Of a DNA stretch of 64,000 bases, positions 1 through 64,000 are shown in pieces (within the stretch, counting starts at the first letter, position 1; every line of letters begins with the position of its first letter). Origin of the DNA: Paenibacillus xylanexedens (GTDB lineage Bacteria > Bacillota > Bacilli > Paenibacillales > Paenibacillaceae); NCBI RefSeq assembly GCF_001908275.1, contig NZ_CP018620.1, forward strand, positions 434,001 to 498,000, read 5' to 3'. The translations under genes and the position numbers were made by a program. Below the pieces are notes generated by a model. It did not search any database and had not been told where the DNA came from. It saw only the letters and a list, made by a program, of their open reading frames with translations.

Positions 1-49
1 TTGTTTGTTGTGCCCATTTGTATATAACCAACTACATTCAGATAAAATC

Positions 50-1486
50 TTAATTGGCTACATGTATTGATTTATCTCCAATAACTTCTTCTTCCGACTG
101 CCAGCATTCCACTTCACCCGGAATATGAATTCGGTCCCGGGTAAAGACGGGATCACGTCCTTCAGCCTTTTGTTTCTTGTAGTCCTTCAACGCTTCGAAA
201 GTCACCTTGGACAGCATCAGAATTGCAATCAGGTTCACCACCACCATGAGCCCCATGAACAGGTCAGCCAGATCCCATACCAGCTGCACTTTGGCTACCG
301 CACCAAACACCACCATCGCGATAACGCAAATACGGTATACCCACAGCCAGACTTTGTTGGATTTGATAAACTCAATGTTGGTTTCTCCGTAGTAATAATT
401 TCCGATTAGTGTACTGAAGGCAAACAGGAACACCATAACCGCCAAGAATCCCGATGCCCATGAACCAATATGTACACTTAATGCTGCCTGAGTTAACTCA
501 ATGCCACCCAGATCGGAACCTTTGTACACCCCGGATAACAAAATAATCATGGCTGTGCTTGTACATATCACTAACGTATCTGTAAGCACGCCAAATGCCT
601 GAATAAGTCCCTGTTTCACTGGATGTGTTGTATCCGCCGTTGCAGCAGCATTCGGGGCGCTACCCATCCCCGCCTCATTGGAGAACAATCCACGTTTCAC
701 ACCGTTCATCAGTGCAGCGCCCAACGTTCCGCCAGCCACCTGTTCAATGCCGAAGGCATTTTTGACGATCAATGCAATCATGGCCGGAAGCTGGGTAATG
801 TTCGCCAACACCACAAAAGCCGCTACCCCAATGTACAATACAGCAAGCACAACGACAATGTATTCCGACGCTTTGGCAATCCGTTTGACACCGCCCATAA
901 TAATTCCTGCAAATACCACGGCCATAATGATCCCTACCGTTAACCGATCCGTTCCAAATGAGTTCTCAAATGCAACGGTAATCGTGTTAGACTGCACCGC
1001 ATTAAAGACCAAACCGAATGAAAGTGTGATGAGAATGGCAAATAAAATCCCCATCCAGCGCTTTCCTAGCCCACGCTCCATATAATACGCCGGACCCCCG
1101 CGGAATCCGCCCTTATCCTTCACTTTATAGATCTGAGCCAGCGTGCTCTCCACAAAACTGGAGGCAGAACCAATAATCGCAATAACCCACATCCAGAATA
1201 CAGCCCCGGGTCCCCCCAGTGCGATCGCCAGTGCAATACCGGTAATATTGCCTGTGCCTACACGGGCCGCCATACTAATACAGAACGCCTGAAAAGGTGA
1301 AATTTTGCCTGGTTCCTTGCTTTTCGGCTCTAGAAGCACCTTCACCATATCTCCAATCATGCGGAATTGCATGAATCGGGTCTTGGTGGTGAAGTATATA
1401 CCACATACTACCAATAGTATAATTAACACTTTGGACCATAGAAAATCATTGAAAATGACGACAATATCTTGTATTGTTTGCTCCAT
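50..1486 (-). CDS. AGCS-family sodium:alanine/glutamine symporter
   Basis: Integral membrane carrier that imports small neutral amino acids with Na+. The 478-residue product has the usual family length and about ten hydrophobic segments. Family stretches visible are PGAVFWMWVIAIIGSASSF near the N-terminus, GGVKRIAKASEYI in the middle and NEAGMGSAPNAAATADTTHP in the second half. I start at MEQTIQ (ATG at 1486), because AAAGGGG lies just upstream; an in-frame ATG ten codons earlier has no comparable site. It is divergent from a GlnL-like response regulator. In Bacillus subtilis GlnL controls a glutaminase/GlnT pair, so glutamine is a likely substrate here (inference), but alanine or glycine cannot be excluded. 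No terminator is visible in the 49 nt that remain downstream. Confidence 0.88.
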   Translation of the reverse strand: MEQTIQDIVVIFNDFLWSKVLIILLVVCGIYFTTKTRFMQFRMIGDMVKVLLEPKSKEPGKISPFQAFCISMAARVGTGNITGIALAIALGGPGAVFWMWVIAIIGSASSFVESTLAQIYKVKDKGGFRGGPAYYMERGLGKRWMGILFAILITLSFGLVFNAVQSNTITVAFENSFGTDRLTVGIIMAVVFAGIIMGGVKRIAKASEYIVVVLAVLYIGVAAFVVLANITQLPAMIALIVKNAFGIEQVAGGTLGAALMNGVKRGLFSNEAGMGSAPNAAATADTTHPVKQGLIQAFGVLTDTLVICTSTAMIILLSGVYKGSDLGGIELTQAALSVHIGSWASGFLAVMVFLFAFSTLIGNYYYGETNIEFIKSNKVWLWVYRICVIAMVVFGAVAKVQLVWDLADLFMGLMVVVNLIAILMLSKVTFEALKDYKKQKAEGRDPVFTRDRIHIPGEVECWQSEEEVIGDKSIHVAN

Positions 1487-1815
1487 CGGTATGCCCCTTT
1501 TTATGGTGTATTTCAAGCACAGAGATGGTCACGTGAAAAGTTTGTACCATTCTGCACAACACTAGCCCCAGACTTCGGGATGTTACTTATACTACAAGGG
1601 CATCTACGAAAATCGACAAATACCTACATGCAATTCCTACATTTATTTTAAAAACGGGCTTTGATCGCCCAAACATTGTCATAGAACCTGACATGTCAGG
1701 TTCTATGCAAGAAGGAAAGGAACGATTACACTGGAACGAGAGTTCATGGCGGAGTTAACCGCCTTTACCATAGATTTATCAATCACACCATTCGCAGAGA
1801 AAGGGAATGACTGAC
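1487..1815. promoter_or_regulatory. Divergent intergenic region with a 28-bp perfect palindrome (1680-1707)
   Basis: This 329-bp gap separates the symporter from the response regulator and must hold both promoters. Its most striking feature is a perfect palindrome at 1680-1707, with half-site CATAGAACCTGACA followed by its exact complement. It is long enough to be an operator for a dimeric regulator or a cruciform. No T-run follows it, which argues against a terminator. The GlnL-like product is an obvious candidate to bind here (inference). I could not assign convincing -35/-10 pairs. Confidence 0.55.
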
Positions 1816-2745
1816 ATGCGTTATTTTATCGTGGATGATGATCCTGGCGTTCGTTCCATGTTGATGGATATTATTGAGGATGAAGGCCTTGGCGATATTG
1901 CTGGGGAAGCTGAGGACGGAGCACATATTCACGCGGAACTGTTGGAGCTGCATAAGGTGGATGTCCTGCTGATTGATCTGCTGATGCCCCAACGAGACGG
2001 GATTCAGACCGTGCGAGCGCTTGAAGGAAGGTTCGAGGGCAAGATCGTCATGATCTCCCAGATCGAGTCGAAAAATATGATCGGCGAAGCCTATTCACTA
2101 GGCATTGAATATTATATTACGAAGCCGATTAACCGGTTGGAGATTCTATCTGTTCTGCGGCTGGTGAGCGAAAGGCTTCGGATGCAGCAATCCATCGCAG
2201 ATATTCAGCGGACATTGCAGGGATTATCCAGTTTGAATTCTACCGAACGTGCTGCGGCTCCGGTTCCGGACAAAACAATTACTACAGCAGGACATTTCCT
2301 GCTGTCCGAGATGGGCATGATCGGCGAAGCGGGTAGCAGGGATCTGCTGGACATGCTGGAATATCTGGAACAGGTAGAGACAGATGAACATAAGCTGTCG
2401 CCCTATACATTCCCGTCCCTCAAGGACATCTTCCAGAACGTAGCGATACGCAAGCTGGGAGACAACGCATCACTCGCAGAGGTGAACAAGGAGATCAAGG
2501 CATCGGAACAACGTGTGCGCAGAGCCATCTTCCAGACTCTGAGTCATGTGGTGTCTCTGGGATTAACAGATTATACACATCCCAAGTTCGAGAACTATGC
2601 ATCCAAATTTTTTGATTTCACCGAAATTCGCAAGAAAATGCTGGAGCTGCAAAACAATGTGGAGCCTTCCTTGTCCCAGACACGCATTAATACGAAAAAA
2701 TTCGTACAGGTTCTATACTTGGAAGCCAAACGATTGCTGCATTAA
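1816..2745 (+). CDS. glnL: GlnL/YcbB-like response regulator
   Basis: Cytoplasmic two-component response regulator of 309 residues. Residues 1-120 form a CheY-like receiver: acidic pocket DDD at 7-9, phospho-acceptor Asp54 in LLIDLLMP, and Lys103 in YYITKPI. The C-terminal half (about 195-300) matches the YcbB/GlnL DNA-binding domain, with KDIFQNVAIRKLG, EQRVRRAIFQTLSHV and LGLTDYTHPKFENYA. I start at the second ATG (1816), since AGAAAGGGA is correctly spaced for it but abuts the ATG at 1807. No partner kinase or glutaminase is present in this window, unlike the B. subtilis glnK-glnL-glsA-glnT locus; only the divergent symporter is retained. A glutamine-sensing role is inferred from the family. 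Confidence 0.82.
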   Translation: MRYFIVDDDPGVRSMLMDIIEDEGLGDIAGEAEDGAHIHAELLELHKVDVLLIDLLMPQRDGIQTVRALEGRFEGKIVMISQIESKNMIGEAYSLGIEYYITKPINRLEILSVLRLVSERLRMQQSIADIQRTLQGLSSLNSTERAAAPVPDKTITTAGHFLLSEMGMIGEAGSRDLLDMLEYLEQVETDEHKLSPYTFPSLKDIFQNVAIRKLGDNASLAEVNKEIKASEQRVRRAIFQTLSHVVSLGLTDYTHPKFENYASKFFDFTEIRKKMLELQNNVEPSLSQTRINTKKFVQVLYLEAKRLLH

Positions 2746-2776
2746 ACAGGTAGATGATTGATATTTAGCAAAACAA

Positions 2777-2852
2777 ACGGGCATGAATATTATGCCGGTA
2801 TGGTACCGCCTCTTCAACCGAGGCTATCCATTCCGGCCATATTCATGCCCGT
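2777..2852 (-). terminator. Long near-perfect hairpin between tail-to-tail genes
   Basis: Arms ACGGGCATGAATAT (2777-2790) and ATATTCATGCCCGT (2839-2852) are exact complements. The pairing continues inward with few mismatches (ATGCCGGTATGG against CCATTCCGGCCAT, then CCTC/GAGG), leaving a loop of about seven nt. On the minus strand the stem is followed by TTTGTTTTG, so it fits a terminator for the Spo0E-like gene. On the plus strand it closes the regulator gene but lacks a T-run. The stem of about 35 bp is much longer than other terminators here. Confidence 0.6.
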
Positions 2853-2918
2853 CTGTACGATCAAGTGTTACTTATCTATGTGATTCGTTCTGTATTTAAA
2901 ATCAAAATCCCTTCGGGT

Positions 2919-3095
2919 TCAGGCCCGTGAATGGTTTCGGCTAATTCGGTTATACTCATTAATCAATTCGTCCAATGCCATAGACTGCCGAATCACATCG
3001 GGATGCCCAAGACCACCCTTGTTATGCTCTACCAGCATATGAAGGTTATGTCTGGCCTTCTCTATTTTATTTTTCAAATCCAAACTCATAACCAT
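2919..3095 (-). CDS. Spo0E-family sporulation phosphatase (small)
   Basis: A 58-residue protein starting MVMSLDLKNKIEKARHNL and ending NRISRNHSRA. The family motif is the helix SMALDELINEYN, which corresponds to the S-Q-E-L-D motif of Spo0E, YnzD and YisI, small aspartyl-phosphate phosphatases that dephosphorylate Spo0A~P. Size and two-helix layout fit the family. GGAGG lies 11 nt upstream of the ATG at 3095; a second ATG two codons on is further away. It is convergent with the response regulator gene and shares the long hairpin with it. Which Spo0A-like target it acts on cannot be told from sequence. The gene is easily missed because of its length. Confidence 0.82.
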   Translation of the reverse strand: MVMSLDLKNKIEKARHNLHMLVEHNKGGLGHPDVIRQSMALDELINEYNRISRNHSRA

Positions 3096-3530
3096 GACCC
3101 CTGATACCTCCTTATTCTGTGAACCATTTTAGTTTTTCCTGTCAATCTATAGTTGGATTAACATATGGCATAGGAGACAAGGATGTTTTGTATTCTTCTC
3201 CAAATTTTGATAAAGATTATTTTATCACACTAGAGCTTATCCGAAAATGGCTGATATGACGCAATTTTAGTGGTAATAACGAGGGTTGGCTTCTAGCGTC
3301 TGGCCTCATCATTCACCGCCAGAACGGATTGTGTCGTAAATGTGTATATTGAAAAAACAAAAAGTCTATTGGTTCAAAAGGTAATAAAATCCCTTTCCAT
3401 AATGGGGTCATTCAGGTACAATAGGGCGATGTGTGTGTCCGGACCCGGCGGATACAAATGATGTAATTTAGAGGATGGCCAACGACGGCCATTGATCCTG
3501 ATTTGATATTATTGGAGGCTTATCATCACC
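3096..3530. promoter_or_regulatory. Intergenic region upstream of the acetate transporter
   Basis: A 435-bp gap with no convincing gene. A plausible promoter is TTCCAT - 16 nt - TACAAT, ending about 100 nt before the transporter start (low certainty). A small inverted repeat ATGGCC/GGCCAT (3475-3480 and 3487-3492) lies in the presumed leader, and GGAGG precedes the ATG. I see no known riboswitch. Confidence 0.35.
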
Positions 3531-4154
3531 ATGCAGACCGATTCACAGACTAAAGTCAAAATTGTTAACGCCGATCCCAGCGCAATGGGATTATTTGGGT
3601 TGGCTATCGTAACCTTGGTCGCTTCTTCCCAAAAGCTTGGCATTACAGAAGGACTTAGCTACGCTATTCCTTGGGCGATCTTCCTGGGTGCTTTTGCCCA
3701 GCTATTCGCATGTATTCAAGATTCCAAACGTAACAACACCTTTGGCACAACGGCTTTTGGCGCGTACGCATTCTTCTGGTTTGCCATGGCTGCCAACTGG
3801 ATGATCAAAATGGGCGTATTTGGCTCCACGCTCGCTGAACAGGCCGATGGCAAGCAGCTCGGATTTGCTTTTGCCGGATACCTCGTATTCACCCTGTTCA
3901 TGACGATCGGTGCTATTGAAGCGAATAAAGTATTGCTTATCATCTTCATTCTGATTGACTTCCTGTTCCTTGGCTTGACCTTTGACGCTTTCGGCGTAGC
4001 TCCTCACATTTTCCACACCATTGCAGCTTATGCTGAACTGGCGATCGGAATTGTGTCCCTGTATGGTACAGGTGCTTCGGTACTGAACGCTCACTTCGGG
4101 TATGCGTTCTTGCCGATCGGCAAACCGTCCGGCATTTTCAAACCCAAGGCTTAA
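3531..4154 (+). CDS. Acetate uptake transporter (GPR1/FUN34/YaaH, SatP-like)
   Basis: Six-helix membrane protein of 207 residues in the acetate/succinate permease family. The N-terminal signature NADPSAMGLFGLAI corresponds to the NPAPLGL motif before helix 1. Alternating hydrophobic segments follow and the C-terminus (KPSGIFKPKA) is short and basic, as is usual. It moves acetate or similar short monocarboxylates across the cytoplasmic membrane. The start is supported by TTGGAGG about 12 nt upstream. It stands alone, closed by a strong terminator, next to an acyl-CoA thioesterase on the same strand; a joint role in acetate/acyl-CoA balance is only a guess. Confidence 0.88.
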   Translation: MQTDSQTKVKIVNADPSAMGLFGLAIVTLVASSQKLGITEGLSYAIPWAIFLGAFAQLFACIQDSKRNNTFGTTAFGAYAFFWFAMAANWMIKMGVFGSTLAEQADGKQLGFAFAGYLVFTLFMTIGAIEANKVLLIIFILIDFLFLGLTFDAFGVAPHIFHTIAAYAELAIGIVSLYGTGASVLNAHFGYAFLPIGKPSGIFKPKA

Positions 4155-4165
4155 TATACAGCAGT

Positions 4166-4204
4166 AAACCGCCAGCGCGCCGGTCCGCGCCTGGCGGTTT
4201 TTTT
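4166..4204 (+). terminator. Rho-independent terminator after the acetate transporter
   Basis: Stem AAACCGCCAG... / ...CTGGCGGTTT, followed by seven T residues. Confidence 0.9.
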
Positions 4205-4322
4205 GCAGCCTGACTTCATTGAATATGTATCTGACCGACACCTATACTAGGGATAATAGACCCAAAAAAGACCCTGCAACACACGAAATGTCACAGCAGC
4301 CATACTGTAAGGAGGAAAAAAC

Positions 4323-4871
4323 ATGAGAGAGATACCGAAACCAACGGAGATGGATCAGGTGGAGAAAAAATATGTACGCGAAACACGTTGTTTCAAGACG
4401 GCACGGGTGTTCCCAACCGATGTCAACAATCATAATACGTTATTCGGCGGCAAGCTGATGTCCTACATCGATGATATTGCATCCATCGCCGCTTCCAAGT
4501 TATGCCGGGTCAATACAGTAACGGCTTCAACCGACTCGGTCGACTTCTTGTACCCTATTAACCCGACGGATTCGGTTACACTTGAATCGTTCGCGTCCTG
4601 GACAGGACGAAGTTCTATGGAGATTTTTGTGAAGGTGATTCGAGAGGATCTGAAGACCGGAGAGAAGAAAATTGCAGCGACGGCATTTCTGACCTTTGTG
4701 GCCTTGGACGAAAATAATCGCAAACTGATCGTACCCCGCATTATCCCGGAGACGGAAGAAGAGAAGAAACTATACGAGACCGCTCCGGATCGGGCGGCCA
4801 TGCGGAAACAACGGCGGGAAGAGAGCAAGAAATTCGCTGACTTCCTGACCGTTACTTATCCTTGGGAATAA
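4323..4871 (+). CDS. Acyl-CoA thioesterase, hotdog fold (YkhA-like)
   Basis: Predicted cytoplasmic acyl-CoA hydrolase of 182 residues in the BFIT/BACH-type hotdog family. Diagnostic is NHNTLFGGKLMSYIDDIASI: the Asn-His-x-x-x-x-Gly-Gly loop and the acidic DD at the start of the central helix. The C-terminal third is charged (KLYETAPDRAAMRKQRREESKKF), as in YkhA-type proteins, which usually form hexamers. AAGGAGG sits eight nt before the ATG. It is a single-gene unit; the following gene is on the opposite strand. The preferred acyl chain cannot be deduced. Confidence 0.88.
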   Translation: MREIPKPTEMDQVEKKYVRETRCFKTARVFPTDVNNHNTLFGGKLMSYIDDIASIAASKLCRVNTVTASTDSVDFLYPINPTDSVTLESFASWTGRSSMEIFVKVIREDLKTGEKKIAATAFLTFVALDENNRKLIVPRIIPETEEEKKLYETAPDRAAMRKQRREESKKFADFLTVTYPWE

Positions 4872-4912
4872 AAACACGCTCAAAAATAACAAGATTGAAC
4901 ACCAGCATTACA

Positions 4913-5869
4913 TTATCTGGACGATGCCGGATAGATGGACACCGCTCTGCTATCCGGCAGTTCGCCACCCATGGAGACACACCACTGTTGGTAGAGGCGA
5001 TATGCTGCCCCACTCTCCAGCAATCCCTGACAAGTGTATATGCCCTCTTCGATGGAATTGACACGCCCCGCCACGTATAAGCGGAAACCTCCATTTAACA
5101 AAACCTGATTCACAAAAGCAATATGACCCTCACCGCTTAATACACTTTCCGCCACTTCAAGCTGCTTCGCAGCCGTCCAGACCAGTTCCGGCACGGGCAT
5201 ATCCAGTTCATAGGCTGCAGGATCAACCAATTCCAACTTCATATCGCCGTCTTCCACAACGTATACGCGGGTTGGCCGATCAATATACAGGTCCTCAGAA
5301 CCTTCCATCCCCTGTACAACATAAGCACGCAGATAGTTAAACCGGGTGAGCAACTTCGCAATCCGATCCAGGAAGGTATTATGAAACACACCAAACACCA
5401 GATACGGTGAATGGTTATAATCAATCAGTTTCTCTGCTGTGTTAAACACCGTTCGAAAGCCCAACTCTTCCCGTAACGGACGAAGCTTACGAAGAGGTGC
5501 GCACCAATCCTCGGAGGACACGTACATGACACCCGAACGCAATGCAGCGCTCCGGGCATCTTCCCGATCCATCTTGTGTGTATCAATGCCCACTTCCTTC
5601 AAAAGTACAGACAACGTGACGCCCCACTTGGGTGGTAAAGGATCACTCCCATGTAAAGTCACCGGCAACCCAGCCGCCGCGAGTACAAATGCAACCGGAA
5701 ACGTGGCCATGAACGACTTTGTCCGTCCATCATAAGGACCCGCGCAATCTAATCCATCCTGAAATATGGAGAAACGTTCCGCACTGTTACGACAAGCATG
5801 AACAAAAGCTTCCAGTTCCTCGACGTTTTCCATTTTCATACGTTCAGCCATTAGAAACGCAGCCGTCAT
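4913..5869 (-). pseudogene. TrpD2/YbiB-like (glycosyl transferase family 3), 5'-truncated
   Basis: Resembles the anthranilate phosphoribosyltransferase-like TrpD2/YbiB family, a DNA-binding paralogue group rather than a true tryptophan enzyme. Recognisable parts are AAFLMAERMKMENVEELEAF, DCAGPYDGRTKSFMATFPVAF, LPVTLHGSDPLPPKWG and RFNYLRAYVVQGMEGSEDLY. Family members carry about 45 more residues before AFLMAER, including the first helices. Here that part is missing, and beyond codon ATG-ACG-GCT at 5869 the frame reads antisense to nirB. The gene therefore seems cut at its 5' end by the same event that removed the start of nirB. An upstream in-frame ATG at 5938 gives a Ser/Pro-rich stretch that is antisense nirB, not a real N-terminus. 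Probably inactive. Confidence 0.7.
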
Positions 5870-7856
5870 TGGAGGTGGATTGCTAGGACTGGAAGCAGCG
5901 CGGGGGCTGCTCAATCTGGGCATGGACGTCACAGTCATCCATATTAACGGTCATCTGATGGACCGGAACCTGGATCTCCCGGCAGGACTGATGCTCCAGC
6001 GTGAGCTCGAAGATCAGGGCATGAAGTTCCTTTTGAACAAACATACCGAAGAAATCACAGGCAAACAACGAGTAAAAGCCATTCGTTTTACTGATCAAAC
6101 GGTGCTTGAAGCGGATCTGGTTGTCATGGCTGTCGGGATTCGCCCTCAGATTGAACTGGCTCGCAATACCGGTCTCGATGTGAATCGTGGAGTCATTGTG
6201 GATGATTATATGCATACCAGCATCCCTAGTATATCTGCCGTCGGCGAATGTGCAGAACACCGCGGTATTGCCTACGGACTGGTTGCTCCATTATATGAAC
6301 AAGGTATGGTGCTCGCAAAACGCCTGGCTGGCGCGGCAACCGAAGGATACGTAGGTTCAGTCACTTCTACCAAACTGAAAGTATCCGGTGTGGACGTATT
6401 CTCTGCCGGACAATTCAAAAACGCTGCGGACACTCGCAGCATTCGTATTCAGGATGACGTTGATGGTGTGTACAAAAAGATGGTGATCAAAGACGGACAG
6501 CTGATCGGAGCTGTATTGTTCGGGGATACCACGGATGGCGCATCGCTGTTTTCCCTCATTAAGAGTGGTGAGAACATCAGTGGTCGGGAGAAAGAAATTT
6601 TGCTCGGTGTACCTTCCGGTGGTTCAGGCTCGGGTCCATCTGTCGCAGAACGAATGGCGAGTATGCCGGATGACGAGATCGTCTGTGGTTGTAACGGTGT
6701 GACCAAAGCTTCCATCGGGGACGCCGTTCTGAATAAAGGCTGTAATACACTCGGTGCAATCAAATCCTGTACCAAAGCTTCCGCTTCTTGCGGTGGGTGC
6801 AAACCTATTATCGAAAACCTGCTCACATATTATGCCGGTGATAATGTAGGTGAACAGACTAAAGAAGGCATCTGTGGCTGTACATCCTATGATCGGGATG
6901 AGATTGTTGCACAGATCAAGGAGATGGGACTCAAAAGCATCAAGGAAGTCATGAATGTTCTCGGTTGGAATGAACCGGAAGGTTGCTCCAAGTGCCGCCC
7001 TTCCCTCAACTATTATCTCGGTATGATCTGGCCGGCTGAATACACAGATGAGCGTGTATCCAAGTTCACCAATGAACGTTATCACGCCAACATCCAGAAG
7101 GACGGTACCTACTCCGTTATTCCACGGATCTATGGTGGTGTCACTTCCCCGGCGGAATTGATCAAGATTGCAACTGTCGCAGAGAAATATGATGTGCCGT
7201 TGGTGAAATTCACGGGTGGACAACGACTCGATCTGCTTGGTGTACAGAAGGAGAACTTGCCAAAGATCTGGGAAGAACTCGATATGCCTTCCGGTTTCGG
7301 GTATGGTAAGGCGCTTCGTACGGTGAAGACTTGTGTAGGTAATACGTTCTGCCGATTCGGCACACAGGATTCCATTGAGATGGGTATTCGTCTAGAGAAA
7401 AAACTCGACAAGATGGTGGCTCCAGCCAAAGTGAAACTCGCTGTCTCTGGATGTCCGCGGAACTGTGCCGAAGCGACCATCAAGGATCTGGGTGTTGTCG
7501 CCATTGATGGCGCTTGGGAGATTCATGTTGGTGGTAACGCGGGAGTCAAGGTTCGTGCAGCCGAACTACTCTGTACGGTGAAGACCGATGCCGAAGTGGA
7601 AGAGTGGACTTATTCTTACCTGCAATATTATAGAGAGAACGCAAAATGGAATGAGAGAACAGCGGCATGGATTGAACGGGTAGGTCTGGATCATGTGAAG
7701 GAAGCTTTGGCGGATCGGGATGTACGTCTCGCTCTGGTCGAACGCCTGGAAGTTACACTGGGTCACACGGTTGATCCTTGGAAAGAAATCATTCAAGACG
7801 AGAAATTGCGTAAAAACTTCACCCCACTGTCCGGTGCCGAGCCGGTAACCCACTAG
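5859..7856 (+). pseudogene. nirB: Nitrite reductase [NAD(P)H] large subunit NirB/NasD, 5'-truncated
   Basis: Siroheme [4Fe-4S] enzyme that reduces nitrite to ammonium for assimilation. About 665 residues remain from AAVIGGGLLGLEAARG, the NAD(P)H-binding Rossmann loop. The first roughly 145 residues, holding the FAD-binding fold of NirB proteins (about 800 aa), are absent. The retained parts look intact: two BFD-like [2Fe-2S] segments (CGCNGVTKASIGDAV with SCTKASASCGGC; CGCTSYDRDEIV with GCSKCRPS) and the siroheme/4Fe-4S cysteines in CVGNTFCRFG and SGCPRNCAEA. The first possible start is TTG at 5880. No promoter is visible, because the antisense trpD2-like gene runs straight into it. The downstream genes nirD, nirC and cobA look complete. 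Real deletion or assembly join remains open. Confidence 0.8.
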
Positions 7857-7872
7857 AAGAGGAGGAACAGCG

Positions 7873-8190
7873 ATGAACAAATTCCGGATTGGACACCTTG
7901 CAGATATTGATGAAAAGGGAGCACGGACCTTCCTGATACAGGATACCGAAATTGCAGTCTTCAAACTGAGCGACGGAAGTCTGCACGCCGTCGAGAATCG
8001 CTGCCCTCACAAGGGCGGCAAGCTGTCGGAAGGCATGGTGTGCGGGACAGCGGTTCATTGTCCTTTGCATGATTGGAAGATTGATCTGCGTAACGGTAAG
8101 GTACACGAGCCCGATGAAGGCTGCTTGAATACCTACAAAACAGAAGTAGACGGCAACAGCGGAGAAATCTACATCACAATTGCGGGTTAA
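7873..8190 (+). CDS. nirD: Nitrite reductase small subunit NirD (Rieske type)
   Basis: Small soluble subunit (105 aa) of assimilatory nitrite reductase. A complete Rieske [2Fe-2S] site is visible, unlike the degenerate NirD of enteric bacteria: Cys-x-His in NRCPHKGG and Cys-x-x-His in HCPLHDWKIDL. AGAGGAGG lies 8 nt before the ATG, and the gene follows nirB by 16 nt, so co-translation is likely. It would partner the large subunit, which here lacks its FAD domain, so the complex may not work as encoded. Confidence 0.92.
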   Translation: MNKFRIGHLADIDEKGARTFLIQDTEIAVFKLSDGSLHAVENRCPHKGGKLSEGMVCGTAVHCPLHDWKIDLRNGKVHEPDEGCLNTYKTEVDGNSGEIYITIAG

Positions 8191-8227
8191 AGGCTAGAGA
8201 TACCCTGACATCAAGGAGGCGTGCGCT

Positions 8228-9109
8228 ATGGATTTTGTTAAACCTGCAGAAGTGCTGCAATCGATGATCGAAGCTGGTGAGAGCAAAGCCAGAATGAATC
8301 GGGTACAGATGCTGATCCGCGGTTTTCTGGCGGGGGCTATCCTTGCCTTTGCAACCACACTGGCATATACCGCTGTATCTCAAACTTCCGTTGGTTTGGC
8401 AGGTGCACTGATATTCCCGGCGGGATTTGTCATCATTATTCTGCTGGGTCTCGAATTGGTGACAGGAAACTTTGCGATGCTTCCACTCGCAGTGTTGAAA
8501 CGTAGAATTACATGGATGGATATGCTCCGAAATTATTTCTGGGTGATCACAGGACATCTGCTCGGATGTGCATTCTATGCTCTGTTGTACGGCTTGACCA
8601 TTACCAAGATGGGTACGGATATGAGCAACCCTCTAATTCAAACGCTGATCCAGACCAGTGAAACCAAAACATTGGGATATCAGCACTTGGGTGGGGCTGG
8701 CATTGTACTGGTCACCATCAAAGCCATTCTATGTAACTGGATGGTCACACTCGGGGCAGTGATGGCAATGACGTCCACTTCTACACTGGGCAAAATCGTA
8801 GCGATGTGGCTGCCCATTACCATATTTTTCGCTCAGGGATTTGAGCATGCTGTGGTAAATATGTTCGTCATTCCGGCAGGCATGATGCTCGGTGCACAGG
8901 TCAGTGTCGCTGACTGGTGGCTGTGGAATCAGATCCCGGTGTTGGTCGGTAACCTCATTGGCGTAGCTGTATTTACAGGCCTCGGTCTATATGCTGCACA
9001 CCACTGGGGGAATCCAGTGAAACTATCGACCAAACTGGCAACCATTCAGGGCGGGCGTTCAGGATTAGCAAGTTCCGATGCTGCATCCAAATTGGGGACA
9101 CGATCATGA
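8228..9109 (+). CDS. nirC: Formate/nitrite transporter family protein (NirC-like)
   Basis: Pentameric FNT-type channel (293 aa, six membrane segments) expected to move nitrite across the cytoplasmic membrane. Family features include FLAGAILAFATTLAYTA in helix 1, GLELVTGNFAMLP, and GFEHAVVNMFVIPAGMMLG. AAGGAGG precedes the ATG. It sits between nirD and cobA, and its stop overlaps the cobA start by four bases (ATGA). That places it in the nitrite operon and makes nitrite a better guess than formate. Confidence 0.9.
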   Translation: MDFVKPAEVLQSMIEAGESKARMNRVQMLIRGFLAGAILAFATTLAYTAVSQTSVGLAGALIFPAGFVIIILLGLELVTGNFAMLPLAVLKRRITWMDMLRNYFWVITGHLLGCAFYALLYGLTITKMGTDMSNPLIQTLIQTSETKTLGYQHLGGAGIVLVTIKAILCNWMVTLGAVMAMTSTSTLGKIVAMWLPITIFFAQGFEHAVVNMFVIPAGMMLGAQVSVADWWLWNQIPVLVGNLIGVAVFTGLGLYAAHHWGNPVKLSTKLATIQGGRSGLASSDAASKLGTRS

Positions 9110-9876
9110 GCCGGGGCCTGGTTAGTATTGTTGGCGCTGGTCCTGGAGATCCGGATCTGATTACGGTAAAAGCCCTGAAACGTATTCAGTCCGCAGATGT
9201 CATTATGTATGATCGGCTTGTGAATGATGAATTGCTTGCTGAAGCTCGTGAAGGAGCACTCCGCATCTACTGCGGCAAGGCTCCAGGCCTTCACTCCATG
9301 AGTCAGGAGATGATTGGACGGATGCTGGCTGCACATGCAGCGGAAGGCAAACAAGTCGTAAGACTCAAGGGTGGCGATCCGTTCATCTTTGGCCGTGGTG
9401 GTGAAGAAGCGCTTGTGCTGGCGGAAGCAGGGATTGCATTCGAGATCATTCCTGGCATCACTTCAGCTGTAGGTACATCCGCTTCATCCCTTATTCCGTT
9501 AACCCATCGCGGGGTTGCTTCATCGTTCGCATGTGTCACGGGAACCGGCAGTGACGGAAGTGTATCTTCGGTCCGCTGGGATCTGCTTGCCCATAGTGTG
9601 GATACACTGGTCATCTACATGGCTATTAGCCAACTGCCCCAGATCCAACATGAATTGCTTCACCATGGCAAAAGCGGACACACCCCTGCGGCTTTAATCG
9701 AACGTGGAACCACTTCGGAGGAGCGCATTATTACCGGCACACTTGCCGAACTCCACTCCCTCGCCCTGTCACATCAAGTGAATAACCCGGCATTAATTAT
9801 GGTCGGCGAGTCGGTCCTGATCCGCGAACAGTTGCTTCAGATGCAACAGGCCGCTAATGCCTCCATGACCGGATAA
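9106..9876 (+). CDS. cobA: Uroporphyrinogen-III C-methyltransferase (SUMT)
   Basis: SAM-dependent methylation of uroporphyrinogen III to precorrin-2, the first step to siroheme, the cofactor of NirB. The 256-residue protein has the single SUMT domain: VGAGPGDPDLITVKALK at the N-terminus, YDRLVN, and the SAM loop GGDPFIFGRGGEE. There is no CysG-type dehydrogenase/chelatase extension. ATGA overlap with nirC indicates translational coupling. In B. subtilis the equivalent gene is nasF in the nas operon. It closes the unit; only a weak inverted repeat (ACCGGATAATCCGGT) lies at the end, facing the convergent tetR gene. Confidence 0.93.
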   Translation: MSRGLVSIVGAGPGDPDLITVKALKRIQSADVIMYDRLVNDELLAEAREGALRIYCGKAPGLHSMSQEMIGRMLAAHAAEGKQVVRLKGGDPFIFGRGGEEALVLAEAGIAFEIIPGITSAVGTSASSLIPLTHRGVASSFACVTGTGSDGSVSSVRWDLLAHSVDTLVIYMAISQLPQIQHELLHHGKSGHTPAALIERGTTSEERIITGTLAELHSLALSHQVNNPALIMVGESVLIREQLLQMQQAANASMTG

Positions 9877-9884
9877 TCCGGTAC

Positions 9885-10523
9885 TTAATCCAATAGCATA
9901 CGCTCGTGAATAGTCCGACCCTTCTGCCCTGGTTCAATCAGCAGACGGGTCGGTTTGATGTTAATCAGCGCCGTAAGCTGCTCCCCCATATAATGCGCAG
10001 AATACTTGAATCCAATCTCTGCCCAATGCATGATTACACCTACCGTTGCAGATACCAGATAACTTAACATGATGTCGTAATTAATCGTCCATTCACTATC
10101 CTCGGTCACCAATACAAAATCTTCGGTTAGATACGTTCTAAACATATTGCACAGTCGGGAGCTCATATCTGAATGCATCGTTATTAATGCACGAAAGATA
10201 TCCTGATGGGCTTCAATATATTCGAATACAGGCATCGTGGATGGCAGCAATACAGTCATGTCCACTTCTTTGAGCTGTGCATATGGTTCTGCATAAGCTC
10301 GCCCCACTCCCTGCATGAAATCATCCAGAATGAACTGCAACAACTCCGGTTTGCCGGGAAAATGTAAATAGAAGGTTCCCCGGTTGTAATCCGCCCGTTC
10401 CGTAATATCCCGGATTGTGAGGGCATCCGCTCCCTTCTCCAATATCAAAGAAACCGCCGCAGCGATGATCGCATCCTGCGTTCTTCGTGCTCTCCGGTCC
10501 TGAGGATGTTCAATGATCAACAT
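9885..10523 (-). CDS. TetR/AcrR family transcriptional regulator
   Basis: Repressor-type regulator of 212 residues. The N-terminal helix-turn-helix is clear: AIIAAAVSLILEKGADALTIRDITERADYNRGTFYLHF, with the typical G-T-F-Y-x-H-F end. The remaining alpha-helical part would bind a ligand and dimerise; no ligand can be named. GGAGG is seven nt before the ATG. It is divergent from an SDR oxidoreductase gene and probably controls it and itself through the inverted repeat at 10536-10562. Confidence 0.9.
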   Translation of the reverse strand: MLIIEHPQDRRARRTQDAIIAAAVSLILEKGADALTIRDITERADYNRGTFYLHFPGKPELLQFILDDFMQGVGRAYAEPYAQLKEVDMTVLLPSTMPVFEYIEAHQDIFRALITMHSDMSSRLCNMFRTYLTEDFVLVTEDSEWTINYDIMLSYLVSATVGVIMHWAEIGFKYSAHYMGEQLTALINIKPTRLLIEPGQKGRTIHERMLLD

Positions 10524-10535
10524 TTTCGCCTCCTT

Positions 10536-10562
10536 TGTTCATTATTGTAATATAAATGAACA
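10536..10562. promoter_or_regulatory. Candidate TetR operator
   Basis: Inverted repeat TGTTCAT - 13 nt - ATGAACA directly upstream of the tetR ribosome site, in the tetR-SDR divergent gap. A second short dyad TGACA-n7-TGTCA lies nearby (about 10586-10602). Assignment to this regulator is inference. Confidence 0.5.
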
Positions 10563-10718
10563 CCGCTTACACCTCTGTCCGATAGCTGACATATGCGCTG
10601 TCAATGATTATTGTCACATTGCTATGTATATCTTAACATTGAGACAGGAAAGATAGACGACAGGTTGAAACTTTTTTTGAGAAATACCTGCCAATAATGA
10701 ATAAGGAGCGGATATATC

Positions 10719-11486
10719 ATGAGTACATCTTATACACATACAGCCGTTATTACAGGAGCAGCCGGAGGCATTGGTAAAGAATTGGCACGCCGCCTGGCTG
10801 AGCGCAAAATCAACTTGGTTCTGGTGGACCTGAATGAAGAAGCCATCCAACAGACGATTACTGATCTGAACCTCGACAAAGAGCACGTCATCGCCGTAAA
10901 AGCGAACGTATCCCAAGAAGCAGACGTGAAAAACTATGTGCAAAAAGCATTGGATGCTTTTGGCCGAATCGATTATTTTGCCAACAATGCCGGTATTGAA
11001 GGTCCAACAGGACTGATCGAAGACCTGAGTGTTGAAGCACTCGACACCGTATATAACGTCAACATTCGTGGGGTATTCCTGGGTCTGCAAAATGTCATTC
11101 CAGTGATGAAAAAACAAAAATCCGGTGCGATTCTTAATACCTCTTCCCTCGCGGGTCTGATGGGTGCACCTGCTGTTTCTCCATATATTATGTCCAAACA
11201 TGCCGTAGTTGGCCTCACGCGTACCGCTGCCAATGAACTGGCACCTTATAATATTCGGGTTAACGCTGTATTGCCAGGTACAATCAATACACGCATGATG
11301 CGCCAGATCGAAGCAAATTCCGGTAACGTGGAAGACTATCAATCAGCAACCGTGTCCAGCATTCCAATGGGCCGTTACGGCGAACCGGAAGAAGTCGCTG
11401 CGGTAATGAACTTCCTGTTGTCCGAAGAAGCATCCTATGTAACAGCTTCCCTCTACACCGTAGATGGCGGTATGGTGGGTCAATAA
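10719..11486 (+). CDS. SDR-family NAD(P)-dependent oxidoreductase
   Basis: Classical short-chain dehydrogenase of 255 residues. Cofactor motif TGAAGGIG is at 12-19, NNAG near 89, the catalytic Ser in TSSLAG near 143, and Tyr-x-x-x-Lys as YIMSKHA near 156. An acidic residue after strand 2 (LVLVDLNEEA) suggests NAD(H) preference. Family proteins interconvert alcohols and ketones; the substrate is unknown. It is preceded by AAGGAG and stands alone, divergent from the TetR gene that probably regulates it. Confidence 0.9.
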   Translation: MSTSYTHTAVITGAAGGIGKELARRLAERKINLVLVDLNEEAIQQTITDLNLDKEHVIAVKANVSQEADVKNYVQKALDAFGRIDYFANNAGIEGPTGLIEDLSVEALDTVYNVNIRGVFLGLQNVIPVMKKQKSGAILNTSSLAGLMGAPAVSPYIMSKHAVVGLTRTAANELAPYNIRVNAVLPGTINTRMMRQIEANSGNVEDYQSATVSSIPMGRYGEPEEVAAVMNFLLSEEASYVTASLYTVDGGMVGQ

Positions 11487-11590
11487 GAAGCTGTAAACTG
11501 TAGGATCCGGTCCGATAGAACTTCAAGTCCATCCTTAGAAAAGTTATACCGACAGGTGTTCCCGAAGGAATGCCTGGTCGCTACAATCTA

Positions 11591-11635
11591 AAAAAGGCCT
11601 CAACACCACAGTAATGTGGAGTTGAGGTCTTTTTT
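11591..11635 (+). terminator. Rho-independent terminator after the SDR gene
   Basis: AAAAAGGCCTCAAC...GTTGAGGTCTTTTTT. Complementary A- and T-runs on both sides let it work in either direction. Confidence 0.88.
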
Positions 11636-11726
11636 ACAGTACAACACTTGCCATGCATTAGGCTGCATCTGTGAGATTTCACTTTTGAAACAGCCATTTA
11701 ACGTCTCGTTGCACTCTGTCATACTC

Positions 11727-11918
11727 TAACGAACCTAGGATACCTTATATCGGTTAATAGAGCTTATTTCCCGAACTAACGAATCTCAGAAACGCTAATT
11801 CCGCAGAAATGCTGCAATTGCACCGAAAATTCCTGTAATCCAGAGAATAACGTGTCTCAGATTCGTCAAATTCTCGACCGAGCGAGAAATGACCGAATAG
11901 CGCATGTGAGATTCGTTA
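11727..11918. repeat. Dispersed intergenic element, copy A (2 direct + 2 inverted motifs, 50-nt period)
   Basis: Two direct copies of a motif (TAACGAACCTAGGATACCTT at 11727; TAACGAATCTCAGAAACGCT at 11777) are followed by two inverted copies whose ends fall at 11868 and 11918. Both pairs are spaced exactly 50 nt. The layout is dyad-symmetric and could fold into nested hairpins. The rest of the 575-bp gap between the SDR gene and 12062 holds only the terminator; no gene is seen. Confidence 0.7.
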
Positions 11919-12061
11919 GATTTTGCCCGGATCACAGAAAGGCTTAATCGCTGGACTGAACACCTTTGCACACCAATAATCTAGCCCCTCATGCGCCGAT
12001 CATCGATACAAAATCTCATTAAACCTCACGCCACAGTCCAAGCTCCAAATCCACACTTAAC

Positions 12062-12349
12062 TTAATCTACGTATCCCGCGTGACCCTTGTCCATCAAGTA
12101 GTCCATCTCCGCATCCAGGATGCTTTCCACGGTCAACTCATCCAGCTTCACATCTTTACGACTAAGGATATAGTCAGCCAGATCATCGCCGTCAATATCC
12201 ACATCGTTACCTTTGGAATTTTCGTGCGCCTTGTTGATGTACGCTTGCTCATGCTTCAACACAAGAGCGATATTCGCCTGGCTTGCCTTCGTTTTATCTG
12301 CAATATATTGCATCATTTCTTGTTCATTAATTGCGTTTGCTTCTGCCAC
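12062..12349 (-). CDS. Conserved hypothetical protein, 95 aa
   Basis: I do not recognise this family. The product is small, acidic and helical, with no membrane segment: NEQEMMQYIADKTKASQANIALVLKHEQAYI, then an Asp-rich stretch (GNDVDIDGDDLADYILSRKDVKL) and ESILDAEMDYLMDKG. The start is GTG at 12349, with AAGGAGATG about 11 nt upstream. Reading frame, ribosome site and codon use look genuine. It lies between the intergenic repeat and the two-component operon as a separate unit. The DIDGDD run could be a metal-binding loop, but this is speculation. Confidence 0.7.
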   Translation of the reverse strand: MAEANAINEQEMMQYIADKTKASQANIALVLKHEQAYINKAHENSKGNDVDIDGDDLADYILSRKDVKLDELTVESILDAEMDYLMDKGHAGYVD

Positions 12350-12486
12350 GTTCAGTCATCTCCTTGATTCATACATACTGTTGCCATTGTAGCATAGGTT
12401 AACCCATTACAGGCAGAACTTATGCCTGACGAACGATTATAGAGCGGTATCGAAGGTTAGTGTGGAGCCAGCTCATCACTCCACCC

Positions 12487-13824
12487 CTACGACAACCGCA
12501 CGTAAAATGTAGCACCCTCTCCGACCACGCTTCGAGCGTACAACTCTCCTTTGTGCTGATCCACAATGGAACGAGCAATCGCCAGCCCCAGTCCATGCCC
12601 ACCATGCTTGCGAGCTCTTGAAGAATCGGTACGATAGAATCGATCAAAGATCCGATCCAGATGTTCCGGCGCAATGCCTTCCCCTGTATTGGACACGGCC
12701 AGCACGATATCATTATTCTGTTTCTGGAGGGTGACGTTTACCGACCCTTTGGGACCGGAATACTTCACAGCATTATCGAGCAGGATCAGAATGACCTGTT
12801 TGATCTGCTCACTGTTCCCATGAACTGTAAGATTCGGCTCAATGTTGTAATCGAGGGAGATGTTTTTCTCAAAAATAACGGCCTCCATTGGCAAAATAAT
12901 ACTCTCTACCGCATCGCTCATATTAAACTTCGCATGAATCATCGTGGAGCGTGAGTCGTCCATCTGTGTCAGATAGAGCAGATCATTCGTAAGCCCGGTC
13001 ATGCGCTCGGTTTCCGACTTGATATAGTGCAGCCACTTCGCCTGGTTTGCTATTGTATCCTCCTGATTCGCAAGCAGTACGTCAGCATTGGTATTGATGA
13101 TCGCCAGAGGTGTCTTCAGCTCATGTGAAGCATCACCGATGAATTGTTTTTGCTTCTCAAACGCTTCTCTGACTGGTGCAATGGATCGATTGGCAAAATA
13201 ACGGCTCAGGAAGTAGATCACAATCAACATGATTAATCCAACAACAACAAATGTATAGATCAGATTCGTCAGAATGCCTTGTTGTGCCGTCACATCAATG
13301 AATACAATCATATGCCCGTCACCGCTCGGATCAACTACATAGGCCCAGTCCGTTCCATCAAGCGTAAATTGTCCCGTCTGCCGTTCCGAATCACCAACTT
13401 TATTCTGGTCAACCTTTTGCAGCGCCTCCGTATAAAACGTATCTTCCATATCAAATTGAGAATGCGTATCCGTAACCTTCCACTGGTCATCCGTCTTGAT
13501 CATGAACGAAACGGAACGTGCCGGAGGTGAGTTGGGATCACCCCATGGTCTTCCATTATCACCACCCATGGCATCGGAGGGCAACGAACCTGAATTTGAA
13601 CCTGTACCAGAGTCCGTCCCCATCCCCCCATCTTCCCCACGCAGCATCTTGGATGAATTATAAGGACCGTGATAGAAATCAGACATCTTGTACAACTCCA
13701 TATTTGTCTCACGTTGCACATTCTGATACGTAATCGTATAGATCGTCGCAAATGCCACCAGCATCATAATAGATATGGACACCAGATTCACGATCAGGAA
13801 TCGATTTCGGAGTTTCTTGAACAT
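12487..13824 (-). CDS. Sensor histidine kinase (OmpR-partner type)
   Basis: Membrane kinase of 445 residues. Helix 1 spans about 10-32. An extracellular domain of about 150 residues follows, with a Gly/Ser/Asp/Pro-rich low-complexity stretch (about 62-102, DGGMGTDSGTGSNSGS). Helix 2 spans about 187-207, then a HAMP-like linker. The phospho-acceptor is His234 in FIGDASHELKTPL; the ATP-binding domain shows DNAVKYSG, FDRFYRTD and HGGHGLGLAIA. Its start overlaps the stop of the response regulator by one base (TGATG), so the pair is co-translated. The pair is divergent from the VTC/DUF4956/beta-helix operon, its likely target. Signal unknown. Confidence 0.92.
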   Translation of the reverse strand: MFKKLRNRFLIVNLVSISIMMLVAFATIYTITYQNVQRETNMELYKMSDFYHGPYNSSKMLRGEDGGMGTDSGTGSNSGSLPSDAMGGDNGRPWGDPNSPPARSVSFMIKTDDQWKVTDTHSQFDMEDTFYTEALQKVDQNKVGDSERQTGQFTLDGTDWAYVVDPSGDGHMIVFIDVTAQQGILTNLIYTFVVVGLIMLIVIYFLSRYFANRSIAPVREAFEKQKQFIGDASHELKTPLAIINTNADVLLANQEDTIANQAKWLHYIKSETERMTGLTNDLLYLTQMDDSRSTMIHAKFNMSDAVESIILPMEAVIFEKNISLDYNIEPNLTVHGNSEQIKQVILILLDNAVKYSGPKGSVNVTLQKQNNDIVLAVSNTGEGIAPEHLDRIFDRFYRTDSSRARKHGGHGLGLAIARSIVDQHKGELYARSVVGEGATFYVRLS

Positions 13825-14501
13825 CAGGACGTCACCTCAAGCACGTACCCCACACCCCGAATCGTGTTAATGCGGACAGCAGAGTTCAGGAAGGTTAATT
13901 TTTTGCGTAAAAACGAGATGTACACCTCCACATTGTTATACTCCACTTCCGAATCAAATCCCCATAACTTCTCAATAATCTGCTCTTTGGAAGTTATCGC
14001 CTGTTTGCGGGCAATCAACAGCTCCAGCAGTTCATTCTCCTTCAAATTCAGCTTGATCTCCTTACCCTGTACGCTCAGCTTCAATTGGGTTGTATTCAGC
14101 TCAATGTCGCCAAACTTCAACCCATCCTCGGGAACCACTTCGCCCTTCCGTCGTAAAGCTGCACGAATCCGGGCCAGCAATTCCTCTGTGGCAAAAGGCT
14201 TGGCGATATAATCATCGGCACCATAATCGAGGCCTGTGACTTTGTCCAATAGTTCACCCTTGGCAGTAAGCAGAATGACAGGCGTATGATTGCCTTCACT
14301 GCGAAGTTTCTTCAGGACGGTGATCCCGTCCATCTCCGGCATCATGATGTCGAGTAGTAACAGGTCGTAGATGCCGCTCTGCGCATAATCGAGTCCTGAT
14401 CTGCCGTCGTGGACCATGTCCACGGAGTAGTTGTTTTTTTTCAAAATCTGCGATACAGCCTCTGCCAAATGAACCTCATCTTCCGCAATTAATATTCTCA
14501 T
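13824..14501 (-). CDS. OmpR/PhoB-family response regulator
   Basis: DNA-binding regulator of 225 residues. The receiver domain (1-115) has acidic pocket EDE at 7-9, Asp51 in LLLDIMMPEMDG, Thr in LLTAKG and Lys in YIAKPF. The C-terminal winged helix (about 130-222) has KLNLKENELLELLIARKQAI and NTIRGVGYVLE. It is the first gene of the pair with the kinase. A 17-bp box (TTAAGATTGATTCAAGG on the minus strand) lies nine nt upstream of its own -10, matching a box before the divergent operon, which suggests autoregulation plus target activation. Confidence 0.93.
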   Translation of the reverse strand: MRILIAEDEVHLAEAVSQILKKNNYSVDMVHDGRSGLDYAQSGIYDLLLLDIMMPEMDGITVLKKLRSEGNHTPVILLTAKGELLDKVTGLDYGADDYIAKPFATEELLARIRAALRRKGEVVPEDGLKFGDIELNTTQLKLSVQGKEIKLNLKENELLELLIARKQAITSKEQIIEKLWGFDSEVEYNNVEVYISFLRKKLTFLNSAVRINTIRGVGYVLEVTS

Positions 14502-14560
14502 GCTCTATTCATTCCTCTGCTTGAATTATTTCTCTCAATGGGCTTGTTTTATATGTTCTT

Positions 14561-14687
14561 ATTCTATCAATTAAACCTTGAATCAATCTTAATGCATTTT
14601 GTGCACGCGTACTATTATAGGAAGGTAAAAAAATGTTAACGCAATGTAAAATCATTTAAGATTCATTCAAGGTTGGCGCTCTAAGAT
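14561..14687. promoter_or_regulatory. Paired response-regulator boxes and divergent promoters
   Basis: Inverted 17-bp boxes lie at 14576-14592 and 14656-14672. Read toward each gene they are TTAAGATTGATTCAAGG and TTAAGATTCATTCAAGG (16/17 identical), each containing a TTAAG/TTCAAG direct repeat with a period near 10, typical for OmpR-type dimers. Nine nt downstream of each box is a -10-like hexamer: TAGAAT (minus, 14561-14566) and TAAGAT (plus, 14682-14687). The box thus covers the -35 position on both sides, an activator layout. Confidence 0.7.
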
Positions 14688-14754
14688 ACAGACATGGAAG
14701 CAATACACGATGCAACAAAACATACAACCCACCAACGAAAGGAATGAGTCCCAC

Positions 14755-15573
14755 ATGGCTATTGAAGTATTCAATCGATACGAGAGCAAATACCTTCTGA
14801 CGGATGAGCAGTACGCACATTTCTACAACGACCTGCTGAAATACATGGAGCTGGATGCCTACAACAAGAAACATGAGTACTACTCCATCAGCAACCTGTA
14901 CTTCGACACTCCACAGGATTCCCTGATTCGCGCCAGTCTCTCCAAACCAAAATACAAGGAGAAGCTGAGACTACGGGCTTATGGAGTACCTGAAGAGAAT
15001 GCCAAGGTGTATCTGGAGATCAAAAAGAAAGTATTTGGCCTGGTGAACAAGCGCAGAACAGCCTTGAAGCTGGATGAAGCTTACGAATTTGTCCGTTCGG
15101 GACAGGCACCGGAGCTGGCGGATTATATGAACAAACAGGTTGTGGAGGAGATCAAATACTTCCTTCGCCTCTACGATCTGGAACCGAAAGTGTATCTGGC
15201 GTATGAACGCAAAGCACTCTTCGACAAGAACAGCCGGGATCTCCGCATTACCTTTGACACCAACATTCGCAGCCGCAGATACGATCTGAAGCTGGAACAG
15301 GGAGATTACGGTGAACCGCTGGTGAAGGACGGTCGATGGCTGATGGAAGTGAAAGCCGAGAAAACCGTTCCGCTGTGGCTCTCGCAATTGCTCTGTGAGC
15401 ATGGTCTCTACCGCACCGGATTTTCGAAATATGGCAACGAGTTCAGACATCTGGTGAGAACAACCAACCTGAATTACCAGACGGAGCGCATTCTTGTGCC
15501 AGGTACCGATTTCGCCCCATCCATAGAACAAGAACAATTAATTAGAGAAAGAGAGAGTGTAATATATGCTTGA
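14755..15573 (+). CDS. VTC-domain protein (polyphosphate polymerase-like, TTM fold)
   Basis: A 272-residue cytoplasmic protein matching the VTC domain, the tunnel-fold catalytic core of yeast Vtc4 that makes polyphosphate from ATP. Tunnel-type charged positions are present: R8/E10/K12 in NRYESKY, SNLYFDT at 46-52, K70-x-R72-x-R74, E88/K90, R164 in RDLRITFD, E198/K200 in MEVK, and K225 in FSKYGNEF. I start at ATG 14755 (AAAGGA upstream); the ATG at 14710 has no good site. The gene overlaps the next one by eight bases. Bacterial VTC proteins often sit with DUF4956 and CotH or beta-helix proteins. Actual polyphosphate synthesis is not proven. Confidence 0.85.
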   Translation: MAIEVFNRYESKYLLTDEQYAHFYNDLLKYMELDAYNKKHEYYSISNLYFDTPQDSLIRASLSKPKYKEKLRLRAYGVPEENAKVYLEIKKKVFGLVNKRRTALKLDEAYEFVRSGQAPELADYMNKQVVEEIKYFLRLYDLEPKVYLAYERKALFDKNSRDLRITFDTNIRSRRYDLKLEQGDYGEPLVKDGRWLMEVKAEKTVPLWLSQLLCEHGLYRTGFSKYGNEFRHLVRTTNLNYQTERILVPGTDFAPSIEQEQLIRERESVIYA

Positions 15574-16246
15574 TTCCATCTTCAACTCAGCTTTGACCGA
15601 TACCAATTTAACGTTTAACAACGCAGTCATCACCATTGGTCTTGCCATCATTCTGGGGTTAATCATCAGCCTCACCTACATGAAGACTAACCAAAGCACA
15701 TACTCCCAGAGCTTTACCTTAACGATGGTTGTCCTGCCCGTCATTGTAGCCATCATCATTCTGCTCATCGGCAGCAACATCGCTCGAGCATTCAGCTTGG
15801 CAGGTGCCTTCTCGATCATCCGATTCCGCAGTGCACCTGGTGATCCGAAGGACATTGCTTATGTATTGTTCACGATGGCTTCCGGTCTTGCCTGCGGTGT
15901 AGGCGCTTTTGGATACGCGGTTCTGTTCACCATTATCCTGTGTGTGCTGATGTTTGTCCTGAGTCGCTTCAACTTCGGCGGCAAGAAGAGTCAGCTGAAA
16001 ACGCTGAAAGTCACCATTCCCGAGAACTTGAGCTATGAAGAAGCACTTAATGAAGTGTTCCATAAATTCAACGTACCATTTGATCTGAAAAAAATCAGAA
16101 CGACCGAACTCGGCAGTCTATATGAGCTGGTCTACAGTGTAACCATTCACGAAAGTGTTAGCCAAAAGGAATTCCTCGATGCGATCCGCACACGGAACGG
16201 CAATCTGGATATCTCATTAACCATGAGTCCAACAACGGAATATTAA
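15566..16246 (+). CDS. DUF4956 membrane protein
   Basis: Membrane protein of 226 residues with about four helices in the first 130 residues (VITIGLAIILGLIISLTYM; LTMVVLPVIVAIIILLI; a GLACGVGAFGYAVLF region; TIILCVLMFVLS). The family-typical loop ARAFSLAGAFSIIRFRSAPGDPKDIAYVLFTM lies between helices 2 and 3. The C-terminal 90 residues are soluble (LKTLKVTIPENLSYEEALNEVF). Function is unknown in the family; genes recur next to VTC-domain genes, so a complex or transfer channel with the VTC protein is plausible. Its ATG lies within the end of the VTC gene, implying coupling. Confidence 0.85.
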   Translation: MLDSIFNSALTDTNLTFNNAVITIGLAIILGLIISLTYMKTNQSTYSQSFTLTMVVLPVIVAIIILLIGSNIARAFSLAGAFSIIRFRSAPGDPKDIAYVLFTMASGLACGVGAFGYAVLFTIILCVLMFVLSRFNFGGKKSQLKTLKVTIPENLSYEEALNEVFHKFNVPFDLKKIRTTELGSLYELVYSVTIHESVSQKEFLDAIRTRNGNLDISLTMSPTTEY

Positions 16247-16272
16247 TTTGTAATTGGAAGGGAAAGATCTAT

Positions 16273-18585
16273 ATGAAGAAGAAAATGATAACAGGTAGCA
16301 AACTTTGGTCTATCGCCATGATTACCAGCCTACTCGCAGCATGCAGTTCACCAGCAACCACAAGCTCAACAGCCAATGCCGCAACGTCAACGACAGGAAC
16401 AACCAAAACGGTATCTGTCAGCGAGCAAACTTCTGTAAAATACGCGGATCTGGTCTCTCTGGATGCTGACGATACCAACATTAGCTGGAGTGAGGCAGAT
16501 TCCACAGCGATTAAGCTGAATGGCACAACTGCAACGGTGACCGGTTCGGGCGCTAAAGCCGCGAATGGTTCGGTAACCATCTCGGAAGCAGGCACTTATG
16601 TACTTAGCGGTGAGCTAACGGACGGCCAGATCGTGGTTAACGTTGCCGATAAGGGTACTGTGCATCTCGTATTAAACGGAGCAACGATCCATGATAACGA
16701 CAGCGCCGCAATCTACATTCAGAAGGCTGGTAAAGCGGTAATTACGCTCGAAAAAGGAACAAAAAATACCGTTTCCGATGGTAAAACATATGTCTACGCC
16801 GACGCTACGACAGACGAGCCCGATGCTGCGATCTTCAGCAAAGCGGATCTTACATTCAACGGTGCAGGTCAATTGACCGTTACAGGTAACTATAATGAAG
16901 GTATTACGAGCAAGGATGATCTGAAAATCATTAGTGGTAACATCAGTGTCAAAGCAGCCGATGACGGTATCAAAGGTAAGGATATGGTCGCCATTCAAGC
17001 AGGTACGATTACCATTGAATCCGAAGGCGACGGCATCAAATCGACCAATGACACGGATACCACTAAAGGCTACGTTGCTATCGCTGGAGGTACTTTCGAT
17101 ATTCAGAGTGGCAATGATGGTATTCAAGCCGAAACCGCACTCGTGGCAGATGGCGGCACTTACAACATTGTAACAGGCGGCGGTAGCGCCAATGCACCAG
17201 CCAAAGTAGAAGAAGGTCCATTTGGCGGCGGTGGCGGTGGATGGGGTGGCGGAACACCTCCAACCGATATGGGCACACCACCGGATGGCGAACCTCCTGC
17301 AGATATGCCGGAGATGCCTACTAACAGCGGTACGAATACAGGTGCTACTACAAACGGCGCAGCAGCATCCAACTCTGCCAACACAACAACAACAACAACA
17401 ACGGATAACAATGCTGATGCGGACACTGCAACAACAGCAACCGAGTCCACAAGTGCCAAAGCATTCAAAGCAGGTACAGACCTTACGGTTAATGGCGGTA
17501 CGTATACCATTGATTCCATGGATGATTCCCTGCACAGCAACAATAACGTGACCGTTAACGACGGAACACTCAACATTGAATCTGGTGATGACGGCATTCA
17601 TGCCGATCAGGCCCTGACGATTAACGGCGGAAAAATCACGATTGCGAAGAGCTATGAAGGACTTGAAGGTGCAATGATCACCCTGAACGATGGGGATGTA
17701 GATGTAACGGCATCCGATGATGGCGTCAATGCTGCAGGTGGCGAGACGGAAACAGCTGCGAATACAGCGGCAAGTACAGATAGCGCGACTACAGCAACCG
17801 ATGCAACAACGACATCGAACATCTCTGTAACCGAAACGACAGGCACAACATCAACTACCGATCAGGCATCCCAAGGTACAGCTGCTGATCAGCAAGGACG
17901 TGGACCGGGCGGTATGGGTGGTGCAGCAGCAAGCAATAACGAGTTCCACATTAACGGCGGTTCCCTCACCGTGAACGCAGGTGGTGACGGACTGGATTCC
18001 AATGGTTCCATCAACATGACTGGCGGAACGGTTATTGTGAACGGACCAACGGATAGCGGCAACGGAGCATTGGATTATGACGGTACATTTGAAATCAGCG
18101 GTGGATACCTCGTGGCTGCCGGAAGCTCTGGTATGGCACAAGGAACATCCAATGCGTCTACGCAAAATACCATTGTGATGACGTTCCCTGCAACACAAAA
18201 GGCTGGAACACTTGTACATGTACAAGACAGCGAAGGCAACAACATCCTGACCTTTGCTCCGGCAAAAGATTATCAAACCGTGGTTGTCAGCTCCCCGGAT
18301 CTGAAAAAAGATGGCTCCTATGTGATCTACTCCGGTGGTACGTCTACAGGTAAAGCGGTGGATGGACTCTACACAGACGGTACCTACAGTGGCGGAACTC
18401 AAGTAGTTGCATTCCAATCGACCAGTAATGTGACTTGGGTGAATGAATCTGGTGTAACCACAGCCAATACAGGTATGGGCGGTCCTGGTGGCGGCGGTGG
18501 ACAAGGTGGATTCGGAGGCGGCAGAAACAGATCCCAATCGGGTACAACCTCCGACAGCACAGGCACTACTGATTCTGCAAAATAA
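16273..18585 (+). CDS. Cthe_2159-type beta-helix carbohydrate-binding lipoprotein
   Basis: Surface lipoprotein of 770 residues. A signal peptide ends in lipobox LLAAC (about Cys24). The body matches the Cthe_2159-like domain (formerly DUF4353), a right-handed beta-helix that in Clostridium thermocellum binds cellulose and polygalacturonate. Repeats such as ADDGIKGKDMVAI, GDGIKST, GNDGIQAET, DDSLHSNNN, GDDGIHADQALTINGG and GDGLDSNGSINMTGG recur about every 20-25 residues. Low-complexity Gly/Pro (about 315-350) and Thr/Ala/Ser tracts (about 355-395 and 490-550) break the helix, and the C-terminus is Gly-rich. It is third in the VTC-DUF4956 operon and followed by a strong terminator. Ligand not established. 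Confidence 0.85.
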   Translation: MKKKMITGSKLWSIAMITSLLAACSSPATTSSTANAATSTTGTTKTVSVSEQTSVKYADLVSLDADDTNISWSEADSTAIKLNGTTATVTGSGAKAANGSVTISEAGTYVLSGELTDGQIVVNVADKGTVHLVLNGATIHDNDSAAIYIQKAGKAVITLEKGTKNTVSDGKTYVYADATTDEPDAAIFSKADLTFNGAGQLTVTGNYNEGITSKDDLKIISGNISVKAADDGIKGKDMVAIQAGTITIESEGDGIKSTNDTDTTKGYVAIAGGTFDIQSGNDGIQAETALVADGGTYNIVTGGGSANAPAKVEEGPFGGGGGGWGGGTPPTDMGTPPDGEPPADMPEMPTNSGTNTGATTNGAAASNSANTTTTTTTDNNADADTATTATESTSAKAFKAGTDLTVNGGTYTIDSMDDSLHSNNNVTVNDGTLNIESGDDGIHADQALTINGGKITIAKSYEGLEGAMITLNDGDVDVTASDDGVNAAGGETETAANTAASTDSATTATDATTTSNISVTETTGTTSTTDQASQGTAADQQGRGPGGMGGAAASNNEFHINGGSLTVNAGGDGLDSNGSINMTGGTVIVNGPTDSGNGALDYDGTFEISGGYLVAAGSSGMAQGTSNASTQNTIVMTFPATQKAGTLVHVQDSEGNNILTFAPAKDYQTVVVSSPDLKKDGSYVIYSGGTSTGKAVDGLYTDGTYSGGTQVVAFQSTSNVTWVNESGVTTANTGMGGPGGGGGQGGFGGGRNRSQSGTTSDSTGTTDSAK

Positions 18586-18614
18586 TCATAATTTGTAGTT
18601 AAGTGTATAATAAG

Positions 18615-18673
18615 AAGCACTAGGTCCCGAAATCACGATAACAGTGAATTCGGGGCCTAGTGCTTTTATTTTT
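18615..18673 (+). terminator. Terminator after the VTC/DUF4956/beta-helix operon
   Basis: Arms AAGCACTAGGTCCCGAA and TTCGGGGCCTAGTGCTT form a 17-bp stem with one mismatch, followed by TTATTTTT. Confidence 0.88.
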
Positions 18674-18695
18674 CAGGAAGAACATGAGTAACTGT

Positions 18696-20105
18696 TCATG
18701 CGTTCCTTTTATTTGTAAGATACAAACTAGGGATTAGAATAATTACAAGAATAACGCTGGATAATAGAAATCCAGCATGGTACCCCTTCAACTCATTTAT
18801 GACCGTTGGTTGCAACCCTTGTATGACCGTTGCAACAACCGTTGCGATAATAGCTGAGCCAAAGCTTGAACCAAGATTCTCAATCATATTAATGCCCACA
18901 CTCGCTTCGGGGAGCTGTGTGCTATCAAGCCCGGTGTATGCTTCACTTGTTAACGGCAGACTAATTCCTCCAATACTCGCACCACGAATTAACAATATAA
19001 CGGAGATCCAGATCATACTTGTTTTATCAGAGATAAAAATAAGCGGAATTGAACCAATGAGAGAAAGAAATAAACTGACGATCACTACATATTTGGGTCC
19101 AATTTTATCAATCATTTTTCCAAGTAAAGGCCGAGTAACAAGCATCCCAACCCCTTGTGGGATAAGAGCAACTGCTGTTTCAATCGCCGTAAAATGGCGA
19201 AAGTTTTGAAAGAATAGCGGGAGGATTAACATCGGGCCCATAAGAGCAATATTTGCCATGAACAAGCCGGCGCTTGAAGCAGCAAAACTTTTATAAGTAA
19301 ACAAACTCATGGGCAGGACCGTTTGATTCTTGCGAATGAGATTATAAACCATATATATGACAGCCAAACCCACACCAATACCCACCCATAAGATCGTTTC
19401 ATTATTGTTAAACGTAGCATGTTCCGCAGCTCTCGTTATCCCGTAGATTAAAGCCCCGCTCATGGAAGACAAATTAATAATGCCAAACAGATCAAGCTTA
19501 TTCTCTTTGTTGAAAGGTTCAAAGTCAGGAATTGTTTTCATCATTACTGGCGCAGCAATCAACACGATAAACACGTTAATGAAGAAAATCCATTGCCAGG
19601 ATGCCACCTGAACGATGAATCCTCCAAGGACTGGACCCAGAATAGGGCCGAAGATCATAGGCGTACTTACGATGGCCATCACTTTTCCCAAGTGATCTTT
19701 CCCTGCCGTTTTCACCAAGAGGGTAAACATGAGGGTCGTAATCACCCCTGCGCTGAACCCTTGAAGTAAACGAAAGAAGATAAAACTCGAAATGTTCCAG
19801 CTAACACCTACTAAACAAGAAATAACTCCAAAGAGGATAACAGCGCCGATGAAAATCTTCTTGCTATTAAACTTGTTCATAAGCCAACCGGAGATGGGAA
19901 CTGCCATGGCAAGAGCAAGAATATAGCCTGTAATGGCCCATTGAATAATGGTCAAAGTTGTATTGAAATCATGTGTTAATTGATCTATGGCAATATTCAC
20001 CATGGTAGAGTCAAGCAAAGGTGCAATGGCTCCAAGAGCTATAGCCCAGGCTGCAATGAGCACCTCTTTGGGTAATTCAGTGGTTTTGACGTTTTCTTTA
20101 GTCAT
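18696..20105 (-). CDS. DHA2-family MFS drug:H+ antiporter
   Basis: Multidrug exporter-like membrane protein of 469 residues with about 14 helices, as in the EmrB/QacA group. Motif D1 is seen as LDSTMVNIAIDQL in helix 1, motif A-like GWLMNKFNSKKIFIGA after helix 2, and motif C-like GPILGPVLGGFI in helix 5. AGAGGAGACAC precedes the ATG. A marR gene lies just upstream on the same strand, separated by a terminator, so it probably represses this exporter. Substrate unknown. Confidence 0.9.
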   Translation of the reverse strand: MTKENVKTTELPKEVLIAAWAIALGAIAPLLDSTMVNIAIDQLTHDFNTTLTIIQWAITGYILALAMAVPISGWLMNKFNSKKIFIGAVILFGVISCLVGVSWNISSFIFFRLLQGFSAGVITTLMFTLLVKTAGKDHLGKVMAIVSTPMIFGPILGPVLGGFIVQVASWQWIFFINVFIVLIAAPVMMKTIPDFEPFNKENKLDLFGIINLSSMSGALIYGITRAAEHATFNNNETILWVGIGVGLAVIYMVYNLIRKNQTVLPMSLFTYKSFAASSAGLFMANIALMGPMLILPLFFQNFRHFTAIETAVALIPQGVGMLVTRPLLGKMIDKIGPKYVVIVSLFLSLIGSIPLIFISDKTSMIWISVILLIRGASIGGISLPLTSEAYTGLDSTQLPEASVGINMIENLGSSFGSAIIATVVATVIQGLQPTVINELKGYHAGFLLSSVILVIILIPSLYLTNKRNA

Positions 20106-20191
20106 ATGTGTCTCCTCTTTGTATTATTGTTTCCTATTCAACAAAAAATGTAACTCTTTTTAGTTTCCTTGTCAACAATAATTATTCAAAT

Positions 20192-20231
20192 AAAAAAGCA
20201 ACCTACCCTCGATTAGAGTAGGTTGCTTTTT
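20192..20231 (-). terminator. Terminator between marR and the exporter
   Basis: AAAAAAGCAACCTAC / GTAGGTTGCTTTTT with a short loop. On the minus strand it ends the marR transcript with a T-run; it also works on the plus strand. Confidence 0.85.
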
Positions 20232-20258
20232 GTGTTACTCTTAATTACACACATTTAT

Positions 20259-20723
20259 CTAAATGTCCAAACCCTGTTTCTTTATCTCTGCGTCCAAATG
20301 TTTGCTGTATTGCTCCATAAACCTGAGCATTCCCTCCAATTGCGCTTCGGTTACCTGCTCAAACACAGCCTGATCCCGCTTTTGAAATTCTTGGTGAAGT
20401 TCCTCGTGAATACCGAATACAACGGCCCCTTTCTCGGTCAGTCTGAAATAGACCTCTTTCTTGTTATCCGGCTTCTGGTAGACTTCAATCAATTTTTTTT
20501 CGATAAGTTTCTTCGTCAATTTACTTATGGCACCCTTGGTCATATACAGCGACTCTGCAAGCTTTGTCACATTGGGATCGATATTCTTTCCAATATATTC
20601 AATGCAATGAACTTCGGAAGACTTATAACCACGAAGACTGGCTTCCATCTTCGACTTGTTAATCCAGACCATTTTATTAAATAATTCTCTGAAATGATCA
20701 GTCACTTGTTCTTGTTTATTCAT
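20259..20723 (-). CDS. MarR-family transcriptional regulator
   Basis: Winged-helix repressor of 154 residues, starting MNKQEQVTDHFRELFNKM. The DNA-binding part is VTKLAESLYMTKGAISKLTKKLIEKKLIEVYQ with the wing KPDNKKEVYFRLTEKGAVVF. The 50 codons before MNKQEQ in the same frame are not MarR-like, and a GTGGGGTG site precedes the ATG at 20723, so I use that start. Same strand and immediately upstream of the DHA2 exporter, its probable target. Ligand unknown. Confidence 0.9.
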   Translation of the reverse strand: MNKQEQVTDHFRELFNKMVWINKSKMEASLRGYKSSEVHCIEYIGKNIDPNVTKLAESLYMTKGAISKLTKKLIEKKLIEVYQKPDNKKEVYFRLTEKGAVVFGIHEELHQEFQKRDQAVFEQVTEAQLEGMLRFMEQYSKHLDAEIKKQGLDI

Positions 20724-20770
20724 AGCTATATACACCCCACGTGAGTTATAACATGCATTGAAAAAAAGCA

Positions 20771-20800
20771 GAAACATGAGGGTCTCATTCCTCCGGTTTC
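20771..20800 (-). terminator. Possible terminator after the methyltransferase
   Basis: Reading minus, GAAAC...ATGAGACCCTCAT...GTTTC is followed by TGCTTTTTTT. The stem is imperfect. Confidence 0.4.
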
Positions 20801-20827
20801 TCCTGTCTCCAATCATAAGCTTCTTCA

Positions 20828-21406
20828 TTAAAAAGCATACACATACACTTTGGTACGTAGGGCATCTCGACATGTTATTGTGCGTAGCGGTTCCTTGCCC
20901 GGCAGGGCAAAACAGATACTAATCACCTTGGCACCCGGCGGAAGCTCCCGACTGAACTTGTCCAGAAGTCGGGTCATCGCTCCCGGAAACAGATAACAGA
21001 TCACACAATCCGCATGTTCATAGGAACTGGTGTAGATATCCCCGCGCATGAAGCGCAGTCTGCCCTTGAGAGAGTGCTTGTTTCCCTTGGCTCGACGTAA
21101 GCGAACACTGAGATAGGCAATTATCTGGGAAGACCATAAGGGGATTCTCGAATTCTCAATCCCGGTCAGCCGTTTACCAGGGCAATGCCTTACAACATCC
21201 ATTCCCAATGTACCCCATCCGGAGCCGGCTTCGAGCACATCCCCGTACCCTGGAATACGGTTTACCTCCTGAATGACCACCTGTCTGACACGACTGGATG
21301 TGGGCATCGGGGAGATCCCGTTTTTCCAACTGACAAGTACGATGGATATGACACATATCAATGTCACCACGGCAATAAGCCATGGAATCAGGTAAATGAT
21401 GAACAT
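20828..21406 (-). CDS. Membrane-anchored class I SAM-dependent methyltransferase
   Basis: A 192-residue protein with an N-terminal membrane segment (FIIYLIPWLIAVVTLICVISIVLV, about 2-25) followed by a small Rossmann methyltransferase. SAM motif I is VLEAGSGWGTLG, an acidic residue follows in TGIEN, and motif II/III-like DCVICYLFPGAM precedes LPPGAKVISICFALPG. The fold resembles small lipid or tRNA methyltransferase-like proteins, but the substrate cannot be told. It follows the FHA-winged-helix gene by 26 nt on the same strand, so the two are probably one operon. The anchor is unusual for this fold. Confidence 0.78.
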   Translation of the reverse strand: MFIIYLIPWLIAVVTLICVISIVLVSWKNGISPMPTSSRVRQVVIQEVNRIPGYGDVLEAGSGWGTLGMDVVRHCPGKRLTGIENSRIPLWSSQIIAYLSVRLRRAKGNKHSLKGRLRFMRGDIYTSSYEHADCVICYLFPGAMTRLLDKFSRELPPGAKVISICFALPGKEPLRTITCRDALRTKVYVYAF

Positions 21407-21432
21407 GAACTCATCCCTTTGTTATCACTCAT

Positions 21433-22104
21433 TCATTCCGGCACATGAGACTTCATATATACACCCTTTTTATAAACGGACTTGATGGTAAAGTGTACAC
21501 CCAGCTTACGATTCGTCCGATAGATTAGCGAGTTAATCTCGTCAATCCCTACCGCTTCACTCTCCAGCATACTACGCTCCGGCCACACCTGAGCCACAAT
21601 TTGTTCCCTTGTCACAAAGTGGTCCAGTTGACTATACAGCAGCTTGAACAGCTGATACTCCTTCTTGGACAGCGGAATCTCCACTTCGCCGATCTGTACG
21701 GTTTGCAGGTGATCCAGTAAACGTACGCCCTCACCCAGCAGATCCGACACCCGATATTCCCTCGTCTCTCCAAGATCGCCTTCCGTGCGAAGCTGAATCA
21801 AGCCGTTGACCAACGTCAGGCTGTCTCCTTCGCCAAACGGATATTTCTCATAAGGAACGAGGCGCTGCCCGTTCAGTTCGGTTCCATTTTTGCTATCCAG
21901 ATCCTCGATCCATAACTGTTGCTGTACATCATAATGAATGCGGCAATGCCGCTTCGATATCATCTGATTATAAACAGACAAGTCCAATTCACTACCGCCT
22001 GTATAACGTCCCACCGTAATGGAGCGACCCTGGCTTACATAAGCGAATGAGCCGTCACTTTCCTGTCCTGGCGTACGAATGACGATTTTTGCCGTCTCCC
22101 GCAT
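21433..22104 (-). CDS. FHA domain fused to OmpR-type winged-helix DNA-binding domain
   Basis: Predicted regulator of 223 residues. The N-terminal forkhead-associated domain (about 25-110) keeps the phosphothreonine-binding signature: SITVGR, ISKRHCRIHY and DLDSKNGTELNGQ. The C-terminal half (about 135-220) is a Trans_reg_C winged helix, with VEIPLSKKEYQLFKLLYSQ, FVTREQIVAQVW, DEINSLIYRTNRKLG and SVYKKGVYM. There is no receiver domain, so DNA binding would be tied to recognition of a phospho-Thr partner, implying a Ser/Thr kinase such as PrkC rather than a histidine kinase (inference). First gene of a likely operon with the anchored methyltransferase; divergent from a small peptide gene. Confidence 0.85.
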   Translation of the reverse strand: MRETAKIVIRTPGQESDGSFAYVSQGRSITVGRYTGGSELDLSVYNQMISKRHCRIHYDVQQQLWIEDLDSKNGTELNGQRLVPYEKYPFGEGDSLTLVNGLIQLRTEGDLGETREYRVSDLLGEGVRLLDHLQTVQIGEVEIPLSKKEYQLFKLLYSQLDHFVTREQIVAQVWPERSMLESEAVGIDEINSLIYRTNRKLGVHFTIKSVYKKGVYMKSHVPE

Positions 22105-22337
22105 GTTATTCTCCCACCTTCAATGATCACTCACTCGATCTCTATAAACATTTTGTAACAATAATGATAAAATCATCAGATTTGTTCCATTGTTTGCACC
22201 GCTATAGTTCAATATAGTGGTATACAGGAACGATTTATGTTCGGTTCTACTCACTCTACTATACCAGACGTTGTGCTTTTTTTCTCATGACGGCCGGATG
22301 TCAACTTTAGCTCATTCAACAAGAGAGGTACCTTCTA

Positions 22338-22493
22338 ATGAACAAAAAAAATATTTTCATATACGTGTTGCTCGCCTTTGCCCTGTCCATGACATTAACC
22401 GTGCTCTCCCGTATGAACGATGATGGCGGAGAATCACTGAAAGGCACATCAGCTGCCGAAACCTCATGGTTACAAATGAAAATCCAGCCCTAG
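22338..22493 (+). CDS. Small membrane or secreted peptide, 51 aa
   Basis: Starts MNKKNIFIYVLLAFALSM, a basic start plus a hydrophobic helix, then a polar tail (SRMNDDGGESLKGTSAAE... WLQMKIQP). The ribosome site AGAGAGGT is correctly placed. The hydrophobic stretch may be a single membrane anchor or an uncleaved signal. No family recognised. It is divergent from the FHA-winged-helix gene and followed by a weak hairpin. Real expression is likely but unproven. Confidence 0.6.
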   Translation: MNKKNIFIYVLLAFALSMTLTVLSRMNDDGGESLKGTSAAETSWLQMKIQP

Positions 22494-22575
22494 TCTACTC
22501 TATTATAACGTGATCTCCGCGCAAAACGTTTCACGAATGTCATATTAGGCGAAGCCATAGACTCACATCAATAAG

Positions 22576-22613
22576 GCCCCAGATTGCTGGTAACAGCAGC
22601 CCGGAGCCTCATT
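22576..22613 (+). terminator. Imperfect hairpin after the 51-aa peptide gene
   Basis: AGGCCCCAGATTGCTG - GTAA - CAGCAGCCCGGAGCCT, with several mismatches, followed by CATTTT. Weak terminator candidate. Confidence 0.4.
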
Positions 22614-22738
22614 TTAATCCAAAAAATCTATACTACACAAAAGATCGTCTATCCGTTTGAACAACACTGATAACGACTTATTTGCCTAAACGAAGTGAAG
22701 TGTACAGCGGACATTCCACCATCTCACCCGCACTCACG

Positions 22739-22849
22739 TCAATGCCGCTTCTTTTTGGCGCCAAATTTCCTCCAGCCATACACGACAAGAGCTACAGGGC
22801 CAGCAATCCATAACAGTTGCCAAAGCATAATTTTCAGGTCGAATCCCAT
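22739..22849 (-). CDS. Small single-span membrane protein, 36 aa
   Basis: Sequence begins MGFDLKIMLWQLLWIAGPV and ends WRKFGAKKKRH: one hydrophobic helix with a strongly basic C-terminus, positive-inside orientation. GGGGAGGG lies nine nt upstream of the ATG. It follows the DUF2339 gene by 57 nt on the same strand, so it may be the last gene of that unit and a small partner of the large membrane protein (inference). Family unknown. Confidence 0.6.
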   Translation of the reverse strand: MGFDLKIMLWQLLWIAGPVALVVYGWRKFGAKKKRH

Positions 22850-22906
22850 CTTACGAATCCCTCCCCATATGATCGCAAAGGTAACTACAATCGTTCAAAA
22901 CCCAAA

Positions 22907-25495
22907 TCAATCTTGGTCTTCCTCCGGCACAGTCGGCTCGTCGTCAGGCTTCGCTGTCACTCTGGACTGTACTTCCTCCATCCGGCTGGACACCTTCTGA
23001 TACAGGTAAGAGATCCCAAGCAATAGAACGCCGAAGCTGAAATAGGCAAAGATTTTGCTACCTGAGGTGAGCATCCCCACATCATAGAACACCATCTTCC
23101 CCGTAGCGAACATCGTTAGTCCTAGGCCCAGACGCCGAATCATGACATATTTTCTACGGAATCCATAGGCAATATAGAGAATCGCGAGCAGCAGATAGAT
23201 CAGGCTGAACATCAGCCCCATATCGCCCCATTGGAACTGAATCGTCAGGAAGACGGTGATGACACCCAGCAGATACACCCCTGCGATAACCGGGTACCAT
23301 TCAATGCTCTTGAACTGCCCGCGGATGCCTGCAATCAGCAGATCCCTTCCTGCAAAAAATACCCCTACGTTAAAGATAATTAGCACCAGCAAACCAACAA
23401 TCTCCGCCGCTGTATGCTGTTGAACTTCCGGCTGAAGCGCTGGCATGGTTAAGGTTACGGCCAGTGCAATACAGCAGCCAATGGCATGCAAGAAGGTGGT
23501 ATACACCTGCACGTATCGATCACGCAGCAGATTCACCTTGTTCAGTCCATAGGCCAATGCAATGGTGAGCGCTGCGAACATGAGTAACTTGTAGAACATG
23601 TATAACAGGAACGTCCCATCGACAGCTCTGGTATACAATTCATTCGACTCATACAGCACGTATAACCACAGATTCGCAAGTGTTACATACTTGAATCCGT
23701 TTAGGAAACCCAGCTCCAGCGGGCTGTATTGGAATCTCTCTCTGGAAGATGAGTTGCTGTGAACAGCCCAGGCATAATACAGTGTAATAAGCAAGGTTCC
23801 CAGCGTGATACTGGAGTATTTTAACATGAAGAAAGAACGTTCCCCGATGAAGAATAGCGCCAGCAGATCGTAGTACAAAAAAGTGATTAGACATAGAAGC
23901 ACGATGCCCCATCCGGCACGTTCCACCGATTTGAGCCGTTTCAGATGTCCAAGCGTAACCAACAAAACCCCTTCGATTAACCAGCCCATCGATAACCACT
24001 TGGCCCCGAATTGGAACGGAATAATCAGAATGGCAAAGGTCAGGGAAGTGACATAGAAGAGTAATATCGTCTGTTTCTCCTGAGCCATATGGCGCTGGAC
24101 GAATCGTGCGAGGCCCAGATACACCACGCAGAAGATCAACGCCAGCAAGCCCTGAGCATCATTCCAACCCGCCACATCAAATAACACGTATAACATCAGA
24201 CAACTAATGCTCGTATTCATGGCGAGTAGAGCGAAATCCCACCAGGTTAACTTCATCCGGTGTTTGAACGGATATGCCAGCGTAATGCCCAGATATAATG
24301 CAAACGTCACAATGGAATACAACATGCCAATTTTCTCACTTGGCGACAGCCATAAGAGGATGAGCATGGATGGTGTGTTGAACAGGAAACTGATATAGTG
24401 CACCACCGGCCACCGTTTGCCAAACGAAATGAACACAATAATCCCGTTTAAGAGCAGCAGATAGATCATGGCTACATAGACAGCCGGACCTTCAAGTCCG
24501 AACGAGAACATGTAGGAGAATAGCGGAAGATATCCGCCCACCAAACCTAGTGAACAGATGGTCTTCGACTGGTATCTCAAGGACAACAAAACGGAGATTG
24601 CCGATACCAATACAGACAGGGCAAGTCCCGTATATAACCCGATAATATGCAGTAAAAAGTAACTATAGAAGACGGAGCCGAACAACACGGATATCCCCCC
24701 GCCGAGCAGCCCCATCGCAAACGTCTGCCTTTTGCGGCGGAACAGCCACTCTCCTCCGGCGAGCATCAGTGCACCGAGCAGGAAAAAGGCTCCGCTCTTC
24801 ATCTCGTCATTAAACCAAGTGGAGTACGAATATTGGAATGCTGCTCCAACGCCCAGAATGAGGAGCAAGATGGCTACTTTGTTGATCCAGCTGAGTCCAA
24901 TCTTCATCTCCATGCGATTCTGCTTGATCCGGCGTTGAATAGTCTCTTCGCTCAAACCTTCCTCCGCCATATGCTCATATCCACGTTCCATGTGCCCACG
25001 CAGAGCCTCTTCTCTATCCCGCACAGCTCGTCTGTGCGATTCAATGCGCTCATTCACCTCTGCCGCAAGGTAAGCAATCCTCTCCTTCACCTCGTGGGAG
25101 TCCTCTTGCAACTCCTGTGCGGCCTGGTTGTACAGCGCGTTCAGATTGGATTTGGTTCGATGTTCATGGAATGCAATTCGATCATTATGTACCGCTGTTT
25201 TCCCTTGAAAATAGGTCTCCATCTTCTCCCGCGATACCCGGATCAAATTCAGCTTCTCATCCAGCATCTGTTCAGATAACGCCATGCGAAGACGTGCATT
25301 CTCTTCTTCCATCTTGCGCGAGCGAAGTTCGAGCTGTTGCAGCTTGAGCTTATGAGCTTCATACTGTTCCTGTAACTGTTCATTCTGAACGATCAGGTCA
25401 TCGGACTGGTATTCCTGGAGCAAGGCGTGATACTCCTTCGCCAACTGTTTCTGCTGCTCCTGAACCTGTTGAAGCCGATCCTTAAACTCCTTCAT
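22907..25495 (-). CDS. DUF2339 polytopic membrane protein
   Basis: Large membrane protein of 862 residues. Residues 1-185 are charged and predicted coiled coil (QQVQEQQKQLAKEYHALLQEYQ..., LRMALSEQMLDEKLNLIRVSREKMET...). The remainder contains more than 20 hydrophobic segments separated by very short loops, the layout of DUF2339. Typical positions are IGLSWINKVAILLLILGVGAAFQYS at the first helix and GLMFSLIYLLLAILYIAYGFRRK near the end. Family function is unknown; a transport or envelope role is often assumed. GGAGGAAGC precedes the ATG. A 36-aa membrane protein follows. Confidence 0.82.
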   Translation of the reverse strand: MKEFKDRLQQVQEQQKQLAKEYHALLQEYQSDDLIVQNEQLQEQYEAHKLKLQQLELRSRKMEEENARLRMALSEQMLDEKLNLIRVSREKMETYFQGKTAVHNDRIAFHEHRTKSNLNALYNQAAQELQEDSHEVKERIAYLAAEVNERIESHRRAVRDREEALRGHMERGYEHMAEEGLSEETIQRRIKQNRMEMKIGLSWINKVAILLLILGVGAAFQYSYSTWFNDEMKSGAFFLLGALMLAGGEWLFRRKRQTFAMGLLGGGISVLFGSVFYSYFLLHIIGLYTGLALSVLVSAISVLLSLRYQSKTICSLGLVGGYLPLFSYMFSFGLEGPAVYVAMIYLLLLNGIIVFISFGKRWPVVHYISFLFNTPSMLILLWLSPSEKIGMLYSIVTFALYLGITLAYPFKHRMKLTWWDFALLAMNTSISCLMLYVLFDVAGWNDAQGLLALIFCVVYLGLARFVQRHMAQEKQTILLFYVTSLTFAILIIPFQFGAKWLSMGWLIEGVLLVTLGHLKRLKSVERAGWGIVLLCLITFLYYDLLALFFIGERSFFMLKYSSITLGTLLITLYYAWAVHSNSSSRERFQYSPLELGFLNGFKYVTLANLWLYVLYESNELYTRAVDGTFLLYMFYKLLMFAALTIALAYGLNKVNLLRDRYVQVYTTFLHAIGCCIALAVTLTMPALQPEVQQHTAAEIVGLLVLIIFNVGVFFAGRDLLIAGIRGQFKSIEWYPVIAGVYLLGVITVFLTIQFQWGDMGLMFSLIYLLLAILYIAYGFRRKYVMIRRLGLGLTMFATGKMVFYDVGMLTSGSKIFAYFSFGVLLLGISYLYQKVSSRMEEVQSRVTAKPDDEPTVPEEDQD

Positions 25496-25616
25496 GAGCT
25501 TCCTCCGTTGCTTGATGTTTAATCTTTTCCCTATATTTTACTATATGTATGCCATAAAAAGAGGTTTAAACATTAGATATATCTGTGCAATATTTCATCC
25601 GCAGGATCTCAAACGC

Positions 25617-25650
25617 AAAAAAGCCGGGAAGCAACTGCTTCGCCGGACTT
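25617..25650 (-). terminator. Terminator after the LCP gene
   Basis: On the minus strand CCGGCGAAGC-AGTT-GCTTCCCGG is followed by CTTTTTTG. Confidence 0.85.
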
Positions 25651-25684
25651 ATATTCATATGAGCATTTGCACAAGAATGGATGC

Positions 25685-26728
25685 TTATGCCGCATCACTC
25701 GTCTCTGATTGGTCCGCTGACTCGGGCTCAATTATCTCGGTCGCATCCGGGTCCAGCCAACTGGCGATCATGCCACGCACATACTGCAGATCGTCCTCCG
25801 ACAGATCGTAGTACCATGTGCCACTGCGCGTTGCACCCTCACCCTTCAGCATGTAATTGCTGATCGTTGGTATGCTATCTTTCATATATAAGGACTCGGC
25901 AAATTTCACGATAAAGTCCGAGGTCATGTTGGTTGTAAAATTCGATCCGGCAATCTGGATTACGTCCGGGATCTTGGTCAGATTTTTGACTTCCAGCGCA
26001 CGATTCATGAAGGCACTTAAAAAAATCCGGTGACGCATCGTCCGATTGAAATCGGAATCTTCCCGGTAACGCACATAACCAAGCGCTTCTTCACCGCTAT
26101 AGATAGGTTTATTCGCTTCAACAAACAGCTTCTCATGAATTTTGAGTTTGTTCTCAATATTTTTTTTGATCGGCAGTTCAACACCACCCACCGCATCAAC
26201 AATATCCTTGAGCCCGTTAAAATTAATCGCAGCATAGAAATCCACTTTGTTCCCCAGCAAATTCTCCACCGTATCCATCGCCATCTTGGCTTCACCGTGG
26301 GCATACGCTGAGTTGATCTTTGACTTCACATCCCGGCCGACAATCTCGGTATAGGAATCACGTGGAATGGACAGCAGCAGCACTTTATTGTCTTCTGGAC
26401 GCACGACGGAATAGATGATGGTATCCGAACGGCTTGGTTCGTTATCGCGTTGGTCAATCCCTAGCAGCAAGAGCGAGAACGGGTCCGTATGTTCCACAAC
26501 AGGGGCATCCTTATCGCCAGCTGGTACAAAGGAGTCATCCAAGGCTTCCTTCACCGTAGCTGAAGCGAACAAATTAAAGGCAAACACGACGAGTTGCTTT
26601 TGATAGATAAATCCGAGTCCTCCCAACACAAGCAGCACACTTAGGGTGATGATTAATGGCTTTTTCCATTTCTTATTCGGTTTCTTCGGCTTCCGTCTTG
26701 TTAAATGTGCGGCACTGTTTTCCATCAT
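25685..26728 (-). CDS. LytR-CpsA-Psr family cell-wall glycopolymer ligase
   Basis: Membrane enzyme of 347 residues that attaches teichoic-acid or capsule-type polymers to peptidoglycan. A basic N-terminus (RRKPKKPNKKWKKP) precedes one helix (about 24-44); the LCP domain is extracellular. Conserved pyrophosphate-binding positions are in LLLGIDQRDNEPSRSDTIIY, LLLSIPRDSY and YVRYREDSDFNRTMRHR. The tail is acidic (DATEIIEPESADQSETSDAA). It is a single-gene unit with its own terminator. The polymer it transfers is not identifiable. Confidence 0.92.
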   Translation of the reverse strand: MMENSAAHLTRRKPKKPNKKWKKPLIITLSVLLVLGGLGFIYQKQLVVFAFNLFASATVKEALDDSFVPAGDKDAPVVEHTDPFSLLLLGIDQRDNEPSRSDTIIYSVVRPEDNKVLLLSIPRDSYTEIVGRDVKSKINSAYAHGEAKMAMDTVENLLGNKVDFYAAINFNGLKDIVDAVGGVELPIKKNIENKLKIHEKLFVEANKPIYSGEEALGYVRYREDSDFNRTMRHRIFLSAFMNRALEVKNLTKIPDVIQIAGSNFTTNMTSDFIVKFAESLYMKDSIPTISNYMLKGEGATRSGTWYYDLSEDDLQYVRGMIASWLDPDATEIIEPESADQSETSDAA

Positions 26729-26837
26729 ATCTCCTTTAATAACGGGTTCTTAGATTCATTTAACTATATTAATAACACGTTTTCAATAGATTACGTTATA
26801 ATCTGCATTACATAAATGTACATAAAGGGAGCGATGA

Positions 26838-27815
26838 ATGGTGGAGTATCGACGTTTGGGCGATAGTGGTTTGCGTGTGTCGGCACTGGGGCTTGGCACC
26901 AATGCGTTTGGCAAACGCGCGGATGAAGCAACTTCTACCCGCATTATTCATGCAGCAATGGATCAGGGCATCAACTTTATCGATACCGCCAATATCTACG
27001 CAGGCACGGAATCGGAACGTATTATTGGACAGGCTCTCACAAGTCGACGGGAAAACGCGGTGCTTGCTACCAAGGCCGGATTACCCCGGCATGATGGTCC
27101 CCATGGGCGGGGTTCCTCCCGCTACCATCTGCAACAAGAGCTGGAACATAGCCTGCGGCGTCTGCAAACGGATTATGTGGATCTGTACCAGATCCATACT
27201 TTTGATCCGCATACACCGCTGGATGAGACACTGCGCACACTGGATGATATGGTCACTTCCGGCAAAGTCCGTTACATCGGAGCCTCCAACTACGCAGCCT
27301 GGGAGCTGATGAAAGCTCTGGGCATCAGTGAACAGAAAGGTTATGTACGCTACATCTCCACCCAAACCAGCTACTCCCTGGCCGACCGTACGCCTGAGTT
27401 GGAACTGGTGCCGATGTGTCTCGATCAGGGTGTAGGCATTATCCCGTATTTCCCGCTGGCAGGTGGTATTCTGACAGGTAAATATAACGGACAGACCCGT
27501 GTGCCTTCTGGTTCCAGAGCAGACACCGATCCGTCCTTCAACCGTTTCCTGCTGGAGCATAATATCCAACTGAGTGAACAAGTGAGTGCTAAAGCTGCCT
27601 CATATGGTTGCTCCCCGAGTGTGCTCTCGCTCGCATGGCTACTGACACGTCCAGCTGTATCCACAGTGATTGTGGGCGCTACACGCACCGAACAGCTGGA
27701 ACATAATCTGGCTAGTATGGACATGTCACTGCCCGATGAGCTGTTGGCCGATCTGGACCAGATTAGTGACTCTTTCCGTCGCCGCGAACCGTTTGCGTCC
27801 TATCGAATCGATTGA
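26838..27815 (+). CDS. Aldo/keto reductase (Kv-beta/YghZ-like group)
   Basis: NADPH-dependent carbonyl reductase of 325 residues with a TIM-barrel fold. The catalytic tetrad is visible: Asp in FIDTANIY and Tyr in the same loop, Lys in LATKAG, His in LYQIHTFDPH. Cofactor contacts appear as VGATRTEQLEHNL near the C-terminus. A glycine-rich insertion (HDGPHGRGSSRYHLQQ) is typical of this subgroup. AAGGGAG precedes the ATG. Single gene with its own terminator; the convergent marR need not control it. Substrate unknown. Confidence 0.9.
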   Translation: MVEYRRLGDSGLRVSALGLGTNAFGKRADEATSTRIIHAAMDQGINFIDTANIYAGTESERIIGQALTSRRENAVLATKAGLPRHDGPHGRGSSRYHLQQELEHSLRRLQTDYVDLYQIHTFDPHTPLDETLRTLDDMVTSGKVRYIGASNYAAWELMKALGISEQKGYVRYISTQTSYSLADRTPELELVPMCLDQGVGIIPYFPLAGGILTGKYNGQTRVPSGSRADTDPSFNRFLLEHNIQLSEQVSAKAASYGCSPSVLSLAWLLTRPAVSTVIVGATRTEQLEHNLASMDMSLPDELLADLDQISDSFRRREPFASYRID

Positions 27816-27823
27816 GCAACCAA

Positions 27824-27870
27824 AATAGACCTCCCGACAAGATGAAGTCAGGAGGTCTATTTGTATTTTA
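27824..27870 (+). terminator. Terminator after the aldo/keto reductase
   Basis: AAATAGACCTCCCGAC / GTCAGGAGGTCTATTT with one mismatch, then GTATTTT. Confidence 0.88.
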
Positions 27871-27959
27871 CCGAGGTGTTATAATTATTAATAATCAGAA
27901 AATTTTCCAGTTCCACTACATTCTGTAGTTTAATACATTAAAAAAAGATATATTACGGA

Positions 27960-28421
27960 TCAACTCTCTGTTTTTTGGCGAAGAAACTCTTGCATGATCT
28001 CCATATACTCTTCCTTACGATGATCCAAAGTTTCGAAGAATACCTTGTCCGATTCCTCGACAAGATGGATTCCCTCCACAGCCAATCGGGTTCCTTCTTC
28101 CGTTGTTGTGATAATATTGGCACGCGTATCTGTCTGATGACGAGCGCGGGTAATTAATCCCCTTTTTTCAAGCGCACGTAGAACCTGAGAAGTCACGTTA
28201 ACATCCACCTTGGCAAACTGAGCAATTTGAACCTGAGTAACTCCCTTGCCTTCCTCATCGTGTTCATTGAGCCATAAACAGGCGTGCAATAATACAAATT
28301 GAGGTTGTGTCAGTTCGAGGGGCTCCAGCACCCTGCGTACTTCCTTTTGCCACATGGCTGTAACCTGCCATAACAGATATCCCGGACTTTCTTGTGCGTT
28401 TTTATACCGTGAGCTTGTCAT
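27960..28421 (-). CDS. MarR-family transcriptional regulator
   Basis: Winged-helix regulator of 153 residues. The recognition region is VTQVQIAQFAKVDVNVTSQVLRALEKRGLITRA, with wing RHQTDTRANIITTTEEG. GGAGG lies six nt before the ATG. There is no adjacent divergent target gene; the upstream neighbour on the same strand is the AIM24 gene. Ligand and targets unknown. Confidence 0.9.
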   Translation of the reverse strand: MTSSRYKNAQESPGYLLWQVTAMWQKEVRRVLEPLELTQPQFVLLHACLWLNEHDEEGKGVTQVQIAQFAKVDVNVTSQVLRALEKRGLITRARHQTDTRANIITTTEEGTRLAVEGIHLVEESDKVFFETLDHRKEEYMEIMQEFLRQKTES

Positions 28422-28555
28422 CTCATACCTCCATGATGTGCGACCTTATGCAACAGAATATATACCCGTCAGTCAATGAAGTAAATCCATTATTCATATA
28501 ACGATGATGGAAACATATCCGTTGCAACTCTGTGTGTTCTTTCTCAAAAAAATAA

Positions 28556-29233
28556 TTAGCGCGCAGGGATAAACTGCTTCACCCATTGTCCGAATCCTTG
28601 CGGATTGCGGCTCTGTATAAGAATGGTTCCTTCTCCCCGGAACCGACATACCAGTCCTTCTCCACTTGTAACACTGGATAACCAGCCCTGTGAAGCTTTC
28701 TCAATACGGTAATCTACATAATGAGGCCATGCCACCAAATGGGCGTTATCCACGATCATTTCCTCACCTGCTGCCAGATTAATCGCATGGATGGCACCAT
28801 AGGAAGACAGAAATACAGTTCCACGTCCACTGATCTCAATAATGAAGAAACCTTCTCCCGAAAAGAGACCTTTTTTCAGGTTTTGCATTTTGGTATTCAC
28901 CTGAATGCCCTCGGTTCCTGCCAGAAATCCATCTTTCTGTACATAGAGTGAATAGGAACCGTCCAATTCAACAGCTTCTACATCACCCATGCTTGAAGGG
29001 GAGAGCAGAATCTCTGCCGACCCGCCCGCAGCCGTCAATTCCTGAAAGAAAAACTTCTCCCCGCTCAGCATCCGACCAAACCCGGCAAACATTCCACCTT
29101 CTGCTGAACCCTTCAGTTCAACCGTAGGAGTCATGGATACCATCGCACCGCTCTCGGCCTTGAACCGCTCTCCCCGCTGCAAATGTACCTTGAGCATCGC
29201 AAAAGCACCATCATATAAAATCTCATAGTTCAC
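28556..29233 (-). CDS. AIM24/TIGR00266-family protein
   Basis: A 225-residue soluble protein of the AIM24 (YvqF-like beta-barrel) family, with MNYEILYDGAFAMLKVHLQRGERFKAESGAMVSM at the start, the Gly-rich TAAGGSAEILLSPSSMGDVEAVEL in the middle and RFRGEGTILIQSRNP near the end. The start is GTG within GTGA, overlapping the stop of the HxlR regulator gene by four bases, so the two are co-translated. The molecular role of bacterial AIM24 proteins is not established; links to membrane or envelope stress are only suggested. Confidence 0.85.
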   Translation of the reverse strand: MNYEILYDGAFAMLKVHLQRGERFKAESGAMVSMTPTVELKGSAEGGMFAGFGRMLSGEKFFFQELTAAGGSAEILLSPSSMGDVEAVELDGSYSLYVQKDGFLAGTEGIQVNTKMQNLKKGLFSGEGFFIIEISGRGTVFLSSYGAIHAINLAAGEEMIVDNAHLVAWPHYVDYRIEKASQGWLSSVTSGEGLVCRFRGEGTILIQSRNPQGFGQWVKQFIPAR

Positions 29234-29625
29234 GGTTGCACCAGCTCCCTATTGTCAGAGTTAAAATCATTGAGTCCATTATCTTCCAGAACTGCTGATT
29301 TGTCTCCGTATTCCTTCACAATATGTTGATCTCCCCAATTACAGAGCGCATTGAGAATTGGTTCAAGACTTCTCCCGTAATCACTCAATTCGTATTCTAC
29401 TTTGGGAGGGACCTGATTATATACGATTCGGTTTACGATTCCGTCGTTTTCAAGCTCTCTCAGTTGCTGTGTTAACATTTTCTGTGTAATTGCGGGCATA
29501 ATACGCTTGAGATCACTGGTTCGTCTTTTCCCATGTGTCAGATGACAGAGAATAACGCATTTCCACTTGCCACCGATCACCTCTAAGGTAGCTTCAACCG
29601 AGATGTTATATTTTTTTCTAACCAT
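29230..29625 (-). CDS. HxlR-family transcriptional regulator
   Basis: Small winged-helix regulator of 131 residues. The HxlR core is EVIGGKWKCVILCHLTHGKRRTSDLKRIMPAITQKMLTQQLRELENDGIV, with wing YNQVPPKVEYELSDYGRSL. Members often sense quinones or aldehydes through cysteines; Cys26-type (KWKCVIL) and Cys-containing NALCNWGD positions are present, but redox sensing is not shown. It is divergent from an MFS exporter and probably controls it through the GTAC-rich repeats at 29682-29712. Coupled to the AIM24 gene. Confidence 0.9.
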   Translation of the reverse strand: MVRKKYNISVEATLEVIGGKWKCVILCHLTHGKRRTSDLKRIMPAITQKMLTQQLRELENDGIVNRIVYNQVPPKVEYELSDYGRSLEPILNALCNWGDQHIVKEYGDKSAVLEDNGLNDFNSDNRELVQP

Positions 29626-29681
29626 AACTTGCTTCCTCCCTGATGAATTGAATTACATCCGTCGCATGCTGTATAGGCACC

Positions 29682-29712
29682 AAAAAGTACGTAGGGTACT
29701 AAAAAGTACGTA
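29682..29712. promoter_or_regulatory. Candidate HxlR operator: tandem AAAAAGTACGTA
   Basis: AAAAAGTACGTA occurs at 29682-29693 and 29701-29712, a 19-bp period. Within it are the dyads AGTACGTAGGGTACT and AGTACGTACT. The position in the hxlR-MFS divergent gap, near both promoters, fits a repressor site. Binding is inferred. Confidence 0.6.
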
Positions 29713-29789
29713 CTATTCAATCTATACCGAATAACTCATAATAGCATTTGCCGGTACGTAAATCTACATTCGGGGGAGTTGAGCAAGAA

Positions 29790-31004
29790 ATGTTACAAGA
29801 TTCAAAGCGCAGCACGTGGGCACTGCTAGCACTGGCCATTAGTGCCTTCGCGATCGGTACCACAGAGTTTATCAGCGTTGGGCTACTGCCCCTCATTGCA
29901 GATGACCTGGGCATTTCCGTAACTACAGCGGGACTGACCGTTACTTTATATGCATTAGGCGTTACCTTTGGGGCTCCTGTGCTGACCTCACTGACGTCTA
30001 CCATATCACGCAAAACGCTATTGCTTGCCATCATGATTGTCTTCATTGCGGGTAACACGATGGCTGCACTATCGACGGGCATCACCATGTTACTCATTGC
30101 AAGAGTAGTATCCGCTCTGGCACACGGGGTGTTCATGTCCATTGGCTCCACAATTGCAGCCGATCTGGTGCCTGCAAACCGTAGGGCAAGTGCCATTGCG
30201 ATCATGTTCTCCGGTCTTACCATTGCCACAGTAACCGGTGTACCTCTCGGTACACTCATTGGTCAACATTGGGGCTGGCGCGCTGCCTTTATCCTGATTG
30301 TTGTGGTTGGCATTATTGCAATGATCGGAAACCTGATACTCGTGCCATCCACGTTGAAGCGAGGAACAAGAACGGCAATTCGGGATCAGCTGAAGCTCGT
30401 TACAGGTGGACGCTTGCTGCTTGCTTTTGCCATCACTGCCGTTGGGTACGGAGGAACATTTGTAGTCTTTACGTATCTGTCCCCGTTGTTGCATGATATC
30501 AGCGGATATTCCGAGAAAACGGTAGCGTTCATTCTGTTGTTGTACGGAATCGCCATTGCTGTTGGCAACATCATCGGCGGCAGAGCAGCCAATCGCAACC
30601 CGCTCAAGGCGCTCTTCTACATGTTCATCATTCAGACCATCATTCTCGGCGTGATGTACTTCACCGTCCCGTTTAAGTTGGCAGCACTGCTCACCATTAT
30701 GGGTATGGGTCTGCTCGCCTTCATGAATGTGCCCGGTCTTCAGATGTACGTTGTAACCTTGGCTGAACGATATGCACCACAGGCCAAGGATGTAGCCTCA
30801 GCCTTTAACATCGCCGCATTTAATGCAGGGATCGCTATAGGTGCCTATTTGGGTGGAGTGATCAATGACTCCATTGGTTTGATTCACACGACATGGGTCG
30901 GAGCCTTGATGGTTCTCGTTGCTGTAATCCTGACAGCATGGGCTAAAATGCTGGAAAGCAAGGATCAACATGCATCAGTCGAAATGGAGAAAGCTTCGTT
31001 CTAA
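29790..31004 (+). CDS. DHA1-family MFS exporter (AraJ/YdhP-like)
   Basis: Twelve-helix exporter of 404 residues. TTEFISVGLLPLIADDLGIS in helix 1 and the following loop is typical of the arabinose-efflux/YdhP group; a motif C-like stretch occurs as GLTIATVTGVPLGTLIGQHWGWR. I start at MLQDSK (ATG 29790, GGGGGAG upstream) rather than at a TTG 14 codons earlier. Divergent from the HxlR gene. Substrate unknown; sugars or small drugs are typical in the family. Confidence 0.88.
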   Translation: MLQDSKRSTWALLALAISAFAIGTTEFISVGLLPLIADDLGISVTTAGLTVTLYALGVTFGAPVLTSLTSTISRKTLLLAIMIVFIAGNTMAALSTGITMLLIARVVSALAHGVFMSIGSTIAADLVPANRRASAIAIMFSGLTIATVTGVPLGTLIGQHWGWRAAFILIVVVGIIAMIGNLILVPSTLKRGTRTAIRDQLKLVTGGRLLLAFAITAVGYGGTFVVFTYLSPLLHDISGYSEKTVAFILLLYGIAIAVGNIIGGRAANRNPLKALFYMFIIQTIILGVMYFTVPFKLAALLTIMGMGLLAFMNVPGLQMYVVTLAERYAPQAKDVASAFNIAAFNAGIAIGAYLGGVINDSIGLIHTTWVGALMVLVAVILTAWAKMLESKDQHASVEMEKASF

Positions 31005-31200
31005 TTTCCATTCCGACCATAGGTCTCACTCTTATATATATCAGTTCCAGTCTTCGAGGGGAACCGGTTTCACATGGTATTTTATTATACTATAATACGT
31101 TGAACCCAATTTGATCTACTATGATTTAATTTTGTATGATGAAAAAACGAAAATTCAGCTTAAAATCACTGATTTTTACACACTTTAAGGAGGAAATCTC

Positions 31201-32058
31201 ATGACAACAGCTCAAACCGCACAACATTTACAATCCACAGTAACTCTGCATAACGGTGTTTCTATGCCTTGGTTCGGACTTGGTGTATTTAAGGTAGAAG
31301 AAGGATCTGAACTGATTGAAGCTGTGAAAAATGCGATTAAACATGGCTACCGCAGCATTGATACTGCTGCAATATACGGCAATGAAGCCGGTGTGGGCCA
31401 AGCGATTGCCGAAGCTTTGCAAGAAAACAACCTGAAACGCGAAGAACTGTTTGTTACATCTAAAGTATGGAATGCAGACCTCGGATATGAAGAGACTCTT
31501 GCGGCTTTTGATACAACGTTGAACAAACTGGGACTGGAATACCTTGACCTGTATCTGATTCACTGGCCTAAGGCAGGCAAATACAAAGCAGCCTGGAAAG
31601 CAATCGAAGAACTGTACGCAGCCGGCCGCATTAAGGCTATTGGCGTAAGCAACTTCCAGATTCATCATCTCGAAGACCTGATGCAGGATGCCAAAGTGAA
31701 ACCGATGATCAATCAGGTGGAATACCACCCTCGCCTGACTCAGGTTGAGCTTAAGGCTTTCTGTGAAAAACATGGTATCCAGCTTGAAGCTTGGTCGCCT
31801 CTGATGCAAGGTCAGCTGTTGGACAACCCAGTACTCACGGCGATTGCTTCAGCCAAAGGCAAATCGGTTGCACAAGTCATCCTGCGTTGGGATCTGCAAA
31901 ATGGAGTCATTACCATTCCGAAGTCCACCAAGGAAAACCGGATTATCGAGAACGCCTCCATCTTCGACTTTGAACTTTCAAATGAAGAGATGAATCAGAT
32001 TAGTGCTCTGAACGAAGATGTACGCGTTGGACCTGACCCGGACAACTTCGATTTCTAA
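31201..32058 (+). CDS. Aldo/keto reductase (YvgN/2,5-diketogluconate reductase type)
   Basis: Cytosolic NADPH-dependent reductase of 285 residues. Family signatures are GYRSIDTAAIYGNEAGVG (catalytic Asp and Tyr), FVTSKVWNADLG (Lys), YLIHWPKAGKY (His) and IPKSTKENRIIENASIFDF (cofactor). In Bacillus, YvgN/YtbE homologues reduce glyoxal-type aldehydes. A strong AAGGAGG ribosome site precedes the ATG. It is a single-gene unit ending at a bidirectional terminator. The exact substrate is not known. Confidence 0.92.
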   Translation: MTTAQTAQHLQSTVTLHNGVSMPWFGLGVFKVEEGSELIEAVKNAIKHGYRSIDTAAIYGNEAGVGQAIAEALQENNLKREELFVTSKVWNADLGYEETLAAFDTTLNKLGLEYLDLYLIHWPKAGKYKAAWKAIEELYAAGRIKAIGVSNFQIHHLEDLMQDAKVKPMINQVEYHPRLTQVELKAFCEKHGIQLEAWSPLMQGQLLDNPVLTAIASAKGKSVAQVILRWDLQNGVITIPKSTKENRIIENASIFDFELSNEEMNQISALNEDVRVGPDPDNFDF

Positions 32059-32098
32059 TGAATATCCTTTTTGGAGCCTGCTTTGTTTGACATAGCAT

Positions 32099-32138
32099 AA
32101 CGAAAAAACACCGGACCAGGAGCCGGTGTTTTTTCGTT
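32099..32138. terminator. Bidirectional terminator
   Basis: AACGAAAAAACACCGG / CCGGTGTTTTTTCGTT is symmetric, with A- and T-runs on both sides. It serves the aldo/keto reductase (plus) and the chitinase pair (minus). Confidence 0.9.
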
Positions 32139-32212
32139 ATATTCTCTTCCCTATAGCCAAACCTCGCTAAAACTGCACGCTTCAATTCAAAATGTTGTAA
32201 TCCATTTTTTAA

Positions 32213-34312
32213 CTATTGAACCTGCCACAATGCAGGGACATTGGATGGTTCCCACCCAGACAAGGATGTGTGGGATTGCAAACATTTATACGTCTTACCG
32301 CTATAGGTGACCAGCTGTCCTACAGTATAGGCTGTATTCGCCTGCCAGGCGGAAACGCCCGGATTCGTCGTTCCTGTTGTTGTTTTCACGGTCACCGCGT
32401 TGCTCGCAGCAGAACCATTCCCCGCCGCATCCTTTGCTTTCACCGTAAATGTATACGAGGTATCCGCTGCAAGCCCGCTGATCGTTGCTGTTGTTCCGGT
32501 CACGGATGTCGCCAGAGCCGTTCCGTTGTACACATCATAACCCGTTACACCCACGTTATCGGTGGATGCCGCCCAGCTCAGCGTTATGCTGGATGTTGTT
32601 TGCGCCGTTGATGCCAGGTTCGTCGGTGCAGTTGGCGCTTGCGTATCACCTCCCGGCTGAGTCGTAGTGCTCACGGTTACAACATTACTGGCTGCAGACA
32701 GATTGCCTGCGGCATCTTTTGCTTTGATCGTGAAAGTATAAGAAGTACCTGCGGTAAGTCCACTGACCGTGGCTGTTGTTCCTGTGACGGATGTTGCAAG
32801 ATTACTGCCATGATAGACGTTATAACCGGTAACCCCTACATTATCCGTTGAAGCATTCCAAGCCAGTGTAACCGAGTTTGCCGTCACACCTGTCGAACGG
32901 GCATTACCGGGTACGCTTGGCGCCGTCGTATCTGCTGGAGGCACTGTACCTCCGGTAGGCAGATCGGCTTTCAGTTTATTTTGGAGTGTTTTGTTCCGGT
33001 CACCGCTAAGTTCCCAGAACATCGCGCCGCCGAGTCCTTTGCTTTTGATATAAGCGGTTTTATATCCAATAGACTCCGCATCGTCATAGCTAATAAATCG
33101 CTTGTTGGTCGCATTATAGAGATATGGCACCTTGGCCGTGTCATTCCAGTAACGCGTGTACCCGTTTTTGTTAATGTAATTGGTCTCCAGATCATAGAAA
33201 TCAAAGGAGCCTGCTTCCCATGTTCCAACGGAAGAACCTCCCGTGCAGGTCTGATACTGACCATTACTCACCTGTGCGCATCCATCCCAGCCACGTCCAT
33301 AGAACGGAACACCAAGCACAAGTTTAGCGGCCGGTACGCCAGCATTCAAATGCCCTTGTGCTCCGGCAGCCACATTAAATGTATTGGCATCCGGCACCCC
33401 AGCAGCCGAAGCCGCAGGGTCATAGTTCAACGGCGCGTTATGCGCGCTGACTTTTTGCCAGGCCCCGTTAAAATCGTATGTCATAATATTAATCCAGTCG
33501 ACGATGGCAGCTATATTGGCAAGCTCAGTATTCGCAGCATAGGTCGTCGATGCACCGCTTGCAATCGTAAGCAGATACTTCTTGCCGTCCACAGCTCCGG
33601 CAGCATCCAGCTTCTCACGGATTTTGCTCAGAAGCAGCGTGTAATTCTGCTTATCCTCAGGACGTTTGCTGTTACCATCAAGTCCGCCTGATACCGGGTA
33701 CTCCCAGTCCAGATCTACCCCGTCAAAATTGTATTTCCTCAGGAAGTCGACGGCAGAGTTTGCAAATACTTCTCGCGTTGCAGCAGTCGCAGCTACATCA
33801 GAGAAGCGGTTGGACCATGTCCATCCTCCCACGGAGATGATTGTCTTCAGATTAGGATTGATCTGTTTCAGCTTGTTAAGCTGATTGATATTGCCTGCAA
33901 TAGGCTGATCCCACGTATCCCCTGCAAATGTCTTGCCGGTATCAATCCATGGATCGCCAAGCACAATCGTTCCATTTGGTACATTGATTGTCTGACTCTT
34001 CTCATTCTGACACGTCCAGGTCACCGGGTTAGGGCCCGAAGGGTCCGGATTTCCATGAATACCGTTCCAGCAAATATCGGCAAACGCATAGTTGATATGC
34101 GTGACTTTGGTTGGGTCGATGTCCGTTACATTATAGTTTCTCCCATACGCAGCCCAGGACGGGTAGTAACCAACAATTTTATAAGAATCTGCAGCTGCTG
34201 CCGTAGCAGGTTGGAGCACAAAAGAAGGAATAATGACGGATAAGAGCAGGGATAGACCCAGGAGAAACTTCGTGGTTTTCTTGACAGCAGTGTGTTTATT
34301 TAAATGTATCAT
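32213..34312 (-). CDS. Secreted GH18 chitinase: GH18 - FnIII - FnIII - CBM5/12
   Basis: Extracellular chitinase of 699 residues. Signal peptide about 1-41 ([20 protein letters not shown]...ATAAAA). The GH18 barrel (about 44-445) has SVGGWTWS and the catalytic [10 protein letters not shown] with general acid Glu204. Two fibronectin-III repeats follow (about 465-550 and 560-645), nearly identical to each other and to the FnIII of the next gene. A C-terminal chitin-binding module (about 656-699) has [20 protein letters not shown] and [11 protein letters not shown]. It hydrolyses chitin, probably processively. The ATG directly abuts the upstream chitinase stop, with GGAGG inside that gene's end: translational coupling. 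Confidence 0.95.
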
Positions 34313-35884
34313 CTAATACACAACCTCCTTTGTCGTTTGCGTACTCAGCCCGTTCAGGAACGGACGATGTGCGCTCGAAAACTGGTTATTTGTATATGCA
34401 TCCCAGTTGATTGACCAGGTCATAATCCCTTTTATCCCCGCATAGCCCGCAGGCTGGAGCAAGGTATAGGAACCGCCGTATGGCACACCTTTGATCAGGT
34501 AATTCAATGCCTTCTGCAGATCGGCTGGCGTTGTATAACCGCCTCCGGCAGCCTGCTGGGAAGCCGGCACACCGATTGCAATCTGATCCGGTCGCAAGGG
34601 ACTAAAGAATGGGCCTGTGCTGCCGCCTACATGAAAGCCTTGAAGCAGCATCTCCGCCATAGCCACATGGAAATCAGCTGTTCCTTGGGCGTAAGAGCGC
34701 CCATCCAGCCCCACCATGGAGCCCGTGTTATAGTGCTGCACATGAAGCAGGGTCAGGTTATTTCGCAAGGCATGGATGACTGGAAGGTATGCTCCCCAAG
34801 GACCGCCGTAGCTCAAATATCCACCCTGTACATAGGCCGTCTCCGGCGCAGCCGTCAGGATGAAATTGGCGCCGAAGTGTGACTTAACCGCTTTCACACC
34901 TTGGATGAGGTTAACAATTTTCGGTGTAGTTGGACTACGGAAATCGGTATCCCCTGCATTCAGAGACAGCGAGCTTCCTTCCAGATCGATGTCTAGACCA
35001 TTGAAACCATACGTGGAAATGATTGATTTTAACGAATCTTCGAACTGCTGTCTCTTGATTGCGTCGGTAAGCTCAATGGTACCGTTGGCTCCCCCCATAG
35101 AGAGAAGTACTTTTTTTCCCTGGCTTTGAAGGTAGGCAATATCGGATTTGAATTCGGCTACCGTTGCATTGTATGGAGTAAAAGCAAGCGTTCCACTGCC
35201 ATGTGAAATCGGTTCGGCAAAGGAGACATTAATGACGTCATAGGCTGTTGATACGTTACGAAGTCTGATATTCGTTGAACCATTGTCGAAGTTATGCCAG
35301 TAGCCGATCAGCCATTTGCTGCCGGTTGGCCCAGGATTAGAAGATCCATAGGAAGTTGTCACACTGAGGGAGGTGCTCGCAGCGGATATATTGCCTGCGG
35401 CATCTTTGGCTTTTACCGTAAAAGCATAAGTCGTGCTGGCTGTCAGTCCCGTGACTACAGCCGTTGTAGTTGAAGCACTTCTCACAAGAACGCCGTTCCG
35501 GTACACCTCATACCCCGCTACGCCCACATTATCCGTGGATGCATTCCAGGAAAGACTCACGGAGGTGTCCGTGATGGAGGATGAAGTCAGGCCGGCTGGA
35601 AAAGAAGGTGGTGCCGTATCTGGCGTTGGCGTTTCCCCTCCCGAACCTTCCCCGACGTATTTCCACAACGCGGGCACAACAGAGGGCTCCCATCCGGTCA
35701 ACGCCGTGTGGGCCTGAATACACTCATAATCTTTATTTTGATATGTTACGAGGTCTCCTTTCTTGTATGCGGTGCCTGCCTGCCACTGGGCGGCGGCATC
35801 GGCTCTCGGTGCAAACCATGTAATAAGTAGAAGAAATGCCAAAGCAAATGTAATGACCGGGCGGAATCGAACAGCTTGATTCAA
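34313..35884 (-). CDS. Secreted GH18 chitinase: CBM5/12 - FnIII - GH18
   Basis: Extracellular chitinase of 523 residues with the domains in reverse order to its neighbour: signal peptide about 1-31 (FALAFLLLITWFAPRADA), chitin-binding module about 33-80 (GTAYKKGDLVTYQNKDYEC, GWEPSVVPALWKYVG), FnIII about 93-178, then a ChiD-type GH18 barrel with LLSMGGANGT and catalytic GLDIDLEGSSL. I choose a TTG start at 35884, because GGAGGG is seven nt upstream; the ATG eleven codons earlier lacks a site and would put charged residues before the signal peptide. First gene of the chitinase pair. Different GH18 subfamilies suggest complementary action on chitin. Confidence 0.9.
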   Translation of the reverse strand: MNQAVRFRPVITFALAFLLLITWFAPRADAAAQWQAGTAYKKGDLVTYQNKDYECIQAHTALTGWEPSVVPALWKYVGEGSGGETPTPDTAPPSFPAGLTSSSITDTSVSLSWNASTDNVGVAGYEVYRNGVLVRSASTTTAVVTGLTASTTYAFTVKAKDAAGNISAASTSLSVTTSYGSSNPGPTGSKWLIGYWHNFDNGSTNIRLRNVSTAYDVINVSFAEPISHGSGTLAFTPYNATVAEFKSDIAYLQSQGKKVLLSMGGANGTIELTDAIKRQQFEDSLKSIISTYGFNGLDIDLEGSSLSLNAGDTDFRSPTTPKIVNLIQGVKAVKSHFGANFILTAAPETAYVQGGYLSYGGPWGAYLPVIHALRNNLTLLHVQHYNTGSMVGLDGRSYAQGTADFHVAMAEMLLQGFHVGGSTGPFFSPLRPDQIAIGVPASQQAAGGGYTTPADLQKALNYLIKGVPYGGSYTLLQPAGYAGIKGIMTWSINWDAYTNNQFSSAHRPFLNGLSTQTTKEVVY

Positions 35885-36180
35885 GCAAAATCCCTCCTGT
35901 ACTAAGGATACGTTCACCTTGCAAACAAAACTTCAATTGTCCACCTGCATCTGATCTGTGATCGATTAGAGCCAGCTTCATTCAGCCATCTGATGTTGCG
36001 TGTCACTTCACTCCCTTCCCTTACCAAAATGGACCTTCCCTCTCGTGTTATTTTTTTGCAGGCACCATCCAAATTTTACAGGGAATTTACAGATCCTCAC
36101 CCTGTATTTAATCAGTAAAATGCAAAAGAGATAAGGGATAAAATAGTTCTATTGGGGGCGAAAAATGTAATATAGCGCAC
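35885..36180. promoter_or_regulatory. Upstream region of the chitinase operon
   Basis: With the adjoining terminator, this is the gap of about 380 bp between the chitinase pair and the pectinesterase gene. It must contain the minus-strand chitinase promoter. It is AT-rich near 36110-36180, but I cannot pick a convincing -35/-10 pair or a cre site. No gene is seen. Confidence 0.3.
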
Positions 36181-36225
36181 AAAAAAGGTTTTCTTTCAAC
36201 TCCTTAGGAGACTTGAAAGAAAACC
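36181..36225 (-). terminator. Terminator of the pectin-utilisation operon
   Basis: Perfect 14-bp stem AGGTTTTCTTTCAA / TTGAAAGAAAACCT. On the minus strand it is followed by TTTTTT, ending the pectinesterase transcript. Confidence 0.9.
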
Positions 36226-36268
36226 TGTGTTAGATATTGCGCAGAGAAGAGGGCGTATCTTACCGCCG

Positions 36269-37324
36269 CTACTCCCCTCTCCCTTCAAAAGGCTGCCATC
36301 CATCCACCCCGGACAGAATCAGAGGTACAGTGTACTCGGCCGCTTCCTGTTCGGTCAGTATTTTGGCCCAAGGCACACGATCAGCAGCACCTCCGGCACC
36401 AGGCCCGGCGCTGTTGTATTCCGCATACTGTACGGTCTGCTCTGCATCTGTCTTGTTCCAGTTGTGCCATCCCTCTCGCTTCACATGAGCGCCGATCCAG
36501 CAGTTCAGAAAACAGACTTTGGCATGATGACGCCACGGTCTGCCCAGATACACCGACTGCGGCGGAGCATTGCTGGTCAGATCACAGTCCAGAAATACAT
36601 AGCCGTAACGCACATCCTCCGGCGTAGAGGCTGCAGTAATCCAACCGTTCACTTGTCCATCCGCAGCCTCCGCTTCAGTCAGGCGATTCTTCGTAAAGAT
36701 CTCGCAGCCCTTAAACACCACGGTAGCTGAGCCAAAAATAAAATCGATATCACCTTCGATGTAACATTCCTCGAAATACTGCCGCAGTTTGCGCCGCTCG
36801 GCACCATCGCGTGGCCCGCCAAAATAACTGCGATCCATGGGCTGCTCAGGCAGCGGGCCGGTGAAGATCGTATCCTGGTGACCGATCAAACGACAGCGGC
36901 GAAATGCCGCCCGGTCTCCATCCACATAAACGGCCAGCGCCTGACCAACCTGCTTGCCCGGCCCGGCAGCATTTACGAAGGAAATTCCCTCTGCCGTGAA
37001 ATCATCGGCACCAATGAAAGCCGTATAGGAATGAAACGTATGATATGGCGAACCATCCGGGAACTTCTTGAGTGCATAATCATCATACGTAATGATCGTC
37101 TGCTCCGCCCCCTCACCAATCAGGTGGATGCCCGGCTTCTCCATATGCAGCTTCTCATGATAGACACCAGCCTTCACTCGAATTGGAACAGTTCCGATGC
37201 CATTCTCCGGCAGCGCATCAACTGCAGCCTGAATCGTCACATAATCCCCAGTCCCGTCTGAAGCAACAGTCAGACAGGGAGCCGATGATTCCAATGCTGT
37301 ATCAGGCAATCTCTGCTGCGTCAT
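36269..37324 (-). CDS. Pectinesterase (carbohydrate esterase family 8)
   Basis: De-esterifies methylated homogalacturonan. The 351-residue protein forms a pectin-type parallel beta-helix with active-site motifs GQALAVYVDGDRAAF (Gln), LIGHQDTIF (Asp), GDIDFIFGSATVVF (Asp) and YLGRPWR (Arg). There is no signal peptide, so it probably acts in the cytoplasm on imported oligosaccharides. The start ATGA overlaps the stop of the GH105 gene by four bases. Last gene of the pectin operon, with a terminator 44 nt beyond. Absence of a secretion signal fits import by the ABC transporter upstream. Confidence 0.92.
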   Translation of the reverse strand: MTQQRLPDTALESSAPCLTVASDGTGDYVTIQAAVDALPENGIGTVPIRVKAGVYHEKLHMEKPGIHLIGEGAEQTIITYDDYALKKFPDGSPYHTFHSYTAFIGADDFTAEGISFVNAAGPGKQVGQALAVYVDGDRAAFRRCRLIGHQDTIFTGPLPEQPMDRSYFGGPRDGAERRKLRQYFEECYIEGDIDFIFGSATVVFKGCEIFTKNRLTEAEAADGQVNGWITAASTPEDVRYGYVFLDCDLTSNAPPQSVYLGRPWRHHAKVCFLNCWIGAHVKREGWHNWNKTDAEQTVQYAEYNSAGPGAGGAADRVPWAKILTEQEAAEYTVPLILSGVDGWQPFEGRGE

Positions 37325-38433
37325 GGCAATCGCTCCATTTCCAGCGCTGCTAGCAGAAGCGGAGCCACCCCCATAAAGGAATCGCTTACAACTGCTTCGC
37401 TTACATAGTAGTTGTACGAGCCATCCCGATCCAGGCTTAGTCCTGCACCATGACAGATCCCGTTTAACCGAACGCCGTCAGCCGTCTCCTCCACCAATCT
37501 GGAGGAGAGCCCCTGCCATCCTTTCTCCGCCGCAGCTCTGAAATGCGGCTCCAGATACCTTAGTCGCACACCCTTCGCAAGTGCATATACAAACATGCTT
37601 GACCCGGATGCTTCCAGATAGTTGCCTTTGCGGAAGCCCTGATCCAGCACCTGAAACCATAACCCACTCTCCTGCTCCTGCACGCGCACCAAAGCATGAC
37701 ACATCCGTTCAAAGATACCGATGATGGTTCCGCGCTTTGGATGATTCACGGGGAAATGCTCCACACTGTCCACAATCGCCATGGCATACCAGCCCATCGC
37801 CCGGCTCCAGAAGTGTGGCGAGCACCCTGTCGATGAATCTGCCCAGACCTGTTCCTTCGATTCATCCCAGCCATGATAGAGCAGTCCGGTCCGCGGATCA
37901 CGGGTCTGGCGTTCGATCAGCAGAATCTGATGTGCCACTTCATCCCATAACTCGGGATGATGAAATGTCTTTGCATACTCGGACAAAAAGGGAGAGGACA
38001 TATACAGGCCGTCCAGCCACATCTGGAATGGATAAATTTTTTTGTGCCAGAAGCCGCCCTCCGACGTGCGGGGTTGCCCTGCAAGTTGTGCTGCCAGGAG
38101 ATGAGCCGCTTCTGAGTAACGCTGATCTTCAGCACCATCCAGTAATGCAAACAGGTTTTTCCCCTGATTAATCTGATCCAGATTATATTCTTCCAAAGTA
38201 TAGGTGCCAATAGAGCCGTCGGGCTGGATATACAGGTCCATATGTTTTTTCATAAAATCAGCATACTCTTGCTTGCCATAATACTGCCCGGTTCGTGCCA
38301 TCGCCATCAAGGTCATGCCTTCCACGTATGCCCATCGTCCCGAAGGGAACGCATGATAACCGTCCCCGTCACATTGCTGGATGATTGTTGCTGCAATTCG
38401 CTCAGACCAGGATAACTGTGTCTGTACCTGCAT
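37321..38433 (-). CDS. Unsaturated rhamnogalacturonyl/glucuronyl hydrolase (GH88/GH105, YteR-like)
   Basis: Intracellular hydrolase of 370 residues with an (alpha/alpha)6 barrel, removing the 4,5-unsaturated sugar left by pectin lyases. Supporting segments are FPSGRWAYVEGMTLMAMART, MWLDGLYMSSPFLSEYAK with the family Asp, LLYHGWDESKEQVWAD and SRAMGWYAMAIVDSVEHFP. No signal peptide. I start at MQVQTQ (ATG 38433), preceded by GGAGG with eight-nt spacing, ten codons inside the longest frame. It lies 26 nt after the lacI-type gene and is coupled to the pectinesterase. Confidence 0.9.
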   Translation of the reverse strand: MQVQTQLSWSERIAATIIQQCDGDGYHAFPSGRWAYVEGMTLMAMARTGQYYGKQEYADFMKKHMDLYIQPDGSIGTYTLEEYNLDQINQGKNLFALLDGAEDQRYSEAAHLLAAQLAGQPRTSEGGFWHKKIYPFQMWLDGLYMSSPFLSEYAKTFHHPELWDEVAHQILLIERQTRDPRTGLLYHGWDESKEQVWADSSTGCSPHFWSRAMGWYAMAIVDSVEHFPVNHPKRGTIIGIFERMCHALVRVQEQESGLWFQVLDQGFRKGNYLEASGSSMFVYALAKGVRLRYLEPHFRAAAEKGWQGLSSRLVEETADGVRLNGICHGAGLSLDRDGSYNYYVSEAVVSDSFMGVAPLLLAALEMERLP

Positions 38434-38459
38434 AAGCAATTCCTCCTTGAATGTTGTAC

Positions 38460-39443
38460 TCACCTAATACATGTATGACTAACTGCTGTTGAATTGCGAA
38501 GGTTCAGCTTAGGCTGAATGACTACCGGAACATCGACCTGTTCATCACGGATTAACGATACAATCAGCTCTGCTGCCTGCACGGCCAGTTCATCCAGAGG
38601 CGGGCCAATTGTAGTCAAGGCCACTTCCGCATATTGCATATCCGGCAGATCATCATACCCGATTAACGAGATATCGCGTGGAACACTGTAACCTGCCTCA
38701 AGTAAAGCTCGTAGTGCACCTCGGGTGACCAGGTTGTTCAGTCCAATAAAAGCTGTCGGCGAATCCGCCCCAAACGCATGATTACGTATGGCAAAATACC
38801 CGTCTTCCCAGGAGGAATGCGCTGGCAGCACATGGTCTTCGTTAAAATCCAGACCCGTACGCTGCAACGCTTCCCGGTATCCCTCCAGTTTAATATTCTG
38901 GGAGTTGCCGATGAATCCGATTCGGCTGTGGCCCAGCGATTTCAGATGCTCCACTGCTTTGAACAGTCCTTCTTTGCGATCAATCTTGATGTAAGGAGAG
39001 TTCGGCGCTTCATCTGTACCCAACACAAAACATGGCATGTTGAGTGTTGCGAACTTTTTCCAGAACATCTCCCGATTGTCCAGTGCATAGTCCCACAGAA
39101 TACATCCGTCCACGCGCAGCTGGCTGAAGACATCCACACCATCATCCGCCACAACCAGGATCATCTGATATCCCCGCTTCTTCAGCTCGGTATGCAGACG
39201 GCCGGAGATGTTCGAGAATAACGGATTGCTCAGCTCATCCAGCACAAAACCGATGATGTTGCTTCTACCGGTGGAGAGCTGCCGGGCCAGCATGTTTTTC
39301 CGATATTGATGTTTCTCCGCGACCGCAAGCACCTTCTGCTTTGTTGCCGGTTTGATTCGGGGATCATCATTCAGCGCCTTTGATACCGTGCTATAGCTCA
39401 CCCCCGCCAGTTTGGCAATGTCTTTAATGGTTATCAAAATCAA
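38460..39443 (-). CDS. LacI-family transcriptional regulator of the pectin operon
   Basis: Sugar-responsive repressor of 327 residues. The HTH is TIKDIAKLAGVSYSTVSKALNDDPRIKPATKQKVLAVAEKHQY, with the hinge helix NMLARQLSTGRSNIIG. The periplasmic-binding-protein-like domain (about 60-320) has LGHSRIGFIGNS and ISLIGYDDLPDMQY. The start is a TTG with AGAGG six nt upstream. It lies in the operon between the solute-binding protein and GH105. Likely operators are the AATTACAACGTTGTAATT-type palindromes upstream of the first permease gene, so it would autoregulate. Inducer unknown, presumably a pectin oligomer. Confidence 0.92.
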   Translation of the reverse strand: MILITIKDIAKLAGVSYSTVSKALNDDPRIKPATKQKVLAVAEKHQYRKNMLARQLSTGRSNIIGFVLDELSNPLFSNISGRLHTELKKRGYQMILVVADDGVDVFSQLRVDGCILWDYALDNREMFWKKFATLNMPCFVLGTDEAPNSPYIKIDRKEGLFKAVEHLKSLGHSRIGFIGNSQNIKLEGYREALQRTGLDFNEDHVLPAHSSWEDGYFAIRNHAFGADSPTAFIGLNNLVTRGALRALLEAGYSVPRDISLIGYDDLPDMQYAEVALTTIGPPLDELAVQAAELIVSLIRDEQVDVPVVIQPKLNLRNSTAVSHTCIR

Positions 39444-39477
39444 TCAACACCTCTCATACGCCTAAAACCCTAATTTC

Positions 39478-41073
39478 CTATTTCTGTGCAGATTTATAAC
39501 GATCATATTGTGCCTGTCTGCCCGCAATAACCTGCTCTATATTCATCTTCTTCAACGTCTCAATATAACTGTCAAACTGGTCCAGACTGGCGTCCCCGCT
39601 AATAAACTTAAAGTTCATCTCTTCCACATATGTGGTGATGTCAGGCATCGCCATGCTTTCCACACTCGCTTCATCCGGCAGGGCATAGACAAACGGGAAA
39701 GGTTCGCGCACATACGGCTCCAGTTCCTTATCCATCTTCGCATGCCAAGGGGCTACGACGGAATCAGCAGAATCGGTGGATTGGATGTTCGGCAGATTCA
39801 CCGGACCAATGCCAAGCTTCTGGATGTATTCATTGTCCTTGCCTTTGTCCGTGAATGTCTTCACGCCATTCTCTTCCGTATACGTGTCATCCTTGATGCC
39901 CCACGTATAATACGTCTGTGCTTCCTCACTTACGGCATAGTCCAGGAAACGGAAAGCAAGTTCGGGATTTTTACTATCACGTGTAATGCCAAAGATGCCA
40001 CTCACTGGTGTACGTCCTACGTAGAACTGATCCCCATGCGGTCCTTTCAGTGGTAAAATGCCTTTGATGATTGGCTCTTCCGGATTGTAATCCTTGAACA
40101 ACGGACTGTAGACCATCGACATATACCAGCTAAAATTAAACGTTGCTCCCGTCACATCCTGAGAGATGCGCGACGTGACCTGATCACTCGTGGTACTCGC
40201 ATAATCCACCCCAAGCAGACCTTCCTTGTACAGTCCGTTCAGATAGGTCAAGTACTCCTTATAGGTAGGCTCATAATAGCTGAAATGTACTTTGCCCTGA
40301 TCGTCTGCATAAAACTGGTTGGACAGATCAAGTCCAAATGCCGGGCCAAAGGCCATTGACACAAATTTTGCTTCCATGGACAGCGGAATCTCATCGGCTT
40401 TTCCGTTGCCGTTCGGGTCATCTGTCTTGAATTTGCGCAGCATCGCCGTGAATTCATCCAGCGTGGTCGGCTCGCTTAATCCCAGCTTATCAAGCCAGCG
40501 CACATTGACCATAAATACCGGCATGTAGTTGCGGGTTAACGTCTGCTGCGGGATATAATACATTTTACCATCTGGCGTTGTTAAACTGGCTTTGACCGAA
40601 GGCGACTTTTCATATATTTTTTTGAGATTCACGCCGTACTTCTCTACCAGTTCATTAATCGGAATGAATAGACCGCTGTTAATGTACTTCATCAGCTGAT
40701 CCTGATCCGGCAGATACACGATATCGGGCAAGCCGGTACCGGCAGCCAGTCTCGGATTTACGGCATCCGCATAGTTCTGCGGCGGAATCAGATCCCAATC
40801 CACCGTCACACCAGCGTTGCTCTCAATTTTCTTCACGATGGCTGCGGTGGACAAGTCCACATTGGTCGTCCAAGCGTTGGTGCCGAGAATAGACAGCTTG
40901 GCATCCGGTTGATCCGTCACCGGCCCTGCTCCGGTATAATTGAAGGCTGGCTCCGAACTGGACGGGGTGCTCCCCGCATCGGTTCCCGCCCCTGTTCCGC
41001 CGCTACATCCCGCCAGGCTGATTGCCAGTATCGCTGCGATTACACTTTTTCTTCCTGCCCCTTTAAATCTCAT
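39478..41073 (-). CDS. ABC transporter solute-binding lipoprotein (LplA/YtcQ-like)
   Basis: Extracellular sugar-binding lipoprotein of 531 residues. The signal peptide ends in lipobox SLAGC (Cys about 23), followed by a Gly/Thr/Ser linker. The family 1 solute-binding fold spans the remainder, with DLIPPQNYADAVNPRLAAGTGLPDI, an acidic DPNGNGKADEIPLS loop that looks like a calcium-binding site, and a C-terminal SLDQFDSYIETLKKMNIEQVI. Length matches the large YtcQ/LplA group that feeds rhamnogalacturonan oligomers. It follows the two permease genes; no ATPase is encoded here, as is usual for systems sharing MsmX. Confidence 0.92.
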   Translation of the reverse strand: MRFKGAGRKSVIAAILAISLAGCSGGTGAGTDAGSTPSSSEPAFNYTGAGPVTDQPDAKLSILGTNAWTTNVDLSTAAIVKKIESNAGVTVDWDLIPPQNYADAVNPRLAAGTGLPDIVYLPDQDQLMKYINSGLFIPINELVEKYGVNLKKIYEKSPSVKASLTTPDGKMYYIPQQTLTRNYMPVFMVNVRWLDKLGLSEPTTLDEFTAMLRKFKTDDPNGNGKADEIPLSMEAKFVSMAFGPAFGLDLSNQFYADDQGKVHFSYYEPTYKEYLTYLNGLYKEGLLGVDYASTTSDQVTSRISQDVTGATFNFSWYMSMVYSPLFKDYNPEEPIIKGILPLKGPHGDQFYVGRTPVSGIFGITRDSKNPELAFRFLDYAVSEEAQTYYTWGIKDDTYTEENGVKTFTDKGKDNEYIQKLGIGPVNLPNIQSTDSADSVVAPWHAKMDKELEPYVREPFPFVYALPDEASVESMAMPDITTYVEEMNFKFISGDASLDQFDSYIETLKKMNIEQVIAGRQAQYDRYKSAQK

Positions 41074-41141
41074 CCATCATTCCTCCTTGGTATGAACCAT
41101 TTTGAACTCCCTTGAATGACATGACACTTAAGTAAGTAAAG

Positions 41142-42023
41142 CTATCCTTTCACGGCTCCGAGGGTAATTCCCTTAACGAAGTATCGTTGGATAAACGGGT
41201 AGATCGTAACAATAGGCAGAATGCTGACCACAATGGATACATAACGAACCTGAAGGGAGGAGACCGCCAGCGCACCAGATGTCATCGTACCACCCATCTT
41301 CTGCATCACTTCCGGCGAAGCCATGATCAGCACTCTTCGCAGGAACATCTGTAAGGGCTGCATATCCTGTTTGCCCAGATATAATAGGGCCGTGAAAAAG
41401 TTGTTCCAGTGGAATACCGCATAGTACAGCGTGAGCACAGCCAGTGTTGGCTTAATGATCGGAACCGCCAGACGATACAGCATCGTCATCTCGTTGGCCC
41501 CGTCGATACTGGCACTTTCGAAAATTTCATTCGGAATGCCTTCGAAGGCCGAGCGGCAGATCATGACGTTAAACGTAATCACCAGCACAGGCAGCACCAT
41601 AACCCAGCGAGTGTTGTACAGCCCAAGCGAGGTAATCAGCATGTAGACCGGAATGAGTCCACCTGAGAAATACATGGTGAAGGCGATGAAGAAATTCAGC
41701 TTGCGACGTAAGAAAAACTGCTGTCTGGATAATGGAAACGCCGCAAGACATGTTGCCACGATGTTCAACAGTGTGCCTACCACGGTGTACCAGAGGGTGT
41801 TGTAGAACGAAACCCACAACTCCTTGTATTGCAGTACCATTTGGTAACCTGACAGGGTAAATCCAACGGGCCACAATACAACTTTTTGTTTGTCGATGGC
41901 ATCCACCGAGCTGAATGAAATACTAATGACGTACAGAAAGGGATACAACGTGACAACAACCGCCAGTATGGTCAGCAGGTAGACACATCCGTAGAACAAA
42001 CGGTCACTTCTCGATTTTTGCAT
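41142..42023 (-). CDS. Carbohydrate ABC transporter permease (YtcP/LplC-like)
   Basis: Inner permease subunit of 293 residues with six membrane helices. The coupling (EAA) loop that contacts the ATPase is seen around EIFESASIDGANEMTMLYRLAVPIIKPTLAV. The N-terminus carries VTLYPFLYVISISFSS, typical of the LplC/YtcP group. AAAGGAG precedes the ATG. It lies between the other permease and the solute-binding protein of the pectin operon. Confidence 0.92.
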   Translation of the reverse strand: MQKSRSDRLFYGCVYLLTILAVVVTLYPFLYVISISFSSVDAIDKQKVVLWPVGFTLSGYQMVLQYKELWVSFYNTLWYTVVGTLLNIVATCLAAFPLSRQQFFLRRKLNFFIAFTMYFSGGLIPVYMLITSLGLYNTRWVMVLPVLVITFNVMICRSAFEGIPNEIFESASIDGANEMTMLYRLAVPIIKPTLAVLTLYYAVFHWNNFFTALLYLGKQDMQPLQMFLRRVLIMASPEVMQKMGGTMTSGALAVSSLQVRYVSIVVSILPIVTIYPFIQRYFVKGITLGAVKG

Positions 42024-42052
42024 ACAGGTCTCCTTTGGTCCGGGTTATAGTC

Positions 42053-42970
42053 TTACCAGAGTGACATCTTGGTCAGGCGGCGGGTCATGGAATTGGCAGC
42101 AAACACAAGGACAAAGGTGATCACGGAGTTGAACAAGCCGACCGCTGTGGCGAAGCCGTAATTCTGGCCCTCAATCCCCATCCGGTATACATAGGTGGAC
42201 AGGACATCCGCCGTTTCATAGGTGGCTCCGTTGTAGAGCAGATATACTTTCTCGAAACCTACACTCATAATGCCGCCAAGCGACAGGAGCAGAAGAATGA
42301 CAATGGTTGGTTTGATACTGGGAAGGGTCAGGTGCCATAACTCCTGGAATTTGTTGACGCCGTCAATTTTGCCGGAATCATACATCTCGGGGTCGATCCC
42401 CATAATGGCTGCAATGTAGATGATGGAGCTGAAGCCAAAGCTCTGCCAGATGTCGGAACTCGTGAATATGGTGCGGAACCAGCTCGCATCCATCATAAAG
42501 TTCACTTTTTCCATGCCAAGACTCGCGATGAGGGTGTTCACGATACCGTCTGTTGGTGACAGGAAGTTAATAATCATGCCAGCTACAACAACAGTGGAGA
42601 TGAAGTGAGGAAGGTACGTAACCGTCTGGGCAAATCGCTTGAATGTCCGGTTCTTGATCTCTACGATGCAGACAGCGAATAAAATCGGAATGGAGAAACC
42701 AAACAGGAGCGGCAGGAAGGCGAGCAAAAATGTGTTACGCAGCAGTCGCCAGAAGTAGATGGAATTCACGAACTGGTCGAACCAGCGCAGTCCCACCCAC
42801 TCCCCGCTGAGCATGCCCTGCCCCGGCAGAAAATTACGAAATGCCAACAGCACGCCAGGCATCGGAAGGTACATGAAGATGAGGTAATACAGAAAGATAG
42901 GCGAAAACATCAGTAGCAAATACTTATCCCGTCTGATCAGGCTGAACAGCGTGGACATGCGTTTTTTCAA
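42053..42970 (-). CDS. ABC transporter permease (YteP/LplB-like)
   Basis: Inner permease subunit of 305 residues, six helices, LplB type. The N-terminal RRDKYLLLMFSPIFLYYLIF is typical; the EAA loop is EMYDSGKIDGVNKFQELWHLTLPSIKPTIVI. It is the first gene of the operon running to the pectinesterase (six genes, gaps of at most about 70 nt, with two overlaps or abutments). The start appears to be TTG at 42970, with GGGGAG about 11 nt upstream; an ATG four codons later is possible. A LacI-type operator lies just upstream. Confidence 0.9.
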   Translation of the reverse strand: MKKRMSTLFSLIRRDKYLLLMFSPIFLYYLIFMYLPMPGVLLAFRNFLPGQGMLSGEWVGLRWFDQFVNSIYFWRLLRNTFLLAFLPLLFGFSIPILFAVCIVEIKNRTFKRFAQTVTYLPHFISTVVVAGMIINFLSPTDGIVNTLIASLGMEKVNFMMDASWFRTIFTSSDIWQSFGFSSIIYIAAIMGIDPEMYDSGKIDGVNKFQELWHLTLPSIKPTIVILLLLSLGGIMSVGFEKVYLLYNGATYETADVLSTYVYRMGIEGQNYGFATAVGLFNSVITFVLVFAANSMTRRLTKMSLW

Positions 42971-42995
42971 CGTGAAACACTCCCCTTCGCTACAT

Positions 42996-43013
42996 AATTA
43001 CAACGTTTGAATT
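42996..43013. promoter_or_regulatory. LacI-type operator, proximal
   Basis: AATTACAACGTTTGAATT is an imperfect copy of the perfect palindrome at 43172. It has the central CG of LacI/GalR sites and lies 26 nt before the first permease gene. Confidence 0.65.
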
Positions 43014-43171
43014 TTTAAATAAAAAAGAATTGTCATTTCACTGACGTATTTGTTATTCATTTCATTCACACTTTGTAACAACCTATATTATTCTGCATAA
43101 TAACAATATATTAGCTTGAATTAGTCCCCCTCACACCGTATTTCTTTCTTTTCAATACTTGTCATAATCAT

Positions 43172-43189
43172 AATTACAACGTTGTAATT
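43172..43189. promoter_or_regulatory. LacI-type operator, distal (perfect palindrome)
   Basis: AATTACAACGTTGTAATT, an 18-bp perfect palindrome with central CG, 176 bp upstream of the proximal copy. The pair could be bridged by a LacI-family tetramer or bind two dimers. Confidence 0.7.
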
Positions 43190-43198
43190 TTAACCTAA

Positions 43199-43214
43199 AT
43201 GTATACGCTTACAT
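43199..43214. promoter_or_regulatory. cre-like CcpA site
   Basis: ATGTATACGCTTACAT fits the consensus WTGNNARCGNWWWCAW with one mismatch. Upstream of the pectin operon, it suggests catabolite control. The remainder of the gap (42971-43326) shows no gene. Confidence 0.5.
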
Positions 43215-43293
43215 AAACTTTTTCCCATCTTAGCAAACTCTTCAATGTTTGGCAACAACAAAAATGAGTGGCATGCTGTAACGTACTAAAATA

Positions 43294-43315
43294 CAGTCTC
43301 GCATATGCGAGACTG
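43294..43315 (-). terminator. Terminator after the AraC gene
   Basis: Perfect 22-bp palindrome with arms CAGTCTCGCAT / ATGCGAGACTG. Read on the minus strand, TATTTTAG follows. Confidence 0.65.
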
Positions 43316-43326
43316 CCCGTTAAAAT

Positions 43327-44130
43327 CTAAATGTGATTCCGATATTCCATCGGTGTCATAACATACACTCGCTGAAAGGCTCTGTAAAACTGACTGACGC
43401 TGGAAAACCCCAGTTCATAACTGATTGTGGTCACTGAATCTGTTGTATGGCGAAGCCTCTTGGACGCTTCTTCTACGCGCAAATTCAGCAAATATTGATA
43501 CGGTGTTGTTCCCGTAAGAGCTTTGAAAGAACGCATAAAATGATACCGGCTCTGATGCGCAACCATCGCCATCGAATCAATATCCATTGGGCTTGTATAG
43601 GCACTGTGAATGTAATCCAACACTCGTTGGAGATGAGGGTCAATGAATGTACCGTGATCCACAGTCCCTTTACCATTTTCCTGCCCCGTCAACGTGCGTC
43701 TTAGATACGTCTCGACCGCCAGCTCGGTTTCCTGCACTTGCAGCAAGTCGGGCACGTCATCCAACAAAATGGAATTCCAGCTTCGAAATAGACTGCTGAT
43801 CTCAGAAGGATCAAAAGTCTGGGTAGGTCGAAACTCAGCTCGCCCCCCACTTAACTCCGCCCCTTCTAAACTACCTAATGGTGGTTTACGGAATTTGATC
43901 ACAATGACAGCCGAATCCGACCCTATCTCAAAATAATGCTCCGTCTGGGGATGAGCAATAATCCCTATGCCTGCTTTTAGCGGGTATGCATGCCGTTCCT
44001 GTACCAGATGACATTGACCTCTGACCGGCAGCGTTAGCTGATACCAGTCGTCATGTACATGCGGCTCATTCGCAAACCCTCCGGTAGCTTTCCATAATTC
44101 CAACCCATTTAGCGTCATGTTTAATTCCAT
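43327..44130 (-). CDS. AraC-family transcriptional regulator with cupin domain
   Basis: Regulator of 267 residues. The N-terminal AraC-type cupin (about 15-100) shows FANEPHVHDDWYQLTLPVRGQCHLV. The C-terminal double HTH is VLDYIHSAYTSPMDIDSMAMVAHQSRYHFMRSFKALTGTTPYQYLLNLRV and TTISYELGFSSVSQFYRAFQRVYVMTPMEYR. I start at MELNMT (ATG 44130; AGGTGAG upstream), since the upstream ATG overlaps the -10 box of the likely promoter. Divergent from an Fsr-like exporter gene, the probable target. Confidence 0.9.
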   Translation of the reverse strand: MELNMTLNGLELWKATGGFANEPHVHDDWYQLTLPVRGQCHLVQERHAYPLKAGIGIIAHPQTEHYFEIGSDSAVIVIKFRKPPLGSLEGAELSGGRAEFRPTQTFDPSEISSLFRSWNSILLDDVPDLLQVQETELAVETYLRRTLTGQENGKGTVDHGTFIDPHLQRVLDYIHSAYTSPMDIDSMAMVAHQSRYHFMRSFKALTGTTPYQYLLNLRVEEASKRLRHTTDSVTTISYELGFSSVSQFYRAFQRVYVMTPMEYRNHI

Positions 44131-44149
44131 CGTTTGCTCACCTGCTGAC

Positions 44150-44177
44150 ATTATAGCAAATCGTGCTCACTTTCCAA
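44150..44177 (-). promoter_or_regulatory. Likely sigma-A promoter of the araC gene
   Basis: On the minus strand TTGGAA - 16 nt - TATAAT. The -10 overlaps the first in-frame ATG, which supports the later start. Confidence 0.55.
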
Positions 44178-44247
44178 GCACTTTTCACAAAGACATGATC
44201 TGCTCCCATCTTTTATCATAGAAAAAAATAATTCGAGGTGATCTCCC

Positions 44248-45471
44248 ATGGCTCAGGCCACTTTAAGCAAAATGCAAATCAACTCCTCCGCCAATTGGGC
44301 ACTTGCCGGAGTCAGCTTCGCCCACCTGCTGAATGATGCGATGCAGACAGTGGTTCCGTCTGCTTTCCCGCTATTCCAGCAGACCATGCAGCTCAGTTTC
44401 GCCCAGATGGGCTGGATTGCCTTCACCCTGAATATTACCGCATCCGTCCTTCAGCCACTGGTCGGTTATATGTCAGACCGGAAGCCAATGCCGATCCTGC
44501 TTCCCGGAGGCATGTTATTCTCCCTGATCGGTGTTCTCGGCTTAGCCTTGTCTTCCGAGTTATGGATGCTGCTTGTTTCGGCAGCATTGATTGGCATAGG
44601 CTCATCCATCCTCCACCCCGAATCCTCACGCGTGGCTCATATGGCGGCTGGCCGTGGACGAGGAATGGCGCAGTCAATCTTCCAGGTGGGAGGCAACACG
44701 GGACAGGCCATTGCTCCATTACTGGTCGCCTTCATCCTGCTGCCACATGGGCAGCGTAGTTTTCTATGGCTGATGGGCTTTGCCCTGATCGGCATCTTTA
44801 TTCAGTCTTTTGTCAGTCGTTGGTACAGAGACAAGCTTGCCGAGACTCGCATTCGTCAGCAACGCCCTCTAAAATCAAGTGGCGCAGAGCCAGCAGCTCG
44901 GCCTGTGAGCAGGGGATTCATCGCTTTTACAATGGGAATTCTCATCCTGCTGCTGTTCTCCAAATTCGTATATATTGCTGGTATGACCGGATATTACACC
45001 TTCTATTACGCCGATGCATATGACTTGCCTCTCTCCCAGGCACAGATCTGTCTATTTGTTCTGCAATTTGCAGGCATGGTCGGAACCTTGCTCGGTGGCC
45101 CACTCGCTGATCGCTATGGACGTAAACCGATGATCTGGTTCTCCATTGCAGGCACTGCACCGTTTTCCCTACTACTACCTTATGCGGGCCCCGTCCTGTC
45201 GATGGTGTTGTGCGGAATGATTGGACTAATCCTGATGTCCGGCTTCAGCGTCATCATTGTTTATGCACAGGAATTGCTTCCTCGTCATATTGGAACGGTA
45301 TCCGGATTGTTTTTTGGCCTGTCGTTTGGCATGGCTGGACTTGGCTCGGTTGTGTTAGGTTCCTTAATTGACGTGACTAGCATTGCGTTTGTTATCAAGT
45401 TATGTTCTTTTTTGCCACTGCTTGGTGTGTGTGCTGTATTTCTGCGCAAGGACCAACCAAGAACAGCGTGA
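44248..45471 (+). CDS. MFS exporter, fosmidomycin-resistance (Fsr) type
   Basis: Twelve-helix transporter of 407 residues. Fsr-type features are SFAHLLNDAMQTVVPSAFPLFQ in helix 1, FTLNITASVLQPLVGYMSDRKP and SSILHPESSRVAHMAAGRGRGMAQSIFQVGGNTGQA. The last part GPLADRYGRKPMIWFSIAG is motif A of the second half. GAGGTGATC precedes the ATG. Divergent from the AraC gene. Physiological substrate unknown; fosmidomycin export is the family's founding activity. Confidence 0.9.
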   Translation: MAQATLSKMQINSSANWALAGVSFAHLLNDAMQTVVPSAFPLFQQTMQLSFAQMGWIAFTLNITASVLQPLVGYMSDRKPMPILLPGGMLFSLIGVLGLALSSELWMLLVSAALIGIGSSILHPESSRVAHMAAGRGRGMAQSIFQVGGNTGQAIAPLLVAFILLPHGQRSFLWLMGFALIGIFIQSFVSRWYRDKLAETRIRQQRPLKSSGAEPAARPVSRGFIAFTMGILILLLFSKFVYIAGMTGYYTFYYADAYDLPLSQAQICLFVLQFAGMVGTLLGGPLADRYGRKPMIWFSIAGTAPFSLLLPYAGPVLSMVLCGMIGLILMSGFSVIIVYAQELLPRHIGTVSGLFFGLSFGMAGLGSVVLGSLIDVTSIAFVIKLCSFLPLLGVCAVFLRKDQPRTA

Positions 45472-45549
45472 TAACCGTTGAAACCTCACTGATTTTGTGA
45501 CTACAATACATCTAGGACACTCGAGGATAACAGAAGGGAGGAATAACGC

Positions 45550-46332
45550 ATGATTATTGATGTACAGCATGTCACTTGGAAAAGGGGACCCCTTACCCTG
45601 CTGAACGATGTAAGCTGGCAAGTTAATGACGGTGAACACTGGGCGTTGCTTGGCCTGAATGGCTCCGGAAAAACAACACTCCTGAACATGATCACCGGAT
45701 ATCTCTGGCCGACCGAAGGCAAGATATCCGTGTTAGGCCATGAATATGGTGATGTGGATCTGAGACAGCTTCGCAAATCCATTGGCTGGGTCAGTTCATC
45801 TCTGCAAGAGAAATTGCATGGCACAGACCGCACACAGTATGTCGTGATCAGCGGCAAACACGCCACCATTGGCCTGTATGACAAGCTGTCAGATGATGAT
45901 CTGGATCAGGCACAGGAATTGATGCAAACGCTGGGTTGTCAGCACCTGTGGGATCGCGAATATCGTACCTGCTCTCAAGGCGAGAAACAGAAACTTCTCA
46001 TTGCCCGAGCACTGATGGCCAATCCGCGCGTACTCATTCTGGACGAGCCTTGCAATGGACTGGATCTGTTCTCAAGAGAGCGACTGCTGGATAGCATCCG
46101 TGAACTATCACAGCGTCCAGATACCCCGTCACTCATCTATGTCACCCATCATACCGAGGAAATATTGCCTGTCTTTAGTCACAGCCTCCTGCTTCGCCGG
46201 GGTGAAATAGTCCATAGCGGATTAACTAACAATCTGATGAACACGGAAGTGCTGAGTAACTTCTTCGAGGCACCTGTTGAAGTGGATCGGCACGGAGAAC
46301 GTGTCTATGTCAGAGCTGCGGCGGACTCATAA
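45550..46332 (+). CDS. ABC transporter ATP-binding protein (YlmA-like), orphan
   Basis: Soluble ATPase of 260 residues. Walker A is LGLNGSGKTTLL, Q-loop IGWVSSSLQEK, signature CSQGEKQKLLIARAL (C-S-Q-G-E in place of L-S-G-G-Q), Walker B VLILDEPCNGLD and His-switch YVTHHTEE. The C-terminal 30 residues are an extra short domain. No permease or binding protein lies next to it; it follows the Fsr exporter by 78 nt on the same strand and ends at a strong terminator. YlmA-like proteins are common and uncharacterised. Confidence 0.9.
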   Translation: MIIDVQHVTWKRGPLTLLNDVSWQVNDGEHWALLGLNGSGKTTLLNMITGYLWPTEGKISVLGHEYGDVDLRQLRKSIGWVSSSLQEKLHGTDRTQYVVISGKHATIGLYDKLSDDDLDQAQELMQTLGCQHLWDREYRTCSQGEKQKLLIARALMANPRVLILDEPCNGLDLFSRERLLDSIRELSQRPDTPSLIYVTHHTEEILPVFSHSLLLRRGEIVHSGLTNNLMNTEVLSNFFEAPVEVDRHGERVYVRAAADS

Positions 46333-46381
46333 TTGCGGGGTTATACACAGCAAAAGTAGCATAGGTGTAGAAACATAACAG

Positions 46382-46431
46382 TAAAAAGCCCAAAATCTTA
46401 TCCACATGTGGATAGATTTTGGGCTTTTTAC
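46382..46431. terminator. Bidirectional terminator, ABC ATPase / methyltransferase
   Basis: GTAAAAAGCCCAAAATCT...AGATTTTGGGCTTTTTAC, a long almost symmetric stem with A/T-runs on both sides, between convergent genes. Confidence 0.9.
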
Positions 46432-46532
46432 TGCTATATCTAGTGTTATCCACCGTTTTCTGTGTAGAACTTTCTAATTTATGAGTATAACTTTACGGTT
46501 TCATCTATTTATCTATACGTTTTACCACTATC

Positions 46533-47261
46533 CTATTTCCGCACACCTAAAAACAGAAATAGCGGAATGCGTTGCCTGCGCAGATAGGTTTCCTCGTTTA
46601 CAAAATAAGCACGTTGTGGTGCTGACTCGCGCAAATGTTCTACACGGAACCCTGTCCGCTGCAATGCCATAAAGTATGATTCAATGGACCGGTGCATCTA
46701 TTTCACAGAACCGCCCAGCCACTGCTGCTCCCGATATCCTTCTACAAAATACTGATCAACCACCCAATCCGTTCGAGTCCCGGAGGGTTGCAGACTGGAC
46801 GTGATCACAGGATGTTCTACCGAAAATATGAATGTCCCGTTCTCTTTCAAAGTATTGTATATGTTGCGGAACAGGCTCTCCACATCTTCAATATAGTGAA
46901 CAGCCAGTCTCGATATAACCAGATCGTACACTCCGGTCGGGTAGGTCCAGTCTTCCATGAATGCCTGTTCAATCTGTGCATTCGTGCCTTTAACCGATTC
47001 GTTAGCTGCCCGCACCATATTCAGTGAACCTTCAACTCCCGTGTAAGTTGTACCCTCTTGACCAGAACGGAGCAATTCTACGCAAAACCTCGCATCCCCG
47101 CAGCCAAGATCCAGTATGCTCTTGCCCGCAACGTCTCCGATCAGCTCTAGCATAACGGGTTTCTCTAACGTATCATTGGCATTCTCCTGCCACTGGCGGC
47201 GTTCCATATACTTCTCAAAGTTTTCCTCATTATCGTAAAACTCAGGTCCCCTGTAGCCCAT
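46533..47261 (-). pseudogene. Class I SAM methyltransferase interrupted by one in-frame stop codon
   Basis: Full reading is 242 codons from MGYRGPEFYDNEENFEKY (ATG 47261, GGAGG upstream). The Rossmann part is intact: SILDLGCGDARFC (motif I), YTGVEGS, and DLVISRLAVHYIED. After QQWLGGSVK the frame meets TAG (46698-46700) and then continues without a shift as MHRSIESYFMALQRTGF...RRQRIPLFLFLGVRK to a TAG at 46533, matching the expected C-terminal part of such enzymes. A single change, for example AAG to TAG, explains it. As is, the protein would lose its last 55 residues, including the last strands. Substrate unknown. Could also be a sequencing error. Confidence 0.78.
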
Positions 47262-47407
47262 TCCACACGCCTCCGTTTCCTTTATGCAACGTTCAATATG
47301 TACAGCCTGAAAGAGTATACATAATGCCAACCAATCTTTCCATAGTAAAAAAGACTGCCTTCTGAACGAATCCAGAAAACAGCCCTTCATTTATAAGTTG
47401 ATGTTTC

Positions 47408-48703
47408 TCAGCCAAAACGCTGCGTTTTGTACCATTTGGTTTCTCTCCGGAATAGCTTATCTCCAATAAGCGAGATAAATGCTTTGACGGATATGACCAG
47501 AAATAACTGGGCATATGTGAAATAGGAGAGGCAGGCCACAATAAAATTCTGCGTATTGCTTTGCCCAATATCTGCTGAGAGTGCGAGATTAATTTGTAGT
47601 ACATAAATGTAGTACATTAATGCCCATGCTATTACGAGATACACGTAAACATCCCCTGAGAACTGGAAGGGAGAAATGACATTCGGATTAAATAATGCAA
47701 TAACCTGATACACTAGATTCGAGACAAAAATAATATCCGATACAATAATAGCGATCATAAACCAGAAATAACTTGCAGCATAGTACAGAACATGCAGTTT
47801 AATTCTCCAGCTAGTACGGTCAAATAAATGCTTCACATTGTCGATAACAACCTGGTAATTTCCCTTGGACCAGCGCTGGCGCTGTTTCATATATACCGAT
47901 AATTGCTCAGGTTCCTGCTGGTAAGCCTCTGCTTGTGGCGCTAATGCAATAAGCTGACCCCGAGTAAGAATATCAAACGACACGGCCGTATCTTCCGTGA
48001 TCGCATCAGGGTCCCATCCACCAATCTCACGGATCAGTGCTGCCTTGATAATATAGTTCGTACCAGGAATCGTGCCCAGTTTGAATAACTCCCATAGCCC
48101 CGTATGGTGAACACGTTGGACCGTTACAAGTTCCAGATTAATGCAACGGGAGAGAAAATTCTGACCCCGATTACGAGCTTTGTTTCGACCAAATACAGCA
48201 CCATACTTCTCCGGGTTTTCCAATGCTTTTTGTGTCAAAAACATCAATGCATTCCGCTCAGGCGCCGCATCTGCGTCATAGATACATATCCATTCTCCCC
48301 ACGCCAGTTTAAGGCCATCATTCAAAGCTCCCGACTTCCCACCTGTACCGGTACGCTCCAGAATGGTAAAGTCACGATCTGCATAACTCGTCTTGGCCTT
48401 GAGTTCCTTCAGGCGCTCTGCTGTATTATCTGTACAATTATCTGCAATAACAATAACTTGAACTTTATGCTCAGGGTAGTTCAGACGCAATATATGCTCA
48501 ACGGTAGACACGATAACTACCCCTTCATTATGCGCAGGCACCATGACAGTCACAGTGGGGTAATCATCCATACTTTCAGGAATTTGAATTCCCTTTTTTT
48601 CTTGTTTGTTAATGAAACGAATAGCTCCAGCCATAATGACAATCGACTCGGTGACGGATATCCAAATACTGAGGATGGACATCAACAGCAGGAAATCAGC
48701 CAT
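47408..48703 (-). CDS. Processive GT2 glycosyltransferase (YdaM/PssC-like polysaccharide synthase)
   Basis: Membrane polysaccharide synthase of 431 residues. Helix 1 is about 4-30. The GT-A domain has VMVPAHNEG (52-60), DAD at 143-145 (UDP-sugar/metal binding), TED at 236-238 (catalytic base) and Q-R-Q-R-W at 274-278, the signature of processive inverting synthases such as cellulose, hyaluronan and PNAG enzymes. Three or more helices follow (about 290-400). GGAGG lies before the ATG. Its start overlaps the 3' end of a 47-aa membrane protein gene. With the degenerate-GGDEF and GH8-like genes it forms a c-di-GMP-type exopolysaccharide locus. Polymer unknown. Confidence 0.9.
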   Translation of the reverse strand: MADFLLLMSILSIWISVTESIVIMAGAIRFINKQEKKGIQIPESMDDYPTVTVMVPAHNEGVVIVSTVEHILRLNYPEHKVQVIVIADNCTDNTAERLKELKAKTSYADRDFTILERTGTGGKSGALNDGLKLAWGEWICIYDADAAPERNALMFLTQKALENPEKYGAVFGRNKARNRGQNFLSRCINLELVTVQRVHHTGLWELFKLGTIPGTNYIIKAALIREIGGWDPDAITEDTAVSFDILTRGQLIALAPQAEAYQQEPEQLSVYMKQRQRWSKGNYQVVIDNVKHLFDRTSWRIKLHVLYYAASYFWFMIAIIVSDIIFVSNLVYQVIALFNPNVISPFQFSGDVYVYLVIAWALMYYIYVLQINLALSADIGQSNTQNFIVACLSYFTYAQLFLVISVKAFISLIGDKLFRRETKWYKTQRFG

Positions 48704-48839
48704 TCAATTTCCTCCGATCATATTTCCTGTTAATTTTCCCTCGAAAACGAAGAGTCGCAAAGGTTAATATAAGAATCGTAATGGCAAAGAAACTGCTAAC
48801 TACAATACATAATGGAACAAACCATGTTAAATAATTCAC
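48696..48839 (-). CDS. Small membrane protein of the EPS locus, 47 aa
   Basis: GTG start at 48839 with GGAGGAG upstream. One long hydrophobic helix (WFVPLCIVVSSFFAITILIL...) is followed by a basic tail (LRFRGKINRKYDRRKLNG). The stop lies inside the start of the GT2 gene (eight-base overlap), so the two are translationally coupled. Position between the c-di-GMP receptor-like gene and the synthase suggests a small synthase subunit, as seen in other processive GT2 systems (PgaD-like role), but there is no recognisable homology. Confidence 0.72.
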   Translation of the reverse strand: MNYLTWFVPLCIVVSSFFAITILILTFATLRFRGKINRKYDRRKLNG

Positions 48840-48863
48840 AGAAATACTCCTCCCCCATAGCAT

Positions 48864-49739
48864 CTAGATGTATTCACCAATGAGATCTGTCTCTGTGTTC
48901 CGTTCCAGTGCCGCAATAACAGCATCGATATCCTCATACTTACTGAATTGTTCCTTCTGAAATACCAGTGCACCCGATCGAATAACCGTCTGCAACTCAT
49001 TTCCCTTTTTATCGATGATTTGCAGATCCATCATGGCTTTTTTGATCCGTTGTGTCAGGATGGGCAGGTACTCCACATTGGTCATTGGACAGATAATCAC
49101 AAAACGTCCTCGATCCACAAAAAATTTATAATCCTCAAACCGAATCTGCTTCTGTATGGTAGTGGATAGTTCAAGAAGGAACTGTGCATAACGTACGGAA
49201 CCGAGTGATTCCAGTACCAACGGCAAAAACTCGATCTTGAACATCGCCATGCTGAATCCATATTGCTCCGAATAACGTCTGGCTAGATTACTTTGCTTAA
49301 CAAGCGTATCCGCAAGTGCATCCTTATTGCCCAGAGAGGTATCCAGATCAATCTCCGGATTACGCTCCTGAAGCTCCTGCAGACGCTCCATGACACGCGC
49401 ATTGCGCACAAGACTTGCCTTGATAAAAGCAGCCACAGCCACATTGGCTGGAATGAGCAGCCACCAAGAGAACGTAAGTACACTTACATCCGCGTAGGTA
49501 ACAAGCCATACAAAATAAGAGACCAGATAGATAAATCCGGCGACGACAGATACCCCGACAGGTATCACAAAACCCAGGATCAGCGCTCCAAGCGACACAA
49601 TGCTAAACACCACATCCAGTGTAGTATAACTCTGATTCATATAAATCTTAAGATAGACAACGAGCTGCTGGATTACGGCTAATCCAATCAAACTCGCATA
49701 TCCCCATGCAATACGAAGGATGGGTGCTTTATTCCTCAT
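48864..49739 (-). CDS. Degenerate GGDEF membrane protein with intact RxxD I-site (YdaK/PssE-like)
   Basis: Likely c-di-GMP receptor of 291 residues. Four membrane helices (about 10-30, 44-65, 66-85, 90-110) precede a cytoplasmic GGDEF-like domain (about 130-285). The catalytic signature is lost: the GGDEF position reads DRGRF (209-213). The inhibitory site R200-F-E-D203 sits exactly five residues before it, the canonical RxxD distance. This combination is that of the effectors YdaK and PelD. I start at MRNKAP (ATG 49739, GGAGAG upstream) rather than 25 codons earlier. It would switch on the neighbouring synthase on binding c-di-GMP (inference). Confidence 0.85.
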   Translation of the reverse strand: MRNKAPILRIAWGYASLIGLAVIQQLVVYLKIYMNQSYTTLDVVFSIVSLGALILGFVIPVGVSVVAGFIYLVSYFVWLVTYADVSVLTFSWWLLIPANVAVAAFIKASLVRNARVMERLQELQERNPEIDLDTSLGNKDALADTLVKQSNLARRYSEQYGFSMAMFKIEFLPLVLESLGSVRYAQFLLELSTTIQKQIRFEDYKFFVDRGRFVIICPMTNVEYLPILTQRIKKAMMDLQIIDKKGNELQTVIRSGALVFQKEQFSKYEDIDAVIAALERNTETDLIGEYI

Positions 49740-49851
49740 AGGTTTCTTCTCTCCAGTAGATTGGTTAGTGATATTTCGAGTAAACAATATATGACATGAA
49801 TAGACAAACATCATGTTAACACATTGTTGAATATATTAAATGACATTTTTA

Positions 49852-50961
49852 TTACTTTTTAAGTAACTTTTGTAATTCAGTCTCCCCAAGCAAAGGAAAC
49901 AGGTTATCAAACATATGTGTGTTTCCACTAAATACATATCCGCCTGGATAACTGGCGTCCAGACTACGCATGCTGATCATATGCTTATACAGCTGTTTCG
50001 CCCATTTTGGATCACCTGACTGAACCGCAAGCAGCATCGCGAGTCCATATACGGATGGAGATTGGTAAGATACCGCAGGTGTGCGAGTACTACGCTTATA
50101 TTGTCCCGGCAGCTGATGACGGGTATTGAATTCTTTTTTCAAAAAAGCAATGAGCTTGTCCGGTTTGCGGCTGGTCGCAGTTAGATGGTTCGCTACGATC
50201 AGCTGATCAATCAGATTCACTGTGTCATCATATGTATACTCTTTCGTCCCCACATTGAATGTTTTCGGATAAAATATCCCGTCATCCGGCATACTCTTCA
50301 ACATGGATTCGTACTTGGCATATGTGCCCGGCTCCAGCATTTCATGCTTCTCCATTAATTGGAGAGACGGTAGATCCACATAAACCAGGCTTAACATATC
50401 CGCGGAGTAACCGTTGCCAAAATCGTGAAAATCAACATAATATCCTTTATTCTGAACCGACTGCGTCAGTGTACGGGAAATATCCGAGGCCGTTGCCAGT
50501 TTGGCTTCTCTTCCCTGTTGCCATTGATCTGCTGCCTTTAATAAGGCACCGACAATTCGGAAATCATCACCGAGCGCGTTGGTGGTCACGTGAGATTTTC
50601 CCTCAGCATCCAGCTTCCAGGCAATATATTTTTGCGGCATGAGGAAATAGGTCGTCAGCAGCTCATAGCTTTGCTCAAATAACGCCTGATCGTTCTTGGC
50701 CACAGCATATTGCATCCAAAGACCAAGTGATTCAGATAAAACCTCTCTGCCTGCTACGATATCCGCTTTTTCGGATGTGGCATCCTGCAAATAGGACGCA
50801 AGTAAACCATTGGGATTGGTCATATGATCTTGTACAAAGGATACTGTAGGGGATAATTCATTCATCACGAACCGCTCCTTCATGAAAATAATGAACGCTG
50901 CTGCAATACTGACCACCAATATGACCAACCACGTTACTGTTTTCCGGTTCATTCTCTTCAT
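49852..50961 (-). CDS. Membrane-anchored GH8-like glycosidase (YdaJ/PssA-like)
   Basis: Extracytoplasmic protein of 369 residues with an N-terminal anchor (about 9-27) and an (alpha/alpha) barrel like GH8. Glu77 in VLSESLGLWMQYA is at the general-acid position (S-E-G-x-G-Y in GH8). Acidic residues 132-133 in LGDDFRIVGAL match the second GH8 motif. Later segments GNGYSADMLSLVYVDLPSL and SYQSPSVYGLAMLLAV fit the same fold. ATG at 50961 follows AGGAGGG; the longer frame by 35 codons lacks support. YdaJ/PssA proteins are encoded with c-di-GMP-activated EPS synthases and may trim the polymer (inference). Confidence 0.82.
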   Translation of the reverse strand: MKRMNRKTVTWLVILVVSIAAAFIIFMKERFVMNELSPTVSFVQDHMTNPNGLLASYLQDATSEKADIVAGREVLSESLGLWMQYAVAKNDQALFEQSYELLTTYFLMPQKYIAWKLDAEGKSHVTTNALGDDFRIVGALLKAADQWQQGREAKLATASDISRTLTQSVQNKGYYVDFHDFGNGYSADMLSLVYVDLPSLQLMEKHEMLEPGTYAKYESMLKSMPDDGIFYPKTFNVGTKEYTYDDTVNLIDQLIVANHLTATSRKPDKLIAFLKKEFNTRHQLPGQYKRSTRTPAVSYQSPSVYGLAMLLAVQSGDPKWAKQLYKHMISMRSLDASYPGGYVFSGNTHMFDNLFPLLGETELQKLLKK

Positions 50962-51062
50962 GATTCCCTCCTGTACTTTTGCTATTGTGAGATAATGACT
51001 CTGCTCCTTGAGATCGGTTCGGCTAGGGTCTGAGATGTAGGGGTCAAGGATAGAGGTATTGT

Positions 51063-51539
51063 TCATTCTAAGATATCCATGTAGGACCGCCGGCCGCCCT
51101 TTTTGACAAATTTCCAGTCTACCTCGATGTTGTGGCGCATTCGGCGGAGAAGCTTAACCGTTGTCTCTATCTCTTCATCCGTAAAGCCGTCCAGCGTCAC
51201 CTGGTCGGAATGCTCGCCCTCTTTACGAATGAATTCCCATGCTTTCAGGCCAGCTTCTGTCGGATATAACAACTTGTTCTTCTTATTGTCTATTGCCGAC
51301 TGTTTGACAATAAATCCATCGGATTCGAGTTTGCTAATCGCTCTGGCCGCTGTCGTTCGATCTACTTTGATTAGTTCAGCCAGCTGGTTGGGAATAATGC
51401 CCGGATTCTCACATATGCGATAAAGATACAGATATTGGCCTCGGGACAAGTTCAGATGTTGAAATTCGACATTGCTGATCGAATCCAGACAGCGGGCAAT
51501 CATGCCAATTTCACGCAACACTTCTTTTTTATCAGTCAA
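51063..51539 (-). CDS. MarR-family regulator upstream of the EPS locus
   Basis: Winged-helix regulator of 158 residues. HTH: IIPNQLAELIKVDRTTAARAISKLESDGFIVKQ; wing SAIDNKKNKLLYPTEAG. Start chosen as TTG 51539, since AAGGA is 9-10 nt upstream; a GTG three codons earlier lies too close to it. Same strand as the GH8-like gene, 101 nt upstream of it, so it may be the first gene of the locus or its regulator. A dyad (TGTTG-n6-CAACA) lies just upstream. Confidence 0.85.
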   Translation of the reverse strand: MTDKKEVLREIGMIARCLDSISNVEFQHLNLSRGQYLYLYRICENPGIIPNQLAELIKVDRTTAARAISKLESDGFIVKQSAIDNKKNKLLYPTEAGLKAWEFIRKEGEHSDQVTLDGFTDEEIETTVKLLRRMRHNIEVDWKFVKKGGRRSYMDILE

Positions 51540-51563
51540 TGCGCTCACGTCCTTTTATAAAAT

Positions 51564-51579
51564 TGTTGCATTCACAACA
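51564..51579. promoter_or_regulatory. Candidate MarR operator
   Basis: TGTTGCATTCACAACA, arms TGTTG/CAACA, 25 nt upstream of the marR start in the gap shared with the divergent GNAT gene. Confidence 0.45.
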
Positions 51580-51715
51580 TAAATAGTGATATAACTACAG
51601 TTAAATTGGATTAAATTTTAACCATGATACTCACATGGAACGGCTGCAATGATTATGCTATATACCAGTTTATCATGCCCGGATATGATTACTATCGTCC
51701 AAAGGAGAAACATTC

Positions 51716-52156
51716 ATGAATACAACGATTGTTGAAGTTACTAATCAGGAATTGCTCGATGCCTGCTTCGCCATTCGTACTGCTATTTTCGTCGAAGAAC
51801 AAGGCGTACCCGCAGAGGATGAATTCGACGCTTATGATGCATTAGACGCGGACGCGCGCCACATTCTGCTCTACGTAGATGGTGTACCGGCTGCCTCCTC
51901 CAGACTGCGCATTGTGGAACAGGTCGCCAAATTGGAACGGATCTGTGTCATGCTTGATTACCGCAAACACGGCCTGGGCCGTGTGCTGATCGACAAGCTG
52001 GAGCAAATGGCTGTTGCTGATGGTCTTGAGAAAGCCAAGCTGCACGCACAGGTACAAGCTTCCGGGTTCTACGAACGTCTCGGATATGAACCCGCGTCTG
52101 AAGTATTTATGGAAGATGGCATTCCCCATCTGCTGATGACCAAAAAACTGAAATAA
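51716..52156 (+). CDS. GNAT-family N-acetyltransferase (YjcF/ElaA-like)
   Basis: Acetyl-CoA-dependent acetyltransferase of 146 residues. The N-terminal CFAIRTAIFVEEQGVPAEDEFD is typical of the YjcF/ElaA group. The acetyl-CoA loop is VMLDYRKHGLGRVLIDKLEQMA, and the C-terminus ASGFYERLGYEPASEVFMEDGIPHLLMTKKL is standard. AAAGGAG precedes the ATG. Single gene with its own terminator. Substrate unknown. Confidence 0.9.
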   Translation: MNTTIVEVTNQELLDACFAIRTAIFVEEQGVPAEDEFDAYDALDADARHILLYVDGVPAASSRLRIVEQVAKLERICVMLDYRKHGLGRVLIDKLEQMAVADGLEKAKLHAQVQASGFYERLGYEPASEVFMEDGIPHLLMTKKLK

Positions 52157-52163
52157 TGACACC

Positions 52164-52210
52164 AAAAAACGCCTCCGTTATCACTTCTCAGTGATATACA
52201 GAGGCGTTTT
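52164..52210. terminator. Bidirectional terminator, GNAT / rlmN
   Basis: AAAAAACGCCTC...TATCACTTCTCAGTGATA...GAGGCGTTTT, two paired segments, between convergent genes. Confidence 0.85.
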
Positions 52211-52324
52211 ACATTCAGGCAACGCATTCGCGAACTCAACAACGATAAATGGCACGTACAAAGTACAGGCACTGATTTATAACAACCAAGTATCCTAACT
52301 TATTTGCCAGATCCGCGTTGTATC

Positions 52325-53419
52325 TTATCCCAGTGCCAGACGGCCTGGCTCAGATTCGGCAGTGTTGTTCTTCATTTGTTTACTGCGCAACTGTCCGCAA
52401 GCGGCATCGATATCCGTACCATGTTCCATACGTACAGTGGAGTTGATGTTGTTCTTTTTGAGCATATCATAGAAGCCCAGAATCGATTCTTCTGTACTCC
52501 GTTGATACTGACTGTGCTCATCCACCGGGTTGTATGGGATCAGATTCACACTGACCATACTTCTGCGACTGGACAACAGTTCAGCGAGCTCCGCGGCATG
52601 CTCACGTTGATCATTAACATCACGTAACAGGATGTACTCAAACATGATGCGTTTGTTCGTTGTAGCCAGATAATAATCCACCGCATCCATCAATTGCTCA
52701 ATCGGGAAAGCCCGGTTGATCTTCATGATATGTGTACGCAGTTCATTGTTCGGTGCATGCAGAGAGATCGCCAAGTTAACCTGCAGACTGCTGTCTGCAA
52801 ATTCCTTGATTTTGTCCGGAAGGCCACTCGTGGACACAGTAATCCGTTTGGCGGCAAGTGCCAGTCCTTTGCGATCCTTGATGACTTCGATGAAATCACT
52901 CATGTGCTGGAAGTTGTCGAATGGTTCGCCAATCCCCATCACAACCACGTTGGTTACCCGCTCGTCTTGACCCGCTGCATCCAGATGCCGCTGCACATGC
53001 ATAATCTGTTCTACAATCTCTCCAGCGGTCAGGTCACGGCTCTTCTTGATCAGACCGCTCGCACAGAAGCTACAGCCAATGTTACAACCCACTTGTGTGG
53101 TCACACAGACGGTAAGTCCGTATTTTTGCCGCATCAATACGGTCTCAATCAGATTGCCGTCCTGCATTCGAAGCAGAAACTTCACGGTACCATCTGTCGA
53201 TTCCTGCTTCACATGTTCGCTCAGCGAGTTCATTGTGAAATGCTCGGAGAGAACGTCCAGACATTCCTGACGGACATCGGACATCGCGGGGAAATCGTGT
53301 ACACGCTCCTGATATAACCATTCCCAGATCCGGGAAGCACGGGATTTTTTCTGCCCATGCTCCGGTAGCCAGGAACGTAATTGCTCTAATGTTAATCCAT
53401 ATATGGATGATTTGTTCAT
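52325..53419 (-). CDS. rlmN: 23S rRNA (adenine-2503-C2)-methyltransferase RlmN
   Basis: Radical-SAM enzyme (364 aa) methylating A2503 of 23S rRNA and A37 of some tRNAs. The [4Fe-4S] motif is C-x3-C-x2-C in [11 protein letters not shown]. Other family stretches are [37 protein letters not shown] and VNLIPYNPV. The C-terminal catalytic cysteine region is [11 protein letters not shown] start at [14 protein letters not shown] (ATG 53419, AGAGGAT upstream), because the 39 upstream codons are not conserved in type. Monocistronic. Confidence 0.93.
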
Positions 53420-53598
53420 TGTATAATCCTCTTTTCGCAAAAAAGCATATGGCTTATCGGTCCTACCCAAAAAACCTCTACTCCGTATTGTCCCAAAATT
53501 GTCGAGGGAAAACAAGGGCTTTTGCATTTCTTCCAAGAGGTTTTATCCATGGTAAATCTGCACAACAGACCATATTTCACCCTAACGGGCCTTCACCA

Positions 53599-54954
53599 TT
53601 AGAAGTGAATGATACCGGATGTGTGCAGTAGAACCAGCAAAACCAGGATCGGAGCTACGTAACGCAACATGAACAGCCACACCCGGAACCATCCGGAACG
53701 CAGACCGGAAGCTTCAGCAGCCGTTTTCCAGAAGTATCCGGCAAAAATCGTTACAAGCAGTCCACCTACAGGCAGCAGGATGTTGGATGCTACAAAGTCC
53801 ATCCAGTCGAACACACTCTTCGATCCAATCGTCCATTCAGGCAGCAAGCCGAGCGACAATACAGAAGGAAGTCCTACGATGAAGACCGCGAGTGATATAA
53901 CCCATACCGCACGACTGCGGCTCCAGGACAAACGTTCCATGAAATATTTCACCGGAACTTCCAGCAAGGATACTGCTGACGTTAATGCCGCAATAGCCAG
54001 CAGGATGAAGAACAGTCCGCCAAACAAGAAGCCAAGTGGCATCGCCGAGAAGGCCGCCGGAAGAGCCACGAAGATCAGTGACGGTCCTTGGTCCGGTGCA
54101 ATACCAAACGAGAATGTTGTTGGGAAGATGATCAGACCCGCAATGAATGCATAGATCAGGTCACCTGCACCAACGGCGACGGTTGCCGCACCGAGGGATT
54201 GATTTTTATCGACATACGAACCATAGGTTACAAGGATACCCATCCCGAGTGACAGGGAGAAGAAGGCATGTCCAAGCGCTACCAGTGCTGATTCGGTTGT
54301 AAGCTGCGAGAAGTCCGGATTCAGGAAGAAGGATACCCCAGCACCTGCACCCGGCAATGTAACTGCACGAATCATCAGGATAATGAGCAGTACCAACATT
54401 GCTGGAATCAGTACCTTGTTGAACTTCTCGATTCCGTTAGATACCCCTTTGGCAACAATCCAGCCTGTAATCAGAACCGAAACCAGTTGCCACACAATCG
54501 GCATATAACCGCCTATGAAGGAATTGAATTGTCCCGCATAATCCGGATTGTTAAACAATGTTCCACTGAATGACGTAATTGCATATTGCAAGGTCCAGCC
54601 AGCAATAATGACATAAAAAGAAAGGATGATAAAAGGAGTCAGTACTTGCAGCAAACCGGCTGCGAGCCAGCCCTTATGTCCACCTGCTTTGATAAAAGCA
54701 GTAGCTGCACTACCTCTGCCACTGCGACCAATCGCAAGTTCCGCCAGTAGCACCGGCAGACCAATCAGCAGCAAACAGACGATGAAGAGCAGGAAAAACG
54801 CAGCCCCTCCGTTCTCACCCGTAATGTACGGGAATTTCCACATGTTGCCCAGACCAACCGAACTACCAATGGCCGCCAGGATAAATCCAGCTTGGGAGAA
54901 ACGTTCTCCTTTGCCAGCGTTGTCTTGATCTAGATTAGGCTTACTAAAATTCAT
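53599..54954 (-). CDS. Sodium-dependent transporter, NSS (SNF) family
   Basis: LeuT-fold secondary transporter of 451 residues with about 11-12 helices, importing amino acids or related solutes with Na+. The helix 1 signature is SQAGFILAAIGSSVGLGNMWKFPYITGENGGAAF, including the unwound Na+-binding segment; helix 6 region HAFFSLSLGMGILVTYGSYV is also typical. No terminator is visible downstream. Three TTCGAAAT-type repeats lie upstream. Substrate unknown. Confidence 0.92.
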   Translation of the reverse strand: MNFSKPNLDQDNAGKGERFSQAGFILAAIGSSVGLGNMWKFPYITGENGGAAFFLLFIVCLLLIGLPVLLAELAIGRSGRGSAATAFIKAGGHKGWLAAGLLQVLTPFIILSFYVIIAGWTLQYAITSFSGTLFNNPDYAGQFNSFIGGYMPIVWQLVSVLITGWIVAKGVSNGIEKFNKVLIPAMLVLLIILMIRAVTLPGAGAGVSFFLNPDFSQLTTESALVALGHAFFSLSLGMGILVTYGSYVDKNQSLGAATVAVGAGDLIYAFIAGLIIFPTTFSFGIAPDQGPSLIFVALPAAFSAMPLGFLFGGLFFILLAIAALTSAVSLLEVPVKYFMERLSWSRSRAVWVISLAVFIVGLPSVLSLGLLPEWTIGSKSVFDWMDFVASNILLPVGGLLVTIFAGYFWKTAAEASGLRSGWFRVWLFMLRYVAPILVLLVLLHTSGIIHF

Positions 54955-55016
54955 CGTATCTACTCCATCACTTTAAAGTTTTCCCGTAATTATATACTAC
55001 TCAACTTGTCAGGTCA

Positions 55017-55041
55017 TTCGAAATTCGAAATTTGTCGAAAT
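55017..55041. repeat. Three short TTCGAAAT-type direct repeats
   Basis: TTCGAAAT at 55017-55024, TTCGAAAT at 55024-55031 and GTCGAAAT at 55034-55041, some 65-85 nt upstream of the NSS transporter start. They may be an operator. The rest of the gap up to greA (to about 55180) shows nothing else. Confidence 0.35.
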
Positions 55042-55181
55042 GTTATTTTTTTACATATAAAACACACGGAAATCTTCATCTCATAAGTTCCTTAAACACA
55101 GTATGTGATAAAGTCCGTTAGTCCAACCGTATGAAGTTTCAACAAATCCGTATTCCCAACCGTTCAAAACCCAATAGAATC

Positions 55182-55234
55182 AAAAAGAGGTGTCCCCTCA
55201 GCCATTTGGATGACTGCGGAGCACCTCTCTTTTT
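55182..55234 (-). terminator. Terminator after greA
   Basis: AAAAAGAGGTGTCCCCTCAG... / ...GAGCACCTCTCTTTTTG, three nt beyond the greA stop on the minus strand; symmetric. Confidence 0.88.
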
Positions 55235-55237
55235 GAA

Positions 55238-55714
55238 TTACACTTTAATTTGAAGTAACTCGTACTTGATAACGCCCATCGGAGCATTGACATGAATGAC
55301 GCTGCCCACTTCTTTGCCCATTATCTCTTTGCCCAGCGGGCTCTCGTACGAAATTTTATTATCCGCAACATCGGCCTCGGCAGGGCCAACCACTTTATAT
55401 TCAATCTTCTCGGCGAACTCAATGTCATTAAGCAACACCGTCGATCCAATGCTCACTTTGTTGGAGTCTATATTGTCTGAAGAAATGACTCTTGCTTTTG
55501 TCAGCATCTTCTCCAAGATCAAAATTCGGGTCTCCATAAAGGCCTGATCATCTTTGGCTGAATGATACTCACTATTTTCCTTCAGGTCACCGTAACTGAT
55601 CGCGAGTTTCAGACGAGCTGCCAATTCCTTACGCTTCACCGTCTTCAAATCCTTCAGTTCGTCCTCCAGCTTTTCCAAGCCTTCCTGTGTCAAAATCACT
55701 TCATCATTAGCCAT
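55238..55714 (-). CDS. greA: Transcription elongation factor GreA
   Basis: RNA polymerase secondary-channel factor (158 aa, normal length) that stimulates transcript cleavage in stalled complexes. N-terminal coiled coil: LTQEGLEKLEDELKDLKTVKRKELAARLKLAISYGDLKENSEYHSAKDDQ, with the acidic tip D-x-x-E-N (GDLKENSEY) that coordinates Mg2+. The C-terminal FKBP-like domain has SYESPLGKEIMGKEVGSVI. AGGAGATGG precedes the ATG. Monocistronic with its own terminator. Confidence 0.96.
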   Translation of the reverse strand: MANDEVILTQEGLEKLEDELKDLKTVKRKELAARLKLAISYGDLKENSEYHSAKDDQAFMETRILILEKMLTKARVISSDNIDSNKVSIGSTVLLNDIEFAEKIEYKVVGPAEADVADNKISYESPLGKEIMGKEVGSVIHVNAPMGVIKYELLQIKV

Positions 55715-56003
55715 TTTTCCATCTCCTAATCCTGCTATCTATCTATATTCTAACCTATATCCACTCCAAAGGGTTAGCATACCCCGGAAAAAGAAATAGC
55801 TCATCCATATATTGTATTTCAATGAGATCAAAACCATGTCCATCTTTTGAAATGAATTTCAAGGCTTTATTCAATAATTGTACCGTTACAATCTACTCAA
55901 CTGATCATGTTGTTTTCATCCGTTCACTTTTACAATGAACTCAGGGCAGCAGAAGTTTATAACTACCACATGCAGCCCACCATATGACGTGAGGTGACTC
56001 TGA

Positions 56004-56876
56004 ATGATTGAACTATTGAATACAGCTGAAATACAGGCCTATCTGAAACGGATCGGCATAGATGATATAAAGGAACCTACACTGGAATTCTTATTTGAAC
56101 TCCAGCGGGCACATGTGCAATATTTGTCCTGGCAAACGGTCGATATTTTTGCAGGTCGTCCTGCGGGAATCGGTCTTCAAGATTCAATACAGCTTATATT
56201 ACAGGGACGCAGCGGCTACTGCTTTCATCTAAATGGTGCATTTAGTGTTCTTCTCCGCTCGCTGGGTTATACGGTTGATTGGCATCGCGGTGGAGTACAG
56301 CCTCATGGGGAACAACCCCGCGTGAACTCATTCCATCTCGGACTATCTGTGCTTCTGCCGGATGCTGACCTGACAGTTGAGCGCTGGATTGTAGACGTAG
56401 GTCTGGGCGGAATGCCCTTTGAACCTCTGCCACTTCGTTATGGAACCTATGGTTCAGCTCCGTTTACGTACCAATTGATGCCATCTTCTGTTGTGGCTGG
56501 GGGATGGCGGCTTGAGTACGAGCCGAATGGGCCAAGTGAAGGAGTCGACTATGCTCCCGAGGTAGTCCACGATCTGGAGGAGTTCATCCCCAAACATGAA
56601 TTCTACAGTCGGGCGGCCGAATCACCTTGGCATAACGTATTTTTGCTTCGTCAGCGGGATAAGAATCGCAGTCATGAATTACGTGGATGTATGCTCCGAA
56701 CTCATGATATCGAAGGAATCCGGAAAACGGAGATCCGGAATTATACCGAGTGGCGCAACGTATTAACTGAAATATTCCATGAACCCTTGGTGAATTACAA
56801 CGAACTGGAATGCCAAGAGATGTGGGAGCGAGTGCAGTCTGCGCATATAGAATGGAAACAAGCGCAAGAAGCATGA
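56004..56876 (+). CDS. Arylamine N-acetyltransferase
   Basis: Acetyl-CoA:arylamine N-acetyltransferase of 290 residues. The full catalytic triad is visible: Cys73 in RSGYCFHLN, His111 in VNSFHLGL and Asp131 in IVDVGLGG. The N-terminal helical bundle and the middle beta-barrel are of normal length. GAGGTGA precedes the ATG. It lies upstream of an Sfp-type PPTase gene with a 159-nt gap. Physiological substrate unknown; some bacterial homologues act in antibiotic macrolactam formation, but no such cluster is seen here. Confidence 0.92.
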   Translation: MIELLNTAEIQAYLKRIGIDDIKEPTLEFLFELQRAHVQYLSWQTVDIFAGRPAGIGLQDSIQLILQGRSGYCFHLNGAFSVLLRSLGYTVDWHRGGVQPHGEQPRVNSFHLGLSVLLPDADLTVERWIVDVGLGGMPFEPLPLRYGTYGSAPFTYQLMPSSVVAGGWRLEYEPNGPSEGVDYAPEVVHDLEEFIPKHEFYSRAAESPWHNVFLLRQRDKNRSHELRGCMLRTHDIEGIRKTEIRNYTEWRNVLTEIFHEPLVNYNELECQEMWERVQSAHIEWKQAQEA

Positions 56877-57035
56877 GATAAAGATGCATTACCTGAAATC
56901 TTAACATGAAAAGCGAGACAACCGGCTTGCTTGTTAGGGGCATCCGTATAGTGATGATTTGGGAGGAAGAGTTGAGGGGACGTTCCATATAAAGGGAAGT
57001 TACTGAACTGCGCCGAATACGTATTCAGGTGATAA

Positions 57036-57722
57036 ATGATGATAACTATTCGTGTGCTCCAAGTTCCAGAAGTATTGCCCGAGGCGTACTGGAACCACTT
57101 TTTGTCGCAAGTTTCTGCCGATCGACGTGCTCAGGCTTCGCGTTTTGTGCGTCAGGCTGACGCGTATCGCTCCGTGCTGGGCGAGATATTGACTCGCGTG
57201 ACTTTGAGCAAGTTAATCGGCCTAAGGCCTGCTGATCTTTCTTTTTCCCGTAATTCCTACGGCAAACCTTCGCTCAATCACCATTCGGATGTACAATTCA
57301 ACGTCTCCCATTCTGGTGATTGGATTGCTCTGATCTCTGGCAGTACAGATGAACTGGGCGTAGATGTGGAAAAAATAGCTCCAATTGACATGCAGATTGC
57401 AGAGCGTTTCTTCTCTCCTAAGGAGAGCCAGTTCTTGGCCGCCGAGCCTGACGATCGTCGGCTGGAGACCTTCTACCGTCTATGGACGCTGAAGGAAAGT
57501 TATATCAAGGCAGTCGGTATGGGCTTGTCCATACCACTGGACTCCTTCGCCATCCTACCTGATGAGCGGGAAGATTGGCATTGCAAACAGGCCGAGACTT
57601 ATCTCTTTCTCAGTCAGCGACTGGATGAAGGACATATGCTTGCGGCATGTTCGGCTGGTGGAGAGCTGCCAAGCCAGCCCGAGATCATCACCTTGGAGGA
57701 TCTATATACAGAGTTGATTTAG
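57036..57722 (+). CDS. 4'-phosphopantetheinyl transferase, Sfp type
   Basis: Transfers phosphopantetheine from CoA to carrier proteins (PCP/ACP). The 228-residue product has the Sfp two-lobe structure: HSGDWIALISG, GVDVEKIAPID with the Mg2+-binding Asp and Glu, and WTLKESYIKAVGMGLSIPL with Glu/Lys of the second signature. AGGTGA precedes the ATG. There is no NRPS/PKS gene in the window apart from a short remnant about 1 kb downstream. It likely serves carrier proteins elsewhere in the genome. Confidence 0.92.
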   Translation: MMITIRVLQVPEVLPEAYWNHFLSQVSADRRAQASRFVRQADAYRSVLGEILTRVTLSKLIGLRPADLSFSRNSYGKPSLNHHSDVQFNVSHSGDWIALISGSTDELGVDVEKIAPIDMQIAERFFSPKESQFLAAEPDDRRLETFYRLWTLKESYIKAVGMGLSIPLDSFAILPDEREDWHCKQAETYLFLSQRLDEGHMLAACSAGGELPSQPEIITLEDLYTELI

Positions 57723-57780
57723 TGCGCGGCTAGGTGGGGCTTAATTGGGTTTTTTTGGAGTTTAAGTCAAGGTCGAGCTG

Positions 57781-57973
57781 TAACGAATCTGAGACACCTT
57801 AATGACTAAAAATACACGACTCTGGTATTCTAAGGAATCCTACACACGCTAATTCCCTCTACATGCTCTATTTCACGTTGTTATAGCTGAACTCTGTACA
57901 AATAAGGTATCTAAGGTTCGTTAGGTTTCACTAAACACTAAAAATCCTCGATTAAGAGTTGTGAGATTCGTTA
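57781..57973. repeat. Dispersed intergenic element, copy B (2 direct + 2 inverted motifs, 50-nt period)
   Basis: Direct motifs begin at 57781 (TAACGAATCTGAGACACCTT) and 57831 (TAAGGAATCCTACACACGCT); inverted motifs end at 57923 (AAGGTTCGTTA) and 57973 (GAGATTCGTTA). Spacing is 50 nt within each pair, as in copy A at 11727-11918. It fills the first part of the 510-bp gap between the PPTase and the next gene. Confidence 0.7.
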
Positions 57974-58084
57974 CATCTGGCATTATGATGAAGGAGAGGT
58001 CAATGACCCTCCTTTATTTTTACTATTGATCAAAAATCAAAAAGAGCATATATCTCATAGAAAACCATAATTTTCAAAAAAAGA

Positions 58085-58113
58085 TTAACATCCTGTCCAG
58101 TTAATGGTACTAT
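58085..58113 (+). promoter_or_regulatory. Likely promoter with extended -10, upstream of the small membrane gene
   Basis: TTAACA - 17 nt - TACTAT with TGG directly before the -10 (extended -10), preceded by a run of A residues. It is almost the same as the element at 60415-60443. It leaves a leader of about 115 nt to the next gene. Confidence 0.6.
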
Positions 58114-58232
58114 AGGACCAAAAGGAAGAAGAATAGGTAATAATAATCAGGTATTTGTGACTAGAATTATACTACATACTTGTTAATACTCGATTCTCTC
58201 TCCGATTCATTATTTTAGAAGGAAGTGGACAG

Positions 58233-58547
58233 ATGCATATCTTTTTGCAAAACAGTGCAGGTGTAACCAAGAACGTGAAAGTAGGTTTCAGCTGGACAAC
58301 ATTATTTTTCGGATTTTTCCCTGCGTTGTTCCGTGGTGATTTGAAATGGGCTGCCATCATGTTCTTGATCTCCGTAGCCGTTGGTATTTTCACTGTAGGA
58401 TTCGGAGCATGGATTAGTGGGATCGTATTCTCTTTCGTTTACAACAAAATCTACATTAAAGAGTTGCTCGAAAAAGGCTACCGTCCTTCAAACGCTGAAG
58501 CTCAAGCAGTTCTGGAAAGTAACCAGATTATTGCTCGAGCAGCTTAA
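58233..58547 (+). CDS. Small membrane protein (DUF2628/HrgC-like)
   Basis: A 104-residue membrane protein. The N-terminus MHIFLQNSAGVTKNVKVGFSW is followed by TTLFFGFFPALFRGDLKWAAIMFLISVAVGIFTVGFGAWISGIVFSFVYNKIY, with about two or three helices. The FSWTTLFFGFFPALFRGD stretch followed by a KxYIKELLEKGY tail is characteristic of the HrgC/DUF2628 type. GAAGGAAG precedes the ATG. Single gene between a strong promoter and terminator. Function unknown. Confidence 0.8.
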   Translation: MHIFLQNSAGVTKNVKVGFSWTTLFFGFFPALFRGDLKWAAIMFLISVAVGIFTVGFGAWISGIVFSFVYNKIYIKELLEKGYRPSNAEAQAVLESNQIIARAA

Positions 58548-58631
58548 AACCAAAGCAATACATGGATGAACATAGCAATTATAAGCTTTTAGATTTTTAT
58601 TGTAGATATACCAACCAGCAATCATGTCGAG

Positions 58632-58681
58632 ATAAACACCAAAAATCCCTGGCGAAAACGTCAGGGATTTTTGGTGTTTAT
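58632..58681 (+). terminator. Terminator after the small membrane gene
   Basis: AAACACCAAAAATCCCTG / CAGGGATTTTTGGTGTTT, a long perfect stem, then ATTC; the T-run lies inside the stem. Confidence 0.85.
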
Positions 58682-58695
58682 TCAGATAACAGGAC

Positions 58696-58836
58696 CTATT
58701 CTTTGATTGCACCGATCATTCCTGCACCAATGATAATGATTTCATTCTCTTTGGTCCTTTGCGCGATATACACTCTGGCCCCAGTCGTCAGTGGCAGGAA
58801 GATCTCCAGTACGGAGATATCCAGAAGCAATCGTGG
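58696..58836 (-). pseudogene. Remnant of an NRPS adenylation domain
   Basis: An open stretch of 46 codons on the minus strand reads ...LLLDISVLEIFLPLTTGAR followed by VYIAQRTKENE..., which matches the A4-region segment of NRPS adenylation domains (FDxSxxEIFxPLxxGA). It has no start codon or ribosome site, and the sequence before and after is not NRPS-like. It is therefore a decayed fragment between two terminators. The Sfp-type PPTase 1 kb away may be a trace of a former NRPS locus (inference). Confidence 0.45.
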
Positions 58837-58890
58837 TCAACAACAGCCACCCGTCTTACGGACCGCCCCGCAGTCTCGTCCTCATATACC

Positions 58891-58930
58891 AAAAAAGCTA
58901 ACGACGTGAGTATCACGCGTTAGCTTTTTA
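58891..58930. terminator. Bidirectional terminator near the BI-1 gene
   Basis: AAAAAAGCTAACG...CGTTAGCTTTTT between the remnant and the BI-1 gene; serves the BI-1 gene on the minus strand. Confidence 0.85.
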
Positions 58931-58976
58931 GCTTTACATTCACACTACGTTTACGTCTCTGACGTATCGAATAGAA

Positions 58977-59723
58977 CTAATCCCGGCTCCGCAATTTGCC
59001 AAGCAGACGGATGATCTCAATGTACAGCCATACCAGTGTAACCATCAATCCAAATGCACCGTACCACTCCATGTACTTGGGCGCACCACGTTCAGCACCA
59101 CCCTCGATGAAGTCGAAATCAAGGACCAGATTGAGGGCAGCCACAATCACGATAACGACCGAAATACCAATGCCGATCAAGCTGTTATCATGCAGGTAAG
59201 GAATCGAAATTCCGAAGAAACCAAGTACAAAGCTCAGCAGATACATGATCATGATACCGCCAGTTGCAGCCACGACCCCAAGCTTGAAGTTCTCCGTAGC
59301 TTTGATCAATCTGGTTTTGTATGCCATCAACAGAGCAATGAATACAGCCATGGTCAACAGGGCCGCCTGCAAGGTAATTCCGTTATACAGTGACTCATAG
59401 GTCGCCGAGAGTGCTCCCAGGAACAAACCTTCTGCCACAGCATAGACGGGTACCAGATAAGGTGCCGCTACGGGTTTGAACGAAATCACAAGTGCCAGAA
59501 TGAAACCAACGATCAATCCGCCATAAGCGAGCGGCATCACTTCTTGTCCGTTAAAGAACATCATCCAGGTTGCAAAAGCACTAGCCAGCAGGATCACTAG
59601 CGTAATAAACGCTTTGTTCACCGTGCCGTTGATCGTCATGTAATTCTGATACCGATCTTCTCCATATCCTCTGTTTTCAAACGTGCTGTCTTTAAGTGTA
59701 GGGTTACCGCTACGACCGATCAA
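58977..59723 (-). CDS. Bax inhibitor-1/YccA family membrane protein
   Basis: Membrane protein of 248 residues with seven helices, BI-1/YccA (TMBIM) family. The N-terminus IGRSGNPTLKDSTFENR is typical for Firmicute members, so I choose the TTG at 59723, with AGAGG eight nt upstream, instead of an ATG 22 codons earlier. Conserved parts are LGALSATYESLYNG, the helix LGVVAATGGIMIMYLLSFVLGFFG, and DFDFIEGGAERGAPKYMEWYGAFGLMVTLVWLYIEIIRLL with the acidic residues of the pH-sensing calcium leak. Role here unknown; Ca2+/H+ leak is the best-known family activity. Confidence 0.9.
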   Translation of the reverse strand: MIGRSGNPTLKDSTFENRGYGEDRYQNYMTINGTVNKAFITLVILLASAFATWMMFFNGQEVMPLAYGGLIVGFILALVISFKPVAAPYLVPVYAVAEGLFLGALSATYESLYNGITLQAALLTMAVFIALLMAYKTRLIKATENFKLGVVAATGGIMIMYLLSFVLGFFGISIPYLHDNSLIGIGISVVIVIVAALNLVLDFDFIEGGAERGAPKYMEWYGAFGLMVTLVWLYIEIIRLLGKLRSRD

Positions 59724-59930
59724 CACAATCACCTCTTCATATGTATTTGATATATCTGTGATACTAAGTTTGGGCGTACTACGGTTCAATTCTACAAGCT
59801 ACTCCCTCGAAAAGATCGGGATGGCACCAGAAGGAATCGGATGCAATCCTTCGATTACATCCGTACCCACTGGCGCAACATTTAGGACATATGTCCCAGA
59901 CATTGCATGTTCATGTGCTTTTTAAGTGTC

Positions 59931-60287
59931 TTATTTGTACAAGACTTTATCTACATTGTATTTCGCACGCATCGTGTTGATGATATACGTCTCGTAAATT
60001 TCACGATCTACCGGATCTTCAACCAGGCATACTTCAATCTTCGTTACTTCTTCGCGGTGATTCTTAATTGGTGATACCGTGTCTTCAAAATGCTTTTTGA
60101 TACGTGGTCTTAATTTACGTGCTTTCCCGACAAATAACAACTCTCCAGCGGCATTGTAAAACATGAAAATCCCGCCTAGTTCCCGGGTAATCAGGTGAAA
60201 ATCAGTAAATCCATAAATGTGGCTAAGCTGTGGATCAGCCTGCTTTGTGATGGTTACATCCGGTGTTGGCACGGTAATATTAATCAA
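59931..60287 (-). CDS. GIY-YIG nuclease-domain protein (UvrC N-terminal-like)
   Basis: Protein of about 118 residues with a GIY-YIG fold. GGIFMFYNAAGELLFVGKARKLRPRIKKHF contains the G-I-F/F-V-G variant of the motif and the Arg helix; EVCLVEDPVDREIYETYIINTMRAKYN carries the catalytic-type Glu and the NxxKYN-like end. It resembles small YurQ-like proteins. The start is uncertain: TTG at 60287 has GAGGAAG about 10 nt upstream; an ATG 14 codons earlier gives 132 aa. Function unknown, possibly DNA repair. Confidence 0.8.
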   Translation of the reverse strand: MINITVPTPDVTITKQADPQLSHIYGFTDFHLITRELGGIFMFYNAAGELLFVGKARKLRPRIKKHFEDTVSPIKNHREEVTKIEVCLVEDPVDREIYETYIINTMRAKYNVDKVLYK

Positions 60288-60414
60288 TAGGCTCACTTCC
60301 TCATTATCTATAGGTTTACATCCTATCACATATTATAAAGGGACACCATTTCAATCTATATGAAGTACAATTCACGCAATTTTCGCTATTACGACAAATA
60401 TTTCAAAAAAAAGG

Positions 60415-60443
60415 TTAACTTCCCTGATTCAAAGTGGTACTAT
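60415..60443 (+). promoter_or_regulatory. Likely promoter with extended -10, start of the MocR leader
   Basis: TTAACT - 17 nt - TACTAT with TGG before the -10 and an A-run upstream; near-duplicate of the promoter at 58085-58113. Confidence 0.55.
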
Positions 60444-60856
60444 AGGGGTATGAGGAAGAAATTGGGCACTGAGACATACGTCTTTATATCTACCTCCGTC
60501 TATTGTACCCTATGATTGAATATCTTTTTCATGCTGAATTCTGTTACGTGATCACGACAAGAGTACAGTTAGCAAGAACCCTAGCTTATAGATTGTGGAT
60601 TCATCATCTACTCGACCCTTGCAGCAAGCAAACCTAGAAAGACCTAGATTCATGATTCACTGTAGATTTTAAGTATCACCTAGAAAGCCTGCAATTATAG
60701 TCGTACTGAAGTTAATAGACACACGTAGAAGGTCAGATAGCTATCGATCCTAGAGAGACTAGTCATGCAATGCAACTGTAGAAATTATAGCAGCAGTACT
60801 ATAGAAAATGGATCAAGTTTCACCACCAGGCCCCGGCATACTGCCAGGGCTTTTTT
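60444..60856 (+). ncRNA. Putative untranslated leader or small RNA ending at a terminator
   Basis: The region from the promoter to the MocR gene has no coding ORF. It holds repeated CCTAGAAAGACC-like motifs (60633, 60679; CCTAGAGAGACT at 60749; a partial CCTAGATT at 60643) and a hairpin GCCCCGGCA-TAC-TGCCAGGGC followed by TTTTTT (60830-60856), about 105 nt before the MocR start. This would give an RNA of about 400 nt or an attenuated leader. No T-box, 6S or known riboswitch signature is seen. Confidence 0.35.
60829..60856 (+). terminator. Terminator or attenuator upstream of the MocR gene
   Basis: GCCCCGGCA / TGCCAGGGC stem with a three-nt loop, then six T residues. Confidence 0.65.
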
Positions 60857-60960
60857 GCGTTTGTGCGAACAACCAACCACACGCTCAGGGAAACAGAGGT
60901 ATCGTGGTTCTTTCTGCTGGGTTTATAATATGGCAAGATACCAATAGAGGGAGTGATGGG

Positions 60961-62412
60961 ATGTATTCCGATCTGCAACTGACGGAGGACCGCCCTGTAT
61001 ATATACAAGTCAAAGATTATATGAAGCGATTGATGCTCAAAGGCGGCCTGCAAGCCAAACAAAAACTGCCGTCGACCCGTGAACTCAGCACACTCATGAA
61101 GGTTAGTCGAAGTACGGTCCTGCTCGCTTATGCCGAGCTTGAAGATGAGGGACTGATCTATGCAGTCAAAGGCAAGGGCAATTACGTCAGTGCCTCCATC
61201 GAAACACCTGAGGCAGCAGCAAGCTGGAAACTGGACTGGACGACAGAGGTAAGCGAGTATGCCATTCAGGCAGAGCAATACGATCTGATGAAGCATGGCT
61301 CCGGAGCAGAGCGCGGTGAGATATCGTTTACCAGCATAGCACCGGATGAAAAGCTGTTTGATCTGCACAACGTGAAACGGGCTTTTCTGGATCGCATGTC
61401 ACTTGAAGGCGAAGTACTGCTGAATTACGGATATGCGCAAGGATATAGACCGCTGATGAACTATTTATTACGTTATATGGAGAACAAAGGTGTCGACCTC
61501 CGTGGCAAGGATATTCTTATCACCAACGGATTCACGGAAGGTTTCGATCTGGTGCTTGGAGCGTTGCGTAAAAAAAGCGGAAAAGCGCTCTGTGAGAATC
61601 CAACGCACCACACGGCGATCAAAAATCTAAAATTACACCAGTTCCACCTGACCGGTGTGAATATGGAGCCGGATGGCCTGGACTTGAAACAACTGGAACA
61701 TGAACTTGAGGCAAGTCCATATGATCTGGCATATCTTGTGCCCTCCTATCACAATCCAACCGGGATTGTGACGTCCCCTGCAAAACGGGTAGAGATCATC
61801 CGGTTGATGAACAAGTATCAGGTTCCCATCATTGAAGATGGATTCAACGAAGAATTGCGCTATTCCGGTTCCCATGTATCTCCCCTGATCGCCAGCATGG
61901 GCAAAGGCAATGCACTGGTGTATCTGGGCAGCTTCTCTAAAGTCCTGTTCCCAGGTCTGCGGGTAGGTTGGATTATTGCGGATGCGGCGCTGATTGATTA
62001 TCTGGAGAGTATGAAACGGGCACGCAGCATCCATACCTCCACGCTGGACCAATCGTTATTGTATCAATATCTGAGCAACGGTAATTTCGAGAAATATTTG
62101 AAGCGAGCTCGCACAGAGTATAAGCGAAAATATGAATTGGTTGTGCGTTGCCTGAAGCAGCATCTGCCAATGTGCCGAATTTCCGGTGCGGGTGGTCTGC
62201 ATCTGTTCGTGCAGTTCCCGTCCGAATACAGAACCCGTGAACTGCTGGAAGCCTGTAAAGTGAAAGGTGTAACGTTCACACCAGGGGATACCTTTTATCT
62301 GGAACCTGGTCAGGGTGTAAACACGATGCGTCTGGGTTTCTCCAGAGTCAGCGATGAAAATATACGTAAAGGCATTTGCATCATTGGCGAGACAGCAGCT
62401 CAAATGAGATAA
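60961..62412 (+). CDS. MocR/GabR-type regulator (GntR HTH + aminotransferase fold), DdlR-like
   Basis: PLP-binding transcription factor of 483 residues. GntR winged helix at about 10-80 (RPVYIQVKDYMKRLMLKGGLQAKQKLPSTRELSTLMKVSRSTVLLAYAELEDEGLIYAVKGKGNYVS). The fold-I aminotransferase domain (about 110-480) has AQGYRPLMNYLLRYM, PSYHNPTG, and the PLP lysine in GSFSKVLFPGLRVGW. I start at ATG 60961, with GAGGGAG upstream. The ddl gene follows by 12 nt. In Brevibacillus a MocR-type protein, DdlR, activates ddl in response to D-alanyl-D-alanine. That role is likely here, but from a same-strand rather than divergent position. Confidence 0.85.
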   Translation: MYSDLQLTEDRPVYIQVKDYMKRLMLKGGLQAKQKLPSTRELSTLMKVSRSTVLLAYAELEDEGLIYAVKGKGNYVSASIETPEAAASWKLDWTTEVSEYAIQAEQYDLMKHGSGAERGEISFTSIAPDEKLFDLHNVKRAFLDRMSLEGEVLLNYGYAQGYRPLMNYLLRYMENKGVDLRGKDILITNGFTEGFDLVLGALRKKSGKALCENPTHHTAIKNLKLHQFHLTGVNMEPDGLDLKQLEHELEASPYDLAYLVPSYHNPTGIVTSPAKRVEIIRLMNKYQVPIIEDGFNEELRYSGSHVSPLIASMGKGNALVYLGSFSKVLFPGLRVGWIIADAALIDYLESMKRARSIHTSTLDQSLLYQYLSNGNFEKYLKRARTEYKRKYELVVRCLKQHLPMCRISGAGGLHLFVQFPSEYRTRELLEACKVKGVTFTPGDTFYLEPGQGVNTMRLGFSRVSDENIRKGICIIGETAAQMR

Positions 62413-62424
62413 GGAGGATTTCAC

Positions 62425-63345
62425 ATGAAAGTTGGCGTGATTATGGGCGGTACATCTTCAGAGCGGGATATTTCCCTGCTCACCGGACAGGAGATGATTG
62501 CAAACCTGAATAGAGACAAATACGAGGTTGTACCCATTGAGCTGAATACCAAGCGCGATCTAATCGACAAGTCAGCGGGGATTGATGTGGCACTGCTTGC
62601 CCTGCATGGCAAATACGGCGAAGACGGTACGGTTCAAGGCACACTGGAATCCCTGGGTATTCCCTACACAGGTTGTGGCGTGCTTGCGAGCAGTGTATGC
62701 ATGGATAAAGACATGTCCAAACAACTCATGCAGCATGCAGGTGTGCTTACCGGAGAATGGCTGCGAGTGAGTCATATCGAGGAACTGTCCTCTATTGCTG
62801 TTCAACAATTAACGTACCCCGTGGTAGTCAAACCCAATTCAGGCGGTTCCAGCATCGGTACCCAAGTGGTGAAGGAAGCTTCCGCCCTGTCCGCTGCTGT
62901 AGAGGCTGCCCTCGCCTGGGATGATACGGTCATGATTGAACAGTATATCGAAGGTGAAGAGATTACCTGTGCCATTCTGGATGGTAAGATGCTGCCGGTG
63001 ATCTCCATTCGTTCGAGCGCCGAGTTTTTCGATTATGCCTCCAAATATGATGACCACGGGGCCGATGAACAGGTTGTGCAATTGCCTTTGGAACTTCACC
63101 ATCGCGTTGAAGCCGCCGCGTTGGCCTGCTATCAGGTGCTCAAATGCAGCGTCTACGCTCGCGTGGATATGATGATTCGGGAAGGCATGCCGTATGTGCT
63201 TGAAGTGAACACGCTGCCGGGTCTTACCCGTAACAGTCTGCTGCCCAAAAGTGCAGCCGCTGCAGGCATTTCTTTTGCAGAGCTGCTGGATACCATTATT
63301 GAACTTTCATTGAAGGAAAGACCCAAGGAGGATACAACATTATGA
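62425..63345 (+). CDS. ddl: D-alanine--D-alanine ligase
   Basis: ATP-grasp enzyme (306 aa) joining two D-Ala for peptidoglycan. N-terminal VGVIMGGTSSERDISLLTG, LHGKYGEDGTVQGTLESLGIPYTG with the substrate-binding Glu/Gly, ATP loop VVVKPNSGGSSIGT, and C-terminal YARVDMMIREGMPYVLEVNTLPGLTRNSLLPKSAAAAG with metal and D-Ala contacts. The short DdlB-like form. AAGGAGG precedes the ATG. Follows the MocR regulator by 12 nt and overlaps a GNAT gene by four bases. Confidence 0.94.
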   Translation: MKVGVIMGGTSSERDISLLTGQEMIANLNRDKYEVVPIELNTKRDLIDKSAGIDVALLALHGKYGEDGTVQGTLESLGIPYTGCGVLASSVCMDKDMSKQLMQHAGVLTGEWLRVSHIEELSSIAVQQLTYPVVVKPNSGGSSIGTQVVKEASALSAAVEAALAWDDTVMIEQYIEGEEITCAILDGKMLPVISIRSSAEFFDYASKYDDHGADEQVVQLPLELHHRVEAAALACYQVLKCSVYARVDMMIREGMPYVLEVNTLPGLTRNSLLPKSAAAAGISFAELLDTIIELSLKERPKEDTTL

Positions 63346-63800
63346 GCCTGGATGTGACGATTAGACATAGCTCCACTACAGATCTTCAAGATATGGTCAT
63401 TCTGATGGATCAACTCGGTTATCCCACCACGTACGCCGAGATGGAAGAGCGCTATACCCATATCTCTGCGGACGCAAACTTTACTACACTGGTTGCTGAA
63501 GCACGCGGACGCGTAGTTGGACTGATCGGATTACAGACGTCTTATCTGTATGAAAAGAATGGAAGACACTGCCGTATCTTGGCATTGGTTGTGCACGACC
63601 AATTCAGAGGCTCAGGCATCGGCCGTCAGCTCATTCTTGAAGCTGAGCAATGGGCAGCCACGCATAACGTGGATTCCTTGTCTCTGAACAGTGGCAATCG
63701 CCCAGAACGTGAAGCTGCACATGAATTCTATCGCCAGATGGGCTTTATAGCCGGGAGTACCGGGTTTAGCAAAAAGCCGCAGATTTTACAGCACACTTAA
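63342..63800 (+). CDS. GNAT-family N-acetyltransferase
   Basis: Acetyltransferase of 152 residues. The acetyl-CoA loop is LALVVHDQFRGSGIGRQLILEAEQWA; other parts are VGLIGLQTSYLYEKNGRHCRI and REAAHEFYRQMGFIAGSTGFSKK. The ATGA overlap with ddl shows translational coupling, so it belongs to the MocR-ddl unit; whether it acts on a cell-wall precursor is open. Confidence 0.9.
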   Translation: MSLDVTIRHSSTTDLQDMVILMDQLGYPTTYAEMEERYTHISADANFTTLVAEARGRVVGLIGLQTSYLYEKNGRHCRILALVVHDQFRGSGIGRQLILEAEQWAATHNVDSLSLNSGNRPEREAAHEFYRQMGFIAGSTGFSKKPQILQHT

Positions 63801-63840
63801 CCTGCCGGATACGGGATACGCCCCCTTGAATATCAAACCC

Positions 63841-63887
63841 AAAAAAGAACGCCCCAATCCGCAACTTGGCGAAAAAGGGCGTTCTTC
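63841..63887. terminator. Terminator between GNAT and the SDR at the edge
   Basis: AAGAACGCCC / GGGCGTTCTT with an A-run on the left. The T-run is on the minus strand, so it best terminates the SDR gene, but it can also end the ddl operon. Confidence 0.75.
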
Positions 63888-63932
63888 AGTATATATCTAT
63901 GTCGCATTGATGTGCTGTTGATGATTATGGGA

Positions 63933-64000
63933 TCAATATTTGGCTGACTGCGCACCATCAATCGGAATAATGGCTCCATTGATAAATGGTGCTTCGCCAG
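63933..64000 (-). CDS. SDR-family oxidoreductase, C-terminal fragment (runs off the window)
   Basis: The last 22 codons on the minus strand read GEAPFINGAIIPIDGAQSAKY before the stop, the usual end of classical SDR enzymes (x-x-x-G-x-x-x-x-V-D-G-G). The rest lies beyond base 64000. Substrate unknown. Confidence 0.75.
   Translation of the reverse strand, partial: GEAPFINGAIIPIDGAQSAKY

Follow-up and report, generated by a model that had tools for sequence, protein, structure and literature searches.

A compact operon of the soil bacterium Paenibacillus xylanexedens probably encodes a synthase-dependent exopolysaccharide (EPS) system that operates without BcsB, in which a c-di-GMP-activated receptor would drive a synthase built from a GT2 glycosyltransferase and a 47-residue membrane microprotein. 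From the sequence evidence, we give this reading a probability of roughly two in three. The operon lies on the minus strand of the window, i.e., the whole analyzed stretch of 64,000 nucleotides, in the order MarR regulator, hydrolase, receptor, microprotein, and GT2:

51063..51548, minus strand: MarR-family regulator, 161 aa (Pfam MarR, 40 bits)
49852..50961, minus strand: membrane-anchored GH126-type hydrolase, 369 aa; ATG behind CAGGAGGG
48864..49739, minus strand: receptor, 291 aa, with four predicted membrane helices and a degenerate GGDEF domain; ATG at 49739 behind GGAGAGAAG
49131..49142, minus strand: I-site motif RFED, receptor residues 200-203; RxxD kept in homologues
49101..49115, minus strand: degenerate signature DRGRF, receptor residues 209-213, replacing GG(D/E)EF
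48696..48839, minus strand: microprotein, 47 aa, with one membrane helix and a basic C-terminal tail; GTG at 48839 behind GGGGGAGGAG
47408..48703, minus strand: processive GT2 polysaccharide synthase, 431 aa, with DAD143, TED236, and QRQRW274

All five open reading frames, their motifs, and the spacing described in an earlier note on this DNA were found again at their place by re-reading of ORFs and motifs. The MarR frame, however, extends to the GTG at 51548, position 51539 of that note being an in-frame TTG. The locus had also been placed under the MarR regulator. Although this gene is part of the operon, it is present in only 19 of the 64 named loci and, by this comparison, is an accessory gene that adjoins the module in only some members of the genus. 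Scans for promoters and terminators gave nothing above shuffled controls. Receptor, microprotein, and GT2 are all matched in 64 of the 64 named loci (the microprotein by tblastn), the hydrolase was not found in 15 of them, and a GT2 bait (at least 559 bits) and a receptor bait recover the same 54 of 296 genomes. Genome comparison shows that the three genes stay together, usually with a predicted surface hydrolase.

Within the receptor, exactly five residues separate RFED from DRGRF, as reported earlier. The protein matches Pfam GGDEF with 31.6 bits (cut-off 23.8), and its predicted structure (mean pLDDT of the models 60 and 65, a modest confidence) resembles GGDEF-domain proteins: of 1227 PDB matches at E 10, the 50 that were listed are all of this kind. 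Thus, it appears to have a GGDEF fold without the catalytic signature, as do receptors of the YdaK/PssE kind. Across 77 rows of the window's type, the signature reads xxG(R/Q)F in 76 and DHARF in one, and never GGDEF or GGEEF. In the same comparison, the 76 rows of this type contain a few genomes retrieved under more than one locus id and a pair of rows from outside the family. Of 120 listed homologues, 119 carry RxxD, with a 207-aa fragment as the sole exception, as do 97/97 rows outside Lactobacillales; the I-site logic of the earlier note, for which absence of RxxD from orthologues would be fatal, therefore stands in Paenibacillaceae. A comparison with the YdaK-type profile yields 99.2% probability over 228 columns. 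We infer a putative c-di-GMP receptor of the YdaK/PssE kind. R202 and D205 of YdaK are required for EPS, and the YdaK-type KD for c-di-GMP is about 1 µM (PMC5422440); in Listeria PssE, RxxD lies five residues ahead of the signature DKDDA, and the Kd is 0.79 µM (PMC4125290).

The genome holds 15 GGDEF matches at E 0.001, the receptor included, and 13 at 1e-10; in a survey of the genus, 60/60 genomes contain 5-17 at 1e-10. Three PilZ proteins are present in the genome, none of them within the window, where also no c-di-GMP riboswitch reached the Rfam gathering threshold.

The microprotein has a single hydrophobic helix at about residues 7-25 and a KYDRRK-type motif in its basic tail, and its stop overlaps the GT2 start by 8 nt, an overlap seen in 57/64 named loci. 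R33, Y40, and R42 are invariant in 64/64 aligned rows, and W6 and P9 in the 63 rows with the first half in frame, only the second half being in frame in locus L064. Because it is matched in every named locus with invariant residues, it is, as far as conservation can tell, no chance ORF, and the small membrane protein of the earlier note is a real conserved frame. Its dN/dS is about 0.32. Among 118 close pairs, its identity follows that of the GT2 (Spearman 0.93) and not that of the receptor (0.21); over all 58 loci the correlation with the receptor (0.58) slightly exceeds that with the GT2 (0.47). Homologues of similar length and position occur in 22/23 Lactobacillales loci and 3/3 plasmids read; the one exception among the 23, L233, leaves little room for such a gene. 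The idea of a local substitute for YdaL and YdaN was therefore abandoned, since the protein is a regular partner within the branch. It has no match in any of the 20 loci fetched around BcsB. Descent of the microprotein from the BcsB anchor is not supported by homology (hhalign gives 3.2% with the BcsB C-terminus and 0.4-0.9% with three controls), and only the topology fits. Titles and abstract openings of the literature, a weak search since subscription literature was mostly not covered, named neither the triad nor the microprotein nor a Paenibacillus receptor of this kind.

The hydrolase carries its anchor helix at residues 9-27. Its PDB matches are 3ren (E 4.6e-25) and 6r2m (E 3.9e-20), which are named as CPF_2247 and PssZ (PMC13363691). 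Residues E77, D132, R135, Y194, and Y305 are invariant in 50/50 sequences and align with E84, D136, R139, Y194, and Y307 of CPF_2247, as expected for GH126; the catalytic and functional roles described for GH126 (PMC7479077) are putative for the enzyme here. The Pfam GH8 match, on the other hand, scores 28.9 bits (cut-off 24) and spans only positions 51-156 of 341, whereas the GH8 proteins of the comparison loci L178 and L180 reach 102 and 92 bits with almost complete coverage of the model. Of the membrane-anchored GH8-like protein proposed earlier, the anchor holds, but the family is closest to GH126, the GH8 match covering about 100 residues. By these alignments, the enzyme fits GH126, the family of Listeria PssZ, better than GH8.

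The motifs DAD, TED, and QRQRW of the GT2, which mark it as processive in line with the earlier description, are carried by 62, 62, and 61 of 62 relatives, respectively. Its best NCBIfam model is the PNAG synthase PgaC_IcaA (TIGR03937), with 163.1 bits against a cut-off of 422.3. In 19 of 20 BcsB-centered loci, the GT2 profile (1e-93 to 1e-104) and the hydrolase profile (1e-31 to 1e-103) both find a match. Together with the receptor profile, this bears out the kinship to YdaJKLMN and Pss: receptor, GT2, and hydrolase belong to homologous families.

Nevertheless, the locus is most probably no recently trimmed Yda operon. A search for YdaN/BcsB found none in the operon and no BcsB/YdaN match in the genome, while the controls in E. 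coli and B. subtilis were positive. Within the operon there is also no YdaL-like gene, receptor, 47-aa frame, and GT2 being contiguous with no room for one. A first count of mutual exclusion was weak because five candidates were scored per genome; hence, 54 minimal-type genomes were compared with the 26 best-scoring of 110 others, and BcsB was present in 1/54 of the former vs. 26/26 of the latter, Yda-type genomes. The sole positive minimal-type genome is 84% complete and 7% contaminated. In a quick, unrooted GT2 tree, a long branch separates the minimal-type Paenibacillaceae and Lactobacillales (SH-aLRT 98) from 38 rows of Yda/Pss-type loci (97), among which Listeria is not identified by name, so that the GT2 of the window lies outside the Yda/Pss branch. 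The earlier note had described a minimal Yda locus lacking YdaL and YdaN/BcsB; both are indeed missing, but because the tree sets the minimal type apart, the window's type is, on present trees, a separate sister branch of Yda/Pss and not a gene-losing Yda operon.

The Lactobacillales members of this branch, streptococci and lactobacilli with plasmids included, differ at the I-site. The RxxD five residues ahead of the signature, conserved in the window's type, is not conserved there: the arginine occurs in 0/22 aligned genomic rows, although the gene is kept beside the GT2, and in 0/119 scored of 120 listed homologues of a streptococcal receptor, one falling outside the pattern. These counts leave out L229 (receptor cut short in ORF calling, its remainder reading YxxE), L207 (contig edge), and L246, L247, and L253 (no orthologous receptor); a second tree left out X2_L166, YL_L253, YL_L246, and YL_L247. 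Genomes without cyclases make up 21/24 of this branch, but G613, G652, and G690 have lost the I-site and still hold one intact GG(D/E)EF protein each. Yda-type receptors read in Lactobacillales keep RxxD in 15/17; the others read GxxG in G751, despite two intact GG(D/E)EF proteins in that genome, and NxxN in G768, a genome without a GGDEF match. With Paenibacillaceae-type rows scored as having cyclases from the genus survey and the YD rows excluded from the cyclase column, I-site loss and cyclase loss rest on three independent changes, and random pairings gave about 2 pairs changing the same way, 0 the opposite way and 1 tie, which is not significant. The two losses agree in direction. Since the I-site was lost here, c-di-GMP gating is not to be assumed for the whole branch, and the module can evidently persist without c-di-GMP. 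A wecB gene stands beside 9/23 Lactobacillales loci and 1/3 plasmids read, and beside none of the 64 named loci of the window's type. L246 and L247 combine a GT2 with a GH126-type gene and wecB, have no GGDEF match, and are perhaps gts-like.

Mechanistically, c-di-GMP made by some of the dozen or so cellular GGDEF enzymes would bind the RFED I-site, and the inactive GGDEF domain, which the four predicted helices hold at the membrane, would change shape and switch on the GT2-microprotein complex. The latter would polymerize an activated sugar and extrude the chain, with the microprotein as a synthase subunit in the membrane, like PgaD for PgaC or the membrane anchor of BcsB for BcsA, while the hydrolase outside the membrane may trim or clear the polymer. 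A dependence of PgaC activity on the small membrane protein PgaD has been described (PMC8461298). The weakest step is the product, for which a ManNAc-type EPS like that of Listeria Pss is our tentative suggestion, ahead of cellulose and PNAG: the wecB genes next to some copies in lactic acid bacteria and the GH126 enzyme here give a hint in this direction, and a ManNAc-galactose EPS is degraded by PssZ, which also belongs to GH126 (PMC7479077).

Several other explanations were weighed against this reading. A synthase of the Ica/Pga kind, with an IcaD/PgaD-like subunit and poly-GlcNAc as product, would account for the top NCBIfam model and for the small membrane partner; it is unlikely, though it deserves attention, since the GT2 falls far below the bits required, no IcaB/PgaB-type deacetylase is found among the five operon genes, and relatives are linked to wecB. 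Furthermore, the sequence of Listeria PssC resembles PNAG synthases as well (PMC4125290), although the EPS it makes is reportedly ManNAc-Gal (PMC5422440). Alternatively, the degenerate GGDEF protein could be a scaffold independent of c-di-GMP, or bind another ligand, with RxxD as a relic. The Lactobacillales, which kept the gene beside the GT2 without the arginine, fit this, but the cyclase-rich Paenibacillaceae retain the motif even though receptor identity falls to 52%, and the relatives YdaK and PssE bind c-di-GMP in experiments, which makes this alternative quite improbable.

Recent loss of YdaL and YdaN from a YdaJKLMN operon of this lineage, with the small frame as a lineage-specific patch, would explain the shared receptor, GT2, and hydrolase families. 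Both the separation in the GT2 tree, quick and unrooted as it is, and the distribution of the microprotein, regular in the minimal type and in Lactobacillales but without a match in the loci around BcsB, speak against such a loss, which we regard as very unlikely. Still less probable is that the 47-aa frame serves as a leader for translational coupling to the GT2 and not as a functional subunit: the 8-nt overlap would suit this role, whereas five invariant residues, the dN/dS value, and the homologues in Lactobacillales and on plasmids would not be expected of it. The c-di-GMP-gated, BcsB-free synthase thus remains our preferred reading.

PgaD is larger than the microprotein and has two helices. 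As in PgaCD and IcaAD, a GT2 would here need a small membrane protein that has no known domain, but in PgaCD c-di-GMP binds PgaC and PgaD directly (PMC8461298), without a GGDEF receptor. YdaK of B. subtilis likewise has four membrane helices, a degenerate GGDEF domain with RxxD five residues before SDERI, and a GT2 in its operon (PMC5422440), and Yda-type loci of Bacilli mostly begin with a hydrolase matched by the hydrolase profile of the window; unlike YdaJKLMN, the operon here has no YdaL and no YdaN/BcsB, contains the microprotein, and belongs to a separate GT2 branch. Listeria PssA-E shares the I-site receptor PssE and a GT2, and PssZ is a GH126 enzyme as is the hydrolase here, but Pss includes the BcsB-like PssD (PMC4125290), which the operon lacks. 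PelD and BcsE also control EPS through an inactive GGDEF domain binding c-di-GMP via RxxD or an I-site; however, PelD has a GAF domain and the GT4 PelF as partner, and BcsE is soluble and part of cellulose secretion (PMC8461298). The gts operon of Lactobacillus acidophilus combines a GT2 with a membrane partner, yields EPS in E. coli and encodes a c-di-GMP receptor, which in contrast is a degenerate EAL protein (PMC6123363).

Taken together, receptor, microprotein, and GT2 might form a distinct class without BcsB and YdaL that evolution has rewired. In Paenibacillaceae, c-di-GMP would gate it; in oral streptococci, enterococci, and lactobacilli with plasmids, it would have become independent of c-di-GMP, and the GGDEF protein, there without its I-site, would now serve as a fixed subunit or sense a different signal. 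The product would be a ManNAc polymer. For this wider proposal, the odds are slightly below even. If the c-di-GMP-gated reading is true, no smaller c-di-GMP-controlled polysaccharide synthase exists among the systems compared; the synthase here includes a subunit of 47 residues and would reveal what can stand in for BcsB in Gram-positive bacteria. The lactic acid bacterial branch would then amount to a natural experiment, in which the machine was kept while its signal-binding site disappeared, mostly in cyclase-free genomes and on plasmids as well. For Paenibacillus, whose genomes each encode around a dozen GGDEF proteins, the locus is a likely EPS target of c-di-GMP.

Within the genome of 7.1 Mb, whose relatives are Paenibacillus, the window covers 434001-498000 of contig 1. 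The proposed exopolysaccharide (EPS) locus comprises five genes, listed here in order of transcription:

51063-51548, minus strand, MarR gene (first)
49852-50961, minus strand, hydrolase gene (second)
48864-49739, minus strand, gene of the GGDEF-like receptor (third)
48696-48839, minus strand, gene of a 47-aa protein, the microprotein (fourth)
47408-48703, minus strand, gene of the GT2 synthase (last)

A methyltransferase gene comes after GT2, and a GNAT gene and rlmN are placed behind the MarR gene. Using tblastn, the receptor, the microprotein and GT2 were each matched in 64 of 64 named loci, which had been found by receptor bait, while the hydrolase was matched in 49, MarR in 19 and the methyltransferase in 17 of these. 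Therefore, the triad of receptor, microprotein and GT2 is the core and the remaining genes are accessory. In one set of 30 loci, the window being one of them, receptor, small protein, GT2 and hydrolase are present throughout. In locus L064 the microprotein is only half in frame. In the hydrolase-less loci L037, L038 and L068, another, distant GT2 lies some kb farther downstream. Furthermore, L164 and L165 (about 8.5-10.6 kb) contain an orphan pair of hydrolase and receptor, accompanied by neither microprotein nor GT2, with the RxxD motif kept in both and an rlmN-like gene adjoining the pair in L164; in these genomes receptor, microprotein and GT2 are located elsewhere (L182, L183), there without hydrolase.

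The earlier note had described the locus as a minimal version of YdaJKLMN of Bacillus and Pss of Listeria that lacks BcsB. In line with this, a PF03170 search of the own genome gave no match for BcsB, whereas it was positive in E. coli and B. subtilis. The GT2 bait and the receptor bait select the identical 54 of 296 genomes of the order, and a clear gap separates the minimal-type GT2 scores (at least 559 bits) from those of 110 other genomes (at most 374 bits). BcsB is present in one of the 54 minimal-type genomes, an assembly that is contaminated, versus all 26 tested among the 110 others. Therefore, the minimal type and the BcsB type seem to fill the same place. In 20 loci fetched around BcsB, hydrolase and GT2 were found in 19, the receptor in 18 and the microprotein in none. 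Among the large neighbours checked in one such locus, one is BcsB and another only weakly resembles DUF2334 of YdaL. In an unrooted GT2 tree from a quick search, the Paenibacillaceae-type and the Lactobacillales minimal types form one group each, jointly opposite all Yda/Pss rows. The window locus would work like Yda/Pss and is related to it: between the receptor profile and YdaK-type receptors the match has a probability of 99.2%, so that the claimed kinship stands. However, the locus lacks a BcsB partner and YdaL, and its GT2 lies outside the Yda/Pss branch. The microprotein, in contrast, is a feature of the window type and not of Yda/Pss. Elsewhere on contig 1 of the own genome, which is without BcsB match, a BcsA-like GT2 with a PilZ domain is encoded (L104, about 628 kb, open frame of 787 aa).

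For the receptor, structure models (mean pLDDT 60 and 65, the GGDEF part being best) display four predicted membrane helices followed by a GGDEF fold, and all 50 PDB chains listed as matches contain a GGDEF domain, c-di-GMP being bound in several of them. The proposed RxxD-type I-site is present as RFED (residues 200-203) before DRGRF (residues 209-213). R200, E202, D203, G211, R212 and F213 are invariant in 28 aligned receptor sequences, including that of the window. A wider alignment has 97 rows from outside Lactobacillales, namely the window, 76 others of its type, 18 of the Yda type and two from orphan loci; RxxD occurs in every one of them, as well as in 119 of the 120 best of 213 receptor homologues, the single miss being a fragment. 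Since a glycine occupies the catalytic acidic position, cyclase activity would not be expected. YdaK (signature SDERI) requires R202 and D205 and binds c-di-GMP with a KD of about 1 µM (PMC5422440), and PssE (signature DKDDA) has a Kd of 0.79 µM (PMC4125290). GGDEF proteins are abundant in the genus, with 5-17 matches per genome in 60 of 60 genomes.

Gene set, gene order, conservation, motif state and the absence of a BcsB match were observed directly; by analogy to the relatives, the I-site would bind c-di-GMP and would be required for EPS production. The receptor would act on the GT2-microprotein pair, and the microprotein may stabilise the membrane part of the synthase, comparable to PgaD for PgaC or the BcsB anchor for BcsA.

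An alignment of 64 microprotein rows shows no variation at R33, Y40 and R42, and none at W6 and P9 in the 63 rows that are in frame there. An overlap of 8 nt between the stop of the microprotein and the start of GT2 is seen in 57 of 64 loci. Diverged pairs give a rough dN/dS of about 0.32. Among 118 locus pairs with receptors more than 80% identical, which are not independent of one another, the identity of the microprotein tracks that of GT2 (Spearman 0.93) rather than that of the receptor (0.21), since in some species a near-identical receptor is accompanied by a different GT2-microprotein pair. When all 58 loci are taken, the receptor comes out ahead (0.58, versus 0.47 for GT2). The 120 homologues found are without Pfam domain, occur in Paenibacillus, Brevibacillus, Enterococcus and Limosilactobacillus, and the named ones are mostly 'hypothetical', two having odd automatic names.

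The hydrolase is membrane-anchored as described, but fits GH126 better than GH8: among solved structures, 3ren (C. perfringens CPF_2247) and 6r2m (Listeria PssZ) come closest to it, and both are assigned to GH126 (PMC7479077). All 50 sequences compared agree in the five residues that mark GH126; an active hydrolase is therefore expected from sequence, within a family whose chemistry itself is unsettled (PMC13363691).

Regarding the polymer, a gene for WecB (UDP-GlcNAc 2-epimerase) adjoins the module, at varying positions, in eight loci assumed to be streptococcal (genus code g74), in one other Lactobacillales locus and in the L. sakei plasmid; in two further loci it lies beside a Yda-type GT2. 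Both WecB proteins scanned exceed the cut-off of TIGR00236 (518 and 511 bits, cut-off 210). The product of WecB is UDP-ManNAc. A ManNAc backbone is described for Listeria Pss EPS (PMC5422440), as is its degradation by PssZ, a GH126 protein like the window's hydrolase (PMC7479077). From this linkage, backbone and degradation, a ManNAc polymer is our guess for the window type, and it remains a guess since wecB was found near none of the 64 named loci of this type.

With GT2 as query, minimal-type scores were obtained in 24 of 246 Lactobacillales genomes. In the 23 loci examined, a receptor homologue adjoins GT2, with a GH8-type gene next to it, and the microprotein was matched in 22 by a profile partly built from such sequences. 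The exception, L233 (2851-5176), has a receptor-GT2 gap of only 82 bases and the most divergent GT2 of its group, and is a counter-example to the triad. L216 is a streptococcal-type copy with GT2 split into ORFs of 303 and 113 aa. L246 and L247, perhaps a gts-type arrangement, contain a Yda-type GT2, a GH126-type gene and wecB with no GGDEF receptor nearby. Among Lactobacillales Yda-type receptors, that of L245 reads NxxN instead of RxxD (genome without GGDEF match) and that of L235 GxxG (genome with two intact GGDEF proteins).

Searching plasmids yielded 13 records (eight Lactiplantibacillus, one Latilactobacillus, three Listeria, one Enterococcus). The three plasmids read (L265, L266 and L267; two of L. 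plantarum, one of L. sakei) are mobilizable and carry the triad plus GH8: they encode a 'hypothetical protein', an unannotated ORF of 46 or 48 aa (the microprotein, missing from the feature table), a glycosyltransferase and a glycosyl hydrolase family 8 protein, and the I-site is lost.

The conservation of the I-site holds outside Lactobacillales, but not in their minimal type, where its arginine occurs in none of 22 aligned receptors (SxxD, LxxE, KxxE, IxxE, YxxE, FxxD instead) and in none of 119 scored of 120 listed homologues of a streptococcal receptor, the named ones being Streptococcus. Of three Lactobacillales receptors tested against Pfam GGDEF, two gave no match and the third stayed below cut-off, but the profile match still extends over the full length (97.3% probability). 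Of the 24 minimal-type genomes, 21 have no GGDEF match at 1e-10 and three have one intact GG(D/E)EF protein each. This loss of the I-site suggests that the receptor has a structural role, which outlasts its signal.
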